Shown piece by piece: positions 1-49,044 of a stretch of DNA of 49,044 bases (position 1 is its first letter; each line of letters starts with the position of its first letter). Source of the stretch: an uncultured Clostridia bacterium (GTDB lineage: Bacteria; Bacillota; Clostridia; Christensenellales; Borkfalkiaceae); the NCBI GenBank assembly GCA_944372525.1, contig CALVZL010000003.1:1-49044 (forward strand), given 5' to 3'. The notes under the pieces are model-generated. The model made no database searches and was not told where the DNA came from. It saw only the letters and a list, made by a program, of their open reading frames with translations. The position numbers were made by a program, and so were the translations under genes.

Positions 1-96
1 GCCGCGACATAGCGGCTGCCCGAGATAGTGATGCGTTGCCAAATTTCGATACCCGTTGACGGGTACGCCGGCAACAAACCCTTTTAGGGTATGTGC

Positions 97-120
97 AAAC
101 CACCAGTTCACTGGTGGTTT
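97..120. repeat. Perfect 10-bp inverted repeat, 4-nt loop
   Basis: AAACCACCAG (97-106) and CTGGTGGTTT (111-120) flank TTCA. It is the strongest of three palindromes spaced within 71 nt. It lacks a following T-tract on the plus strand beyond TTTTG, so it is only a weak terminator. It could be a palindromic end of a small mobile element or a stem of a structured RNA. Confidence 0.6.
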
Positions 121-190
121 TGAATTCTTTTGTTTTTCAGTTCTAAAGTTTGTCGGGATTGTTTGTTGCGTTCGGGGCGAAAGCCCGCAC

Positions 191-212
191 AAAAATCCGG
201 CATGCTACGCCG
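191..212 (-). terminator. Possible terminator of the 60-residue peptide gene
   Basis: Read on the minus strand, CGGC-(7-nt loop)-GCCG is followed by GATTTTTG, about 43 nt past the stop codon of the small membrane peptide gene. The stem is only 4 bp, so it is weak; the T-run and position are what suggest a terminator. Confidence 0.35.
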
Positions 213-254
213 AGCAAAAGAAAATCTCTTCCGCAGGGAGGAAAGGGCAGTCGA

Positions 255-437
255 TCAGAGATTGACCGCAATGACGAGCGCGACCACAGAAAGGACGATT
301 GCGGCAGCGGCGAGCAGGGCGGCAAATGCAGTCAAGGCAACGCCTGCCTGTTTTTTCTCTTTTTTCGGCTTTGCAGCTTCGGGGGCAGGTTGCGCCGCGG
401 GTTGTTCGGTGGGGGTTTCGGTTACCTGTTCAGACAT
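255..437 (-). CDS. Small single-pass membrane protein, unknown function
   Basis: A 60-residue protein I cannot assign to a family. The first 30 residues are rich in Pro, Ala, Glu and Lys with a basic KPKKEKK patch at about 23-29; residues 31-58 are one hydrophobic segment of Ala, Val, Leu and Ile. A membrane-anchored peptide with its N-terminus in the cytoplasm fits the positive-inside rule. The gene looks real: an AAGGAG site lies 7 nt before the ATG, and a near-perfect SigA promoter lies upstream at 490-517. It is transcribed alone; radA, upstream on the same strand, ends at 579. Small proteins of this type are often missed in annotation. Its role is unknown. Confidence 0.75.
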   Translation of the reverse strand: MSEQVTETPTEQPAAQPAPEAAKPKKEKKQAGVALTAFAALLAAAAIVLSVVALVIAVNL

Positions 438-489
438 CTCATTGCTCCTTTTCGTTTTTTACCGTTTCGGCAAAGATCGTTTTTCTTTA

Positions 490-517
490 ATTATATAGAT
501 TTCAAATAATTTGTCAA
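490..517 (-). promoter_or_regulatory. SigA-type promoter for the small membrane protein
   Basis: On the minus strand TTGACA (517-512) and TATAAT (495-490) are both perfect consensus hexamers, with a 16-nt AT-rich spacer. It lies about 53 nt upstream of the ATG at 437 and after the radA stop, so the small gene does not depend on radA transcription. Confidence 0.8.
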
Positions 518-578
518 TATATTTTGAAAAAATTTTGTGAATTTCTATGGTCATGGAAGAGTTCGCGGACAAAGGCGC

Positions 579-1928
579 TCAAAAAAGAGCCTTGATCATC
601 TGCGAGAGATAGGAGACGGGGACGAGCGCAATTTTTTCGGAAAACTTTTTGCACGTCGCGGCGTTTTTTGCGGGGAGGATGACCCGCCGAAAGCCCATCT
701 TTACGCATTCGTTTACACGTTTTTCGGCGTAGTTCACCGCGCGTACCTCTCCCGTCAGTCCGACCTCTCCGAACAGCGCCGTATATTTGTCGATGGGGAT
801 CATCTTTTCCGCGCTCGCCAGCGCGGCGCAGACTGCCAAGTCAGCGCTCGGCTCGTTCAGGCGGATCCCGCCCATGGCGTTGAGATAGACGTCCTGCGTG
901 CCGAGAGGCAGGCCGCACCGCTTTTCGAGGACGGCGATGAGGACGATCAGACGGTTGAGGTCGATCCCGAGGGACATGCGCCGCGGAAGCCCGTAGACCG
1001 TCTTTGCCATGAGCGTCTGGATCTCCACCGTCATGCAGCGGTTGCCTGTTTCGCTCGGCGTGACCGCCGCGCCCGCCGCTTCTCCGCGCAGATCGGACAG
1101 GAACAAGCCGGAGTAATCGGACACGCCGATCAGCCCCTCGTCCGTCATCTCGAATACGCCGATCTCCTGCACCGAACCGAAGCGGTTTTTGACGGCGCGC
1201 AGGATCTTGAAGTTCTCCGTCCGTTCGCCCTCGAAATAGAGCACGGTATCCATGATGTGTTCGAGCACCTTCGGGCCTGCGATGGCGCCCTCTTTGGTGA
1301 CGTGTCCCACAATGAAAAAGGTGATCCCGCGCGACTTGGCGATCCGCATGAGTCTGCTCGCGCACTCCCGCACCTGACCCACGCTGCCCGCTGCCGAAGA
1401 GAGCGCAGAAGTATAGATTGCCTGCACGGAGTCGACGATCACGTACTCCGCCTTGAAGATTTCTTCTTCCGCGCTGTCGAGATCGGTCTCGCTCAGAAGG
1501 AGCAGGCCGTCCGAATTCAGGTGCAAACGCTCGCAGCGGAGCTTGACCTGGGAACAACTCTCTTCCGCGGAGAGGTAGAGCACCCGATGCGTTTCGGACA
1601 GATTTGCGGCGACTTGCGTCAGCAGCGTAGATTTTCCCACGCCGGGATCTCCGCCGACCAGCACGAGAGAGCCGCGCACAATGCCTCCGCCGAGGACGAC
1701 GTCGAATTCTTCGATTCCGCTCGGGACGCGCTCATATTTTTCATAGCTCACCTGAGAGAGGGGAAGCGCGCGGGAAGAGAGCGCGGGACGCGCCGCTTTG
1801 TTCGGGGCGGGAGAGACGGGCTCTTCCGCAAGCGTGTTGTATTTTCCGCAACCGGGACAGCGGCCCATCCATTTCAAAGAGACGTAGCCGCATTCCGCGC
1901 AGACAAATTGAGTTGTGTTTTTTGGCAT
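579..1928 (-). CDS. radA: DNA repair protein RadA
   Basis: RadA (Sms) is a RecA-related ATPase that helps process branched intermediates in homologous recombination. The 449-residue length is usual. In order: an N-terminal zinc finger with two CxxC pairs at C10/C13 and C24/C27; a RecA-type ATPase core with Walker A GGDPGVGKST at 92-101 and Walker B YVIVDS at 162-167; the RadA signature KNRFGS at 247-252; and a C-terminal Lon-protease-like domain, about 290-449, used for DNA binding. The ATG is preceded by AGGTGA at a good distance. It is the last gene of a minus-strand run rqcP-ispDF-radA, 77 nt after ispDF. I see no clear terminator after it. Confidence 0.95.
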   Translation of the reverse strand: MPKNTTQFVCAECGYVSLKWMGRCPGCGKYNTLAEEPVSPAPNKAARPALSSRALPLSQVSYEKYERVPSGIEEFDVVLGGGIVRGSLVLVGGDPGVGKSTLLTQVAANLSETHRVLYLSAEESCSQVKLRCERLHLNSDGLLLLSETDLDSAEEEIFKAEYVIVDSVQAIYTSALSSAAGSVGQVRECASRLMRIAKSRGITFFIVGHVTKEGAIAGPKVLEHIMDTVLYFEGERTENFKILRAVKNRFGSVQEIGVFEMTDEGLIGVSDYSGLFLSDLRGEAAGAAVTPSETGNRCMTVEIQTLMAKTVYGLPRRMSLGIDLNRLIVLIAVLEKRCGLPLGTQDVYLNAMGGIRLNEPSADLAVCAALASAEKMIPIDKYTALFGEVGLTGEVRAVNYAEKRVNECVKMGFRRVILPAKNAATCKKFSEKIALVPVSYLSQMIKALF

Positions 1929-2005
1929 GATTCACCTGTCGAACCGCTGCGCGTAGAGACGGCGGCAGTCAAATTTTTCTGAAGACGGGCTTGCAGAGAA
2001 CAGCG

Positions 2006-3133
2006 TTAGGTCGCTTCTTTGGCGCAGCGCCGAAGCATCGCCGCGCAGAGGACGGTAATGCCCTTTCCTTCGCCGACATAGCCGAGTTTTTCGTTTGTTC
2101 CCGCCGCAATGCCGATCGCGGAGAGCGGAAGAGAGAGCGCCTCTGAAAGCGCCTGTTTCATCGGTTCGATATAAGGGGAAAGGCGGGGCGTTTCGGCGAG
2201 AATGCAGAGGCTGATGTTCTGCGGAACCAGTTGTTCCGTTTTGATAAAGGAAAGCGTTCTGCCGAGCAGTTCCATGCTGTCCGCGCCCGCAAACCGCACA
2301 TCCGTATCGGGGAAATAAAATCCGATGTCTCGAAGCCCCGCCGCGGAGAGGAGGGCGTCCATCAATGCGTGGACGAGAACGTCTCCGTCGCTGTGGGCGA
2401 CGAGCCCCGATTTTGCGGGAATTCGTACGCCGGCAAGCGTGATAAAATCGCGCGGCGCGCCGAAGGCGTGAGTGTCCGCGCCGATTCCGACCCGTTCGGC
2501 GGGCAGAAAGTCTTCCCGATGCGTCAGCTTTCGGTTGGAACGGCTGCCCGGGAAGAGAACCGGTTGCCCGATATAGGCGGCGTAGACGCCGCTTTCGTCC
2601 GTGAACTGCCTGCCTTCCGCCGCAGCCAAGGAAAAGGCGCGCAACAGCGGTTCCCTGCGGAATCCCTGCGGAGTCTGGACAGAGCGCAAAGTCTCCCGCG
2701 GGGGCGCAGAGAGAATTTTTCCTTCTTCGCAGAAAACGATCGTATCTTCGGCGGGGAGAGAGCAGATTCCGCTGCCGAATCGGAGAACGCTCTGCAGGCA
2801 GTTGTCTATGAGCTGTTTTGTCACAAAGGGGCGCGCCGCGTCATGGACGAGCACGATCTTGCCCTGCGCTTCTTTCAGTGCGGAAAACACGCTCTCGAAG
2901 CGGGTAGCCCCGCCCCGTACGGGGCGGGCTTTCGGGAAGGGGGAGAGCAGAGCGCGGACGGTGCGTTCGTCTTTTTCCGCACAAGGCACGAGAATTTCGT
3001 CTACGTCTTCTCGGGAGAAGGCGCTCAGCGAATAGCACAGCACAGGAAGCCCCAAATAAGGCAACAGAACTTTGTTGGCGGAAAAGCCCGCGCGCGTGCC
3101 CGTTCCCGCCGCGGGCAGAATGACGCTGATCAA
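2006..3133 (-). CDS. ispDF: Bifunctional IspD/IspF, methylerythritol-phosphate pathway
   Basis: A 375-residue fusion of two non-consecutive isoprenoid enzymes. Residues 1 to about 213 are IspD (CTP-dependent cytidylylation of methylerythritol 4-phosphate): nucleotide-binding PAAGTGTRAG at 7-16, K21, and VHDAARP at 96-102. Residues about 214-375 are IspF (methylerythritol cyclodiphosphate synthase): metal ligands in GADTHAF (D220, H222) and HSDGDVLVHA (H247, H255), plus TNEKLGYVGEGKGI at 346-359. The product feeds isoprenyl and undecaprenyl phosphate synthesis. The start is TTG, overlapping the rqcP stop as TTGA, with GAGGTGA upstream, so translation is probably coupled. Fused ispDF is known in several bacterial groups; the enzyme between the two steps (IspE) is not in this window. 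Confidence 0.95.
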   Translation of the reverse strand: MISVILPAAGTGTRAGFSANKVLLPYLGLPVLCYSLSAFSREDVDEILVPCAEKDERTVRALLSPFPKARPVRGGATRFESVFSALKEAQGKIVLVHDAARPFVTKQLIDNCLQSVLRFGSGICSLPAEDTIVFCEEGKILSAPPRETLRSVQTPQGFRREPLLRAFSLAAAEGRQFTDESGVYAAYIGQPVLFPGSRSNRKLTHREDFLPAERVGIGADTHAFGAPRDFITLAGVRIPAKSGLVAHSDGDVLVHALMDALLSAAGLRDIGFYFPDTDVRFAGADSMELLGRTLSFIKTEQLVPQNISLCILAETPRLSPYIEPMKQALSEALSLPLSAIGIAAGTNEKLGYVGEGKGITVLCAAMLRRCAKEAT

Positions 3134-3372
3134 ACGATCACCTCGTAAAGGGAGGCCGCTTCCTCTTTTTTTACCGTTTCCCGAAGAGCGAGCACGCGGA
3201 ATTTTACGCTTCCGTTTTCAAATCCGAGTTCAACGACGTCGCCCACCTTGAGCTGATGGGCGGGTTTTGCGATTTTTCCGTTGACTGAGATTTTTCCCGC
3301 GGATGCCGCTTCCTGCGCAACGGTTCTGCGTTTGAGGATTCTGGAAACTTTGAGAAATTTGTCGATTCGCAT
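3130..3372 (-). CDS. rqcP: S4-domain RNA-binding protein RqcP
   Basis: An 80-residue protein made almost entirely of an S4 RNA-binding domain, beginning MRIDKFLKVSRILKRRTVA, typical of the RqcP (YlmH/Hsp15-like) family. RqcP binds obstructed 50S subunits between the P-site tRNA and 23S rRNA and works with RqcH in adding C-terminal alanine tails during ribosome quality control in Bacillota. I chose the ATG at 3372 rather than the TTG seven codons earlier because GGAG lies 8 nt upstream and the family starts here. Its stop overlaps the TTG start of ispDF. The closely related Hsp15 (HslR) is the main alternative, but the short length favours RqcP. Confidence 0.85.
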   Translation of the reverse strand: MRIDKFLKVSRILKRRTVAQEAASAGKISVNGKIAKPAHQLKVGDVVELGFENGSVKFRVLALRETVKKEEAASLYEVIV

Positions 3373-3446
3373 CTTTTTTTCTCCGAAAAGCAAAAAAAGT
3401 AATTTTTCGGGCGCAAAACCGATTGACTTATTTTCAGCCGAAGGCT

Positions 3447-3469
3447 ATAATAACATACTGTATTATTAT
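3447..3469. promoter_or_regulatory. AT-rich palindrome with possible extended -10 for rqcP
   Basis: ATAATAA (3447-3453) and TTATTAT (3463-3469) form a 7-bp inverted repeat around 9 nt. Read on the minus strand it contains TGTTATTAT, a TGn extended -10, about 75 nt upstream of the rqcP ATG; no good -35 hexamer is visible. It could be a promoter, an operator, or both. The rest of the 308-nt divergent region 3373-3680 holds no gene. Confidence 0.3.
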
Positions 3470-3570
3470 GCTCGGTCGGTTTTACCCTTCGTTCCCTTTT
3501 TTCGGAAGGCACGGCACGGGCTTTCCCGATTTTTTGCTTCTCCTCGTCATTATAGCGTATTTTTCCGCCG

Positions 3571-3600
3571 TTGTAAAGAGGAGGTAAAATTTTTTATAGA
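3571..3600 (+). promoter_or_regulatory. Candidate promoter for rpoBC
   Basis: TTGTAA and TATAGA are separated by 18 nt, about 80 nt before the rpoB start. Both hexamers deviate from consensus, and an overlapping AGAGGAGGT sequence complicates the picture. A small TCGAT-TTTT-ATCGA hairpin follows at 3607-3620. No rplJ/rplL genes or L10 leader are present upstream, unlike the usual arrangement. Confidence 0.35.
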
Positions 3601-3680
3601 CATTTCGATTTTTATCGATGAAAAGATATACTCGGTAGATCGCCAATGATAACAACAAAACAAGGAGTTAATGTTGACGG

Positions 3681-6600
3681 ATGAACTTACCAATTCAAAA
3701 GTACGGTAAAACCGAAAGAAGAAAATTCGGGAAGATCAACGAAGTAATCGATATTCCCGATCTCGTCGAGATTCAGAAAGACAGCTATCAGACCTTTATC
3801 GGCGAGGGAATTTCGGAGATTCTGGAAGATTTTTCTCCCATTACCGACTTCAGCGATCACTTCGAGCTGTATTTTCTTTCCCATGAATTCGGGAAAAAGA
3901 CCAAATACGACGAAAAAGAATGCCGCAATCGCGACGCAACGTATGCCCTTCCTCTGCGCGTGAAGACCCGCCTCGTCAACAAAGTCAAGGACGAGGTCAT
4001 CGATCAGGATGTCTTCATGGGGGATTTCCCGCTGATGACCGAGAACGGATCTTTCATCATCAACGGCGCGGAGCGCGTCATTGTCTCTCAGCTCGTACGT
4101 TCGCCCGGCGTAAACAATGTTGCGGAGACGGACAAGACGGGCAAAAAGATGTATGAGACGACGGTCATTCCCAACCGCGGCGCATGGCTGGAATTCAAAC
4201 AGGACGCGCAGGGTGTGCTCTGGGTCAATGTGGACAGAAAGCGGAAGATTGCCGCGACCGTCCTTTTGCGTGCGCTCGGCTTCGGATCCGACCGCGCGCT
4301 CGAAGAACTCTTTGCGGGCGATAAGATGATCGCGGCGACGATCGAAAAGGATTCGACCAAGTCGGAATCCGACGGTCTTATCGAATTGTACCGCCGCTTG
4401 CGTCCCGGCGAGGTCCCGACGGAAGAGTCTGTCCGTCAGCATCTTTATAATCTTTTCTTCGATTCCCGCCGTTACGACGTCGTGAAAGTGGGGCGCTATA
4501 AGTTCAACAAAAAGCTCAATCTGGCCTACCGTCTGCCCGGCTGTCGGATTGCGGACGATATCGTCAATCCCGAAACGGGAGAAGTCATGGCACTCAAGGG
4601 CGAGGTCATTTCCGAGGAGAAGGCGCGCGAGATCCAGAACGCCGGCATCAACGAAGTATTCGTCCTCGTCAACGACTCTGAAGCGGGGGAGATCCGCCAT
4701 AAGATCATTGCGAACAATACGGTGGATTTTTCGGCGCTTTCCGACAAGAATCCCAAGGCGTTCGGTCTTCTCAAGACGGTATATTACCCGAACTTTGTCT
4801 TTTCCCGCAAACTTGCGGAGGAATGCACCCGTCTTTCCGTCGAAGAGGTCGCGGAAAAATATCTCGACGAGATCAACGCCGTCTATTATGCGCGGGAGAC
4901 CGCTCCCGAGGCGGACGAAAAGCAGGAAGAGAAGAAGAACCGGATCAAGCGGAGAGAGAATCGCATCAAATTTGTGACGGCATGCAAACTCTTTCACGAA
5001 TTGCTTGCCCGCGAGGAAACGCCTGCGGATCCCGCGGCGCCCGTCGATCTGAACGACCTTGCGCGGGTGAACGGCGTCACGCCAGAAGAGAAAAAGACGA
5101 TCAAGCCTCTTATCGACGTGCTTGACTACAAATGCATCACCGTGGACGACATTGTCGCCGCGGTTTCCACAAACCTCGACCTCAAATACGAGATCGGGAC
5201 GATCGACGAGATCGATCACCTCGGGAACCGCCGCGTTCGTTCCGTCGGCGAGCTGTTGCAGAACCAGCTCCGTATCGGCATGGCGCGCCTCGAGCGCCTG
5301 ATCAAGGAGAGAATGGCCACGCAGGACCCGATGGAGGTCACGCCCTCCGGGCTCATCAACGTGCGTCCCATTTCCGCCGTGATCCGCGAGTTCTTCGGGT
5401 CTTCCCAGCTCTCGCAATTTATGGATCAGACCAACCCCATTGCGGAGCTGACGCATAAGCGCAAGCTGTCCGCGCTCGGGCCCGGCGGTCTCAACCGCGA
5501 CCGCGCAACGTTTGAAGTGCGCGACGTTCACCACTCCCATTACGGAAGAATGTGCCCGATCGAGACTCCCGAAGGTCAGAACATCGGTTTGATCTCTTCG
5601 CTTGCGACCTTCTCAAAGATCAATGAATTCGGATTTATCATGTCGCCCTACCGTAAGGTAGATAAAGAGACGGGGATCGTTACCGATCACGTCGACTATC
5701 TCACGGCGGACGAGGAAGACCGCTATGTGGTGGCGCAGGCGAACGAGCCGCTCGACGAAGAGGGAAGATTCGTCAACGAGCGTGTCGGCTGTCGGTTCAA
5801 GGAACTGATCACGGAATTTCCCCGCGATCGTGTCGATTATATGGACGTGAGCCCGAAACAGCTCGTCTCCGTCGCGACGGCGCTCATTCCCTTTTTGGAA
5901 AACGACGACACCAACCGCGCCCTGATGGGATCGAACATGCAGAGGCAGGCGGTTCCGCTGCTCAAGACGGAGGCTTCCATCGTGGCGACGGGCATCGAGT
6001 CTGCGATCGCGCGCGATTCCGGAGTCATTGTGCGGGCAAAAGAAGCCGGTACCGTGACGAGCGTCGCTTCGGACCTGATCACCGTCAGAGAGGACAGCGG
6101 GTTTGTCACGTCCTATCCGCTGAAGAAATTTGAGCGTTCCAATCAGGGGACCTGTCTGAATCAGCGTCCCATCGTTTCCACGGGAGATCGGGTGGAAAAG
6201 GACGAAGTGATCGCAGACGGCCCTTCCACCAACAACGGCGAACTTGCGCTCGGCAAGAACATTCTCGTCGGCTTTATGGAGTGGGAAGGCTATAATTATG
6301 AGGACGCGATCCTTATCTCCGAAAAACTCGTGCAGGACGACGTGTTTACTTCCATCCACATCGAGGAACACGAAACGGAGGCACGGGATACCAAGCTGGG
6401 AGAGGAAGAGATCACCCGCGACATTCCCAATGTCGGCGACGACGCACTGAAGGACCTGGACGAAGACGGCATTATCCGCATCGGCGCGGAGGTCAACAGC
6501 GGCGACATTCTCGTCGGGAAGGTGACGCCGAAGGGCGAGACCGAACTTACTCCCGAAGAACGGTTGCTCCGGGCGATCTTCGGCGAGAAGTCGCGGGAGG

Positions 6601-7748
6601 TGCGGGATACTTCGCTTCGGGTACCGCACGGCGAAGGCGGCATCGTCGTAGACGTCAAGATCTTTACGCGGGAGAACAAGGACGAACTCTCTCCCGGCGT
6701 CAACAAACTCGTGCGCGTCTACATTGCGCAGAAACGAAAGATACAGGTCGGTGACAAGATGGCGGGGCGGCACGGCAACAAAGGCGTCATTTCCCGCGTG
6801 CTGCCGCAGAGCGACATGCCCTTCCTTCCGGATGGGACGCCGCTGCAGATCTTGCTCAATCCGCTGGGCGTTCCCTCCCGTATGAACATCGGACAGGTGC
6901 TCGAAGTGCACTTGGGTTACGTCTGCCGCCAGCTCGGTTGGAAAATTGCGACGCCCGTGTTTGACGGGGCGACCGAGAAGGACATCGAGCAGCTTTTCCG
7001 CGAAAACAATCTGTTCAATCCGGACGGAAAAGTCGACGGAAAGTTCCAGGTCTTCGATGGCCGGACGGGAGAACCGTTTGAAAATCGGGTGACGATCGGC
7101 ATCATGTATATGATCAAGCTGATCCACCTCGTCGACGACAAGATCCACGCACGCTCGATCGGACCGTATTCCCTCGTCACGCAGCAGCCGCTTGGCGGAA
7201 AAGCGCAGTTCGGCGGACAGCGTTTCGGAGAGATGGAGGTCTGGGCGCTTGAGGCATACGGCGCGGCGCATATCCTTCAGGAAATTCTCACGGTCAAGTC
7301 GGACGATATCGTCGGAAGAGTCAAGACGTATGAAAGCATCGTGAAGGGGAACAACATTTCCGAACCGGGGATCCCCGAAGCGTTCAAAGTTCTTCTCAAA
7401 GAGCTGCAATCCCTTGCGCTCGATGTAAAAGTGCTCACGGAAAACAACGACGAGCTGATCATCCGCGAATTTGAGGACGACGACAATGACCGCGAACGTG
7501 ATCGTCGGAGCGAAACGACACATCCCGAAGAGGATTTCGATTTCGGTATGGGCGAGGGAGAAGAAGACGAGGACGAGGACATCGGCTCGCTCTTCGATGA
7601 CATCGGCGAGGATGAGGATTTCGTCTCCAAAGAACTGTTCGGCGACAAGGATCTCGAAGAGGAAGAAGAGGACGACGAGGACGACAGCTTTTCTCTGAGC
7701 AATCTCTTCGGAGACGACGAGGACGGCGACGAGGGCGACGGAGAGTAA
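3681..7748 (+). CDS. rpoB: RNA polymerase beta subunit
   Basis: The catalytic-core beta subunit; at 1355 residues it is clearly longer than the roughly 1190 of Bacillus. The rifampicin region is intact ([13 protein letters not shown] just before T591), followed by [12 protein letters not shown], where K595 replaces the usual Arg equivalent to E. coli R529. Highly conserved [16 protein letters not shown] and [10 protein letters not shown] follow. Two additions explain the length: a charged insert, roughly residues 410-510, before the [11 protein letters not shown] motif, and a strongly acidic tail from residue 1264 (47 of the last 92 residues are Asp or Glu). AAGGAG lies 13 nt before the ATG, which is long, and a 12-codon frame begins in between. 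rpoC follows after 15 nt. Confidence 0.97.
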
Positions 7749-7763
7749 CGGGAGGCATCATCT

Positions 7764-10700
7764 ATGTACGAATTAAACGATTTCAATTCTATTCAGATCA
7801 GTGTGGCATCTCCCGAAAAAATCAGGGAATGGTCTTACGGTGAAGTTACCAAACCGGAGACGATCAATTATCGGACGCAGAAACCGGAGCGGGACGGACT
7901 GTTCTGTGAGAAAATTTTTGGTCCCACCAAAGACTGGGAATGCCACTGCGGAAAATACAAGCGTATTCGTTATAAGGGAATCATCTGCGAAAAGTGCGGC
8001 GTCGAGGTGACGCGCGCCAAAGTGCGCCGCGAACGCATGGGACATATCGAGCTCGCCGCACCCGTATCGCATATCTGGTATTTTCGCGGCGTGCCGAGCA
8101 AGATCGGACTTTTGCTCGACATGAGCCCGAGAAATCTCGAACAGGTCATCTATTTCGCGGCGTATGTCGTATTGGAACCCGGCACGACGGGGTTGGAATA
8201 CAAGAGCGTCATCAACGATAAGGAACTTCGCGACATCGAAGAGACGATGGGCGAGAACACGGGACTGAAAGTCGGCATGGGTGCGGAGGCGATCCGCGAA
8301 CTGCTGATGGCGCTCGATCTCGACAAAGAGAGCGAGGCTGCCAAAGAGATTATCGCCAACAATGCGACGGGACCCAAGCGGGTCAAGGCGATCAAACGGA
8401 TGGAGATCATCGAGGCGTTCCGTAAGAGCGGAAACCGCCCCGAATGGATGATTCTGACCGTGCTGCCCGTCATTCCGCCCGATCTTCGTCCGATGGTGCA
8501 GCTTGACGGCGGAAGATTTGCTTCTTCCGATCTCAACGATCTGTATCGCCGCGTGATCAACCGCAATAACCGGCTCAAGAGAATGATCGAGCTCGGCGCG
8601 CCCGAGATGATCATTAAAAACGAAAAGAGAATGCTGCAGGAGGCGGTGGATGCGCTCATCGACAACGGGAGGCGGGGAAAACCGCTCAGCGGACCTTCCA
8701 ATCGCGAGCTGAAGTCCCTTTCCGGGTTGTTGCGCGGCAAGCAGGGACGGTTCCGTCAGAATTTGCTGGGGAAGCGCGTCGACTATTCCGGCCGTTCGGT
8801 GATCGTTGTCGGTCCGGAACTGAAGATCTATCAGTGCGGACTGCCCAAGGAAATGGCGATCGAACTCTTCAAGCCCTTTGTCATGAAGCGGCTGGTCGAG
8901 ACAAACAAATGCCACAACATCAAGAGCGCAAAACGCACGGTGGAAAAGGCGAAGGATTTCGTATGGGATGTGCTCGAAGAAGTCATCAAAGATCATCCCG
9001 TGCTGCTCAACCGCGCGCCGACGCTGCACCGGCTCTCCATTCAGGCGTTTGAGCCCGTGCTCATCGAGGGAAGAGCGATCAAGATCTCGCCGCTCGTCTG
9101 CGGTCCTTTCAATGCGGACTTTGACGGCGATCAGATGGCGGTTCACCTTCCGCTTTCCATCGAAGCGCAGGCGGAAGCGAGATTCCTTATGCTCTCGGCG
9201 AACAATATTCTGAAACTCGCCGACGGAAAATCGGTCATGAGCCCCACGCAGGACATGATCATCGGCGCTTACTATCTTACCATTCTCCGCCGCGAGGAGG
9301 GGAAACGGTACGACGCGCAGGGCAGACCGTCCGAGGACGGAGAAGTCTATGTTCCGCCCGTATTCGCCTCCTTCGACGAAGCGCTCATGAGCTATCAGCT
9401 CAAAGATCTGCACTGTCAGGACGAGATCTATGTCCGCCGTACGGTGGCGCTGCCTGTCGAAAAGTTTGAAGATCTGCCTCTTCCTTACGACAAGACCTTT
9501 GCGCGGGACGAAAACGTCCCCAACAACGGAATCCGCGGTCATGTGACCGTTCAGCGGGACGAAAAGGGCGTTCTCTCGGTGACGGGCGTGATCAAGACCA
9601 CGGTCGGCAGAATCATTTATAACGACGGAATGCCGCAGGATCTCGGGTTTGTCAAGCGCGAGACGCCGGAGGATTATCTCAAGCTCGAGCTTTCGACCGA
9701 ATTTATCGGCGGTGCGCGTGCAATCGGAAAGAAACATCTTTCCCGTATCGTTGAGGCTTGTTTCAAGACGGGATATGCGCCTAAGGCTTCCGCCGTCCTC
9801 GATGCGATCAAAGAGAGGGGATACAAATACTCTACGCTTGCGGCGCTCACGACGTCCGTCTTCGACATGAAGATCCCCGAAGAGAAGAATCAGATCGTCG
9901 CGGATGCGGAAGAACAGGTCGCAAAAATCTCCAAGAAATTCTCCCGCGGTCTTCTGAAAGAGGACGAACGCTATCATGCGGTGATCGACGTCTGGGACGC
10001 AGCGACGGACAAAGTCGCCGCCATTCTCAAGGAACAGGGCGTGCGGGATAAGTTCAATCCCATCTGGATGATGGCGGATTCCGGGGCGCGCGGTTCGATC
10101 GACCAGATCAAGCAGCTTTCCGGCATGCGCGGCCTGATGGTGAACCCGCAGGGCAAGAAGATCGAAGTTCCCGTCAAGTCCTGTTTCCGAAACGGACTTT
10201 CCGTTCTCGAATACTTCATTTCTTCGCACGGCGGCAGAAAAGGACTTGCCGACACCGCGCTCAAGACGGCGGACTCCGGTTATCTTACGCGGCGTCTTGT
10301 CGATGTCTCGCAGGACGTCATCGTGCGGGAAGAAGATTGCTCGGCGGGCAAACGTCCTCGCGGCACCGTTGTCAGCGCCATCATCGGTCCCAACGGCGAA
10401 CTCATCGAGTCCCTCGAAGATCGCCTTACGGGCAGATTTGCGGCGGAAGATCTGATCGACGAGGCGACGGGCGAGGTGGTCGTTCCCTGCAACGAGATGA
10501 TTACGGAAGAGAACGCAAAACGGCTTGCCGCCATGGAGAAATACAAGGATGGCGTAAATATCCGTTCGATCTTTAACTGCACGACGCGCAACGGCGTGTG
10601 CGCAAAATGCTACGGAAAGAATATGGCGACGACGATGCCCATCAAAGTCGGCGAGGCGGTCGGCGTCATCGCGGCGCAGTCCATCGGTGAACCCGGTACG

Positions 10701-11528
10701 CAGCTTACGATGAGAACTTTCCATACGGGCGGCATCGCGGCAACGGGCGACATTACGCAAGGTCTTCCCCGAGTCGAGGAATTGTTTGAGGCGAGAAAAC
10801 CCAAGGGCGTTGCGACGATCTGTGAATTCCAGGGCGTTGTGTCGGTGGACAACAGCGACAACCTCAACCACATCTTCATCAATGAAGAGGGGACGAACGT
10901 TGTACTCAAAGAATATGTGCTTCCCTTCAACGCAGAGCTGAAAGTGCGCACGGGGGATAAAGTCAAACCCGGAGATCTTCTCAACGCAGGTTCTGTGAAT
11001 CCGCAGGATATCATTCGCGTCGAAGGCGTGAAAGGGGTGCAGGATTATATCCTCGAACAGGTTCAATCCGTCTATCGGTCTCAGGGCGTCGACATCAACG
11101 ACAAACACGTCGAGATCATTGTTCGCCAGATGCTCAGGAAAGTCCGCATTGAAAATGCGGGTACGACGGATATGCTGCCCGGTCAGCTGGTCGATATGTT
11201 CACGTTCGAAGAACAGAACGAAAAGACCATCCAGGCGGGCGGAGTTCCCGCTACGGCGAAACGAGTGCTGCTCGGCATTACAAAGGCTGCGCTTGCGACC
11301 GATTCCTTCCTGTCCGCCGCTTCGTTCCAGGAGACTTCTCGGGTGTTGACGGAGGCGGCGATCTGCACAAAACGCGATCCGCTCATCGGGCTCAAAGAGA
11401 ATGTCATCATCGGAAAACTCATTCCCGCCGGGACCGGGATGAAGGAGTACAAGAATGTTTCCGTCCAGACGTCTGGTCGCTATAACGACGTCATGGTGGA
11501 CGAATCTGTCGCGGCAGGCGACGAATAA
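7764..11528 (+). CDS. rpoC: RNA polymerase beta-prime subunit
   Basis: The beta-prime subunit carries the active-site magnesium and clamp of RNA polymerase. The 1254-residue length is near normal for Bacillota. The N-terminal zinc ribbon has C60, C62, C75 and C78. The absolutely conserved NADFDGD motif is at 450-456, its three Asp residues holding the catalytic Mg2+. A second zinc-binding region with the Cys-rich sequence [11 protein letters not shown] and the trigger-loop region ([16 protein letters not shown]) are both intact. GGGAGG precedes the ATG, 15 nt after the rpoB stop, so the two subunits are co-translated. A terminator follows at 11540. Confidence 0.98.
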
Positions 11529-11539
11529 TCGGACCGAAG

Positions 11540-11568
11540 GGGCGTTCCGCGTGCGCGGACGCCCTTTT
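11540..11568 (+). terminator. Rho-independent terminator after rpoC
   Basis: GGGCGTTCCGCG and CGCGGACGCCC pair with one bulged T, then TTTT. It lies 12 nt after the rpoC stop and 27 nt before the adenine deaminase start. No new promoter is obvious between them, so ade may depend on read-through. Confidence 0.7.
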
Positions 11569-11594
11569 CCCTTGATCGGACAGGAGAAAACGAG

Positions 11595-13292
11595 ATGAAA
11601 CGACTGCTCAGAAATGCAAATATTGTCAACGTGTTTACCGATGAAATCGAACAGGCGGATGTCCTTACGGAAGACGGGATCATCGTCGGCGTGGGAGATT
11701 ATCACGACTGCGAAGCGGATGGGACGGAGGATCTGACGGGAAAATATCTTGCGCCGGGTCTCATTGACGGGCATATCCACATCGAGAGCACGATGCTTCT
11801 TCCTCCCGAGTTTGCGCGCGTGTGTGCACTTCACGGCACTTCCGCGGTCGTTGCGGATCCGCATGAGATCGCCAATGTCTGCGGGGAAGACGGGATTTCC
11901 TATATGCTCCGCATGAGCGAAAAACTTCCCATAGATATTTTTTACGCATTGCCTTCTTGCGTACCCGCAACGGAATACGAGGAATCCGGTGCGGAGCTGG
12001 GAGCGGATCGGCTCGCCCCTTTTTACAAGGAGCAACGCGTGATCGCGTTGGGGGAAGTGATGAATTATGTCGGGGTCATTGCGCGCGACGGCGAACTGCT
12101 TAAAAAAATTGCGGACGCGAAGGCTTTCGGACGGGTGATCAACGGGCATGCGCCTCTGTTGTCGGGGAGAGCGCTCGACCGATATGTCGCCGTCGGCGTG
12201 GGAGATGACCATGAGTGTTCCGTGTTGGACGAGGCACTGGAAAAGCTCCGCAAAGGACAGCGGATCATGATCCGTCAGGGGACGGCTGCACGCAATCTGG
12301 AAGCGCTTCTTCCGCTCTTTGACGAGCCGTATTCCCGCCGCTGTCTGCTGGTGACGGACGATAAACACCCTGCCGATCTGCTTTCCGGCGGGCACATTGA
12401 CGAGATCATCCGCCGTGCTGCAAAGGCGGGCAAGAGTCCCGTCGCGGGGATCCGCATGGGGAGCATCCAGGCGGCGGAATATTACGGATTGAAGGGGATG
12501 GGAGCAGTAGCACCCGGCTATGCGGCGGACATGATGGTTCTCGACGATCTGCAAACCATGACCGTGCGGGACGTCTATCATCGCGGGGAAAAGGTCGTAT
12601 GTTGCGGCAGAGTGGAGGAATTTTCTCTTCCGTCTGCGGGTGCGGCGCTCGAACGCAGGGTGCGCGATACCTTCCGCCTTGCGCCGCTTTGCGAACGGGA
12701 TTTTCTTATTCCTCCCGAGAAAGGGTTTTGCCGCGTGATCGCAACCCGAAAGGGAGAGCTGATCACGGAAGAACGGCGCATGACGTTGGATTTTTCTGTC
12801 GGGAACGGGATCGACGTCGGACGGGATATTCTTAAAATTGCGGTCATAGAGCGCCATAACAATACGGGACACAAAGGGATCGGCTTCCTCACGGGGATCG
12901 GACTCAAACGAGGGGCGATCGCCTCGTCCGTTGCGCACGATTCTCATAATCTGATCGTAATGGGCACGAACGAAGCGGATATGGCGTTTGCCGCAAACCG
13001 CCTGCGGGAACTGGGAGGGGGATATCTTGCCGTTGCGGACGGAACCGTTCTTGCGGAAATGCCTCTTCCCGTCGCCGGACTGATGACGGATGCGACGGCA
13101 CAGGAGGCGGCGGCGCAGAACCGTGCGCTGAAAGAGTGCGTGAAGGAAATGGGGGTGCCGGAGGGCGTTGAGCCCTTTATGACGATGGCTTTCGTAAGCC
13201 TTTCGGTCATTCCGCATCTCAAACTTACGACAACAGGACTTGTAAACGTCGATCGGCAGGAATCGGTTTCTCTTTTCTCGGACGAAAATTGA
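11595..13292 (+). CDS. ade: Adenine deaminase
   Basis: Adenine deaminase hydrolyses adenine to hypoxanthine and ammonia in purine salvage. The 565-residue length is usual for the AdeC-type amidohydrolase family. The metal-binding HIHIES motif has H60 and H62 after the LAPGLIDG lead-in, followed by the family-typical VADPHEIANVCG; later GHAPLLSG and a conserved C-terminal domain (NRLRELGGGYLAVADG) support the call over other cyclic amidohydrolases. AGGAG lies 8 nt before the ATG. The gene follows the rpoC terminator and ends in a strong terminator of its own. No purine riboswitch is visible in the short upstream gap. Confidence 0.93.
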   Translation: MKRLLRNANIVNVFTDEIEQADVLTEDGIIVGVGDYHDCEADGTEDLTGKYLAPGLIDGHIHIESTMLLPPEFARVCALHGTSAVVADPHEIANVCGEDGISYMLRMSEKLPIDIFYALPSCVPATEYEESGAELGADRLAPFYKEQRVIALGEVMNYVGVIARDGELLKKIADAKAFGRVINGHAPLLSGRALDRYVAVGVGDDHECSVLDEALEKLRKGQRIMIRQGTAARNLEALLPLFDEPYSRRCLLVTDDKHPADLLSGGHIDEIIRRAAKAGKSPVAGIRMGSIQAAEYYGLKGMGAVAPGYAADMMVLDDLQTMTVRDVYHRGEKVVCCGRVEEFSLPSAGAALERRVRDTFRLAPLCERDFLIPPEKGFCRVIATRKGELITEERRMTLDFSVGNGIDVGRDILKIAVIERHNNTGHKGIGFLTGIGLKRGAIASSVAHDSHNLIVMGTNEADMAFAANRLRELGGGYLAVADGTVLAEMPLPVAGLMTDATAQEAAAQNRALKECVKEMGVPEGVEPFMTMAFVSLSVIPHLKLTTTGLVNVDRQESVSLFSDEN

Positions 13293-13315
13293 ATCCGACT
13301 TTCGATCAGGGGGGG

Positions 13316-13354
13316 GAAGCGTTTCCGACAGTTTTTCGGAAACGCTTCTTTTTT
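13316..13354 (+). terminator. Strong rho-independent terminator after ade
   Basis: GAAGCGTTTCCGA and TCGGAAACGCTTC form a perfect 13-bp stem with a 7-nt loop, followed by TTTTTT. It isolates adenine deaminase from the sigma-factor module downstream. Confidence 0.92.
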
Positions 13355-13447
13355 GAAAAAAACAAGAAAAAAATTTTTCTTTTTTCCAACAAAATAAGCC
13401 GTCCGATTGTTATATGAGTGTAAACAACAGGAAACGGAGGTTTGATT

Positions 13448-14536
13448 ATGAAAAAAAGAGGGATTTTGGCAGTTGTGGCACTTGCGGGAGTATCGGTCTT
13501 TGCTTTGGCGTCCTGCGGACAGAATTTTCTGTACAGCGGCGACATGAAGGGAAGTACGAAACCGGGCCTTTATGAAGGGCTTGAGAGCAAGGAAGGTATT
13601 TATGGACTTGGCGCAATCACAACAAGTGCTTTGCTCGAAACTGCGACGGGAACGACGGGCGGCGAGACCACGGGCGGCGAAACGACGGGCGGCGAGACCA
13701 CGGGCGGCGAGACCACGGGCGGCGAAACGACGCAATTGCCCGAGCAGCCTTCTTCGGAAAAAGAGGAAGCGGATGATTTTCAGAAGTATCTGTCCATGAT
13801 CGAAGAGCTGTTTCGGGGAGATCTTCTTACAACAAAGGTAACGGACAATACCTCGACGGATGCGGCTTACTCAAACTATACCTATTGCATGACGGTCAAC
13901 GGGAAGGACTTCGGCGGAGAGAACGTGCAGCACGTATTCTTCTATAACGAAACGCTGGTCGTTTCCGAAACGGAGCGGGACTATGATCGCGACGACGCAG
14001 AGACGGAGGTGAAAACTTATGAGCACTATATGATTTCCGGCATCATGATCTCGGGCGGGACGCAGTATCTGATGGAGGGAGTGCGCACGGCGGAGACGGA
14101 GCAGGAAGGGAAGGAGTTTGAAACGAAAAACGAATTTACCGTCCGTGCCTATCAGAATGAAGATAAGACGGGATACTCGGTCTCGATGACCTATGAAGAG
14201 GAGCTGTCTTCGGAGCGGAACGAAAGCGAGACGGAGCGCAGTTATACGTACTGCACTTATCTCGGCCGCGAGCTGATTGAAAAGACGAAAGTTGAATTCT
14301 CCGACGAGACGGAGGGCGGAAAACAGGAGACGGAATATGAAGTTATGTTCCTGAGCGGAGCTTCGAGGGGAAGTTACGAGATCGAACGGGAGATCGTGAA
14401 CGGAAGAGAACGGCTCAAGGTCAGCTATAACATCGACGGAGCGCGCGGAGAGTATTACGTCACGGAAAAAAACGGAGAGTATTTCTATACTTTTTCAGAT
14501 AATACGCATAAGAGCTATTCATGGGGCAAAAGATAA
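13448..14536 (+). CDS. Lipoprotein paralogous to the adjacent anti-sigma ectodomain
   Basis: A 362-residue secreted lipoprotein of no named family. The signal peptide ends in the lipobox LASC, giving a lipidated C23. A flexible segment includes five tandem TTGGE pentapeptides around residues 70-94. Residues from about 135 to the end form a beta-rich, Glu/Thr-rich domain. That domain is clearly homologous to the extracellular part of the protein at 15114-16295: shared features include YGLGAITT/YAMGAVTT before the domain, HVFFYNETLV/HVMYYTETLV, a GG-T-Y-L-G-R-T block, and KVSYNIDGARGEY/KVSYQIGSERGEF near the end. CGGAGG lies 7 nt before the ATG. It probably takes part in the signalling of the sigma/anti-sigma pair downstream; its ligand is unknown. 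Confidence 0.85.
   Translation: MKKRGILAVVALAGVSVFALASCGQNFLYSGDMKGSTKPGLYEGLESKEGIYGLGAITTSALLETATGTTGGETTGGETTGGETTGGETTGGETTQLPEQPSSEKEEADDFQKYLSMIEELFRGDLLTTKVTDNTSTDAAYSNYTYCMTVNGKDFGGENVQHVFFYNETLVVSETERDYDRDDAETEVKTYEHYMISGIMISGGTQYLMEGVRTAETEQEGKEFETKNEFTVRAYQNEDKTGYSVSMTYEEELSSERNESETERSYTYCTYLGRELIEKTKVEFSDETEGGKQETEYEVMFLSGASRGSYEIEREIVNGRERLKVSYNIDGARGEYYVTEKNGEYFYTFSDNTHKSYSWGKR
13655..13729 (+). repeat. Five tandem 15-bp repeats inside the lipoprotein gene
   Basis: Five in-frame copies of ACGGGCGGCGAGACC (two of them ending AAACG) encode repeated Thr-Gly-Gly-Glu-Thr. The unit length keeps the frame, so slippage would lengthen or shorten a linker between the lipid anchor and the folded domain without breaking the protein. 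Confidence 0.95.
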
Positions 14537-14540
14537 CAGC

Positions 14541-14569
14541 TTGACAGAACGGGCCGGATCTGTTACAAT
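14541..14569 (+). promoter_or_regulatory. SigA-type promoter for the ECF sigma operon
   Basis: TTGACA and TACAAT are separated by exactly 17 nt, beginning 4 nt after the lipoprotein stop and 33 nt before the GTG start of the sigma gene. The sigma/anti-sigma pair can therefore be made by the housekeeping polymerase, independently of the lipoprotein gene. Confidence 0.85.
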
Positions 14570-14601
14570 GAACCGAGCTGGTTTGTGCGGAGGGAAAACA
14601 G

Positions 14602-15117
14602 GTGGGGCTCGATAACCAGATGACGAAATTGGCTGCGGGCGATATGTCGGCGTTTGACGAGATCTATCGGGAGACGAAGGGGGCGGTATATTATATCGCT
14701 CTCTCCGTCGTGCGGGAGAGAATGCTCGCGGAAGACGTGATGCAGAACTGTTATCTGAAGGTGATCGGAAACGCCTCCCGTTATCGGAGCGGCAGCAATG
14801 CGCTTGCGTGGATTGCTAAGATCGCGAGGAATGAGGCGCTCAACATGACCAAAAAGCGCTCTCGCGAATATTCCGTAGACGAACGGGAACAGGCGGCGAT
14901 TTTCGGGACACAGGATCACGGCGACTACGGCGCGCTGACCGACCTTGCGAGAAAGATCTTGTCTGCCGATGAGTTCTCCATTCTGATTCTTGTCGCGGCG
15001 GAAAAATACAAGCGGCGGGAAGTTGCGCAGATGCTGGATATGCCGATCGCAACAGTGACCTGGAGATACAATCGGGCGATCGCAAAGATGAAAAAGGTTC
15101 TGAAGGAGGAAAGATGA
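14602..15117 (+). CDS. ECF-family RNA polymerase sigma factor
   Basis: A 171-residue group IV (extracytoplasmic function) sigma factor. Region 2 spans about residues 8-80 (FDEIYRETKGAVYYIALSVV, then AEDVMQNCYLKVI, the typical polymerase-binding and -10 helix). Region 4 spans about 115-165 and ends in a helix-turn-helix (YKRREVAQMLDMPIATVTWRYNRAIAKMKK) that reads the -35. No region 1.1 or 3 is present, as expected. The start is GTG with GGAGGG 7 nt upstream. Its stop overlaps the next gene by ATGA, the standard arrangement of sigma with cognate anti-sigma. The promoter upstream is SigA-like; I found no convincing ECF-type promoter, so its targets are not apparent. Confidence 0.9.
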   Translation: MGLDNQMTKLAAGDMSAFDEIYRETKGAVYYIALSVVRERMLAEDVMQNCYLKVIGNASRYRSGSNALAWIAKIARNEALNMTKKRSREYSVDEREQAAIFGTQDHGDYGALTDLARKILSADEFSILILVAAEKYKRREVAQMLDMPIATVTWRYNRAIAKMKKVLKEER

Positions 15118-16295
15118 AGCGCAGAGATATTGAAGAGATCCTTCGGCGGGAAGCGGAAGAACATCAGCCTCCCGAAGTCTATGACAAGGTAATCAAGGCG
15201 CTTCCGAAGGAGGGCGCCGTGGGGAAAGATATCCGTGCGGAAGAAGGGCGGCGTGCCGGGAGTTCGCGAGCGGGAAAGAGGATATGGAAGCAGGTTGCCG
15301 TTCTCTGCGCCTGTTTGGCGCTCTGTCTTGCGGTAACGCTTCCCTTTGCCCTGCAAGAAACTTCCGCTCCCGGCCCCGGGCCGGTCGTCGACGGAGGGGA
15401 TCCTCCCGGCGGTTCCGCGGTCGTGCTCTCTTCTGCAGAACAGGTGTATGCAATGGGTGCAGTGACGACGGCAAGCCTGCTTTCGAGCGAGTTTTCGGGG
15501 GGGACCGCTGCAACGGCTGCGACGGCTTTGTCCGTGCAGAAAACGGTTGCGGGAACGATGCTTCGTTCCGTTTCGGTAAAATCGGACTTGCAGGTTTCAT
15601 TTGAAGCGGAGCAGTTCCATTGCTATTTTCTGATGCTTGACGGAATTTTCGGCGACGAAGTCGTGACGACTTCCGCCGTACAAAATACAGACGAAGCATA
15701 TGCCCAATATGAGATCAAACTCACTGTGACGGGGATGGATATGAACGGCGCGGCGGTGTCTCACGTCATGTATTATACCGAGACACTCGTAAAGGAAGAG
15801 ACGGAAAAGAGGGAATCCGAGCGGGAGTATTCGCTGGTCGGCGTGATGCTCTTCGGCGGCACGGAGTATGCTCTTCGGGGAGAGCGCACGGAGGAATCGG
15901 AAAAAAACGAAGAAGAAAACGAATTAAAGATCCGCGCTTATCCGGACGAAAACGATCGCAGAAATTATGTCCAGATGGAACAGGAGACGTCTTCGGAGAC
16001 GGGAGAGAAGGAGACGGAATATGTCTATACCGTAGTGCGCGACGGCGAGGTGGCGGAGGAGATTTCCGTTGAGTTCGAATCGGAAACGGAACACGGAAAG
16101 ACGCAGATCGAGTATGAGCTGGAATTCATAAGCGGAACACGGGAGGAGGTCTATCGGATTTCCCATGAGGACGGGGGGAACGGAATGAAAGTTTCCTATC
16201 AAATCGGTTCCGAACGAGGAGAATTTCACATCGAAAAAAGGGCAGACGGAAGTTACCTGTATCGCTTTTCGGACGGAACGACGGAAGTTTTTTGA
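15114..16295 (+). CDS. Membrane-anchored anti-sigma-like protein with lipoprotein-related outer domain
   Basis: A 393-residue protein in three parts. Residues 1-57 are charged and cytoplasmic (MKRRDIEEILRREAEEHQPP start), the size of an anti-sigma domain, though I see no zinc-binding ZAS motif. Residues about 59-80 are a transmembrane helix. The rest is outside the cell: a Pro/Gly linker, a Thr/Ala-rich stretch, then a beta-rich domain homologous to most of the lipoprotein encoded just upstream. It overlaps the ECF sigma gene by ATGA with AAGGAGGAAAG before the start, so the two are translationally coupled. By position and topology it most likely holds the sigma factor inactive until the outer domain senses something. 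Function is inferred from context, not from a named family. Confidence 0.75.
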   Translation: MKRRDIEEILRREAEEHQPPEVYDKVIKALPKEGAVGKDIRAEEGRRAGSSRAGKRIWKQVAVLCACLALCLAVTLPFALQETSAPGPGPVVDGGDPPGGSAVVLSSAEQVYAMGAVTTASLLSSEFSGGTAATAATALSVQKTVAGTMLRSVSVKSDLQVSFEAEQFHCYFLMLDGIFGDEVVTTSAVQNTDEAYAQYEIKLTVTGMDMNGAAVSHVMYYTETLVKEETEKRESEREYSLVGVMLFGGTEYALRGERTEESEKNEEENELKIRAYPDENDRRNYVQMEQETSSETGEKETEYVYTVVRDGEVAEEISVEFESETEHGKTQIEYELEFISGTREEVYRISHEDGGNGMKVSYQIGSERGEFHIEKRADGSYLYRFSDGTTEVF

Positions 16296-16342
16296 AGGAA
16301 AAGCCGCCGTTTGCCGCAGAGACAAAGAGGAGTTGCGCAAAA

Positions 16343-16364
16343 GGAGCCGATACGGCTCCTTTTT
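16343..16364 (+). terminator. Rho-independent terminator after the sigma module
   Basis: GGAGCCG-ATA-CGGCTCC followed by TTTTT, 48 nt after the anti-sigma-like gene. Together with the promoter that follows it separates this module from the ABC transporter. Confidence 0.9.
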
Positions 16365-16374
16365 GTTGAATTGG

Positions 16375-16403
16375 TTGACAGAAAATATAGAATATGATAG
16401 AAT
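16375..16403 (+). promoter_or_regulatory. SigA-type promoter for the NatAB-like transporter
   Basis: TTGACA and TAGAAT with a 17-nt spacer, 71 nt before the GTG start of the ATPase gene and directly after the preceding terminator. Confidence 0.8.
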
Positions 16404-16474
16404 AGGTCCGCGATTGTCAGATCGGGTCAGAGAAGAGATCCGGAAAGAGACCGTTTGGATCGAAAGGAGAGCGT

Positions 16475-17254
16475 GTGAAGGAAGAAATCGTACGGGCAGA
16501 GGGCTTGCGAAAGACCTTTTCCCTTTCCAAAAAACAGCAAAAAATCGAGAAGACGCATCAGGCGATGAAGGTGGCGGTAGACGGATTGTCGTTTTCCGCC
16601 TATCGGGGAGAGATCTACGGACTTTTGGGACCGAACGGCGCGGGAAAGACGACGACGCTGCGGATGCTCTCCACGCTCATTCGCCCCGATGAGGGAGACG
16701 CCTTTCTCTGCGGGAAATCCATTGTGAAAGAGGCGCAGGCGGTGCGCGACTGTATCGGTTTTATGACAGGGGAACTCAAATTGGAGAGTTTCTTCACGCC
16801 CGATTATCTGTTCGACTTTTTCGGAATGATGCACGGCATGGCAAAAGACGCCGTTGCGGAGCGCAAACGCGAGCTCTTCCATCGCTTCGGCATTGACCGC
16901 TTTGCCGGCGTTCGCGTCGGGGATTTGTCTTCCGGCATGAAGCAGAAAGTCTCTCTCGTCATCTCCATCGTTCACGATCCGGAAATCGTCATCTTTGACG
17001 AACCGACGAACGGGCTGGACGTGCTGACTGCCAAAGTTGTAACCGATTTTTTGGCAGAACTGCGGGGTATGGGCAAGAGCGTCATTCTCTCCACACACAT
17101 TTTTTCTCTGGTGGAAAAGCTGTGCGATCGCGTCGGCGTCATCGTCGAAGGAAAAATGTTACGTGAGGGCTCGCTTGCCGAAATCATGGACGGACGTTCG
17201 CTGGAAGAGCGCTTTTTTGAACTATACCTTGCAACGGGAGGGGTTCTGCAATGA
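16475..17254 (+). CDS. ABC transporter ATPase, NatA-like
   Basis: A 259-residue ATP-binding subunit that powers an exporter together with the permease just downstream. Walker A is GPNGAGKTT at 52-60, the ABC signature is LSSGMKQK near 151-158, Walker B with the catalytic Glu is VIFDEPTNGLD near 173-183, and the switch His follows in STHIFS. The family resemblance is to NatA/ABC-2 type exporters, whose substrates vary from Na+ to antibiotics and peptides; nothing here fixes the substrate. An insertion after strand 1 (SKKQQKIEKTHQ) is typical of the NatA subgroup. The start is GTG with AAGGAG 5 nt upstream. The stop overlaps the permease start by ATGA. Confidence 0.9.
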   Translation: MKEEIVRAEGLRKTFSLSKKQQKIEKTHQAMKVAVDGLSFSAYRGEIYGLLGPNGAGKTTTLRMLSTLIRPDEGDAFLCGKSIVKEAQAVRDCIGFMTGELKLESFFTPDYLFDFFGMMHGMAKDAVAERKRELFHRFGIDRFAGVRVGDLSSGMKQKVSLVISIVHDPEIVIFDEPTNGLDVLTAKVVTDFLAELRGMGKSVILSTHIFSLVEKLCDRVGVIVEGKMLREGSLAEIMDGRSLEERFFELYLATGGVLQ

Positions 17255-18426
17255 AACTTGCCGCACTCATCAAAAAAGAATTTTTCCGCTTTTTCCGCGA
17301 TCCCAAGCTGATTGCGACGATGATCCTTCCCGGGATCCTCATCTTTTTTCTCTATTCGCTGATGGGGGATCTCCTGTGGAGCGAGGAGCAAAAATATGAC
17401 TTCAAGACGGTGTACGTCGGCGGCGAGTCTGCCATCATTCAGCCGCTTTTGCAACAGGCTGCGGTGCAGCTGACGGGACAGGAGGATTGGACACTGACGC
17501 CCGCCGAGGATGTCGAACAGGCGAAAGAAGCGGTTCGCGAAGAAAAGGCGACAGCGCTGATTCTCTTTGACGAAAATTTTGACGAGCGAATCCTGTCCTA
17601 TTCTCCGGAAAGCGGAGAGCGTGCGCCGCAGGTTCGGATTTATTATTGTTCTGCCGATGAGACGAGCGCGGCGTTCTATTCGCTGGCGATCTCCGTGCTG
17701 GACGCATATGAGAGCACCGTTTCCAATATGTTTGACGTCAATCTTTCGGATGAGGTGTTTGATTTTTCTTCCGAGGCCGATGTTCTGGTGTCGTTGTTGG
17801 GCGGATTCCTGCCCTTCCTGATCGTTGCGCTCATCTTCTCTTCCTGCATGAGCATTACGCTCGAATCGGTGGCGGGAGAGAAGGAGCGGGGCACGCTTGC
17901 CACTGTCCTTGTGACATCGGTCCGTCGTTCGGATATCGCGTTGGGGAAAGTCATTCCGCTCAGCTGCATATCCGTGATCGGCGCACTCTCCAGTTTTCTC
18001 GGGGTCATCTTCAGTTTTCCCAAGCTCATGGGGATATCTGTTTCCGGTATGGCGGGGGCCTTCGGAATTTCCAGCTATTTGCAGCTTTTGCTCTCCGTAT
18101 GCAGTGTCGTGCCCTTCATCGTCGCGCTGCTTACCCTGGTGTCCGCTTATTCGAAGTCGGTCAAGGAAGCTTCGGCGTATTCCGGCGTCGTCATGATCTT
18201 CGTCATGGTGTTGTCTCTTGCTGCCGGAATCGTCGACATGAACGGACTCTGGGTGGCATTTGTCCCCGTTTTGGGTACGGTTTCTTGCATCAGCCGGATT
18301 ATGGATCTGTCTGTCACTCTCGGGATGACGTTGCTCACAGTCGGCGTGAATTTGGTCTATACGGTAGTGCTGATCTTTCTGATTGCAAAGATGCTTTCGA
18401 GCGAACGGATCATGTTCGGGAAGTGA
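17251..18426 (+). CDS. ABC-2 family transporter permease, NatB-like
   Basis: A 391-residue membrane subunit partnering the ATPase upstream, with which it overlaps by ATGA. The N-terminus KKEFFRFFRDPKLI leads into a first transmembrane helix at about 23-42; a large extracellular domain spans about 45-185; five or so further helices follow from about 188 to 385 (including LLGGFLPFLIVALIFSSCMSI and a KERGTLATVLVTSVRR coupling segment after it). This is the NatB/ABC-2 half-transporter layout. Because the operon has its own SigA promoter and terminator it is not clearly tied to the sigma module beside it, although a link through the sigma factor is possible. Confidence 0.88.
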   Translation: MKLAALIKKEFFRFFRDPKLIATMILPGILIFFLYSLMGDLLWSEEQKYDFKTVYVGGESAIIQPLLQQAAVQLTGQEDWTLTPAEDVEQAKEAVREEKATALILFDENFDERILSYSPESGERAPQVRIYYCSADETSAAFYSLAISVLDAYESTVSNMFDVNLSDEVFDFSSEADVLVSLLGGFLPFLIVALIFSSCMSITLESVAGEKERGTLATVLVTSVRRSDIALGKVIPLSCISVIGALSSFLGVIFSFPKLMGISVSGMAGAFGISSYLQLLLSVCSVVPFIVALLTLVSAYSKSVKEASAYSGVVMIFVMVLSLAAGIVDMNGLWVAFVPVLGTVSCISRIMDLSVTLGMTLLTVGVNLVYTVVLIFLIAKMLSSERIMFGK

Positions 18427-18448
18427 GTCCGAACAAAAAAAAGAAAAA

Positions 18449-18477
18449 GACGCGCCGCGATCCGCGGCGCGTCTTTT
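18449..18477 (+). terminator. Rho-independent terminator after the permease gene
   Basis: GACGCGCCGCG-ATC-CGCGGCGCGTC, an 11-bp perfect GC-rich stem followed by TTTT. The run of A residues just before it would let it also work on the opposite strand. Confidence 0.92.
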
Positions 18478-18523
18478 GTCCGAGCAAAAGGCAAATATAT
18501 GTTTTGTTTTTTTGCGAATGCGG

Positions 18524-18529
18524 TATAAT
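18524..18529 (+). promoter_or_regulatory. Likely -10 box of the clpB promoter
   Basis: A perfect TATAAT lies 33 nt before the clpB start; the matching -35 region is T-rich and poor. I looked for CtsR heptad repeats and CIRCE inverted repeats between the preceding terminator and the start codon and saw neither, so heat-shock control of this gene by those repressors is not supported. Confidence 0.5.
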
Positions 18530-18561
18530 TCATTAGAAAGAACAAGAGGGAGGAAATTGCG

Positions 18562-21141
18562 ATGAATGCCAATGTATATACACAGAAATCGTTGCAGGCG
18601 ATCCAGGAGGCGCAAAATCTCGCGACGGAGTACGGGAACAACGAACTCACCTGTACGCATCTTTGCTGCGCGCTCCTCGAGCGGGACGGCCTGATTTGGC
18701 GTATTATGAACCGGATCGGCGTGGACGCCTCGGGATTTTCCCGTGCCGTTCAGGATGAGACGGAGCGGCTGCCCCGCGTTTCCGGATCCGGAGCGGGTCA
18801 GGTGTATGCCGCTGCCTCGTTCACGCGGCTTCTGAGCGAAGCGGAACGGCTGGCAAAGAGCATGAAGGACGATTACGTCTCGGTGGAACATCTTTTTCTC
18901 TGTCTGTTTGACAATGCGGACAGTCGGCTGGAAGAGGTCTTTCGTCGGTTCGGCGTGACCAAAGACAAATTTCTGAAGGGGCTCAAAGAGGTGCGCGGGA
19001 ATCAGAACGTAAAGAGCGATAATCCGGAGGAATCTTACGAAGCGCTCGAGAAGTACGGCGCGGATCTCACGAAACGAGCGCGCGAACATAAGCTGGAGCC
19101 CGTGATCGGACGGGATGAAGAGATCCGCAATGTGATCCGCATTCTTTCGAGAAAGACCAAAAACAATCCCGTGCTCATCGGCGAGCCGGGCGTGGGAAAG
19201 ACGGCGATCGCCGAAGGGCTTGCACAGCGGATCGTCAAGGGCGACGTGCCGGAGGGCTTGAAGAACAAGACGCTCTTTTCCCTGGATATGGGCGCGCTGA
19301 TCGCGGGCGCTAAATATCGCGGAGAATTTGAGGAACGGCTCAAGGCGGTTCTGGAAGAAGTGACGAAGTCCGAAGGGCGGATTTTGCTCTTTGTCGACGA
19401 ATTGCATACTGTCGTGGGCGCGGGAAAAACCGAAGGCGCCATGGACGCGGGCAACCTGCTCAAACCGCTTCTTGCGCGGGGAGAGTTGCATTGCATCGGC
19501 GCAACGACGCTTGACGAATACAGAAAATACATCGAGAAGGATGCGGCGCTGGAACGGCGGTTCCAGCCCGTGATGGTGGGGGAGCCTTCCGTGGAGGATA
19601 CGATTTCCATTCTGCGCGGATTGAAAGAGCGCTTTGAGATCTTTCACGGCGTACGCATTCACGACGACGCGCTGGTCGCCGCGGCGACGCTTTCCAACCG
19701 CTATATCACGGATCGGTTTCTGCCCGACAAGGCGATCGACCTTGTCGACGAGGCGGCGGCGATGATCCGCACGGAGATCGATTCCATGCCCTCGGATATG
19801 GATGCGCTGCACCGCAAAATCGTTCAGCTGCAGGTGGAGGAAAAAGCACTATCGAAAGAGAAAGACAATCTCTCTGTCGCGCGCTACGAAGCGCTTCGGA
19901 AGGAGCTTGCCGAACTGCAGGAGAAGTTCGACGTCATGAAGGCAAAGTGGGAGGACGAAAAAAATGCCATTCGTTCCGAAAAGGAGCTGAAAGAGAAAAT
20001 TGACGAGGTGAAGGGCGAGATCGATTCCGCCACCAACCGCGGCGAATACGAAAAGGCGTCTCGCCTCAAATACGGGGATCTCGCCACGCTGGAGGCGCAG
20101 CTCGAACAGGCGAAGAAGAATGTGAGCGGGCGGGAAAACGCTCTCTTGCAGGACGAGGTAACGGAGGAAGAGATCAACCGTATTGTGGCGCGCTGGACGG
20201 GGATTCCCGTGGCAAGACTCAAGGAGGGGGAACGCGAAAAACTGTTGCGGCTTCCCGAGCAGTTGCATCGGCGGGTCGTCGGACAGGATGAAGCGGTCGA
20301 AAAAGTCTCGGAGGCGATTTTGCGTTCCCGCGCGGGGATCTCCGATCCCAATCGGCCCATCGGTTCGTTCCTTTTTCTCGGGCCGACCGGTGTCGGGAAG
20401 ACGGAACTTGCCAAGTCGCTTGCGGAAAATCTGTTTGACGACGAAAAAAATATCGTTCGGATCGATATGTCCGAATATATGGAAAAGTTTTCGGTCTCCC
20501 GTCTGCTGGGAGCGCCTCCCGGATATGTCGAATACGAAGAGTGCGGCACGCTCACGGAGGCGGTCCTCAGAAGCCCGTATTCCATCGTATTGTTCGACGA
20601 GATCGAAAAAGCACATCCCGACGTGTTCAATATTTTGCTTCAGATCTTGGATGACGGCCGCGTGACGGACTCGCAGGGAAGAACGGTGGATTTTAAAAAT
20701 ACGATCATCATCCTCACCTCCAACCTCGGATCCGAGATCATCATGGAGGGGATCGAGGAAGGGGATATTTCCAAGTCGGCGCGGGAAAAGGTCGGAGAAT
20801 TGCTCAAGCGCTCCTTCCGTCCGGAGTTCCTCAACCGTTTGGACGAAATTATCATGTTTAAGCCGCTGACGCAGGAGAATATCGGGGCGATCGTCGATAT
20901 TTTGCTCGAACGTCTGCGCAACCGTCTGAAGGCGGAACACCTCAATCTCGAAGTGACCAATCGGGCGAAAGAATACATCGTTGACTACGGGTACGACAGC
21001 GTGTACGGAGCCCGTCCGCTCAAGAGGTTTATTCAGTCTCATGCGGAGACGCCGATCGCCAAGTATATGATCGCGGAAAATCCCGAGGCGGGGAGCACGA
21101 TCACACTGGACGCTGACGTCAACGGACTTTGTCTCAGATAA
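18562..21141 (+). CDS. clpB: ClpB-type AAA+ disaggregase
   Basis: An 859-residue Hsp100 chaperone that threads aggregated proteins through its pore with DnaK. Order: N-terminal Clp repeat domain 1 to about 145; first AAA+ domain with Walker A GEPGVGKT at 207-214; a long coiled-coil middle domain about 400-525, which distinguishes ClpB from ClpC; second AAA+ domain with Walker A GPTGVGKT at 607-614; and a C-terminal domain. The absence of an obvious ClpP-binding loop also favours ClpB. Odd point: the second-domain pore loop, GYVGYEEGG in the usual family, reads GYVEYEECG at 654-662, although the central Tyr is kept. GGGAGG precedes the ATG. Confidence 0.93.
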
Positions 21142-21148
21142 CATTCGG

Positions 21149-21191
21149 AAAACGATCCGCGCAGCCGATGCTTTGCGCGGATCGTTTTTTT
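21149..21191 (+). terminator. Rho-independent terminator after clpB
   Basis: A 14-bp stem, AAAACGATCCGCGC with GCGCGGATCGTTTT, a 12-nt loop, and a T-run of seven or more. It begins 8 nt after the clpB stop. Confidence 0.92.
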
Positions 21192-21230
21192 GCGCTCCAA
21201 CGCTTTCGGAAGGATTTTTCGGGGAGGGGA

Positions 21231-21259
21231 TTGACTTTTTTCCGGTGCGGTGGTATCAT
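21231..21259 (+). promoter_or_regulatory. SigA-type promoter for recX-birA
   Basis: TTGACT and TATCAT with a 17-nt spacer, 26 nt before the chosen ATG of recX. The promoter position is what rules out longer upstream starts for recX. No LexA/SOS box is visible between it and the start. Confidence 0.75.
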
Positions 21260-21284
21260 AGAAAGCGAAATAAGGAAGGGCGCC

Positions 21285-21902
21285 ATGTCGGAAATCACTC
21301 GGATTTCCCCGCAGAAGGGGGATAAAACACGTTGCAACATCGAGACGGACGGGAGATTTTGCTGCGGCATGAAGTTGGAGACGGTCGTGAGAAATCGACT
21401 GCATGTGGGGTCTGTGGTGACGCGCGAAGAATTGGTTCGGCTGCAACTCGAGAGCGAAAAGGCGACTGCATTCGACAAAGCGCTTTCCCACATCTCCGCG
21501 TCCATGAAGACGGAGCGGGAGATCCGCTCCTTTCTCGTAAGGAAAGGGTATCTCGAAGAAGTATGCGATGATGTCGTGGAAAAAATGAAAGCGAACGGAT
21601 TTCTTGACGACGGGGCGTATGCAGCCGCGTATTGCGAAAGTGCGGGGAAGCGAAAGGGCAGACGCCTGATCGAGGCGGAACTGCGGCGGAGAGGGGTGCC
21701 GGATGATGAGATCGCGGATGCGATCGGGCAGATGTCAGGAGAAGAGGAGGGTTTGCGCAGAGCGCTCGAAAAGTATCTGAAGAATAAACCGAACGACAGA
21801 AAGACATTTGCGAAAGCATATGCATATCTGCTTTCCCGCGGATATGAATCCGACATGGTCCGCGCTGCGCTTTCAGAGTGCGGAGCGGAGGAAGAAACAT
21901 GA
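21285..21902 (+). CDS. recX: Regulatory protein RecX
   Basis: A 205-residue RecX, which binds RecA filaments and limits recombinase activity. The all-helical tandem-repeat core is recognisable from about residue 65: FDKALSHISASMKTEREIRSFLVRKGY, then DVVEKMKANGFLDDGAYAAAYCES, then GRRLIEAELRRRGVPDDEI, as in Bacillota RecX. The ATG at 21285 has AAGGAAGGG upstream and lies just after the promoter. The first 25 or so residues are not part of the conserved family. The stop overlaps birA by ATGA, so recX and birA share a transcript. recA is not in this window. Confidence 0.88.
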   Translation: MSEITRISPQKGDKTRCNIETDGRFCCGMKLETVVRNRLHVGSVVTREELVRLQLESEKATAFDKALSHISASMKTEREIRSFLVRKGYLEEVCDDVVEKMKANGFLDDGAYAAAYCESAGKRKGRRLIEAELRRRGVPDDEIADAIGQMSGEEEGLRRALEKYLKNKPNDRKTFAKAYAYLLSRGYESDMVRAALSECGAEEET

Positions 21903-22582
21903 AACTGGAACTCCTGGAAGAGGTCGATTCGACCAATCTCTATGCCAGGCGCTATTTGGAGACGGGAGAGAGCGTGGTCGTCTGCGCCCGCCGTCAGACA
22001 GGGGGCAGGGGGACCAAGGGAAGGAGCTTTCTGTCCGGAGAAGGCGGCGTTTATCTGACCCGGGTTTTTTTTCCGGAAAATTTTCCGGCCGATCGGCTTT
22101 TTCTCGCGACGGAAAACGCTGCGGTTGCCGTCTGTAAGACGGCGGAAGACTACGGGCTGTCCCCCCGTATCAAGTGGCCGAACGATGTTCTGATCGGGGG
22201 AAAGAAACTTGCCGGCATTTTGATTGAAAATGTCGTGCGCGGATCCTTTCTGTATGCAAGTCTGATCGGGATCGGGCTCAATGTATCCAACGATCTCACT
22301 GCGCTCGGCGGAATCGCCGTCTCGCTGAACGAAGCGACGGGACGAAAGCTGGATGTGGAGGAAGTGCGCGACAAGCTGATCTTTCATCTGGATATGTTCG
22401 ACCATACTGCGGAATATCGCGAAAGGGCCGCTTTTCTGGGGAAGGAGATCATGGTTACGGAGGGAACGCGCCGCTATTCGGCGCGGGCGCTGGATGTTCT
22501 GCCAGACGGCAGGCTGCAGATCGAGACGGAGGACGGGATGCGGGCTCTTTCGGCGGCGGAGATCGGCATTCGCGTGGACTGA
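21899..22582 (+). CDS. birA: Biotin protein ligase (catalytic-only form)
   Basis: A 227-residue biotin--[acetyl-CoA carboxylase] ligase: it makes biotinyl-AMP and transfers biotin to a Lys of carboxylase carrier domains. Visible family motifs are EVDSTN at 7-12, the biotinyl-AMP loop GRGTKGRSF at about 36-44, and KWPNDVLIGGKKLAGIL at about 92-108. It begins straight at the catalytic domain, without the N-terminal helix-turn-helix of bifunctional BirA, so it should not repress biotin genes. The ATG overlaps the recX stop and has GGAGGAAG upstream. A GC hairpin and a 307-nt gap follow. Confidence 0.9.
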   Translation: MKLELLEEVDSTNLYARRYLETGESVVVCARRQTGGRGTKGRSFLSGEGGVYLTRVFFPENFPADRLFLATENAAVAVCKTAEDYGLSPRIKWPNDVLIGGKKLAGILIENVVRGSFLYASLIGIGLNVSNDLTALGGIAVSLNEATGRKLDVEEVRDKLIFHLDMFDHTAEYRERAAFLGKEIMVTEGTRRYSARALDVLPDGRLQIETEDGMRALSAAEIGIRVD

Positions 22583-22592
22583 ACAAAGAGAA

Positions 22593-22610
22593 GGCGCGGC
22601 TTTTCGCGCC
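22593..22610 (+). other. GC-rich hairpin without T-tract, then an empty gap to 22889
   Basis: GGCGCG-(6 nt)-CGCGCC lies 10 nt after birA; no T-run follows, so it is at best a rho-dependent pause or mRNA-end stabiliser. The rest of the gap up to 22889 has coding-like GC content, but I found no start with a ribosome binding site and no recognisable product in any frame. An acpS gene, common next to nnr elsewhere, is not there. Confidence 0.4.
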
Positions 22611-22889
22611 GCAGGATATGCACCTTTGGCGGAAGCGGTCCTTTTTTCCGTTCGAGCCGGAAGGTCATACTCGGTCAATAGGATTTGCTTCAGCGGAGCG
22701 ATTGCATTCTTCCGTGCTGCGCGTGTCAGTCGGCGGGGAATACGGGCCCGGCAGGTGGTCAACGTTAAAATGCGGGTGCGGAGTGCGGTTTTTGCGGTCT
22801 ACGACCGGAGGAGAAATATCGGATTGCGGAGCGGGAGTGCTTTTTCCCGATTTTCGGCACGGAGAGGTTCCGCGCGCACAGGAGTTGAT

Positions 22890-24347
22890 ATGCGGGTTTC
22901 GTACACGATGGCGCAGATGCGCGAAGCAGACAAAAAAACAATTGCCGGCGGTGTTCCGTCGATTATGCTGATGGAACGTGCGGGGCAAGGGCTTGCGGAC
23001 GCCGTGCTCGCGGCAATGGAAAGGAAGGGGGCGGAGGAGGCGCTGTTCGTCTGCGGCGGAGGAAACAACGGCGGAGACGGTTTTGCGGCGGCTCGGATGG
23101 TCATCGAAAGGGGAAGAGCGGCGGCGGTGCTTTGCCTGTCTGACCGTCTAACTCCCGATTGTGCCGAAGAAAAGACGCGCTTTCAGGGAGAGGTGTTCGG
23201 CTGCATTCCGAAGAGAAGATATGCCGTCATTGCGGACTGTGTACTGGGGACCGGAATTTCCCGTGCGCCGCAAGGAAATGCGGCACGGCTGATCGAATTC
23301 ATCAACGGAAGCGGGGCCTATGTCATAAGCGCCGATCTTCCGAGCGGACTTTCGGAAAACGGCGTAGCGTATTCTCCCTGTGTTAAGGCAGACGAGACCA
23401 TATGCATGGGGCTGATGAAAAATGCACTTCTTCTCTGCGACGGTGTCGATACGGCCGGAAAGGTGACGGTCTGTGATATCGGAATCACATCGGAAGACCG
23501 AGGAGCCGAACTTTGGGAAGATCGGGACGTTGCCGTATTTTTTCCCAAAAAAAAGAGCAATGTCAATAAGGGAACGTTCGGGAGTGCGTGTATTCTGACA
23601 GGCGGGACAGATTCTTCCAGCGGAGCGGCTCTGCTTGCGGCAGGTGCGTGTCTCAAGTCGGGTGCGGGCTATACCAAGCTCTGCGCTAAGCAGACGCTGT
23701 GCCCCTATTTGGTGGGAAAACTTCCTTCATGCATTTTGAGAGAATACAGTGCATTGGACGGAGATATTCTCTCTTCGCAGAGTATAGCCGTGGGAATGGG
23801 CGCCGGAGTAAGCGAATGGCTCTATGCGCTTTTGGTGGAACTTCTTCCGGAATATACCGGAACACTGGTGCTTGATGCGGATGCTTTGAACGGATTGAGC
23901 CGATTCGGAGCGGAAATTCTTCATGAGAAAAAATGCCGTGTTGTCGTGACCCCTCATCCCAAGGAGTTTGCAAGATTGATCGGGACAAGCGTGGGCGAGG
24001 TCCTTGCCCATGCAGAGGAATTGGCGAGGAAGTTTGCACGGGAGTACGGAATTGTTGTCGTGCTGAAAAACAACCGTACCATTATCACGGACGGCGAACG
24101 GCTGGCGATCAATCTCACCGGTTCGCCCGTACTCGCAAAAGGAGGGAGCGGAGACGTGCTTTCCGGCATGCTTGCAGGGACTTGTGCGCGCGGCATAGCG
24201 CCTTTTGAAGCAGCTTGCGTCGCCTCTTATCTGCTTGGCAGGGCAGGGGAGATGGTTGCGGAGGAGTTGGGAGAATATGCGGCAGATGCGACAGATATTT
24301 TGGAAAAATTCCCTTCAGCAATCAAATCTGTTTTTGAAAATCGATAA
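22890..24347 (+). CDS. nnr: Bifunctional NAD(P)HX epimerase/dehydratase
   Basis: A 485-residue metabolite-repair enzyme that restores NAD(P)H from its hydrated forms. Residues 1 to about 205 are the epimerase (YjeF_N): ADKKTI at 13-18, a GGGNNGGDG phosphate loop at 56-64, and CVLGTG near 116. Residues about 215-485 are the ADP-dependent dehydratase of the ribokinase fold: SGAALLAAGACLKSGAGY, VLDADALN, TPHPKEFARL, and GGSGDVLSGMLAG at about 418-430 for nucleotide binding. I chose the ATG at 22890 because AGGAG lies 5 nt upstream and the epimerase family begins here; the open frame extends further upstream without a plausible product. Confidence 0.94.
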   Translation: MRVSYTMAQMREADKKTIAGGVPSIMLMERAGQGLADAVLAAMERKGAEEALFVCGGGNNGGDGFAAARMVIERGRAAAVLCLSDRLTPDCAEEKTRFQGEVFGCIPKRRYAVIADCVLGTGISRAPQGNAARLIEFINGSGAYVISADLPSGLSENGVAYSPCVKADETICMGLMKNALLLCDGVDTAGKVTVCDIGITSEDRGAELWEDRDVAVFFPKKKSNVNKGTFGSACILTGGTDSSSGAALLAAGACLKSGAGYTKLCAKQTLCPYLVGKLPSCILREYSALDGDILSSQSIAVGMGAGVSEWLYALLVELLPEYTGTLVLDADALNGLSRFGAEILHEKKCRVVVTPHPKEFARLIGTSVGEVLAHAEELARKFAREYGIVVVLKNNRTIITDGERLAINLTGSPVLAKGGSGDVLSGMLAGTCARGIAPFEAACVASYLLGRAGEMVAEELGEYAADATDILEKFPSAIKSVFENR

Positions 24348-24361
24348 AATCAGGTTAAACG

Positions 24362-24386
24362 TAGTATTATATCTGACATAATACTA
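24362..24386. repeat. AT-rich palindrome sharing words with 26347-26378
   Basis: TAGTATTAT (24362-24370) and ATAATACTA (24378-24386) form a 9-bp inverted repeat. The element also contains TGACATAA at 24374-24381. TAGTATT-TA and TGACATAA recur in the same order downstream of nadD. It sits between the convergent nnr and membrane-protein genes and could be a bidirectional transcription end or a repeat family. Confidence 0.45.
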
Positions 24387-24403
24387 TAATAAATTGAAAA
24401 AAC

Positions 24404-25159
24404 CTACTCTCCGACAAATCCGATCGTCCGAATGAGAATGGCGCCGAGTAAGAGAATGCTTCCGGATACGATGTAATAATAGGGGAAAAAGGCGAACAGG
24501 CTCATGAGGAGGAGAAGGCTTCCGCTCACGAAAAAAGGGCGTGCGTTCTTTTTTGAAAAGATGCGGCGAAGCGTTCTTTTTGCCGTCTTTCGCGGAATTT
24601 TTCCGCAGATGAGGGGGGCTGGCATTGTGTCGGTTCGGGCAAAAAGGGTGTAAACTTCGTCGCCCCGAACGACGGGTACGGAGAAGTCGGCGGCGAGTTT
24701 TTCTGCTTCGTCGCTCAGCGCATTGCAGAGGATATAAAAGGGCGTCTCCCGATAGCGTTTGATCAGAAGGGCGATTTCGTCCGCCGATACGGGTTGCATT
24801 GTAAAAATTGGCACTGCTTCCGCCTCGTCGACACGGAGAGCGTCTCCCTGACAGTGCGCGTCTTTTCCGTCGGCAAGGTAGGCGGCGAGCAGGGCTGCGC
24901 GAATGCGTTCCGGGCGTTCGAGAGCGAGATGGAGGAGGAGTTTATCTCGCTTTTCCCGTTCTTTTTTTCCAAACAGTTTCTGTCTGCTGCGAGACCACAG
25001 AAGCAGGAATACGCCGCATCCGATCGCTGCGGCGAGAAGGGCGGAGATGCTTACGGCAAGGGCGGGCGGCAGCCCGAGATAACGGAACAGACAGAGGGAA
25101 AAAATCCAGCCGCAAAGAGAATAAAATGCGGTGTCAGAAAAAACGGGAAAGTATTTCAT
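24404..25159 (-). CDS. Membrane protein of unknown function
   Basis: A 251-residue protein I cannot assign. Two transmembrane helices lie at about 10-30 and 33-55; a charged, presumably cytoplasmic domain of about 145 residues follows (roughly 58-204); then two closely spaced helices at about 206-225 and 228-247. The middle domain has alternating helix/strand character with a central sequence DEIALLIKRYRETPFYILCNALSDEAEKL, suggesting an alpha/beta fold, but no catalytic motif is clear. The ATG lacks a strong ribosome binding site. It is divergent from nadD, whose start lies 62 nt away, and convergent with nnr. Confidence 0.7.
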   Translation of the reverse strand: MKYFPVFSDTAFYSLCGWIFSLCLFRYLGLPPALAVSISALLAAAIGCGVFLLLWSRSRQKLFGKKEREKRDKLLLHLALERPERIRAALLAAYLADGKDAHCQGDALRVDEAEAVPIFTMQPVSADEIALLIKRYRETPFYILCNALSDEAEKLAADFSVPVVRGDEVYTLFARTDTMPAPLICGKIPRKTAKRTLRRIFSKKNARPFFVSGSLLLLMSLFAFFPYYYIVSGSILLLGAILIRTIGFVGE

Positions 25160-25221
25160 GTCCCAATGTTTCCCGCTTTTTGCCGAAAATAAACGTATTC
25201 AAAGGGGATATCGGTTTTGTC

Positions 25222-26349
25222 ATGAAGATCGGTCTTTTCGGGGGATCGTTCGATCCCGTGCATTTGGAACATGTCCGGTTCGTCTTTGCCGCGATCGAAC
25301 AGCTTGGGCTGGACAAGGTCATTGTCATTCCTTCTTTTGTTGCGCCGCACAAGCTTGGCGGAGCTCGGGCGGATGCGGCTTCGCGTTTTGCAATGTGCCG
25401 CCTGGCTTTTCGGAATTGTCTGCAGGCGGAGGTCAGCGATTACGAGCTTTCGCGCGGGGAGACCAGTTATACCTATATCACCTGCCGTTATTTTGCAGAA
25501 AAGTATCCGGATGCGGAGCGGTATTTTCTCATGGGAGCGGATATGCTGGAGGATTTTTTCACTTGGAAAAATCCCGCCGATATCTTGCAAAATGTTACGC
25601 TTGCCGTTTGCGACAGGGGAGACGGGAGTGCGCGTGCGTTTTCCGAACGATTTGAATCCGTATTTTGCAAAAAACCTTGCTTTCTCGGTTTTTGCGGGGC
25701 GCCCGTTTCTTCCACGCGGCTTCGTGTCGCCCTTGCGTTCGGAAAGCCGGTCGAGGAGTTGGACGAAGCGGTTTCGGCATATCTGCGCGAACACAGTCTC
25801 TATGAGTATCCCGTGATCGCGCGGGGTCTTGCGCTGGAGAAGGAAAAAAGGCGGGAGCACAGTTACCGTGTCGCCTGTCTGGCGTGTGCGCGTGCGCGTG
25901 GCGCGGGGATCTCGGAGGAGAAGGCGCTTCTTGCGGCGGCGCTGCATGATTGCGGAAAATATGTCCCTATGGATTCTCCGTTGCTGAGCAGATTCGTGCC
26001 TCCCTGCGGCGTGCCCGACCCTGTCATGCATCAGTTTACGGGCGCATATCTTGCCGAGCGCCTGCTCGGAATTTGCGACGAAGAAATTCTGAATGCGATC
26101 CGGTATCATACAAGCGGAAGGGCGGAAATGGGGGCGCTGGAGAAACTGATTTTTCTTTCCGATTTATTGGAAGAGGGGAGAAATTTCCCCGGTGTGGAGG
26201 AATTGCGCGCCTTGTTTTTTTGTGACCTTGACAAATGTCTTTTTTGCAGTTTGTCGCATCAGATCGCCTATTTGGAGGCATCCGGCGGGGAAATCTATCC
26301 TTTGACGGGGCAGGCGTATGAATGGATCAGAAAAAAATTTGAAAAATAG
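25222..26349 (+). CDS. nadD: Fusion of NadD and YqeK-type HD hydrolase
   Basis: A 375-residue fusion of two genes that are adjacent in Bacillus. Residues 1 to about 195 are nicotinate-nucleotide adenylyltransferase, which makes deamido-NAD from nicotinate mononucleotide and ATP: GGSFDPVH at 7-14, H17, and SSTRLR at 163-168. Residues about 200-375 are an HD-domain phosphohydrolase like YqeK, reported to cleave diadenosine tetraphosphate symmetrically: H213, H242-D243 in ALHDCGKY, H270, H296 in IRYHTSGRAEMG, and the late Asp in FLSDLLEEGR. The ATG at 25222 is where the NadD family begins; the nearest AAGGGG is about 14 nt away, so the ribosome site is weak. rsfS follows, as nadD-yqeK-rsfS does elsewhere. 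Confidence 0.93.
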   Translation: MKIGLFGGSFDPVHLEHVRFVFAAIEQLGLDKVIVIPSFVAPHKLGGARADAASRFAMCRLAFRNCLQAEVSDYELSRGETSYTYITCRYFAEKYPDAERYFLMGADMLEDFFTWKNPADILQNVTLAVCDRGDGSARAFSERFESVFCKKPCFLGFCGAPVSSTRLRVALAFGKPVEELDEAVSAYLREHSLYEYPVIARGLALEKEKRREHSYRVACLACARARGAGISEEKALLAAALHDCGKYVPMDSPLLSRFVPPCGVPDPVMHQFTGAYLAERLLGICDEEILNAIRYHTSGRAEMGALEKLIFLSDLLEEGRNFPGVEELRALFFCDLDKCLFCSLSHQIAYLEASGGEIYPLTGQAYEWIRKKFEK

Positions 26350-26378
26350 TATTTTACGCAGTACTATGCGTGACATAA
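26347..26378. repeat. Palindrome-containing repeat after nadD
   Basis: TAGTATTTTA (26347-26356), an ACGCA-GTACTA-TGCGT hairpin (26356-26371) and TGACATAA (26371-26378) follow in series; the first TAG is the nadD stop codon. The outer words match the element at 24362-24386, with about 14 nt more between them here. It lies in the gap before rsfS. Confidence 0.4.
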
Positions 26379-26412
26379 AAAAGTAAAAAACCGAAAAGAG
26401 GAGGGAAAAAAG

Positions 26413-26766
26413 GTGGAAAGTTACGAGTTGGCAAAAGCATGTTGTAAGGCGTTGTCCGATAAAAAGGCGACGGATATCGTCATTCTGGATGTCGGCGATC
26501 AGACGATGGTATGCAGTTATTTTGTGATCGGAAGCGCAAAGAGCACGACACAGGTTCGTGCGCTCGGCGAAAACGTGGAGGAGCAGATCGAGAAGAAGTG
26601 CGGTCTTTCTCCTCTTCGCACGGAGGGGCTGCGGGAAGGGCGCTGGGGAGTGCTCGATTACGGTGACGTTGTCGTACACGTGTTCAACGAGGAGTCCAGG
26701 CTGTTTTATTATCTGGAACGGCTTTGGGATTCGGGAAAGAATATCATTCGTTACGAAGAGGAATAA
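26413..26766 (+). CDS. rsfS: Ribosomal silencing factor RsfS
   Basis: A 117-residue RsfS (Iojap family), which binds ribosomal protein L14 on the 50S subunit and blocks joining to 30S when nutrients run low. The conserved core is present: ALSDKKATDIVILDVGDQTMVCSYFVIGSAKSTTQVRA in one block, then TEGLREGRWGVLDYGDVVVHVFNEESRLFYYLERLW, including the nearly invariant W and DYGDVVVHVF. The start is GTG with GAGGAGGG 7 nt upstream. The nadD-yqeK fusion precedes it on the same strand. Confidence 0.93.
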   Translation: MESYELAKACCKALSDKKATDIVILDVGDQTMVCSYFVIGSAKSTTQVRALGENVEEQIEKKCGLSPLRTEGLREGRWGVLDYGDVVVHVFNEESRLFYYLERLWDSGKNIIRYEEE

Positions 26767-26779
26767 ATGACAGCCAGCG

Positions 26780-26806
26780 AAACGGCGCCGCACTGCGGCG
26801 CCGTTT
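26780..26806. terminator. Hairpin between convergent rsfS and small membrane gene
   Basis: AAACGGCGCCGC-ACT-GCGGCGCCGTTT, a perfect 12-bp stem centred between the stops of two convergent genes. It has A and T at its ends but no long T-run on either side, so termination may be inefficient or protein-assisted. Confidence 0.65.
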
Positions 26807-26810
26807 GAGA

Positions 26811-27083
26811 TTACGGCTGAAATTCAATGCGTTTTGGCTCGGAGAATTCCGATTTTTTGGTTCGTTTCTTTTTTCGTTCGACAAGAAAATAGACCGGTTC
26901 CGGTTTTGTTTCCGGCTGTTTCGGAGGCTCGGGCGGCAGATTTTTTCTTACCGTGCGGTAACCGATCGCGGCGAGTTTGATTCCGTGCACAACAATGATG
27001 CAGAAGAGAAGGAGAAGGACTGTCCACAGGATTCCCTGTGCCTGTACGGAAATATGGACGAGGATTAGATTCATGCCCTTCAT
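26811..27083 (-). CDS. Small single-pass membrane protein with basic tail
   Basis: A 90-residue protein of unknown function. A hydrophobic segment (about residues 15-37, including GILWTVLLLLFCIIVVHGI) is followed by a cytoplasmic tail rich in Pro, Lys and Arg with PPEPPKQPETKPEP, then a patch RKKKRTKKSEFSEPKRIEF. The start is uncertain: the ATG at 27083 and another three codons later both lack a proper ribosome binding site, while AGGAC lies about 7 nt before an in-frame ATT at 27095. The gene is divergent from the DeoC-like gene. The length without internal stops and the clean membrane/basic layout argue that it is real. Confidence 0.6.
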   Translation of the reverse strand: MKGMNLILVHISVQAQGILWTVLLLLFCIIVVHGIKLAAIGYRTVRKNLPPEPPKQPETKPEPVYFLVERKKKRTKKSEFSEPKRIEFQP

Positions 27084-27157
27084 GATAGCGATAATGTTTT
27101 GTCCTATTTTCGGAAATCCGGGCATATTTTTTCGAAAATTCGGGAAAAATACCGGGC

Positions 27158-27892
27158 ATGGAACAGGAAGGAAGACGTTTGACAGCCGCAGAGGCGGCGG
27201 AATACGGAGAATTTGTGCGCAGCCGCAGGGAGGCCGAAGTCGCACTGACACTGAAAAAACTTGTGATCGACGCCGTAAGCGGAGAGGCGGACGGCGCGGC
27301 ACTCCGTCGCGCATGCGAAACGGCATTGCGGCTGCATGCGGAAGGAATCGTGGTATCTCCCGTCTGCATAGCGCGGGCGAAACGCTGTCTCGGCACGGAT
27401 TCGGCTCCCCGCGTGATCGCGGTTGTCGGCGGTACGGGCGGAAGTGTTCTCTCCGTCAAGCGCGCCGAAGCAAGGAAAGCCGTGCGGCAGGGAGCGCGGG
27501 AAGTGCGGCTCGTGCTCTGGCGCGGAGCGCTGGCAGAGGAAAATTTTTCTTATCTCAAACGAGAGATCCGGGGCGTCAGGCGTGCGGCAAAGCGGGCAAC
27601 GCTTATCGTCCAGCTCACCGAAAGGGGGCTGAGCGAGGCGGAGATCGCGCTCGGAGTGCGGGCGGCCTGCGCGGCCCATGCAGACGGCATATGCGTGCGG
27701 GGAGAGCTTCCGCTGCTGCTGTGTGCCGTCGAACACGGAGCGGGTAAGTTGTCTTGCGATGCGACGGAAGCGGAGAACGCGGAACAGCTGAAAATGCTCT
27801 TGCGGGCAGGGGCAGCGCGTGTCTGTACAGATCGCGGAGAGAAAATTGCCGGAGAGCTGTATGCCTGTCTGAATGCGGAAGAAGAGAGCTGA
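27158..27892 (+). CDS. DeoC-like protein lacking catalytic residues
   Basis: A 244-residue protein with the deoxyribose-phosphate aldolase (DeoC) fold pattern: VVGGTGGSVLSVKRAEARKAVRQGAREV matches the DeoC strand-helix around the substrate site, and AEENFSYLKREIRGVRRAAKRATLIVQLTE and the late RAGAARVCTDRG follow in order. By my hand alignment to E. coli DeoC all three catalytic residues are gone: R117 stands for D102, C179 for the Schiff-base K167, and C200 for K201. It is therefore probably not an aldolase; a binding or regulatory role is possible. The ATG at 27158 has a poor ribosome site; a TTG at 27179 has AGGAAGG ahead of it and may be the true start. No deo operon genes are nearby. Confidence 0.65.
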   Translation: MEQEGRRLTAAEAAEYGEFVRSRREAEVALTLKKLVIDAVSGEADGAALRRACETALRLHAEGIVVSPVCIARAKRCLGTDSAPRVIAVVGGTGGSVLSVKRAEARKAVRQGAREVRLVLWRGALAEENFSYLKREIRGVRRAAKRATLIVQLTERGLSEAEIALGVRAACAAHADGICVRGELPLLLCAVEHGAGKLSCDATEAENAEQLKMLLRAGAARVCTDRGEKIAGELYACLNAEEES

Positions 27893-27997
27893 TCTTCCTG
27901 TACGCGGAATTTGGCGTTTTTTCGGCTTTGAAGAGGCCGAAAAGATAAATTTTGCCTTCTTATGATGGAAATTCGGTGAAAAATGTTTCAAAACGCT

Positions 27998-28039
27998 TTG
28001 ATTTTTTCGGGAAATATTGTAAAATAAATATTGTAAAAT
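27998..28039 (+). promoter_or_regulatory. secA promoter with duplicated -10 region
   Basis: TTGATT is followed after 16 nt by TAAAAT. A 14-bp sequence AAATATTGTAAAAT is perfectly repeated in tandem (28012-28025 and 28026-28039), giving a second TAAAAT 14 nt further on. The promoter lies 56 nt upstream of the chosen secA start. Confidence 0.5.
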
Positions 28040-28094
28040 AGAGAATGCAAATTTTATCATGCCTTATTATGGGCAAAACGGAGTTTCATCGAAT

Positions 28095-31067
28095 ATGGGA
28101 CTGATCGGATACTTAAAAAGCGGTGACAGCCGCAGGAGTTTGAAAAAACTCGATAAAATGGCGAAGGCGGTCGAACGCCTTGAACCCAAATACCAGGCAA
28201 TGAGTGATGCGGAACTCAAAGGGCAGACCGCGATTTTCAAAGAGCGTCTTGCCAAGGGAGAGACGCTGAACGATATCCTTTTCGACGCGTTTGCGGCGCT
28301 GCGCGAGGCAAGCTGGCGTGTGCTCGGAATGAAGCACTTTCATGTGCAGGTCATTGGCGGCATCTGTCTGTTCCAGGGACGGATTGCCGAGATGAAGACG
28401 GGAGAAGGAAAGACACTAGTGGCGACGCTTCCGAGCTATCTGGAAGCACTCTCCGGAAAGGGCGTGCACATCGTGACCGTCAACGATTATCTGGCAAAGC
28501 GCGACGCCGAATGGATGGGAAAGATTCACCGCTTCATGGGTCTTACGGTGGGTGTTGTCGTTCCGGGAATGGATGACGACGCCAAACGTGCGGCGTACGG
28601 ATGCGACATCACTTACGGAACGAACAACGAATTCGGCTTCGATTACCTGCGCGATAATCTGAAATCCGATCTCAAACAGATGGTGCAGAGAGAACTGAAC
28701 TTTGCCATCGTCGACGAGGTCGACTCGATTTTGATCGACGAGGCGAGGACTCCGCTCATCATTTCGGGAAAGGGAGAACAGTCCTCCGCGCTTTACGAAC
28801 AGGTAGACCGTTTTGTGCGTACGCTCAAGGGCGGATTTGACGACGATCTCAAAGAAGAAGAGGAGAAACAGAGCCGCAAAAAGGACAAGGCCGGAGAGGC
28901 GGGAGAGAGAAAACTTGCCAAAGCCGAGGAGCTCAACTGGGATTATGTCATTGAGCGGAAGGATAAGCAGGTACATCTCACGGAGTTCGGCGCGGAGAAG
29001 GCAGAGCGGTTTTTCGGCGTGGAAAACATTGCGGATATTGCGCACGTCACGCTGAACCACCATATTCAGCAGGCGCTCAAGGCGCATCAACTCTTCCATC
29101 GGGACGAGGAATATCTCGTCAGCGGAGACGGAGAGATCATCATCATCGATGAGTTCACCGGCCGTCTCATGAACGGGCGCCGCTATTCCGACGGATTGCA
29201 TCAGGCGATCGAAGCGAAAGAGGGGGTCAAGATCCGCGAGGAGAACAAGACTTACGCGACGATCACGTTCCAGAATTATTTCAGGCTGTATAAGAAACTT
29301 TCGGGCATGACGGGTACCGCCAAGACGGAGGAGGGCGAATTCCGCACGATCTATTCTCTCGACGTTATCGAGATCCCGACGAATATGCCCGTCCGCAGAG
29401 AGGATCAGCACGACAGGATCTATTCGACGCAGGAGGGGAAAAAGAAGGCGATCGTGCGCGAGATCGTCGAACGCCACGAAAAAGGCCAGCCCATTCTCGT
29501 GGGTACCGTTTCCGTGGATAAGTCGGAGGAGATCTCGCGGCTTTTGCGCAGAAACGGCATCGCGCATAATATTCTGAACGCAAAGAACCATGAGAGGGAG
29601 GCGGAGATCGTCGCACAGGCGGGAAGATTGGGCGCGGTCACCATTTCCACCAACATGGCGGGACGCGGAACGGATATCCTGCTCGGCGGAAACCCGGAAT
29701 ACCTTGCCAAAAAACGGCTGCGCGAAGAGGGCGTCTCTCATGAAGAGATCGAACTTGCGACAAGCTACGCGGAGCTGGATGAGGCGACGGCGGCGATCCG
29801 CGACCGTTTCCGCAAGCTCTATCATATGTACAAAGAACAGACGGATGAGGAAAAGAAGGCGGTCATTGCCGCGGGCGGTCTCTGCATCATCGGGACGGAG
29901 CGCCATGAGGCGCGCCGGATCGACAATCAGCTTCGCGGCAGATCCGGACGGCAGGGAGACGTCGGCGCTTCTGTGTTCTTCATTTCGCTGGAAGACGATC
30001 TGATGGTGCGGTTCGGCGACGAGCGCATGAAGCGGATGAAGCGCGTCTATGATTCCGCGGGGATGGCGGACGATGAATGTCTTGAGGCAAAGATCCTCAG
30101 CCGCCTGATCGAATATGCGCAGAAGCAGATCGAAGGAAAACACTTTGCCATCCGAAAGAACGTCCTGCAATATGACGACGTAATGAATAAGCAGAGAATG
30201 CTCATGTATGCGGAGCGCATGAAGGTGCTCAAAGGCGAAGACGTGCACGAGCAGATTCTCAAATACATTCCCGATTATGTGGAAAGCACCGTTCGGGCGG
30301 CGGTCAACACAGAAGTTGAGCCGGTCAAATGGAACGTCGACGATCTCAATGCCGCGCTCGAACATAAAATTCTGCCGGAAGGTTCGAACTATGTCACGCG
30401 GGAAAAGCTGGAGCAGTGGGATCTGGGCGTCGCCCTGAAAAAGATCTCCACGAAGGCGGTGAAGGCGTATGAGGAGAAGATCGTCAAGATTCGGGAGGAG
30501 ACGGGAATCAATTACGCGGATGTCGAGCGTCAGGTGCTGCTTCGCAATGTTGACCGCAACTGGATCGATCACATCGATTCGATGGATCAGCTTCGCAAGG
30601 GGATCGGGCTTCGCGCATACGGACAGAATGACCCGGTGATCGCCTATAAGCAGGAAGGTTCGGCGATGTTCAACGAGATGATCGAGCGCATCCAGACAAA
30701 TACCGTCGCCATGCTTCTGAAAGTAAAGATCGAAGTGCGCAGACAGCCGGTCTCCCGCGTTCTTCCCACTTCGCCGGCTGCGTCCGTTCCGACGCAGCAG
30801 CAGGGTGCGACGGGCAGGGAACAGGCGCCTCAGAGCCCTCAGATGCTCCGTCCCGCGCCGGCAGTCGCGCCTGCGGCATTCCGTCCGCAGGATCTGATGA
30901 CAGAAGGCATGCAGATTCCCAAGGCAGTGGACGTCGACAGCCTCAAGACGAGCGGAGAGACCAAATTCAATCCCGCCTCCATGCCGAAAAAGAAGAAGAT
31001 CGGCCCCAACGATCCCTGTCCCTGCGGCAGCGGACTCAAATACAAGAAATGCCACGGGAAACCTTGA
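28095..31067 (+). CDS. secA: Preprotein translocase ATPase SecA
   Basis: SecA drives unfolded preproteins through the SecYEG channel. With the chosen start it has 990 residues. The N-terminal MGLIGYLK and conserved R-N-GMKHFHVQVIGG precede the nucleotide-binding MKTGEGKTLVATLP at about 97-110; the DEVDSILIDEARTPLIISG motif, the preprotein crosslinking domain, MAGRGTDILLGGNP and GRSGRQGD follow; and the C-terminus ends in the zinc-binding SEC-C motif CPCGSGLKYKKCH. A charged Lys/Glu segment around GFDDDLKEEEEKQSRKKDK is an insertion seen in many clostridial SecA proteins. I prefer the ATG at 28095 (CGGAG upstream) to one 12 codons earlier that has no ribosome site. Confidence 0.96.
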   Translation: MGLIGYLKSGDSRRSLKKLDKMAKAVERLEPKYQAMSDAELKGQTAIFKERLAKGETLNDILFDAFAALREASWRVLGMKHFHVQVIGGICLFQGRIAEMKTGEGKTLVATLPSYLEALSGKGVHIVTVNDYLAKRDAEWMGKIHRFMGLTVGVVVPGMDDDAKRAAYGCDITYGTNNEFGFDYLRDNLKSDLKQMVQRELNFAIVDEVDSILIDEARTPLIISGKGEQSSALYEQVDRFVRTLKGGFDDDLKEEEEKQSRKKDKAGEAGERKLAKAEELNWDYVIERKDKQVHLTEFGAEKAERFFGVENIADIAHVTLNHHIQQALKAHQLFHRDEEYLVSGDGEIIIIDEFTGRLMNGRRYSDGLHQAIEAKEGVKIREENKTYATITFQNYFRLYKKLSGMTGTAKTEEGEFRTIYSLDVIEIPTNMPVRREDQHDRIYSTQEGKKKAIVREIVERHEKGQPILVGTVSVDKSEEISRLLRRNGIAHNILNAKNHEREAEIVAQAGRLGAVTISTNMAGRGTDILLGGNPEYLAKKRLREEGVSHEEIELATSYAELDEATAAIRDRFRKLYHMYKEQTDEEKKAVIAAGGLCIIGTERHEARRIDNQLRGRSGRQGDVGASVFFISLEDDLMVRFGDERMKRMKRVYDSAGMADDECLEAKILSRLIEYAQKQIEGKHFAIRKNVLQYDDVMNKQRMLMYAERMKVLKGEDVHEQILKYIPDYVESTVRAAVNTEVEPVKWNVDDLNAALEHKILPEGSNYVTREKLEQWDLGVALKKISTKAVKAYEEKIVKIREETGINYADVERQVLLRNVDRNWIDHIDSMDQLRKGIGLRAYGQNDPVIAYKQEGSAMFNEMIERIQTNTVAMLLKVKIEVRRQPVSRVLPTSPAASVPTQQQGATGREQAPQSPQMLRPAPAVAPAAFRPQDLMTEGMQIPKAVDVDSLKTSGETKFNPASMPKKKKIGPNDPCPCGSGLKYKKCHGKP

Positions 31068-31105
31068 CGGAATACGTCGCAGAGGGGAACCGCCGCGGCG
31101 ACATC

Positions 31106-31133
31106 GATCTCCGGGTTTCAGCTCGGAGATTTT
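31106..31133 (+). terminator. Weak hairpin between secA and prfB
   Basis: ATCTCCG and CGGAGAT form a 7-bp stem with a 10-nt loop followed by only TTT, 15 nt before the prfB start. It could partially terminate secA transcripts or act on prfB translation; the spacing suggests the two genes are otherwise one transcript. Confidence 0.35.
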
Positions 31134-31147
31134 GACGAGAGGGAAGT

Positions 31148-32245
31148 ATGTTTAAGGCAGACGATTACAGATTAAAAATCAAGGCGCTCGAGGAGACGCT
31201 CGGCGAGGCGAAATACGCGCTCGACATCGACCGTCGCATCGAGCGGCTCAAAGAACTGAAAGAAGAACAGGAAAAGCCGGAGGTCTGGCAGGATCTGGAG
31301 CGGTCCAAGAAGATCGGGCGGGAGATCTCTTCAAACGAGGGGAAGATCGCCTCTTACGAAGCGGGGAGAAAGGCGCTCGACGACGCGAACGAGATCATCG
31401 ATCTGATCGAGGAGACGGAGGAAGAAGAGCTGATTCCCGAACTGGACAAGATGATCTCGGTGGCGGAAAAGGACATCGAGGAGATGCGCATCCGCGCGCT
31501 GTTGCGCGGAAAATACGATTCGAGCAACGCGCTCATGGCGCTGCACGCAGGCGCGGGCGGAACGGAGGCGTGCGATTGGTGCTCGATGCTTTACAGAATG
31601 TACTGTCGCTATGCGGAGAAGAACGGGTTTCGCGTTACGGAGATCGACCGTCTTCCCGGAGACGGCGCGGGTTTGAAGTCGGTGGACTTCAAAGTGGAGG
31701 GTGAGAACGCCTACGGCTATCTCAAGGCGGAGATCGGCGTACATCGGCTGGTGCGGATCTCTCCCTTCGATGCCAACAAGCGCCGTCAGACGTCGTTTGC
31801 CTCCGTGGAGGTCATGCCGGAGGTGGATGACGAAGGGGAGATTGAGATCCGGGATGAAGACATCCGCGTCGACGTCTACCGTTCTTCCGGCGCAGGGGGA
31901 CAAAAGGTCAACAAGACGGAGACCGCGATCCGGATCACCCATTTTCCGACCGGCATCGTCGTGACCTGTCAGAACGAACGCAGTCAGTTGCAAAATAAGG
32001 AGATGGCGTTCAAATACCTCCGTTCCCGCCTGCTCGAAAAACAGCTCGAACAGCGCATGGCGGAAGAGGCGGCGCTCAAAGGGGAGACAAAGAAGATCGA
32101 ATGGGGTTCTCAGATCCGCTCCTACGTCTTTTGTCCCTATACGCTTGTCAAAGACCACCGTACGGGTTACGAGATGGGAGATGTACAGGCAGTCATGGAC
32201 GGCGACATCCAGGGCTTTATCATCGATTATCTGAAAAAATCTTAA
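31148..32245 (+). CDS. prfB: Peptide chain release factor 2
   Basis: RF2 recognises UGA and UAA stop codons and triggers peptide release. The 365 residues are the normal length. The stop-codon-reading SPF tripeptide is in RISPFDANKRRQ, near 204-206, and the catalytic GGQ is in SSGAGGQKVNKTE, near 250; the AGAGGTEACDW block is typical of RF2. In many bacteria prfB is controlled by a +1 frameshift at an in-frame UGA near codon 26; here the frame is continuous from the ATG, so that autoregulation is absent. GAGGGAAG precedes the start. It follows secA, a common arrangement. Confidence 0.95.
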   Translation: MFKADDYRLKIKALEETLGEAKYALDIDRRIERLKELKEEQEKPEVWQDLERSKKIGREISSNEGKIASYEAGRKALDDANEIIDLIEETEEEELIPELDKMISVAEKDIEEMRIRALLRGKYDSSNALMALHAGAGGTEACDWCSMLYRMYCRYAEKNGFRVTEIDRLPGDGAGLKSVDFKVEGENAYGYLKAEIGVHRLVRISPFDANKRRQTSFASVEVMPEVDDEGEIEIRDEDIRVDVYRSSGAGGQKVNKTETAIRITHFPTGIVVTCQNERSQLQNKEMAFKYLRSRLLEKQLEQRMAEEAALKGETKKIEWGSQIRSYVFCPYTLVKDHRTGYEMGDVQAVMDGDIQGFIIDYLKKS

Positions 32246-32261
32246 GCTGTTTCTGAGTTTT

Positions 32262-33299
32262 ATGAAATTTGAACCCGAGAAGAGAAAAAAAGAGCCTCTG
32301 ATCCTCGGGATCGAGACTTCCTGCGACGAGACGGCGGCGGCGGTGATCCGCGGCCGTACGTTGTTGTCCGACGAGATCGCCTCTTCCGCTTCGATTCAGG
32401 CGGAATACGGCGGTGTCGTCCCGGAGATCGCCTCCAGGATGCACCTCAATGCCGTTGACGATGTCGTCGCGCGCGCGTTGGAACGGGCGGGCGTCGTCAA
32501 GGAGTCCCTTGACGCCGTGGCAGTCACGTACGGAGCGGGATTGCTCGGCGCCCTGCTGGTCGGACTCTCCTTTGCAAAAGGATTTGCCTTTGGGTTGGAC
32601 ATTCCGCTCATCGGGGTTAATCATATCCGAGGGCATCTGGCTGCCGCTTATTTGGAGGATTCTTCGCTTACGCCTCCCTTTTTTACGTTGCTTGCGAGCG
32701 GCGGACATACGGCGTTTCTGTATACCGAGACAGAGACCCGCTTTCGTTGCCTCGGCGGGACGGTCGACGATGCGGCGGGAGAGGCGTTTGACAAAGTCGC
32801 GCGCGTGCTGTCGCTGCCTTATCCGGGCGGACCGCAGATCGAAGCGCTGGCGAGGCAGGGAAATCCCGTTGTGCCGATGCCGAAGATGTTTAAGGGAGAA
32901 GGCGGTTACCGTCTCTCATACAGCGGTCTGAAGACGGCGGTCATCAACTACTGCCATACCAAACAGCAGCGCGGGGAAGCGTGGAACCGCGCGGATGTGG
33001 CGGCTTCGTTTCAGAGAGCTGCGCTGGATATTCTCGTACGGAAGACGGTCGAGGGTGCGCTTGCATGCGGCTGTTCGACGGTGACGGCCGGCGGCGGCGT
33101 CGCAGCGAACGGGTATTTGCGCGAAGAGCTAAAATCGGCTTGCGAGAAGGCGGGGCTGAGACTCGTTTTACCCGTTCGGGCGCATTGTACAGACAATGCC
33201 GCGATGATCGCCGCAGAGGGATTGTTGCAATACCGCGCGGGGAATTTTTCAGAGTTTTCGCTCAACGCCCGGGCGTCAATCCCTCTCGGAACGGATTGA
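32262..33299 (+). CDS. tsaD: tRNA threonylcarbamoyladenosine transferase subunit TsaD
   Basis: TsaD transfers the threonylcarbamoyl group to A37 of tRNAs reading ANN codons, with TsaB and TsaE (not in this window). The 345 residues have the ASKHA fold: LGIETSCDETAAAV at 15-28, EIASRMHL at 55-62, the metal-binding His pair H121 and H125 in NHIRGH, LLASGGHT, GTVDDAAGEAFDKVAR, and late AGGGVAANGYLR and TDNAAMIA. It starts 16 nt after prfB with no clear Shine-Dalgarno sequence, so it probably depends on translation of prfB. A strong terminator follows. Confidence 0.95.
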   Translation: MKFEPEKRKKEPLILGIETSCDETAAAVIRGRTLLSDEIASSASIQAEYGGVVPEIASRMHLNAVDDVVARALERAGVVKESLDAVAVTYGAGLLGALLVGLSFAKGFAFGLDIPLIGVNHIRGHLAAAYLEDSSLTPPFFTLLASGGHTAFLYTETETRFRCLGGTVDDAAGEAFDKVARVLSLPYPGGPQIEALARQGNPVVPMPKMFKGEGGYRLSYSGLKTAVINYCHTKQQRGEAWNRADVAASFQRAALDILVRKTVEGALACGCSTVTAGGGVAANGYLREELKSACEKAGLRLVLPVRAHCTDNAAMIAAEGLLQYRAGNFSEFSLNARASIPLGTD

Positions 33300-33345
33300 A
33301 TTTGCGGGTTGCTTTTTGTTTTTTTCATCTCACGGAATTGTGCAT

Positions 33346-33379
33346 ACACGGCGGATTGTGATCCGTTGTGTTTTTTTTT
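33346..33379 (+). terminator. Rho-independent terminator after tsaD
   Basis: ACACGGCGGAT-TGTG-ATCCGTTGTGT: an 11-bp RNA stem with two G-U pairs, running directly into nine T residues. Ends the secA-prfB-tsaD run. Confidence 0.85.
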
Positions 33380-33463
33380 CAAATTTCGCACAGAAAAATC
33401 GGAAAGAGATACCAAAATCAGCCATTTTCTGACAGAACTTTCGGATAAACTTTACAATTAGTC

Positions 33464-33492
33464 TTGACAGGGCAAAAATCGGGTGATATAAT
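33464..33492 (+). promoter_or_regulatory. Perfect consensus SigA promoter
   Basis: TTGACA, a 17-nt spacer and TATAAT, all ideal, 51 nt before the first of the tandem membrane paralogs. Such a strong promoter suggests high vegetative expression of these proteins. Confidence 0.93.
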
Positions 33493-33543
33493 CAGTATGG
33501 ATAATCACAGAAATTTCATCAAAAAGCTGTGCGAGGAGTTGAT

Positions 33544-34359
33544 ATGGAAACAACCATTCTTATTTTATGTGTTGCCCTCGTGCTTGTCGTAGGCGTGGCG
33601 TTAATTTGTGAGACCGTGCGCCTTGTCGGCGGTTACCGAGCATTGAAGGAGGAGCGGGAGAAGGACGGGCGCGAACAGCCTTCCCTCGTCCTGGTGAAAC
33701 AGGACCAAGGGGAAGTCCGAATCGCCTATCTTCTGTTCAAGGCGGAGGAAAAGCCGGAAGAAGCGCCTGCCGAGGAAGCGACTCTTCCCGCTGCGGAAGA
33801 AATGTCTGCGGAAGAAGAGGTCGCGGCAGCACAAGAGGAAGAGTCCGACAGAGAACGTCTCATGGCGATCCCGGAAGGGGGAGTTGTTTTGGCGAAGGCG
33901 GAAAAACAGACGTTTGCCGAAAAATATGAGGAGCTTTCCGAAGAAAGCCGCGCGTTCCTCGACGAATTTGCCGCCTACGTAACGGATAAGGAAGATTGTA
34001 CGAAACTTTTGCAGACGAGCGCTCTCTCTTTCCGCTATAAGAAGAGCCTGATTGCCAAGGCGGTGATTCGCAGGGACGTCGTCGTTTTGAATTTCACGAT
34101 CGCAAACCCCGAACTCGGAAGAATGATGCGAGAAGAACACACGAAGAGTATTCGGATGCAGCCGGTAGAGATCCGTCTGCTGTCCGAGTCCGATCTCGGA
34201 CTGGCAAAACAGACGGCGGATATGACGATCGAATATCTTTGTTCGGAAGAGATGTACAGACTGGAAAAACGCAGAGAGGCACGGCGTGAGGCGGAGCGGA
34301 TGCGGCGTGCGGAAGCGGCTGCGGCGTCGAATCAAAATGAGGAGGACGTTGCGCAATGA
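33544..34359 (+). CDS. Membrane-anchored protein, first of a tandem paralog pair
   Basis: A 271-residue protein of no family I can name. Residues about 4-25 are one transmembrane helix, followed by a charged stretch, an acidic Glu/Ala/Pro-rich linker (about 70-100), a conserved domain (about 118-235), and a basic helical tail KRREARREAERMRRAEAAAA. The conserved domain holds TFAEKYEELSEESRAFLDEFAAYVTDKEDC, then a K-AVIRRDVVVLNFTIANPELGRM block and PVEIRLL, all shared with the next gene. It resembles small alpha/beta domains in clostridial envelope proteins, but that is only an impression. The ATG has GAGGAG 5 nt upstream. Stop and next start overlap by ATGA. Confidence 0.85.
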   Translation: METTILILCVALVLVVGVALICETVRLVGGYRALKEEREKDGREQPSLVLVKQDQGEVRIAYLLFKAEEKPEEAPAEEATLPAAEEMSAEEEVAAAQEEESDRERLMAIPEGGVVLAKAEKQTFAEKYEELSEESRAFLDEFAAYVTDKEDCTKLLQTSALSFRYKKSLIAKAVIRRDVVVLNFTIANPELGRMMREEHTKSIRMQPVEIRLLSESDLGLAKQTADMTIEYLCSEEMYRLEKRREARREAERMRRAEAAAASNQNEEDVAQ

Positions 34360-35177
34360 CGACGATCTATATTGTATTCGGTACGATTTTTGCGGTATTG
34401 GTGATCTGCGCGATCGTGGTGGGCGGATATGATGTCAAGCTCATTTGCGAGCGGCGAAGAACTGCGGCAGAAAAAGAGAAGGCGAAAAAGGCCGTGCCTG
34501 TCGAGATTGTTTCGAACGATTATATTTTGCGTGTCAAGAATGCCGATATTGAAATGTACGATGCGCCTGCGGAAGAATCTGTCGAAGAGATCGCCGAGCC
34601 GACTCAGACGGAGAGCGAACCGGAAGAGGTCCTCCCTCCCGTCGAGGAACCGGCGGAAGGATTGGTCGAGGTCCCGGAGGGCAGCGTGATTCTGATGCGG
34701 GGCGAAAAGATGACGTTCGCCGAGAAATATGAAGCGCTTTCGGAGGAAGAAAAAGCCCTTTTGGATGAGTTTGCGGCATATGTGACAGACAAAGAGGATT
34801 GCAGCAAACAGCTTCAGATCAGTTCGCTCGTATTTAAGTATCGCAGAAGCCAAATTGTAAAGGCAGTCATTCGCAGGGATGCGGTGCTCCTTCAGTTTTC
34901 GATCGTCAATCCGGATTTCGGTAGAATGGTCCGTCAGGAGAAGACGGAGGGTCTCAGAGTCAAACCCGTCGAAATCCGTCTCATTGACGAAGACGCCCTT
35001 GAGGTCGCGAAGCAGACTGCGGACATCACATTGGCATATGTGCGCGGCGAGGAAGATTATAAACTTGAAAAACGCAGGGAAGCGCGCAGGGAAGCGGCGA
35101 GATTGCGCCGGGAGGAAGCGGAGCGCAGGGAAGCCGCCGCGGAAAACGAAAACCCGATTCCTCAGCCTGCTGAGTAA
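34356..35177 (+). CDS. Membrane-anchored protein, second of a tandem paralog pair
   Basis: A 273-residue paralog of the preceding protein with the same order: an N-terminal transmembrane helix (about 4-26), a basic juxtamembrane patch ERRRTAAEKEKAKK, an acidic Pro/Glu linker (about 65-100), the conserved domain (about 118-235) and a strongly basic/acidic helical tail with KRREARREAARLRREEAERREA. The shared core differs mainly in the linker and ends, as after an old tandem duplication. Translational coupling through ATGA suggests the two are made in equal amounts and may pair. The gene is followed by a terminator that runs almost to the spoVAD start. Function unknown. Confidence 0.85.
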   Translation: MTTIYIVFGTIFAVLVICAIVVGGYDVKLICERRRTAAEKEKAKKAVPVEIVSNDYILRVKNADIEMYDAPAEESVEEIAEPTQTESEPEEVLPPVEEPAEGLVEVPEGSVILMRGEKMTFAEKYEALSEEEKALLDEFAAYVTDKEDCSKQLQISSLVFKYRRSQIVKAVIRRDAVLLQFSIVNPDFGRMVRQEKTEGLRVKPVEIRLIDEDALEVAKQTADITLAYVRGEEDYKLEKRREARREAARLRREEAERREAAAENENPIPQPAE

Positions 35178-35196
35178 CCGTTTCGAAGCCGAAAGA

Positions 35197-35225
35197 GAAT
35201 AAAAAATCGTCCGATGCAAACACTG
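35197..35225 (+). promoter_or_regulatory. Possible forespore (SigG-like) promoter for spoVAD
   Basis: GAATA at 35197-35201 is followed after 17 nt by AACACTG, a 4-of-7 match to the SigG -10 consensus. It would start transcription inside the upstream terminator's right arm, about 14 nt before the spoVAD ATG. The -10 match is weak. Confidence 0.25.
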
Positions 35226-35242
35226 CATTCGGACGGTTTTTT
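35208..35242 (+). terminator. Terminator abutting the spoVAD start codon
   Basis: CGTCCGATGCA and TGCATTCGGACG pair with one bulged T around a 5-nt loop, followed by GTTTTTT. The T-run ends only 3 nt before the spoVAD ATG, so vegetative transcripts of the tandem paralogs should stop before spoVAD. Confidence 0.85.
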
Positions 35243-35245
35243 ATT

Positions 35246-36238
35246 ATGAAAGGTCAGACCATTTATTTCAGGCGGGAACCGCGCATCGTCGCAGTCAGCA
35301 GCATTGCCGGAAAGAAGGAATGCGAGGGAGTCGTCGGCAGGTATGTGGAGACGCCGCTGACGGACGACATGTTCGGCGAGTCGACCTATGAAAAGGCGGA
35401 ATGCAAGATGCTTTCGCATGTCATCGACGGCGTCATGGAAAACGCAAGAATTGGCCGCGATGAAGTGGATTTTATCGTCTCGGGAGATCTGCTCAATCAA
35501 ATTATTTCCGCAAGTTTTGCGGCGCGGGATTTTTCCGTTCCCTTTCTCGGGGTCTACGGCGCCTGTTCTACGATGGCGGAAAGCCTTGCCGTTTCCGCCG
35601 TGCTGGTAGACGGGGGATATGCGGAACGGGTCGTCGCCGCGACGGGAAGCCATTTTGCCTCCGCGGAACGGCAATATCGTTTTCCTCTGGAACTGGGGAC
35701 AACCCGCCCTCCTCAATCTCAATGGACGGTGACGGGCGCAGGCGCTTCGCTTGTCTGCGCGCGCGGCGAGGGGATCCGTCTGCTCTCCGCTACGGTGGGG
35801 AAGGTCGTCGATTACGGGATTACCGATGTCAATAATATGGGTGCGGCGATGGCCCCCGCTGCAGCAGACACCATTCTTGCGCATTTTCGTGCCACGGAAA
35901 AAGATCCCGCCTATTATGACCTCATTGTGACGGGAGATCTGGGTGCACTGGGGAGCAGAATCGTTAAAGATCTCACTTGGGAAAAAGGGTTGGACATTTC
36001 CGCCAATCACGTCGACTGCGGTGAGATCATTTATAACGTCGTTGAGGATGAATTTCAGGGCGGAAGCGGTGCAGGCTGCTCTGCGGTCGTGCTCAATTCT
36101 TATCTGCATGCAAAAATGATGACGGGGGAGATCAAACGCATTCTTTTTGTCGCGACGGGGGCATTGCTGTCCGCCGTATCGTCGGGGCAAGGGGAGAGTA
36201 TTCCCTGCATAGCGCATGCCGTCGCGATGGAGCGGTAG
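35246..36238 (+). CDS. spoVAD: Stage V sporulation protein AD
   Basis: A 330-residue thiolase-fold protein of the SpoVA channel that moves dipicolinic acid into the developing spore and binds it during germination. It is colinear with Bacillus SpoVAD: SGDLLNQ, then FLGVYGACSTMAESLAVSAVLVDGGYAERV, ATGSHFASAERQYRFPLELG, DYGITDVNNMGAAMAPAAADTI, GGSGAGCSAVV and SIPCIAHAVAMER at the end. No ribosome binding site precedes the ATG, which lies directly behind a terminator. The usual upstream partner spoVAC is absent here; spoVAE follows. Forespore-specific expression is expected from the family. Confidence 0.95.
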   Translation: MKGQTIYFRREPRIVAVSSIAGKKECEGVVGRYVETPLTDDMFGESTYEKAECKMLSHVIDGVMENARIGRDEVDFIVSGDLLNQIISASFAARDFSVPFLGVYGACSTMAESLAVSAVLVDGGYAERVVAATGSHFASAERQYRFPLELGTTRPPQSQWTVTGAGASLVCARGEGIRLLSATVGKVVDYGITDVNNMGAAMAPAAADTILAHFRATEKDPAYYDLIVTGDLGALGSRIVKDLTWEKGLDISANHVDCGEIIYNVVEDEFQGGSGAGCSAVVLNSYLHAKMMTGEIKRILFVATGALLSAVSSGQGESIPCIAHAVAMER

Positions 36239-36247
36239 GAGGGGAAG

Positions 36248-36625
36248 TTGGAATATCTCGAAATTTTTTTCATGTTCGTCAAAGCATTTGCCGTAGGCGG
36301 GCTGATCTGCACTGTTGCGCAGATTGTGATCAATTTTACCGATCTCACGTCGGGAAAGATCCTCGTGCTTTTTATGTGCGGCGGAATCGTCTTCACGGCG
36401 CTTGGATTATATCAGCCTCTTGTGGAATTTGCGGGAGCGGGGGCGACGGTTCCTATCAGCGGATTCGGGTATCTGCTCGCAAACGGCGCGATGCGCGGGG
36501 CGGAAAAAGGCTGGTTCGGCGCGGTAACGGGCGCGCTCTCCGCAGCGAGCGCGGGAGTTTCCGCAGCGATCGTCTTTTCCTTTCTCATGGCGCTCATTTT
36601 TCAGTCTCATACCAAACACAACTGA
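36248..36625 (+). CDS. spoVAE: Stage V sporulation protein AE
   Basis: A 125-residue integral membrane protein of the SpoVA dipicolinic-acid channel. Three to four transmembrane segments are visible, with the family-typical FVKAFAVGGLICTVAQIVINFTDLTSGKILVLFMCGG at the start and GFGYLLANGAMRGAEKGWFGAVTG in the middle. The start is TTG with AGGAGGGG about 5 nt upstream, 9 nt after the spoVAD stop, so the two are one transcript. A very strong terminator follows. No SpoVAF or GerA-like gene is next to it. Confidence 0.93.
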   Translation: MEYLEIFFMFVKAFAVGGLICTVAQIVINFTDLTSGKILVLFMCGGIVFTALGLYQPLVEFAGAGATVPISGFGYLLANGAMRGAEKGWFGAVTGALSAASAGVSAAIVFSFLMALIFQSHTKHN

Positions 36626-36647
36626 AGGGTTCGAAAAGTTGTCACGG

Positions 36648-36701
36648 AAAACACCGCCCGCGCGGGGCAGAGCCTTGTCTGCTCCGCGCGGGCGGTGTTT
36701 T
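36648..36701. terminator. Bidirectional terminator between spoVAE and hydrolase
   Basis: AAAACACCGCCCGCGCGG pairs with CCGCGCGGGCGGTGTTTT, extended by GCAGA/TCTGC, with A-rich and T-rich flanks on both sides. It serves the two convergent genes. Confidence 0.92.
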
Positions 36702-36703
36702 AG

Positions 36704-37435
36704 TCAGTTTTCAGAAAGAAAGCGCAGAAGAAGCTCGGTCATTTCGGCGTTCCCATTCGGAGAGAATCCGTGTCCCTCATTCGGGAAGAGGAAAAGTTTT
36801 GCGCGGGGATAACACGCCGCTGCCTGTTGGCTGTAACAAACGGGAACGATCTTATCGCATTCTCCGTGGATGAGAAGAACGGGATGGGAAAACTTTCCGA
36901 TCTCGTCGAAGACAGACATGGCACAGACTTCTTCGAAAAAAGGCTTTCCCAGTTTTACGCCCCACAGCTCCCGTTCGTCGGGAAGTTCTGTTCCGGCGGG
37001 AAATTGTTTGCGCCAATCGTCCGGAATACACAGAGCGGGAAAAAGCAGAACGATCCCGTCCGGTTCCGGTCTGCTTTGTTCTGCGTAGAGAGCGGTCACA
37101 AGGCCGCCCATGCTCGCGCCGAACAGAAAAAGCCGTTCGGGAGAAAAGCGTCGGCGTACTTCTTCGATGACGGCGTCGAGATCTTCCCGTTCGGAAGAAA
37201 GCGTCATCCTCGTGGAGTCATAGAACGATGCAGTGCGCGCAGAGCCCCCGCAGAAGTCAAAGGTCGCCGCGCCGATTCCGCGGGAGGCAAGTGTTTCCGC
37301 GGCGAAAAAAAAGTCATCGCCCGCGCCGTTGAAGCCGTGGCTGAACACCACAAATTTTGTCGCGTTGTCTGCGGGAAAGAACGTCCCGCGTACCGTCCTT
37401 CCCCGATGAAAAAGAGAAAATTCCGTATGCCTCAT
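36704..37435 (-). CDS. Alpha/beta hydrolase (serine esterase/acylhydrolase type)
   Basis: A 243-residue cytoplasmic alpha/beta hydrolase; no signal peptide. The nucleophile elbow is GASMGG with S108, the acid is D194 in HGECDKIVP, and the base is H222 in NEGHGF, giving the normal triad order. The oxyanion region FSHGFNGAGDDFF lies at about 31-43. The pattern matches S9-peptidase-like or feruloyl-esterase-like hydrolases, but the substrate cannot be told. I chose the ATG at 37435 for its GGAG site 8 nt upstream; the frame is open much further upstream without plausible sequence. It is divergent from spoIIID, 174 nt apart. Confidence 0.88.
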   Translation of the reverse strand: MRHTEFSLFHRGRTVRGTFFPADNATKFVVFSHGFNGAGDDFFFAAETLASRGIGAATFDFCGGSARTASFYDSTRMTLSSEREDLDAVIEEVRRRFSPERLFLFGASMGGLVTALYAEQSRPEPDGIVLLFPALCIPDDWRKQFPAGTELPDERELWGVKLGKPFFEEVCAMSVFDEIGKFSHPVLLIHGECDKIVPVCYSQQAAACYPRAKLFLFPNEGHGFSPNGNAEMTELLLRFLSEN

Positions 37436-37549
37436 TTTTTGTTCTCCGTTTGTCGAAAGATCAGCTTCATTATAACCGATCGAAAGGAAAAAATCAACGT
37501 TCGCGGACAAATTTCGGGAAAGGAGGAGGTTGCAGAGAGACGGAAAACT

Positions 37550-37578
37550 GCATATGGCGTCAAAATCCGACATAGGAT
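37550..37578 (+). promoter_or_regulatory. Candidate SigE-type promoter for spoIIID
   Basis: GCATATG (-35) and CATAGGAT (-10), 14 nt apart, resemble the mother-cell SigE consensus, and lie 31 nt before the spoIIID start. spoIIID is SigE-controlled in Bacillus, which makes the match plausible. Confidence 0.4.
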
Positions 37579-37609
37579 ATACCATTGCAAAAAGCGGGGG
37601 TGTTTTGAA

Positions 37610-37897
37610 GTGTTGGAATACATCGAACGACGGGCGAGGCTGTGTGCGGAGTACATTCTGGATACGGGTGCGACAGTGCGCGATTGTGCGAAGCATTTCG
37701 GAAGCAGCAAGTCCACCGTGCACAAGGACGTGACGGAGCGATTGCGCGAGATCGACCGGAAACTTTGGCGGGAAGTGAGGAAAGTGCTGAATAAAAATCT
37801 CGCCGAACGGCATCTCCGCGGCGGAGACGCTACGCGCAGAAAATACCGTTTGCAAAAAGAGAGTTGCATGGGAAGGTCCGAACGCGTGCAATCGTGA
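37610..37897 (+). CDS. spoIIID: Sporulation transcriptional regulator SpoIIID
   Basis: A 95-residue DNA-binding protein that adjusts the SigE regulon in the mother cell. The helix-turn-helix is RDCAKHFGSSKSTVHKDVTERL, and the characteristic basic extension RHLRGGDATRRKYR follows at the C-terminus; both are near-diagnostic. It is about ten residues longer than the Bacillus protein, with an added CMGRSERVQS end. The start is GTG at 37610 with GGGGGTG about 8 nt upstream; a TTG directly after it is the alternative. Nearby spoVAD and spoVAE are also sporulation genes. Confidence 0.93.
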   Translation: MLEYIERRARLCAEYILDTGATVRDCAKHFGSSKSTVHKDVTERLREIDRKLWREVRKVLNKNLAERHLRGGDATRRKYRLQKESCMGRSERVQS

Positions 37898-37956
37898 AAA
37901 TGAGATGAAAAAGTTTCTGTTTGCCGCCTTTATAAGAGATTTTCGGCAGACAGGAC

Positions 37957-37985
37957 CTTGAATTTTTCTGCCGTTTGTGATACAA
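37957..37985 (+). promoter_or_regulatory. SigA-type promoter for the dehydratase activase operon
   Basis: TTGAAT and TACAAT with a 17-nt spacer, about 75 nt before the activase ATG. Confidence 0.7.
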
Positions 37986-38059
37986 TAAAGCGAACGGTTT
38001 TTTTGAGAAGCCGCCGTTCTTTCACGCGGTCGGGCATGATTCGCAAAAGAGAGGAGATT

Positions 38060-41011
38060 ATGGCGAAATTACTTGGTATCGACGTCGGATCTACTACGGT
38101 CAAGGTCTGCGTCATCGGCGAGGAGGGAGAGGTTTTGTCCTCTTCCTATGTGCGTCATTTTTCCCGTGTCAAAGAGTGTGTGCTGGCGGAATTGGAGAAG
38201 GTACGCCCGTTCGGTGCGCGGTTTCGCGCCTGTATTACGGGGTCTGCGGGGCTGGGACTTGCCCAGCGAGGAAAAATTGAATTCGTACAGGAAGTACAAG
38301 CCGCCTTTACCGCCATCAAGAAGTATTATCCGGATGCAGACGCGGCGGTTGAGCTGGGAGGCGAGGATGCCAAAATCATCTTCATCACGGGGGGTACGGA
38401 GCAGCGCATGAACGGCTCATGCGCGGGCGGAACGGGAGCGTTCATCGATCAGATGGCGACGCTTTTGGATCTCTCCGTCGAAGAAATGGACCGTCTTGCT
38501 CTGAAAGCAGAGCGGGTTTATCCCATTGCCTCCCGATGCGGCGTCTTTGCCAAATCGGACATTCAGCCTTTGCTCAACCAAGGCGCGAACAAATCGGATA
38601 TTGCCGCTTCCATCTTTCAGGCCGTTGTCGATCAGACGGTGTCCGGGCTTGCCCAAGGGCGGCGCATCGGCGGGAAAGTGCTTTTTTTGGGCGGACCGCT
38701 GTATTTTTTGAAGGGGCTGCGCAAGGCGTTTTGCGAGACGCTGAAACTGGATGAAGCGCACGCTCTCTTTCCCGAAAATGCGCCTTGTTTCATGTCCGTC
38801 GGTGCCGCGCTGTATGCGGAAAATGCACAGGAAGAGGATTTGGACGATTTAAAAAAGAGGCTGGACGCCATTTCCGATCATATGGACGTGGCGATCGGAG
38901 AGCCGTTGTTTGCTTCCAGACAGGAATACGATGCCTTTATCGAGCGGCATCGCCGCAGCGATCTTCAGTTTGAGGACGTCCGCAAATATCGGGGGGACGC
39001 ATATCTTGGGATCGATTCCGGTTCGACGACGACCAAACTCATGCTGATCACGCCCGATTGTAAGATACTTTGTTCTTATTATCAGTCCAACAACGGGCAG
39101 CCGCTTGATATCGTGACGGCGCGGCTCAGAGACATCTATCGTCTGATCGAGGACCGCGTGGTCATTCGGGGCGCCTGCGTCACGGGATACGGAGAAGACA
39201 TGATGAAAGCGGCGCTCAAGATCGATTTCGGCGTTGTCGAGACCATGGCGCACTTCAAAGCGGCGCTCTATTTCAATCCGGAAGTGGACTTCATCATCGA
39301 TATCGGCGGACAGGATATCAAATGCTTTAAGGTAAAAAACAGAGCGATCGATTCGATCATGCTCAACGAAGCATGTTCGTCCGGCTGCGGTTCTTTTATT
39401 CAGACATTTGCAAAGGCGATGGGGATGGAGATCGAGGAGTTTTCCCGTCTCGGACTGTTTGCAAAGCATCCCGTCGAACTCGGGTCCCGCTGTACCGTAT
39501 TTATGAACAGTTCGGTGAAACAGGCGCAGAAAGAGGGGGCGAGCGTGGAAGATATTTCCGCCGGACTCTCTTCTTCCATTGTAAAAAATGCGATTTATAA
39601 GGTGATCCGCGCACGAACGCCGGAGGAATTGGGCGAGCACATCGTCGTGCAGGGCGGAACCTTCCTCAATGATGCCGTGCTGCGTTCTTTTGAACTGGAG
39701 ACGGGGAAAGAGGTGGTGCGTCCCGCGATTGCGGGGTTGATGGGGGCGTTCGGAGCCGCCCTTTACGCAAAAGAGAGCACGCGCAAGGAGACGCTGATCA
39801 GCTCGATTGCGACGGAAAAAGAGTTGGAGCGGTTTTCCTATGCAAGCAAGTCCGTCACCTGCAAGGGATGCACGTCGCACTGTAACGTAAACGTTCTCAC
39901 CTTTTCGGATGGGCGTCGGTTCATTTCGGGCAACAAATGCGAACGGGGCGCGGGGTTGCAGCCTCCGAAAAATCTTCCCGATCTGTATGCTTTCAAATAT
40001 GAACAGCTTCTCGCTCTCCCGAATTCTGCGGCAAAAGGGAAGAGGGGGACGGTGGGACTTCCTCTGCAGCTTGTCATGTACGAGCAGCTTCCGCTTTGGA
40101 CAGGTTTTTTTGAAACCTGCGGATTCCGCGTAGTGCTTTCGGAGAGAAGTTCGCGCGCGCTCTACTTCAGAGGGCAGCATACGGTCGCGAGCGATACCGC
40201 TTGTTATCCCGCCAAACTCATGCACGGACACATCGAGAGTCTGCTCGATCAGAATGTCGATTTCATCTTCTATCCCTGCGAAAGTTACAATTTGGATGAG
40301 CACGACTCGATGAATCATTACAACTGTCCCGTTGTCGCATATTATCCGGAACTTTTGCGGGCGAATAACGAACGGCTGACGGCAGAGAATTTTATCGCGC
40401 CGTATCTTGATCCGAACAATGAGGGACATACGGTCAGAACGCTTCGCCGCGCTCTGAAAAAATATCGGCTTTCTTCGTCACTGATCCGTCGGGCGTATCG
40501 GGAGGGAATGCGACGGATGGAAGTCTTCCATCGCAGGATTGTGGAGAAGGGGCAAGAGATTCTTGCCGAAGCCGAGCGGACGGACAAACAGGTCATCGTG
40601 TTGGCGGGAAGGCCGTATCATGCCGATCCTGAGATCAATCACGGAATCAACAAGCTGCTCAATTCGCTCGGTGTTGCGGTCGTCTCGGAGGACGCCGTGT
40701 TCGAGTCGGCGAATTATGTCAAGGTCAACGTACTCAATCAATGGACTTATCACGCAAGGCTGTATCGCGCTGCGGAATTTGTGACGCGCCGCAAGGGTGT
40801 GAATCTTGTGCAGTTGGTTTCCTTCGGGTGCGGAATCGACGCAGTGACGACGGATGAAGTACGTTCGATCCTGGAGAAAAAGGGAAAGCTCTATACGCAG
40901 ATCAAAATCGACGAAATCAACAATCTCGGTGTCGTCAAAATCAGGCTCAGGTCCATGCTCGCCGCAATTGAAGAACAGATCGCAAAAGAGAGCGCAGGAG
41001 AGACAGTATGA
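38060..41011 (+). CDS. 2-hydroxyacyl-CoA dehydratase activase, double ATPase domain (N-terminal part)
   Basis: A 983-residue member of the BadF/BadG/BcrA/BcrD ATPase family. It has two ASKHA-fold domains in tandem: the first begins LGIDVGSTTVKV at 5-16 and contains GSCAGGTGAFIDQM; the second begins YLGIDSGSTTTKL near 315 and contains NEACSSGCGSFIQTFA. From about residue 600 a DUF2229-like region follows, opening with the Cys-rich CKGCTSHCNVN and NKCERG that could hold an iron-sulfur cluster. Such proteins use ATP to drive low-potential electrons into radical dehydratases or reductases. In many clostridia this and the next gene are one polypeptide of about 1400 residues; here they overlap by ATGA. 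Substrate is unknown. Confidence 0.9.
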   Translation: MAKLLGIDVGSTTVKVCVIGEEGEVLSSSYVRHFSRVKECVLAELEKVRPFGARFRACITGSAGLGLAQRGKIEFVQEVQAAFTAIKKYYPDADAAVELGGEDAKIIFITGGTEQRMNGSCAGGTGAFIDQMATLLDLSVEEMDRLALKAERVYPIASRCGVFAKSDIQPLLNQGANKSDIAASIFQAVVDQTVSGLAQGRRIGGKVLFLGGPLYFLKGLRKAFCETLKLDEAHALFPENAPCFMSVGAALYAENAQEEDLDDLKKRLDAISDHMDVAIGEPLFASRQEYDAFIERHRRSDLQFEDVRKYRGDAYLGIDSGSTTTKLMLITPDCKILCSYYQSNNGQPLDIVTARLRDIYRLIEDRVVIRGACVTGYGEDMMKAALKIDFGVVETMAHFKAALYFNPEVDFIIDIGGQDIKCFKVKNRAIDSIMLNEACSSGCGSFIQTFAKAMGMEIEEFSRLGLFAKHPVELGSRCTVFMNSSVKQAQKEGASVEDISAGLSSSIVKNAIYKVIRARTPEELGEHIVVQGGTFLNDAVLRSFELETGKEVVRPAIAGLMGAFGAALYAKESTRKETLISSIATEKELERFSYASKSVTCKGCTSHCNVNVLTFSDGRRFISGNKCERGAGLQPPKNLPDLYAFKYEQLLALPNSAAKGKRGTVGLPLQLVMYEQLPLWTGFFETCGFRVVLSERSSRALYFRGQHTVASDTACYPAKLMHGHIESLLDQNVDFIFYPCESYNLDEHDSMNHYNCPVVAYYPELLRANNERLTAENFIAPYLDPNNEGHTVRTLRRALKKYRLSSSLIRRAYREGMRRMEVFHRRIVEKGQEILAEAERTDKQVIVLAGRPYHADPEINHGINKLLNSLGVAVVSEDAVFESANYVKVNVLNQWTYHARLYRAAEFVTRRKGVNLVQLVSFGCGIDAVTTDEVRSILEKKGKLYTQIKIDEINNLGVVKIRLRSMLAAIEEQIAKESAGETV

Positions 41012-42324
41012 AAAAGAAGGAACAGCCGCAGATCCCCACGGTGGATTTTTCCGATCCCTATCCCGTATTTACCGAGGAGATGAAAAAAGATTATACGATC
41101 CTCATCCCCGACATGCTCCCCTGGCATTTCGAGCTGCTCATTCATGTCATGCGTCTTGAAGGGTATCGCGTAGATATTCTGCACAACGAGGGAAGAGAGG
41201 TCATAGACGAGGGGTTGAAACATGTTCATAACGATGCATGTTTTCCCGCGCTCTGCGTGATCGGTCAGTATATCAATGCGCTGAAAAGCGGGAAGTACGA
41301 CGTCGATCACACGGCGGTCATGATCACTCAGTCGGGGGGAGGCTGCCGCGCGAGCAACTATGTTCCCCTGATCCGAAGAGCGCTTCGTGCGGAATTCCCG
41401 CAGGTACCCGTGCTCTCGCTCAACTTTGCGGGATTGGAAAAGGGGAACGGATTGCAGATCACGCTCGGGTTTCTGTTGCGGTTGGCGTACGCGATCTTTT
41501 ACGGCGATCTGATCATGAGTTTTTACAACCAGACGAAACCTTACGAGAAGGAAGAAGGGGAATGCGCGCGGGTGCGCGAGCGCTGTCTTGTCTGGCTCAA
41601 AGAAGGATTTTCGAACGGGAATTACCGTAAATTCAGAAAAAACGTGCGCCGTCTGATCGACGCCTTTTCCGCCGTTCCCGTCGAGCGGAAGGAAAAGGTC
41701 AAAGTCGGGATCGTAGGCGAGATCTATGTCAAATATTCTCCGCTCGGGAATTCGCATCTCGAGGATTTCCTGCTGACGGAGGGCTGCGAACCCGTCGTTC
41801 CGGCGCTCATGGACTTCATCCTCTATTGTATCGTCAACAACCTCAACGACGCGAAAAATTACGGGATCGGCAAAAAGACCGCTCCTCTGTTCGGCCTCGC
41901 CTACCGATGGCTGTACGGGAAACAGAAAAAGATCATTCGCTGGACGAAAAAATACAGCGGGTACGAACCGATCCACAATTTCGAACATCTGCGCCGATGC
42001 GCCGAAAAGGTGATCAATCAGGGCGTGAAGATGGGAGAGGGATGGCTGATCGCCGCGGAAATGGCGGCGCTCGCCGAAACGGGGACGGAAAACATTGTCT
42101 GTGCACAGCCGTTCGGCTGTCTGCCCAATCATATCGCCGGCAAGGGCGCCGTCCGTGCGCTGAAGAATCTGTATGAACACGAGAACATCGTTCCCGTCGA
42201 TTACGATCCTTCCGCGACGAGAGTCAATCAGGAGAACCGTATCAAACTGATGCTTGCCACCGCGCGGGAAAATTTGCGGGCGGAAAAGAGAAAAAAGCAA
42301 AGCGGATCGGAATCCCCGATTTGA
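41008..42324 (+). CDS. 2-hydroxyacyl-CoA dehydratase-like partner protein (C-terminal part)
   Basis: A 438-residue protein of the activase-associated dehydratase-like family (CoA_protein/HgdB-related). It equals the C-terminal third of the long clostridial activase fusion: VDFSDPYPVFTEEMKKDY start, HNDACFPALCVIGQY, TQSGGGCRASNYVPLIRRAL, VGIVGEIYVKYSPLGN, and AQPFGCLPNHIAGKGAVRAL near the end. Several conserved Cys (in NDACFPA, GGGCRAS, FGCLPN) are placed to ligate a [4Fe-4S] cluster. The start overlaps the preceding stop by ATGA, so the two halves are made together. A perfect 21-bp hairpin follows the gene. Confidence 0.9.
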   Translation: MKKKEQPQIPTVDFSDPYPVFTEEMKKDYTILIPDMLPWHFELLIHVMRLEGYRVDILHNEGREVIDEGLKHVHNDACFPALCVIGQYINALKSGKYDVDHTAVMITQSGGGCRASNYVPLIRRALRAEFPQVPVLSLNFAGLEKGNGLQITLGFLLRLAYAIFYGDLIMSFYNQTKPYEKEEGECARVRERCLVWLKEGFSNGNYRKFRKNVRRLIDAFSAVPVERKEKVKVGIVGEIYVKYSPLGNSHLEDFLLTEGCEPVVPALMDFILYCIVNNLNDAKNYGIGKKTAPLFGLAYRWLYGKQKKIIRWTKKYSGYEPIHNFEHLRRCAEKVINQGVKMGEGWLIAAEMAALAETGTENIVCAQPFGCLPNHIAGKGAVRALKNLYEHENIVPVDYDPSATRVNQENRIKLMLATARENLRAEKRKKQSGSESPI

Positions 42325-42353
42325 TTAAAATCAGAGCAAATTTCTTTGAATCA

Positions 42354-42400
42354 AGCAACCCCCTGCGGCATACACACAATGTATGCCGCAGGGGGTTGCT
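42354..42400 (+). terminator. Perfect 21-bp hairpin after the activase operon
   Basis: A 21-bp perfect stem starting AGCAACCCCC with a CACAA loop, 30 nt after the stop. It is followed by GTAAAAAG, not a T-run, so it is unlike a standard intrinsic terminator; it may block 3' decay or need a protein factor. Confidence 0.6.
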
Positions 42401-42763
42401 GTAAAAAGAGTAGCGGACGGGAAACGGGAGTAAAAAAAAAAAAGGAAGAAAAGGAGAGTAAAACCGGGAGTTAAAACGTCTTATCAATGAGGGGGAGATC
42501 GCAGAGAACGACTTTGTGACACCGTTGCATACGGCGTTCCGCAGGTGTTGCCGAAAAAATGAGAGATCCCGAAGGAACAGCCGTTGAAAAAAGCGTCTGC
42601 GGCGCGAAGCCGACGGGGGGAACGGATCTGAAAAGGAGTACCCGAGTTCAATTGATGAGGAGAACGGCGGCTTGATCCAAAAAAGAAGAAGATACGGCGG
42701 AAGAGAATACTACCCGAGAAGTCTTCAAGCGTTCGGATAAAGAAATCTAAAGGGAGGGAAGCA
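42401..42763 (+). other. Purine-rich gap of 363 nt, no gene identified
   Basis: A-rich and G-rich on the plus strand, including a run of twelve A (from about 42431). Short open stretches look peptide-like (RLINEGEIAENDFVTPLH near 42480; a frame ending GGREYYPRSLQAFG at about 42748) but are in different frames and have no start site. It may be decayed coding sequence or a long leader of the lipoprotein gene at 42764. I recognise no riboswitch. Confidence 0.4.
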
Positions 42764-43237
42764 ATGAAAAACGAAGTTCGTTGGTTGATCGGGCTCGCTG
42801 CGGCGGTGTTGTTCGCGGTGATGTTTACGTCGTGCGCTCCGCCGAAGCAATATTCGGAATCGGTCGGGGAGCTTTCTTCGTTGGAAGAAGCGTATGAAAA
42901 CGGCTGGTTGACAAAGGATGATTTGCAGGAAATCGCAGATTTGCACAATGCTAACGCGCAATGTGCCGAACAATTGGAGGAAGATATTGCGGAGCTGATC
43001 AAAAAGGAAGCGGCTTGGAAACTGAAAAATGACGAGGAAAATCCGATTGCCGAGGCAAAAGCGGAGGATTTCACGATTTTGAAATACTATGGCGTCTATC
43101 ATCAGGATTGTTATGTGGTGATGTTGGATGAACCGTATTTTGAGTTTCCGGCAGTTGACGTGGATGAATGGAAGGAGATCGGCGGCGTTCGGTTTCATAT
43201 CACATCTTTTTACGAAATCAGAGTTTGGAGAAAATAA
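42764..43237 (+). CDS. Small lipoprotein, first of a pair
   Basis: A 157-residue secreted lipoprotein. The signal peptide ends in FTSC with lipidation at C24. The mature N-terminus carries YSESVGELSSLEEAYENGWLTKDDL, nearly the same as in the next gene; the C-terminal half ends in a beta-rich block (FTILKYYGVYHQDCYVVML, then a final VW). I recall similar 'EAYENGWLT-DDL-IAYYHN' lipoproteins as common, uncharacterised clostridial proteins. This copy lacks the central PDPKMP-type segment found in its neighbour. AGGGAGGG lies just before the ATG. Role unknown; the family is usually in multiple copies. Confidence 0.85.
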   Translation: MKNEVRWLIGLAAAVLFAVMFTSCAPPKQYSESVGELSSLEEAYENGWLTKDDLQEIADLHNANAQCAEQLEEDIAELIKKEAAWKLKNDEENPIAEAKAEDFTILKYYGVYHQDCYVVMLDEPYFEFPAVDVDEWKEIGGVRFHITSFYEIRVWRK

Positions 43238-43382
43238 TTGCAGGGTCGACACGTTACATCATAATAAATCATGGGACTGCGACAAGAAAACGATCGGAGC
43301 ATACGGAGGAAAACCCAAGGAAGAGTTGATTGTTTTTTGAAAATCGTAAGGCGGAGAAAGAGACGGAACGGAGGAGAGCGAG

Positions 43383-43895
43383 ATGAAAAAGAGGAATGAT
43401 TTTATCTGTATGATCTCGATGGCATTATCGGGGATATTGCTGTTCAGTACGGGTTGCGCTCCGGAAAAGCGATATTCAGAATCGGTCGGGAGTTTTTCAT
43501 CGTTGGAGGAGGCATATGAAAACGGTTGGCTGACGCAGGACGATCTGAAAAACATTGCGTACTATTTTCATGCAGGCAACGGAGAGACGGAACATCTCGG
43601 CAAAGCCTTTGTTCCGGATCCCAAAATGCCCGAATCGTTGGACGAAGAGACACAGTATAAGATCAAACGGACGTATCTGAACGAAGTCATCGATATGCCG
43701 GACGGGTCATTTGATCGGGTCGTGATGTATGATTATTTCGGCACATACAACGATAACGTCGTCGTCTGCATTTCAGATACTTATCATGGGTATGATTATG
43801 TCATTGAGCCGGAACATGAGATCGGCGGCGATGGCTTTTATGAGTATTGTTCCGAAATTTTATGCGTTTGGCGAGAGAAAATCATGGCCGGATAA
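43383..43895 (+). CDS. Small lipoprotein, second of a pair
   Basis: A 170-residue lipoprotein paralogous to the previous one. The signal peptide ends in STGC with lipidation at C25. The mature protein starts APEKRYSESVGSFSSLEEAYENGWLTQDDLKNIAYYFH and continues with PDPKMPESLDEETQYKIK and VVMYDYFGTYNDNVVVCISDTYHGYDYV, ending in a CVWREK strand. It is closer than its neighbour to the common clostridial family. GGAGGAGAG precedes the ATG. The 145-nt gap before it holds no gene. A strong terminator follows. Confidence 0.87.
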   Translation: MKKRNDFICMISMALSGILLFSTGCAPEKRYSESVGSFSSLEEAYENGWLTQDDLKNIAYYFHAGNGETEHLGKAFVPDPKMPESLDEETQYKIKRTYLNEVIDMPDGSFDRVVMYDYFGTYNDNVVVCISDTYHGYDYVIEPEHEIGGDGFYEYCSEILCVWREKIMAG

Positions 43896-43942
43896 GAGCG
43901 TTCAGATTTAAAGGAAACGGAAGTTTCCCGCGGGGGGCATTG

Positions 43943-43983
43943 AGCGAGACGGGACCGTAAATCGGTCCCGTCTCGCTGTTTTG
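43943..43983 (+). terminator. Rho-independent terminator after the lipoprotein pair
   Basis: AGCGAGACGGGACCG-TAAAT-CGGTCCCGTCTCGCT, a perfect 15-bp stem followed by GTTTTG. Confidence 0.85.
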
Positions 43984-44290
43984 ATTAAATTTCGTCGGCT
44001 GCCGTCATATCCGCGCGAAGATCTCTTTGGATAAGAAGAAAGGGGAACGATCCGATTCCTCCGCTCTGCGCAAACGCGGCAAAAGAATCGGCACCGTTGT
44101 CCGTCCTTGCGCTCTTCCGAGGGCGGCGGCATCAAAATGCTCTGTGCGAAGATCGGGTGGTCGAAACCATTTTCCGCGGCCGCGTCTGCGATGTCCCGTC
44201 GGAGATCAAATGTACGTTTTTTGCCGACCGATCGGGTTTTCAGATTTTTTCGGCCGTGATCGGTGCAAGAGGAGGGAGCGGGGTGCCGTT
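43984..44290. other. Gap of about 300 nt, possible gene remnant on the minus strand
   Basis: No intact gene. On the minus strand one frame opens after a TGA near 44130 and ends at TAA 43985-43987 with the protein-like sequence NGADSFAAFAQSGGIGSF and DLRADMTAADEI; an adjoining frame upstream reads LRRDIADAAAENGFDHPIF. This could be a frameshifted remnant, or chance reading of GC-rich DNA. Confidence 0.3.
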
Positions 44291-44372
44291 TGGTGCGGAT
44301 GACAGGATTCGAACCTGCACGGTCTCCCATCGGATTCTAAGTCCGACGCGTCTGCCGTTTCGCCACATCCGC
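44291..44372 (-). tRNA. tRNA-Leu (anticodon UAG)
   Basis: On the minus strand the acceptor stem GCGGATG/CATCCGC, a D-arm with GCGAAACGGCAGACGC, an anticodon stem TCGGA/TCCGA with loop CTTAGAA (anticodon TAG), a long variable arm TGGGAGACCGT, a T-arm with GTTCGAAT, discriminator A, and an encoded CCA (44291-44293 on the plus strand). The long variable arm and anticodon fit tRNA-Leu reading CUA and, with wobble, other CUN codons. It lies 26 nt downstream of the membrane-protein gene; no separate promoter is clear. Confidence 0.97.
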
Positions 44373-44395
44373 AAAACTGCAGGGAAATTCCCTGC
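44373..44395 (-). terminator. Short terminator before tRNA-Leu
   Basis: On the minus strand GCAGGGA-ATT-TCCCTGC then AGTTTTG, directly after the membrane-protein stop and touching the tRNA 5' end. With only four T residues, read-through to the tRNA is likely. Confidence 0.5.
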
Positions 44396-44398
44396 GGA

Positions 44399-45739
44399 TC
44401 AGTTGCTCCTCCGTTCTTTTCTGCGAAGCGCGGAATAGGGGATGCTGATCAGGATGAGGAGAATGGCCGCTCCGAACGCGAAGACTCCTGCGGAAAAGAA
44501 GGACAGTCCCAGTTCTGCCAGTCCGAATTCGGCGAAAAGGGCGGCGGTATACGGAATTCGGGGCAGGAGATATAAGGCGAGCATGGGAAGGACCATCAGC
44601 AGCAGACCGGGAATGCCGCCGAGCAAAATGCCTGCCTTCAGTTTGATCGCATGTCGGTCAGAGAAAAGCCGGAAGAAAAGTTTCAGCAGAAGATAGACCC
44701 ATGCCAGCATGGAGAGCAGGACGATTGCGGCAAGGACTTTGCAGACCAGCGCAAGGATGCCTGCCGCGTTTTCGGGCAACTGATCGTTGATCAGCTGTTT
44801 GAGTTCTGTTTTGAGTTCCTGTTCAGAGGAGACCTCTTCCTCGGAGAGATCGGCGAGCGGGCGGACGAAGGAATCTGTTTCGCGGGGGATTGCCGCGGTT
44901 TGTTCCGTGCCCGGGGAAGGCTGGGGGAGATCTTCGGGCGAATCCTGATCGGAGTCTGTTTGCCCGGAAGCGCGGAGATATTCGAGAAGTAGGCTTCGGA
45001 GCGTTTCTTTCGGATCGAGGGAACTGTCTTCGGCGGCAAATTTCTCAAGGAATTCCCGCAGTTTTTCTTCGAGCTGCTGTTTGTCCTCTTCTGTGATTTC
45101 CATTTCGCCGAGTTCATCGGAACCGCTTTCGTTTGCCTTGGTGACGACCGAGTCCAGCACATCGAGGGTTTTTTCGCAGATCGAATCCACAGTCGCCCCT
45201 TCCTCGTAGAACGCGGAGATGACTTCTTCCGTCTGTTCGGACAGATAGTCTTCCGTCAGTCCCGTTTCCTGAAGGATTTCCTGAATGCGTTCTTCCGAAA
45301 TGTCCGGGTTGTTTTGGATCAGCTGATTTTTGATCTGTGTGTAAACTTCTTCCCGGATCGTCTCTTTTGCGACTTCCTGCATGACGCTCTCGCCGAAGGC
45401 GTCGACCGTGGGAAGGATCTGGTCGACGAGCGAGTCGACATTTTTGTCGAGCAGTTGCTTCGTGGCAGAAGTGTCCTCTTCAAAAAGGAACAAGATCACA
45501 TCTGCGGTCTCGAGCGTCACGCTAAGGGAGAGCGGGATCTCCATGTCGGCAAGTGTTTCGGCATCGAGCCCTTCGATTTGTCCCGCCAGACTCTGAAGTT
45601 GGTCACCTTTTACGGTGTAGGACAAGGAGACTCTCCAGAGCGGAAAAACAAAGTTGGAGACAACAGACGCAAGGCAAAGCAGGGCGATTACAAAATTAAA
45701 GAAAAAAATGACTGATTTTTGAAACGTTGAATTTGACAT
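44399..45739 (-). CDS. Multi-pass membrane protein with large outer domain
   Basis: A 446-residue protein of unknown function. A first transmembrane helix at about 9-35 (SVIFFFNFVIALLCLASVVSNFVFPLW) is followed by a mostly acidic, helical extracytoplasmic region of about 280 residues with many Glu, Asp, Leu and Gln (coiled-coil-like around 150-250), then an acidic Pro/Ser linker, and four or so transmembrane helices from about 325 to 435, ending in a basic RRKERRSN. The start is uncertain: the ATG at 45739 lacks a ribosome site, and an in-frame TTG 21 codons earlier would overlap the aminopeptidase end. It follows pepM18 on the same strand, probably one transcript. Confidence 0.7.
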   Translation of the reverse strand: MSNSTFQKSVIFFFNFVIALLCLASVVSNFVFPLWRVSLSYTVKGDQLQSLAGQIEGLDAETLADMEIPLSLSVTLETADVILFLFEEDTSATKQLLDKNVDSLVDQILPTVDAFGESVMQEVAKETIREEVYTQIKNQLIQNNPDISEERIQEILQETGLTEDYLSEQTEEVISAFYEEGATVDSICEKTLDVLDSVVTKANESGSDELGEMEITEEDKQQLEEKLREFLEKFAAEDSSLDPKETLRSLLLEYLRASGQTDSDQDSPEDLPQPSPGTEQTAAIPRETDSFVRPLADLSEEEVSSEQELKTELKQLINDQLPENAAGILALVCKVLAAIVLLSMLAWVYLLLKLFFRLFSDRHAIKLKAGILLGGIPGLLLMVLPMLALYLLPRIPYTAALFAEFGLAELGLSFFSAGVFAFGAAILLILISIPYSALRRKERRSN

Positions 45740-45780
45740 ATCTGCTAAAACAAATTGATTTTTTGCGCGGATCGAGGCGG

Positions 45781-47034
45781 TCAGGTTCTGAAACGGACGC
45801 AATCCGTGCCGATATCCATCTCTGAGGCATAAAATGCGGCAAGGCCTTTTTCCAGTTCTTGGTAATCTCGGGACGAAAACGTTTCGACAGCGGAATGCAT
45901 GGCAAGCTGAGCAAGTCCGAGGTCGGCGGAGGGGATACTCACCTGTCCCAGGCTGATCGCGCCCAAAGTGCTTCCGCTGCGCTGATCAGAGCGGTTGTAA
46001 AAGGTCTGATATTTGACGCCGTTTTCTTTGAAGATATGTTTGATGACGGCGGATGAGAGCGCATCCGTCGTATAAGCTCCGCCGGCATGCCCCTTGATGA
46101 CGATCCCGCCTCCCAAAACGGCTCGGTTGGTGGGATCGCATTTTTCAGGGTGATTGGGGTGCACGGAATGTGCATTGTCCAATGAGATCAGAAAAGATGA
46201 AGAAAACGCTCTGTAACGTTCTTCCCGGGAGAGCCCGAGACAGTCTGAGACGCGCGCGAGGACGCTTTTGAGAAAATCGCCGCCTGCGCCCTGGCGGGTA
46301 CGGCTTCCGATCTCTTCACTGTCGAGGCAGGCGGCGATACAGACGCCTGTTCCTCGGGCGGAGGCGAGCGTGCGCAGGGAGGAGAATACGCTTGTTAGAT
46401 TGTCGATGCGCGGTGCGCAGACAAATTCTTGTTCTGCTCCGCACAGAAAAGGCGGTTGCGCACAGACGGCATAGAGATCATAAGAGAGAGAAGAGCGGAA
46501 AAATATGTCGAGGTCGGCTTTTCCTGTCGCAAAAAGAGGAAGAAGGTCGGTCTGCGGATTGGGTGAAAATTTTTCGTTTGCCTCCCGATTCATGTGAATG
46601 GCAAGGGACGGGATGACAACTTCAAAAGGGGAGACATAATTTTCAGCGCAGAGGCTCCCGTCTTTTTGTTCGGAAACGATTCGCCCTGCAAGTTTGAGAG
46701 GACGGTCGAAAAAGGAATAATAGAGTCCTCCTCCGTACGGTTCGACGTTGATGCGGGTAAAGATGCCGTCTGAGAGGGCGGGCAGTTCTTTAAGTTTGAG
46801 ACAGGGCGAATCGGTATGGCTGGCGACAATCCGAAAAACCTTTTGTTCTCCGATCGTAAAGGCGATGAGGGAACTGCCGTTTCGCATGACGAAGTACTTT
46901 CCGCCCCTTTCAAGAGCCCAGCTGTCTTCTTCGAGAAGACGGCAAAATCCTTGTTTTTCCAAAAAGACGGCGGAATTTTCCGTTGCCTGGTATGCCGTAT
47001 AGGAGTTTTCCAAAAAATTAAGCAGTGCTTTCAT
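45781..47034 (-). CDS. M18-family aminopeptidase
   Basis: A 417-residue cytoplasmic di-zinc aminopeptidase of family M18, which cleaves acidic or neutral N-terminal residues. Metal and catalytic residues are visible in order: H73 and D75 in SHTDSP, D211 in RIDNL, E240-E241 in DSEEIGS, D286 in SLDNAHS, and H380 in AMHS. H314-like GHAGGAYTTDA is also kept. The family includes ApeA and ApeB in clostridia; I cannot tell which. GAGG lies about 13 nt before the ATG, rather far. A SigA promoter is at 47067-47095. The membrane-protein gene follows. Confidence 0.93.
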   Translation of the reverse strand: MKALLNFLENSYTAYQATENSAVFLEKQGFCRLLEEDSWALERGGKYFVMRNGSSLIAFTIGEQKVFRIVASHTDSPCLKLKELPALSDGIFTRINVEPYGGGLYYSFFDRPLKLAGRIVSEQKDGSLCAENYVSPFEVVIPSLAIHMNREANEKFSPNPQTDLLPLFATGKADLDIFFRSSLSYDLYAVCAQPPFLCGAEQEFVCAPRIDNLTSVFSSLRTLASARGTGVCIAACLDSEEIGSRTRQGAGGDFLKSVLARVSDCLGLSREERYRAFSSSFLISLDNAHSVHPNHPEKCDPTNRAVLGGGIVIKGHAGGAYTTDALSSAVIKHIFKENGVKYQTFYNRSDQRSGSTLGAISLGQVSIPSADLGLAQLAMHSAVETFSSRDYQELEKGLAAFYASEMDIGTDCVRFRT

Positions 47035-47066
47035 GAAATAATCTTTACCTCATTGATCATGACTCA

Positions 47067-47095
47067 ATTATATGTTATTTATCTGGAAAAAGCAA
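47067..47095 (-). promoter_or_regulatory. SigA-type promoter for the M18 aminopeptidase gene
   Basis: On the minus strand TTGCTT and TATAAT with a 17-nt spacer, about 33 nt before the ATG at 47034. Confidence 0.75.
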
Positions 47096-47181
47096 GGGTT
47101 TTGCAGGATCTCTCCCTTTGAAAAAATTCATTTTTTTAATTTGAGTGAGGGGAGAAAACGGAGCAAATTTGAGAAGGGGGA

Positions 47182-47210
47182 TTGACATACGGGCGGAAAG
47201 GTGTTATAAT
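47182..47210 (+). promoter_or_regulatory. SigA-type promoter for the GH13 gene
   Basis: TTGACA and TATAAT, both perfect, with a 17-nt spacer. The hexamers overlap an in-frame TTG that would otherwise be the longest start, ruling out that start. Confidence 0.92.
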
Positions 47211-47262
47211 CAACAAGATGCCGTTGAGCTTTTCGGAATATCGGAGAGAGGAGAACAGAGGA

Positions 47263-48585
47263 ATGTGGTTTGAAGAGAGCGTCTTTTATCAGATCTATCC
47301 GCTTGGTTTTTGCGGAGCGGAGCGGGAAAACGATTTCGGGGAGGTGCGTCATCGTCTGGGCAAGATCGAGGCGGAAATTCCGCGTCTCAAACAGCTTGGG
47401 GTGACGGCGGTTTTGTTTAATCCGCTCTTTGAGAGCGAGCGGCACGGCTATGATACCGTTGATTTTTTTCGGATCGACCGCCGTTTGGGGACAAATGAGG
47501 AATTTGCCGCTTTGGTCGAAAAATTCCACGGTGCCGGAATCCGCGTTGTGCTCGACGGCGTATTCAATCACACGGGGCGAGCGTTTCCGCCGTTTCGTGA
47601 AGTGCTGGAAAAACGCGAAAAGACCGACTATCGGTTTTGGTTCAACATCAATTTTTCCGGGGAATCTCCCTATCGGGACGGGCTCGGATATGAAAACTGG
47701 GAAGGGCATTCCGAGCTGGTCAAATTGCGGCTGGACAATGCGGATGTTCAGAAATATCTGATGGATGCCGTTCGGTTTTGGATCGACGTCTTTCATATCG
47801 ATGGTCTTCGGCTGGACGTGTGCTATCTGCTTCCGACCTGGTTCATGGAATTGCTGCGCCGTACTGTCCGCGAAAAAAGGGAAGACTTCTTCCTTGTGGG
47901 CGAGGTCATCCATCTCAACAATTTTCAGAAAAATATTTGCCCGGAACGGCTGGATTCCGTTACCGATTACGAATGTTTTCGGGGGATGACTTCCGCGTTC
48001 AACAGCGAAAACCTCTTTGAGATTGAGGCGTCGCTCACTCGGCTCTTTTCCTCTCAGCCGTGGGCGCTCTACACGGGGAAGAAGCTGCTTAACTTTGCGG
48101 ACAATCATGATGTCGTGCGTGCCGCCACTGCTCTGAAAGAGAAACGCAATCTTTGCAATCTCTATACGCTGCTCTTTACCATGCCGGGAATTCCCTGCGT
48201 CTATTACGGGTCCGAATACGGACAGGAAGGGGATAAATCGGATTTTGATTACAATCTTCGCCCGTGCATCGATTGTATCGATAAGACCGCACATCCCGAG
48301 CTCGCGGAGCATATCCGCAAACTTGCGAAAATCCGCGCGGAGCATCCGGCGCTCTCCTATGGAAATTACGCCAAAGCCACGCTGCTCAATAAAAATTTCT
48401 CTTTTTGCCGCGAGGGAAACGGAGAAAAGATCATTGTGGCGATCAACATTGAGAATCATGATTGCACGATCCGCGTCGAGGAGGCGGAGGGGACGGATCT
48501 GCTCACGGGGCAGGTGCGCAATCTGAACGATATCTATCTTCCGCCGTTCACTTCCGCGATCTACAGAAAAAACGAGAAGAACTGA
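47263..48585 (+). CDS. Intracellular GH13 alpha-glucan hydrolase
   Basis: A 440-residue glycoside hydrolase of the alpha-amylase family GH13 without signal peptide, so it probably acts on imported maltodextrins. Conserved regions appear in order: DGVFNHTG with H103, GLRLDV with the nucleophile D185, LVGEVI with the acid/base E214, and FADNHD with D283; a short beta domain ends the protein (about 370-440). The size and lack of extra domains fit maltodextrin glucosidase or neopullulanase-like enzymes; exact specificity cannot be read. The ATG at 47263 has GAGAGGAG 10 nt upstream; an ATG at 47218 is a less likely alternative. The gene stands alone between promoter and terminator. Confidence 0.9.
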   Translation: MWFEESVFYQIYPLGFCGAERENDFGEVRHRLGKIEAEIPRLKQLGVTAVLFNPLFESERHGYDTVDFFRIDRRLGTNEEFAALVEKFHGAGIRVVLDGVFNHTGRAFPPFREVLEKREKTDYRFWFNINFSGESPYRDGLGYENWEGHSELVKLRLDNADVQKYLMDAVRFWIDVFHIDGLRLDVCYLLPTWFMELLRRTVREKREDFFLVGEVIHLNNFQKNICPERLDSVTDYECFRGMTSAFNSENLFEIEASLTRLFSSQPWALYTGKKLLNFADNHDVVRAATALKEKRNLCNLYTLLFTMPGIPCVYYGSEYGQEGDKSDFDYNLRPCIDCIDKTAHPELAEHIRKLAKIRAEHPALSYGNYAKATLLNKNFSFCREGNGEKIIVAINIENHDCTIRVEEAEGTDLLTGQVRNLNDIYLPPFTSAIYRKNEKN

Positions 48586-48618
48586 CGGCGAAGAGGCTTC
48601 AGCCGCGGGTATCTCGGT

Positions 48619-48656
48619 GCAAAAAACCGCATCCGTTTGACGGTGCGGTTTTTTGC
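48619..48656 (+). terminator. Rho-independent terminator after the GH13 gene
   Basis: GCAAAAAACCGCA(T)CCG pairs with CGGTGCGGTTTTTTGC around TTTGA with one bulged T; the right arm contains six T residues. It would work on either strand. Confidence 0.85.
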
Positions 48657-48696
48657 CTAAGGCGGGAAGAAAATTTGAAAAAGAGAGCAAAAAGAG

Positions 48697-48725
48697 TTGC
48701 TTTTTTGTCAAAAAACGGATAAAAT
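48697..48725 (+). promoter_or_regulatory. SigA-type promoter for tRNA-Ser
   Basis: TTGCTT and TAAAAT with a 17-nt spacer, 10 nt before the tRNA 5' end; transcription would begin almost at the mature end. Confidence 0.7.
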
Positions 48726-48735
48726 GAAGAAGCTT

Positions 48736-48825
48736 GCAGAGATGGCGGAGCGGCTGAACGCGCACGATTCGAAATCGTGTTAGGCGGGAACGTCTACAAG
48801 GGTTCAAATCCCTTTCTCTGCGCCA
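48736..48825 (+). tRNA. tRNA-Ser (anticodon CGA)
   Basis: Acceptor stem GCAGAGA/TCTCTGC, D-arm with GGCGGAGCGGCTGAACGC, anticodon stem CACGA/TCGTG with loop TTCGAAA (anticodon CGA), long variable arm TTAGGCGGGAACGTCTAC, T-arm with GTTCAAAT, discriminator G and encoded CCA. The long variable arm and G73 are serine identity features; it reads UCG. Confidence 0.97.
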
Positions 48826-48830
48826 AGATA

Positions 48831-48873
48831 AAAAGTCGACATTTTCTGAAAACAGAAAGTGTCGACTTTTCTT
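48831..48873 (+). terminator. Rho-independent terminator after tRNA-Ser
   Basis: An 18-bp stem (AAAAGTCGACATTTTCTG with its complement, one G-T pair) around AAAA, ending in TTTTCTTT. It begins 5 nt after the encoded CCA. Confidence 0.88.
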
Positions 48874-48886
48874 TATGTAAAAAATA

Positions 48887-48895
48887 TGTTATAAT
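48887..48895 (+). promoter_or_regulatory. Extended -10 promoter of the right-edge gene
   Basis: TGTTATAAT is a TGn-TATAAT extended -10, which can work without a good -35; it lies 23 nt before the GTG start. Confidence 0.6.
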
Positions 48896-48918
48896 GAAAC
48901 AAAAGAGGGGAAATAAAA

Positions 48919-49044
48919 GTGAATTATACAAAGCAAGTAAGAGAGTATTGTGGAAAGCACAGTAAAGGATTAATAGATATTTCAGTTGTTCGTAATACCG
49001 TATTTGCGGATATTCCTTATAAAACATTATTGAAAATCTTTAAC
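48919..49044 (+). CDS. N-terminal part of an AT-rich gene, possibly AbiEi/DUF6088-like
   Basis: The first 42 codons of a gene that runs off the window: MNYTKQVREYCGKHSKGLID onward, ending ...PYKTLLKIFN. The pattern (short helices, then ISVVRNTVFADIPYKTLLKI, a likely winged-helix start) resembles the N-termini of AbiEi-type antitoxins and DUF6088 proteins from type IV toxin-antitoxin or phage-defence systems; I am not certain. AGAGGGG precedes a GTG start with a good promoter. GC in this piece is about 29%, far below its neighbours, and it uses AT-ending codons, which points to recent acquisition just downstream of tRNA-Ser. Confidence 0.5.
   Translation, partial: MNYTKQVREYCGKHSKGLIDISVVRNTVFADIPYKTLLKIFN

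Follow-up and report, generated by a model that had tools for sequence, protein, structure and literature searches.

The window, the whole stretch of 49,044 nucleotides of a gut bacterium that was analysed, encodes what may be a self-contained homeostatic ECF sigma factor circuit, which would control the production of its own lipoprotein and in which the sensor and the product would meet a shared ligand or one another. Judged from the sequences compared here, this reading has a probability of about one in two. Three genes on the forward strand form the module, and the layout originally predicted for positions 13448-16295 matches the open reading frame (ORF) analysis exactly. The lipoprotein gene (13448..14536; P0001, 362 aa) is recognised by its ORF, by a lipobox (L20-A-S-C23; 13505..13516) with a hydrophobic signal segment and a predicted lipidated Cys23, and by homology to the outer part of the anti-sigma factor. 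The ECF sigma factor gene, with a GTG start (14602..15117; P0002, 171 aa), overlaps at 15114-15117 with the gene for the membrane anti-sigma factor (15114..16295; P0003, 393 aa), in agreement with the ATGA coupling noted previously; the latter gene is identified by its ORF, homology, an AlphaFold2 model and the same layout in relatives. A transporter gene is located downstream of the module. The genome is a draft assembly (88.7% complete), in which an M50 site-2 protease is also encoded.

P0002 scored above the cut-off values of PF04542 (47.1 bits; cut-off 24) and TIGR02937 (61.5 bits; cut-off 42.9), which bears out its predicted ECF identity, while region 4 (PF08281) was matched at 20.2 bits, below the cut-off of 25.7. 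Hydropathy analysis of P0003 distinguished one clearly hydrophobic segment (about residues 56-78; 15279..15347), consistent with the expected single-pass protein with a small cytoplasmic domain. When ZAS membership was considered, no Hx3Cx2C motif was found in the cytoplasmic part, as residues 1-55 contain no cysteine and a single histidine, and the predicted lack of a zinc motif thus holds. Class I anti-sigma domains without zinc exist (PMC7406223, excerpt). P0003 matched no Pfam family at E <= 1, with DUF3298, DUF4163 and PF23750 (RsgI_M) among those absent. The predicted sigma-binding region (residues 1-57; 15114..15284) includes helices at residues 3-17 and 20-29 in the AlphaFold2 model. 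In fifteen relatives the sigma and anti-sigma factors are encoded in one open frame that retains an internal start, and in some of these fused proteins the stretch directly behind the sigma factor aligns to the N-terminus of P0003 (in L043, residues 180-266 to residues 2-97 of P0003). These fusions favour the earlier view of residues 1-57 as the sigma-side part, which would bind the sigma factor; the structure model of a fused protein had a pTM of 0.43. P0002 and P0003 very probably form a sigma/anti-sigma pair, as their ATGA overlap and the fusions in relatives suggest.

The outer domains of P0001 and P0003 are homologous (311 residues aligned; 37% identity; E 2e-42), as had been proposed, and the shared stretch, here termed domain X, takes in almost the full length of the mature lipoprotein, with a beta domain joined to a short motif by a linker. 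In the lipoprotein, Tandem Repeats Finder places a TGGET repeat linker between motif and beta domain (13651..13732). The short motif of P0003 (SSAEQVYAMGAVTTASLL; 15429..15482) is conserved across an alignment of 21 sequences, with Y112, A116, L122 and L123 invariant and V117, T118 and T119 nearly so. The beta domain of P0003 (residues 185-392; 15666..16289) is all beta in the AlphaFold2 model, where from residue 181 onwards the mean pLDDT is at least 86 in 20 of 22 ten-residue blocks and 83 and 78 in the other two. Domain X matched no family in Pfam or NCBIfam and no PDB sequence, and Foldseek comparison of the beta domain against PDB structures gave no match at E <= 1e-3, so that the shared domain lies outside the known families searched rather than belonging to one with another role. 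The top Foldseek matches were beta barrels of a generic kind; the VtrA/VtrC bile sensor was set aside as a relative, its E values of 0.15-0.38 being too weak for use. X has a strongly acidic character, the net charge of 69 ectodomains having a median of -43, and probably binds an extracytoplasmic ligand, and the X of the anti-sigma factor is likely its input domain. The window lipoprotein forms a long branch in the tree, which accounts for the identity of only 37% between its genome's two X copies, and these may have come to bind different ligands. The assembly yielded no third copy.

Separate promoters precede the lipoprotein gene and the sigma/anti-sigma genes. An ECF-type promoter (CCAACA-N16-TGTTATA; 13386..13414, forward strand) lies ahead of the former and is the sole match in this draft assembly to the strict motif CCAACAA-N15-YGTTRTA. 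A slightly looser motif was found ahead of 48/49 lipoprotein genes accompanied by a linked sigma gene and ahead of 1/13 that lack one (62 genes), and for this single gene the contig ends inside a sigma ORF. The sigma gene has been lost independently four times, with the motif lost in 4/4 cases, for which a sign test gives a p value of only 0.125. Genus-wide (103 genomes), the strict motif occurs at 59 sites and the reversed pattern at 13, and 47/59 of the motif sites have an X gene no more than 2 kb away. The twelve sites away from X genes were dropped as further regulon members, since their number about equals the control matches, and the regulon in this genus looks like a single gene. Because the motif is unique in the assembly and its presence goes with that of a linked sigma gene, the main target of the sigma factor is very probably the lipoprotein, an assignment based on promoter and co-loss. 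The original prediction, that the lipoprotein is a free copy of the sensor, thus stands as regards the duplicated domain, but this copy does not merely lie beside the system. Across the 27 twin loci of the order, the motif lies ahead of the lipoprotein gene in 20 and of the sigma gene in 17; outside the genus it is not general, being absent ahead of 7/27 twin lipoprotein genes (including 4/4 of one family, f24) and of 10/11 lipoprotein genes at sigma loci without an X anti-sigma factor, while one locus (L203) has the motif with no sigma gene within the stretch covered. The sigma and anti-sigma genes are preceded, directly 3' of the lipoprotein stop codon, by a housekeeping-type promoter (TTGACA-17-TACAAT; 14541..14569, forward strand) with 11/12 consensus bases, a score equalled by 0/100 shuffles, and in the genus set 41/44 non-divergent sigma genes have such a promoter scoring at least 10.

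The sensor-plus-lipoprotein arrangement is a recurrent module rather than a one-off. Searched with P0003, X was found in 71/103 genomes of the genus. Anti-sigma factors of the genus set carry X in 8/42 cases, that of the window included, and match RsgI_M in 28/42, and RsgI_M is found in L036, L047, L061, L078 and L096; X is therefore not required as input in the 34/42 that do not carry it. The window-type arrangement occurs also in G115 (L085) and UBA11940 (L105), with no RsgI_M match in L085 or P0003. A scan of genome contigs with P0003 alone retrieved no loci, and 38 were retrieved when alignment A1 was used instead. In the wider order (396 genomes searched), 90 genomes gave a match, and in 29 of these an X anti-sigma factor is paired with an X lipoprotein; X anti-sigma factors occur in six families and domain X itself in at least six. 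Far from unique, the pairing is widespread in the order, and X itself matches no known family.

On the order tree, the anti-sigma/lipoprotein label requires eight changes, at least seven of which are forced by well-supported branches; a label change alone gives no direction of transfer. A single origin of the eight X anti-sigma factors in the genus tree was rejected (AU p 0.0067). The window and G115 proteins as one clade are compatible with the data (p 0.197), and a clade of all three window-type anti-sigma factors received p values of 0.028 (X tree) and 0.066 (sigma tree). An ancestral RsgI_M with local replacement in the window was discarded when the order-wide search revealed an old X-type clade, and therefore no direction is assigned outside the window's own clade. 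The anti-sigma X of L174 is sister to the lipoprotein of the same locus (support 99/95), and that of L105 joins its own lipoprotein in a smaller tree (100/99), both falling in a wider unresolved group in the larger tree. From these sequence relationships, it seems that anti-sigma factors acquired their X from lipoproteins on more than one occasion, the donor in some cases being the cognate lipoprotein, and this apparently repeated evolution of the pairing suggests a built-in feedback loop.

In the proposed circuit, the housekeeping promoter would, as the promoter sequence and fusions suggest, maintain a standing pool of sigma factor bound to the membrane anti-sigma factor. A ligand loading the X of the latter would trigger regulated proteolysis and free the sigma factor, from which, given the promoter and co-loss evidence, the lipoprotein would be made; this would take up the same ligand and close the loop. 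Such shared-ligand feedback is plausible at slightly less than even odds. More tentatively, the regulator would wear the ectodomain of its target and so read the state of the target, the circuit measuring free product-binding capacity at the surface, whether the two bind the same ligand or each other, and the design would have been reached repeatedly in one order, with X- or RsgI-type sensors swapped in place.

The lipoprotein might instead bind the anti-sigma factor through X-X contact and shield it from the first cleavage, as RseB does on RseA, so that the circuit gauges how well its own product is supplied or trafficked. The seemingly repeated capture of X, cognate in the L174 sister pair and in the smaller tree for L105, agrees with such contact, as does a correlation of anti-sigma and lipoprotein distances beyond that of the sigma factor (partial r 0.47; 1/999 permutations as high; 20/27 twin loci), although a mirror tree is weak evidence and the correlation may reflect residual shared ancestry. 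The lipoprotein is also kept where, as in most of the genus set, the anti-sigma factor lacks X, and we consider this explanation rather unlikely. X could also be an extracytoplasmic cap without signalling meaning, copied between neighbours by local duplication or gene conversion, with the signal entering elsewhere. Adjacent genes favour copying, and X occupies the site of the unrelated RsgI_M of relatives, so that the outer half looks exchangeable; the seven or more supported label changes, the spread over six families and the long-lived parallel anti-sigma and lipoprotein clades nevertheless exceed what neutral copying would lead one to expect, making a mere cap improbable. The bond cleaved in RsgI is Asn-Pro, and its absence from P0003, like that of PF23750, makes it highly improbable that the anti-sigma X cuts itself like the RsgI periplasmic domain, with the ligand pulling the halves apart, even if X does replace RsgI_M. 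The preferred reading remains the homeostatic circuit with a shared ligand.

RsiV, the partner of SigV, has an outer domain that binds extracellular lysozyme and is cleaved on binding. The window anti-sigma factor likewise has an outer domain as its proposed ligand binder, but lacks DUF3298 and DUF4163 matches. With RsgI/SigI of Bacillus and Clostridium thermocellum it shares the single-pass anti-sigma factor with an exchangeable outer sensor, and RsgI_M itself is found in most of the genus set. RsgI_M autocleavage initiates RsgI signalling, and in C. thermocellum CBM3, CBM42, PA14 and GH10 are among the outer modules of RsgI (PMC12203970, excerpt), while the genes named as being under SigI control include CBM and GH modules (PMC6056542, excerpt). 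The window system differs in that its anti-sigma factor lacks RsgI_M, its sigma factor matches ECF models and not SigI, one apparent lipoprotein target takes the place of an enzyme regulon, and the sensor matches nearly the entire target ectodomain. RseA-RseB/RpoE of E. coli similarly combines an ECF sigma factor, a membrane anti-sigma factor and an extracytoplasmic partner protein, with RseB encoded in the rpoE operon; the excerpt of PMC8103513 that describes these mentions no RseB-RseA homology, whereas the window partner and anti-sigma factor have a domain in common. IutY of Pseudomonas putida, which responds to a siderophore via a cell-surface signalling receptor, joins ECF and anti-sigma domains in one polypeptide (PMC5411451, excerpt), as do the fifteen fused relatives; the window pair, in contrast, comprises two overlapping, unfused genes, and its fused relatives keep an internal start.

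Anti-sigma factors with exchangeable sensors are known; what appears new is a sensor homologous to the apparent target lipoprotein and recurring in an order. New too is an uncharacterised extracytoplasmic domain across at least six families of one Clostridia order, where the RsgI type, the X type and the fused sigma factors provide a natural series for sensor exchange. The source of ECF anti-sigma sensors is seldom visible, and here the anti-sigma factors apparently obtained theirs on several occasions from proteins of the type whose production they govern. Together with the apparent single-gene regulon, this makes ligand discovery tractable, as the ligand of the lipoprotein, once found, would be the likely inducer, and vice versa.

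The module at window positions 13448-16295 (+ strand) comprises open reading frames for a lipoprotein (P0001), an ECF sigma factor (P0002) and a single-pass membrane anti-sigma factor (P0003), with the genes of the latter two overlapping by ATGA. The outer parts of P0001 and P0003 are alike (37 % over 311 aa, E 2e-42), confirming the original prediction of a lipoprotein copy of the anti-sigma outer domain. A third copy of the shared domain, here termed X, was not found in the window's assembly (88.7 % complete). The X unit combines a short motif (P0001, IYGLGAITTSALL; P0003, VYAMGAVTTASLL) with a beta domain, the two being joined by a linker that varies and in P0001 is formed by TGGET repeats. 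In an AlphaFold2 model of P0003 derived from 37 sequences (whole protein pLDDT 75.6, pTM 0.65), residues 185-392 form an all-beta domain, and the mean pLDDT is at least 86 in 20 of 22 ten-residue blocks. X is an uncharacterised domain; the profile search found no Pfam or NCBIfam model for it, and no solved structure was matched by sequence or found similar at E ≤ 1e-3. It is highly acidic, with a median net charge of -43 across 69 ectodomains, and one might guess that a cationic ligand would suit it. Upstream of the module lies rpoC (7764-11528), followed by an adenine deaminase gene (11595-13292), and of 54 lipoprotein loci whose upstream sequence exceeds 1.5 kb, 38, the window not counted among them, have rpoC no more than 3 kb upstream in the same orientation. 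An open frame of 1814 codons antisense to both genes (7773-13217, - strand) most probably arises from coding bias as a shadow frame. Downstream, an ABC-2 type transporter pair and a ClpB-like ATPase are encoded (16475-18426 and 18562-21141).

Judged from sequence comparison within the genus, the outer half of the anti-sigma factor appears exchangeable. X is present in 8/42 anti-sigmas, and 28/42 match RsgI_M (PF23750; E ≤ 1e-3), the central domain of RsgI anti-sigmas, to which P0003 has no match. Single scans over the PF23750 cut-off include loci L036, L047, L061, L078 and L096, as well as L199 and L209 from other families; at L096 (5120-6939; contig C11 of genome G000) the anti-sigma adjoins a second ECF sigma factor of the same genome. 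The cut-short anti-sigma of L086 (5930-6304; genome G019) falls below this cut-off. Its frame stops shortly after the transmembrane segment, and the bases 3' of the stop resemble, by eye, a leucine-rich-repeat protein in another frame. Some RsgI-type anti-sigmas (e.g. L047 4141-5106 and L065 7463-8497) bear long poly-aspartate C-terminal tails, outside by topology; such tails are found in the divergent X type as well (L055, L057).

The gene order lipoprotein X, sigma, anti-sigma X is common to the window, G115 (L085) and UBA11940 (L105). Six congeners (G001, G027, G035, G056, G102 and G114) carry X on both proteins with the lipoprotein gene divergent. In the genus tree, the X of P0003 does not lie beside that of P0001, which forms a long branch. 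It nests in a nine-row group otherwise comprising lipoproteins and the G115 anti-sigma (support 98/97), its nearest relative being that of G019 (49 %). A single clade of all eight X anti-sigmas was rejected (AU p 0.0067).

An X profile built from 21 proteins matched 90/396 genomes of the order (E ≤ 1e-3), seven of them, on our own reading, by weak N-terminal matches only. In 29 of the 90, an X lipoprotein is accompanied by an X anti-sigma whose gene lies 3' of a sigma gene (26 of the fetched regions together with L080, the window and G115); the families concerned are f1, f3, f6, f19, f24 and f32. These layout counts derive from 40 regions picked mostly for two adjacent matches and are not a random sample. 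The original prediction is supported in part, and the arrangement is a recurrent one in the order. Other loci combine an X lipoprotein with an anti-sigma matching the RsgI_M profile (e.g. L199, L205, L206 and L209), and L199, L200 and L201 carry two X genes, with no sigma gene between them, 3' of a sigma gene and such an anti-sigma. In a phylogeny of 102 X domains (73 rows from the order, 29 from the genus), accounting for the anti-sigma/lipoprotein label takes eight changes, of which well-supported branches force at least seven, and a single origin was recovered in 0/200 bootstrap trees.

Upstream of the lipoprotein gene is an ECF-type promoter whose -35 element contains AAC (CCAACAAAATAAGCCGTCCGATTGTTATA, 13386-13414). 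It is the single occurrence of the strict motif (CCAACAA-N15-YGTTRTA) in the assembly. In a set of 62 lipoprotein genes, each with 100 or more upstream bases (L038 excluded), the motif is present in 48/49 with a linked sigma gene and 1/13 without. At the latter (L042) the contig ends within a sigma ORF (G011:C81:2-112); the linked exception (L078, another family) has a motif upstream of its sigma gene, a position also occupied in 6/6 divergent-type congeners. All 46 near-strict matches in 783 kb of loci lie upstream of X lipoproteins, including that of L062, tallied as extra owing to an ORF start set too far upstream. The sigma gene is absent in 10/59 tree rows (L039, L040, L041, L048, L049, L053, L059, L071, L103 and L104), which retain the X lipoprotein. 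These represent four independent losses, with the motif lost in each, too few events for a sign test (p 0.125). At some of these loci a housekeeping-like promoter replaces the motif (e.g. TTGACA-17-TACAAT at L071). Whole-genome searches of the ten found only distant sigma matches in seven (best E 1.8e-15 to 4e-4) and none in G020, G048 and G121; genomes with a linked sigma gene gave 2.4e-37 or better, cut genes excepted. Across the 103 genomes of the genus, 59 strict sites occur in 54 genomes, compared with 13 matches to the reversed pattern, and 47 of the 59 are found no more than 2 kb from an X gene. On this evidence, and because the motif tracks the sigma gene, the lipoprotein gene is the only putative sigma target seen. 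The window sigma gene itself has a housekeeping-type promoter (TTGACA-17-TACAAT, 14541-14569) directly 3' of the lipoprotein stop codon, and 41/44 non-divergent sigma genes have a site with at least 10/12 consensus bases. In the order-wide twin loci, which encode both an X anti-sigma and an X lipoprotein, the motif lies upstream of the lipoprotein gene in 20/27 and of the sigma gene in 17/27 (chance expectation 0.024 per 260 bases). Its absence from 4/4 f24 twin loci and L080, and upstream of 10/11 lipoproteins at sigma loci without an X anti-sigma, counts against generality.

As originally predicted, the N-terminal part of P0003 lacks a zinc motif. In fifteen relatives (L043, L044, L045, L046, L052, L054, L056, L060, L061, L088, L089, L091, L092, L093 and L100), sigma and anti-sigma form a single open frame of 422-541 aa. 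These fusions are taken as real because they are present in many separately assembled genomes. A segment like ELERELRREAEEHTPDVYDRV follows sigma region 4, and is matched by the P0003 N-terminus in several; the fused L089 (its copy L119) has no transmembrane stretch in the alignment. At each of the fifteen junctions GGAGG is followed in frame by GTG, ATG or TTG (located by script in 14 and by eye in L091), and a free anti-sigma may therefore be produced as well as a tethered sigma factor. The fused model has a pTM of 0.43, with parts resembling ECF sigma factors and Bacillus subtilis RsgI (8t9n, TM 0.73 by target, E 1.4e-3).

RsgI proteins bear CBM, GH and similar domains as outer modules (PMC12203970), and modules of these types are mentioned among the genes under SigI control (PMC6056542). 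IutY is an example of a sigma/anti-sigma fusion (PMC5411451), and RseB of an extracytoplasmic anti-sigma partner (PMC8103513). No sigma/anti-sigma system with a sensor domain common to a target lipoprotein was found among the open-licence PubMed Central papers retrieved, and one may be described elsewhere. The sequence and comparative evidence suggests that, most likely, residues 1-57 of P0003 would hold the sigma factor at the membrane until a signal at X triggers regulated proteolysis, freeing the sigma factor to transcribe the lipoprotein gene. An M50 site-2 protease is encoded and could take part in this proteolysis. Because X is found on sensor and product alike, the lipoprotein could in turn bind the sensor or its ligand, which would switch the circuit off. 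The chief argument for function is evolutionary, as this pairing seems to have originated repeatedly. The module combines an uncharacterised domain with a proposed feedback design that is open to testing.
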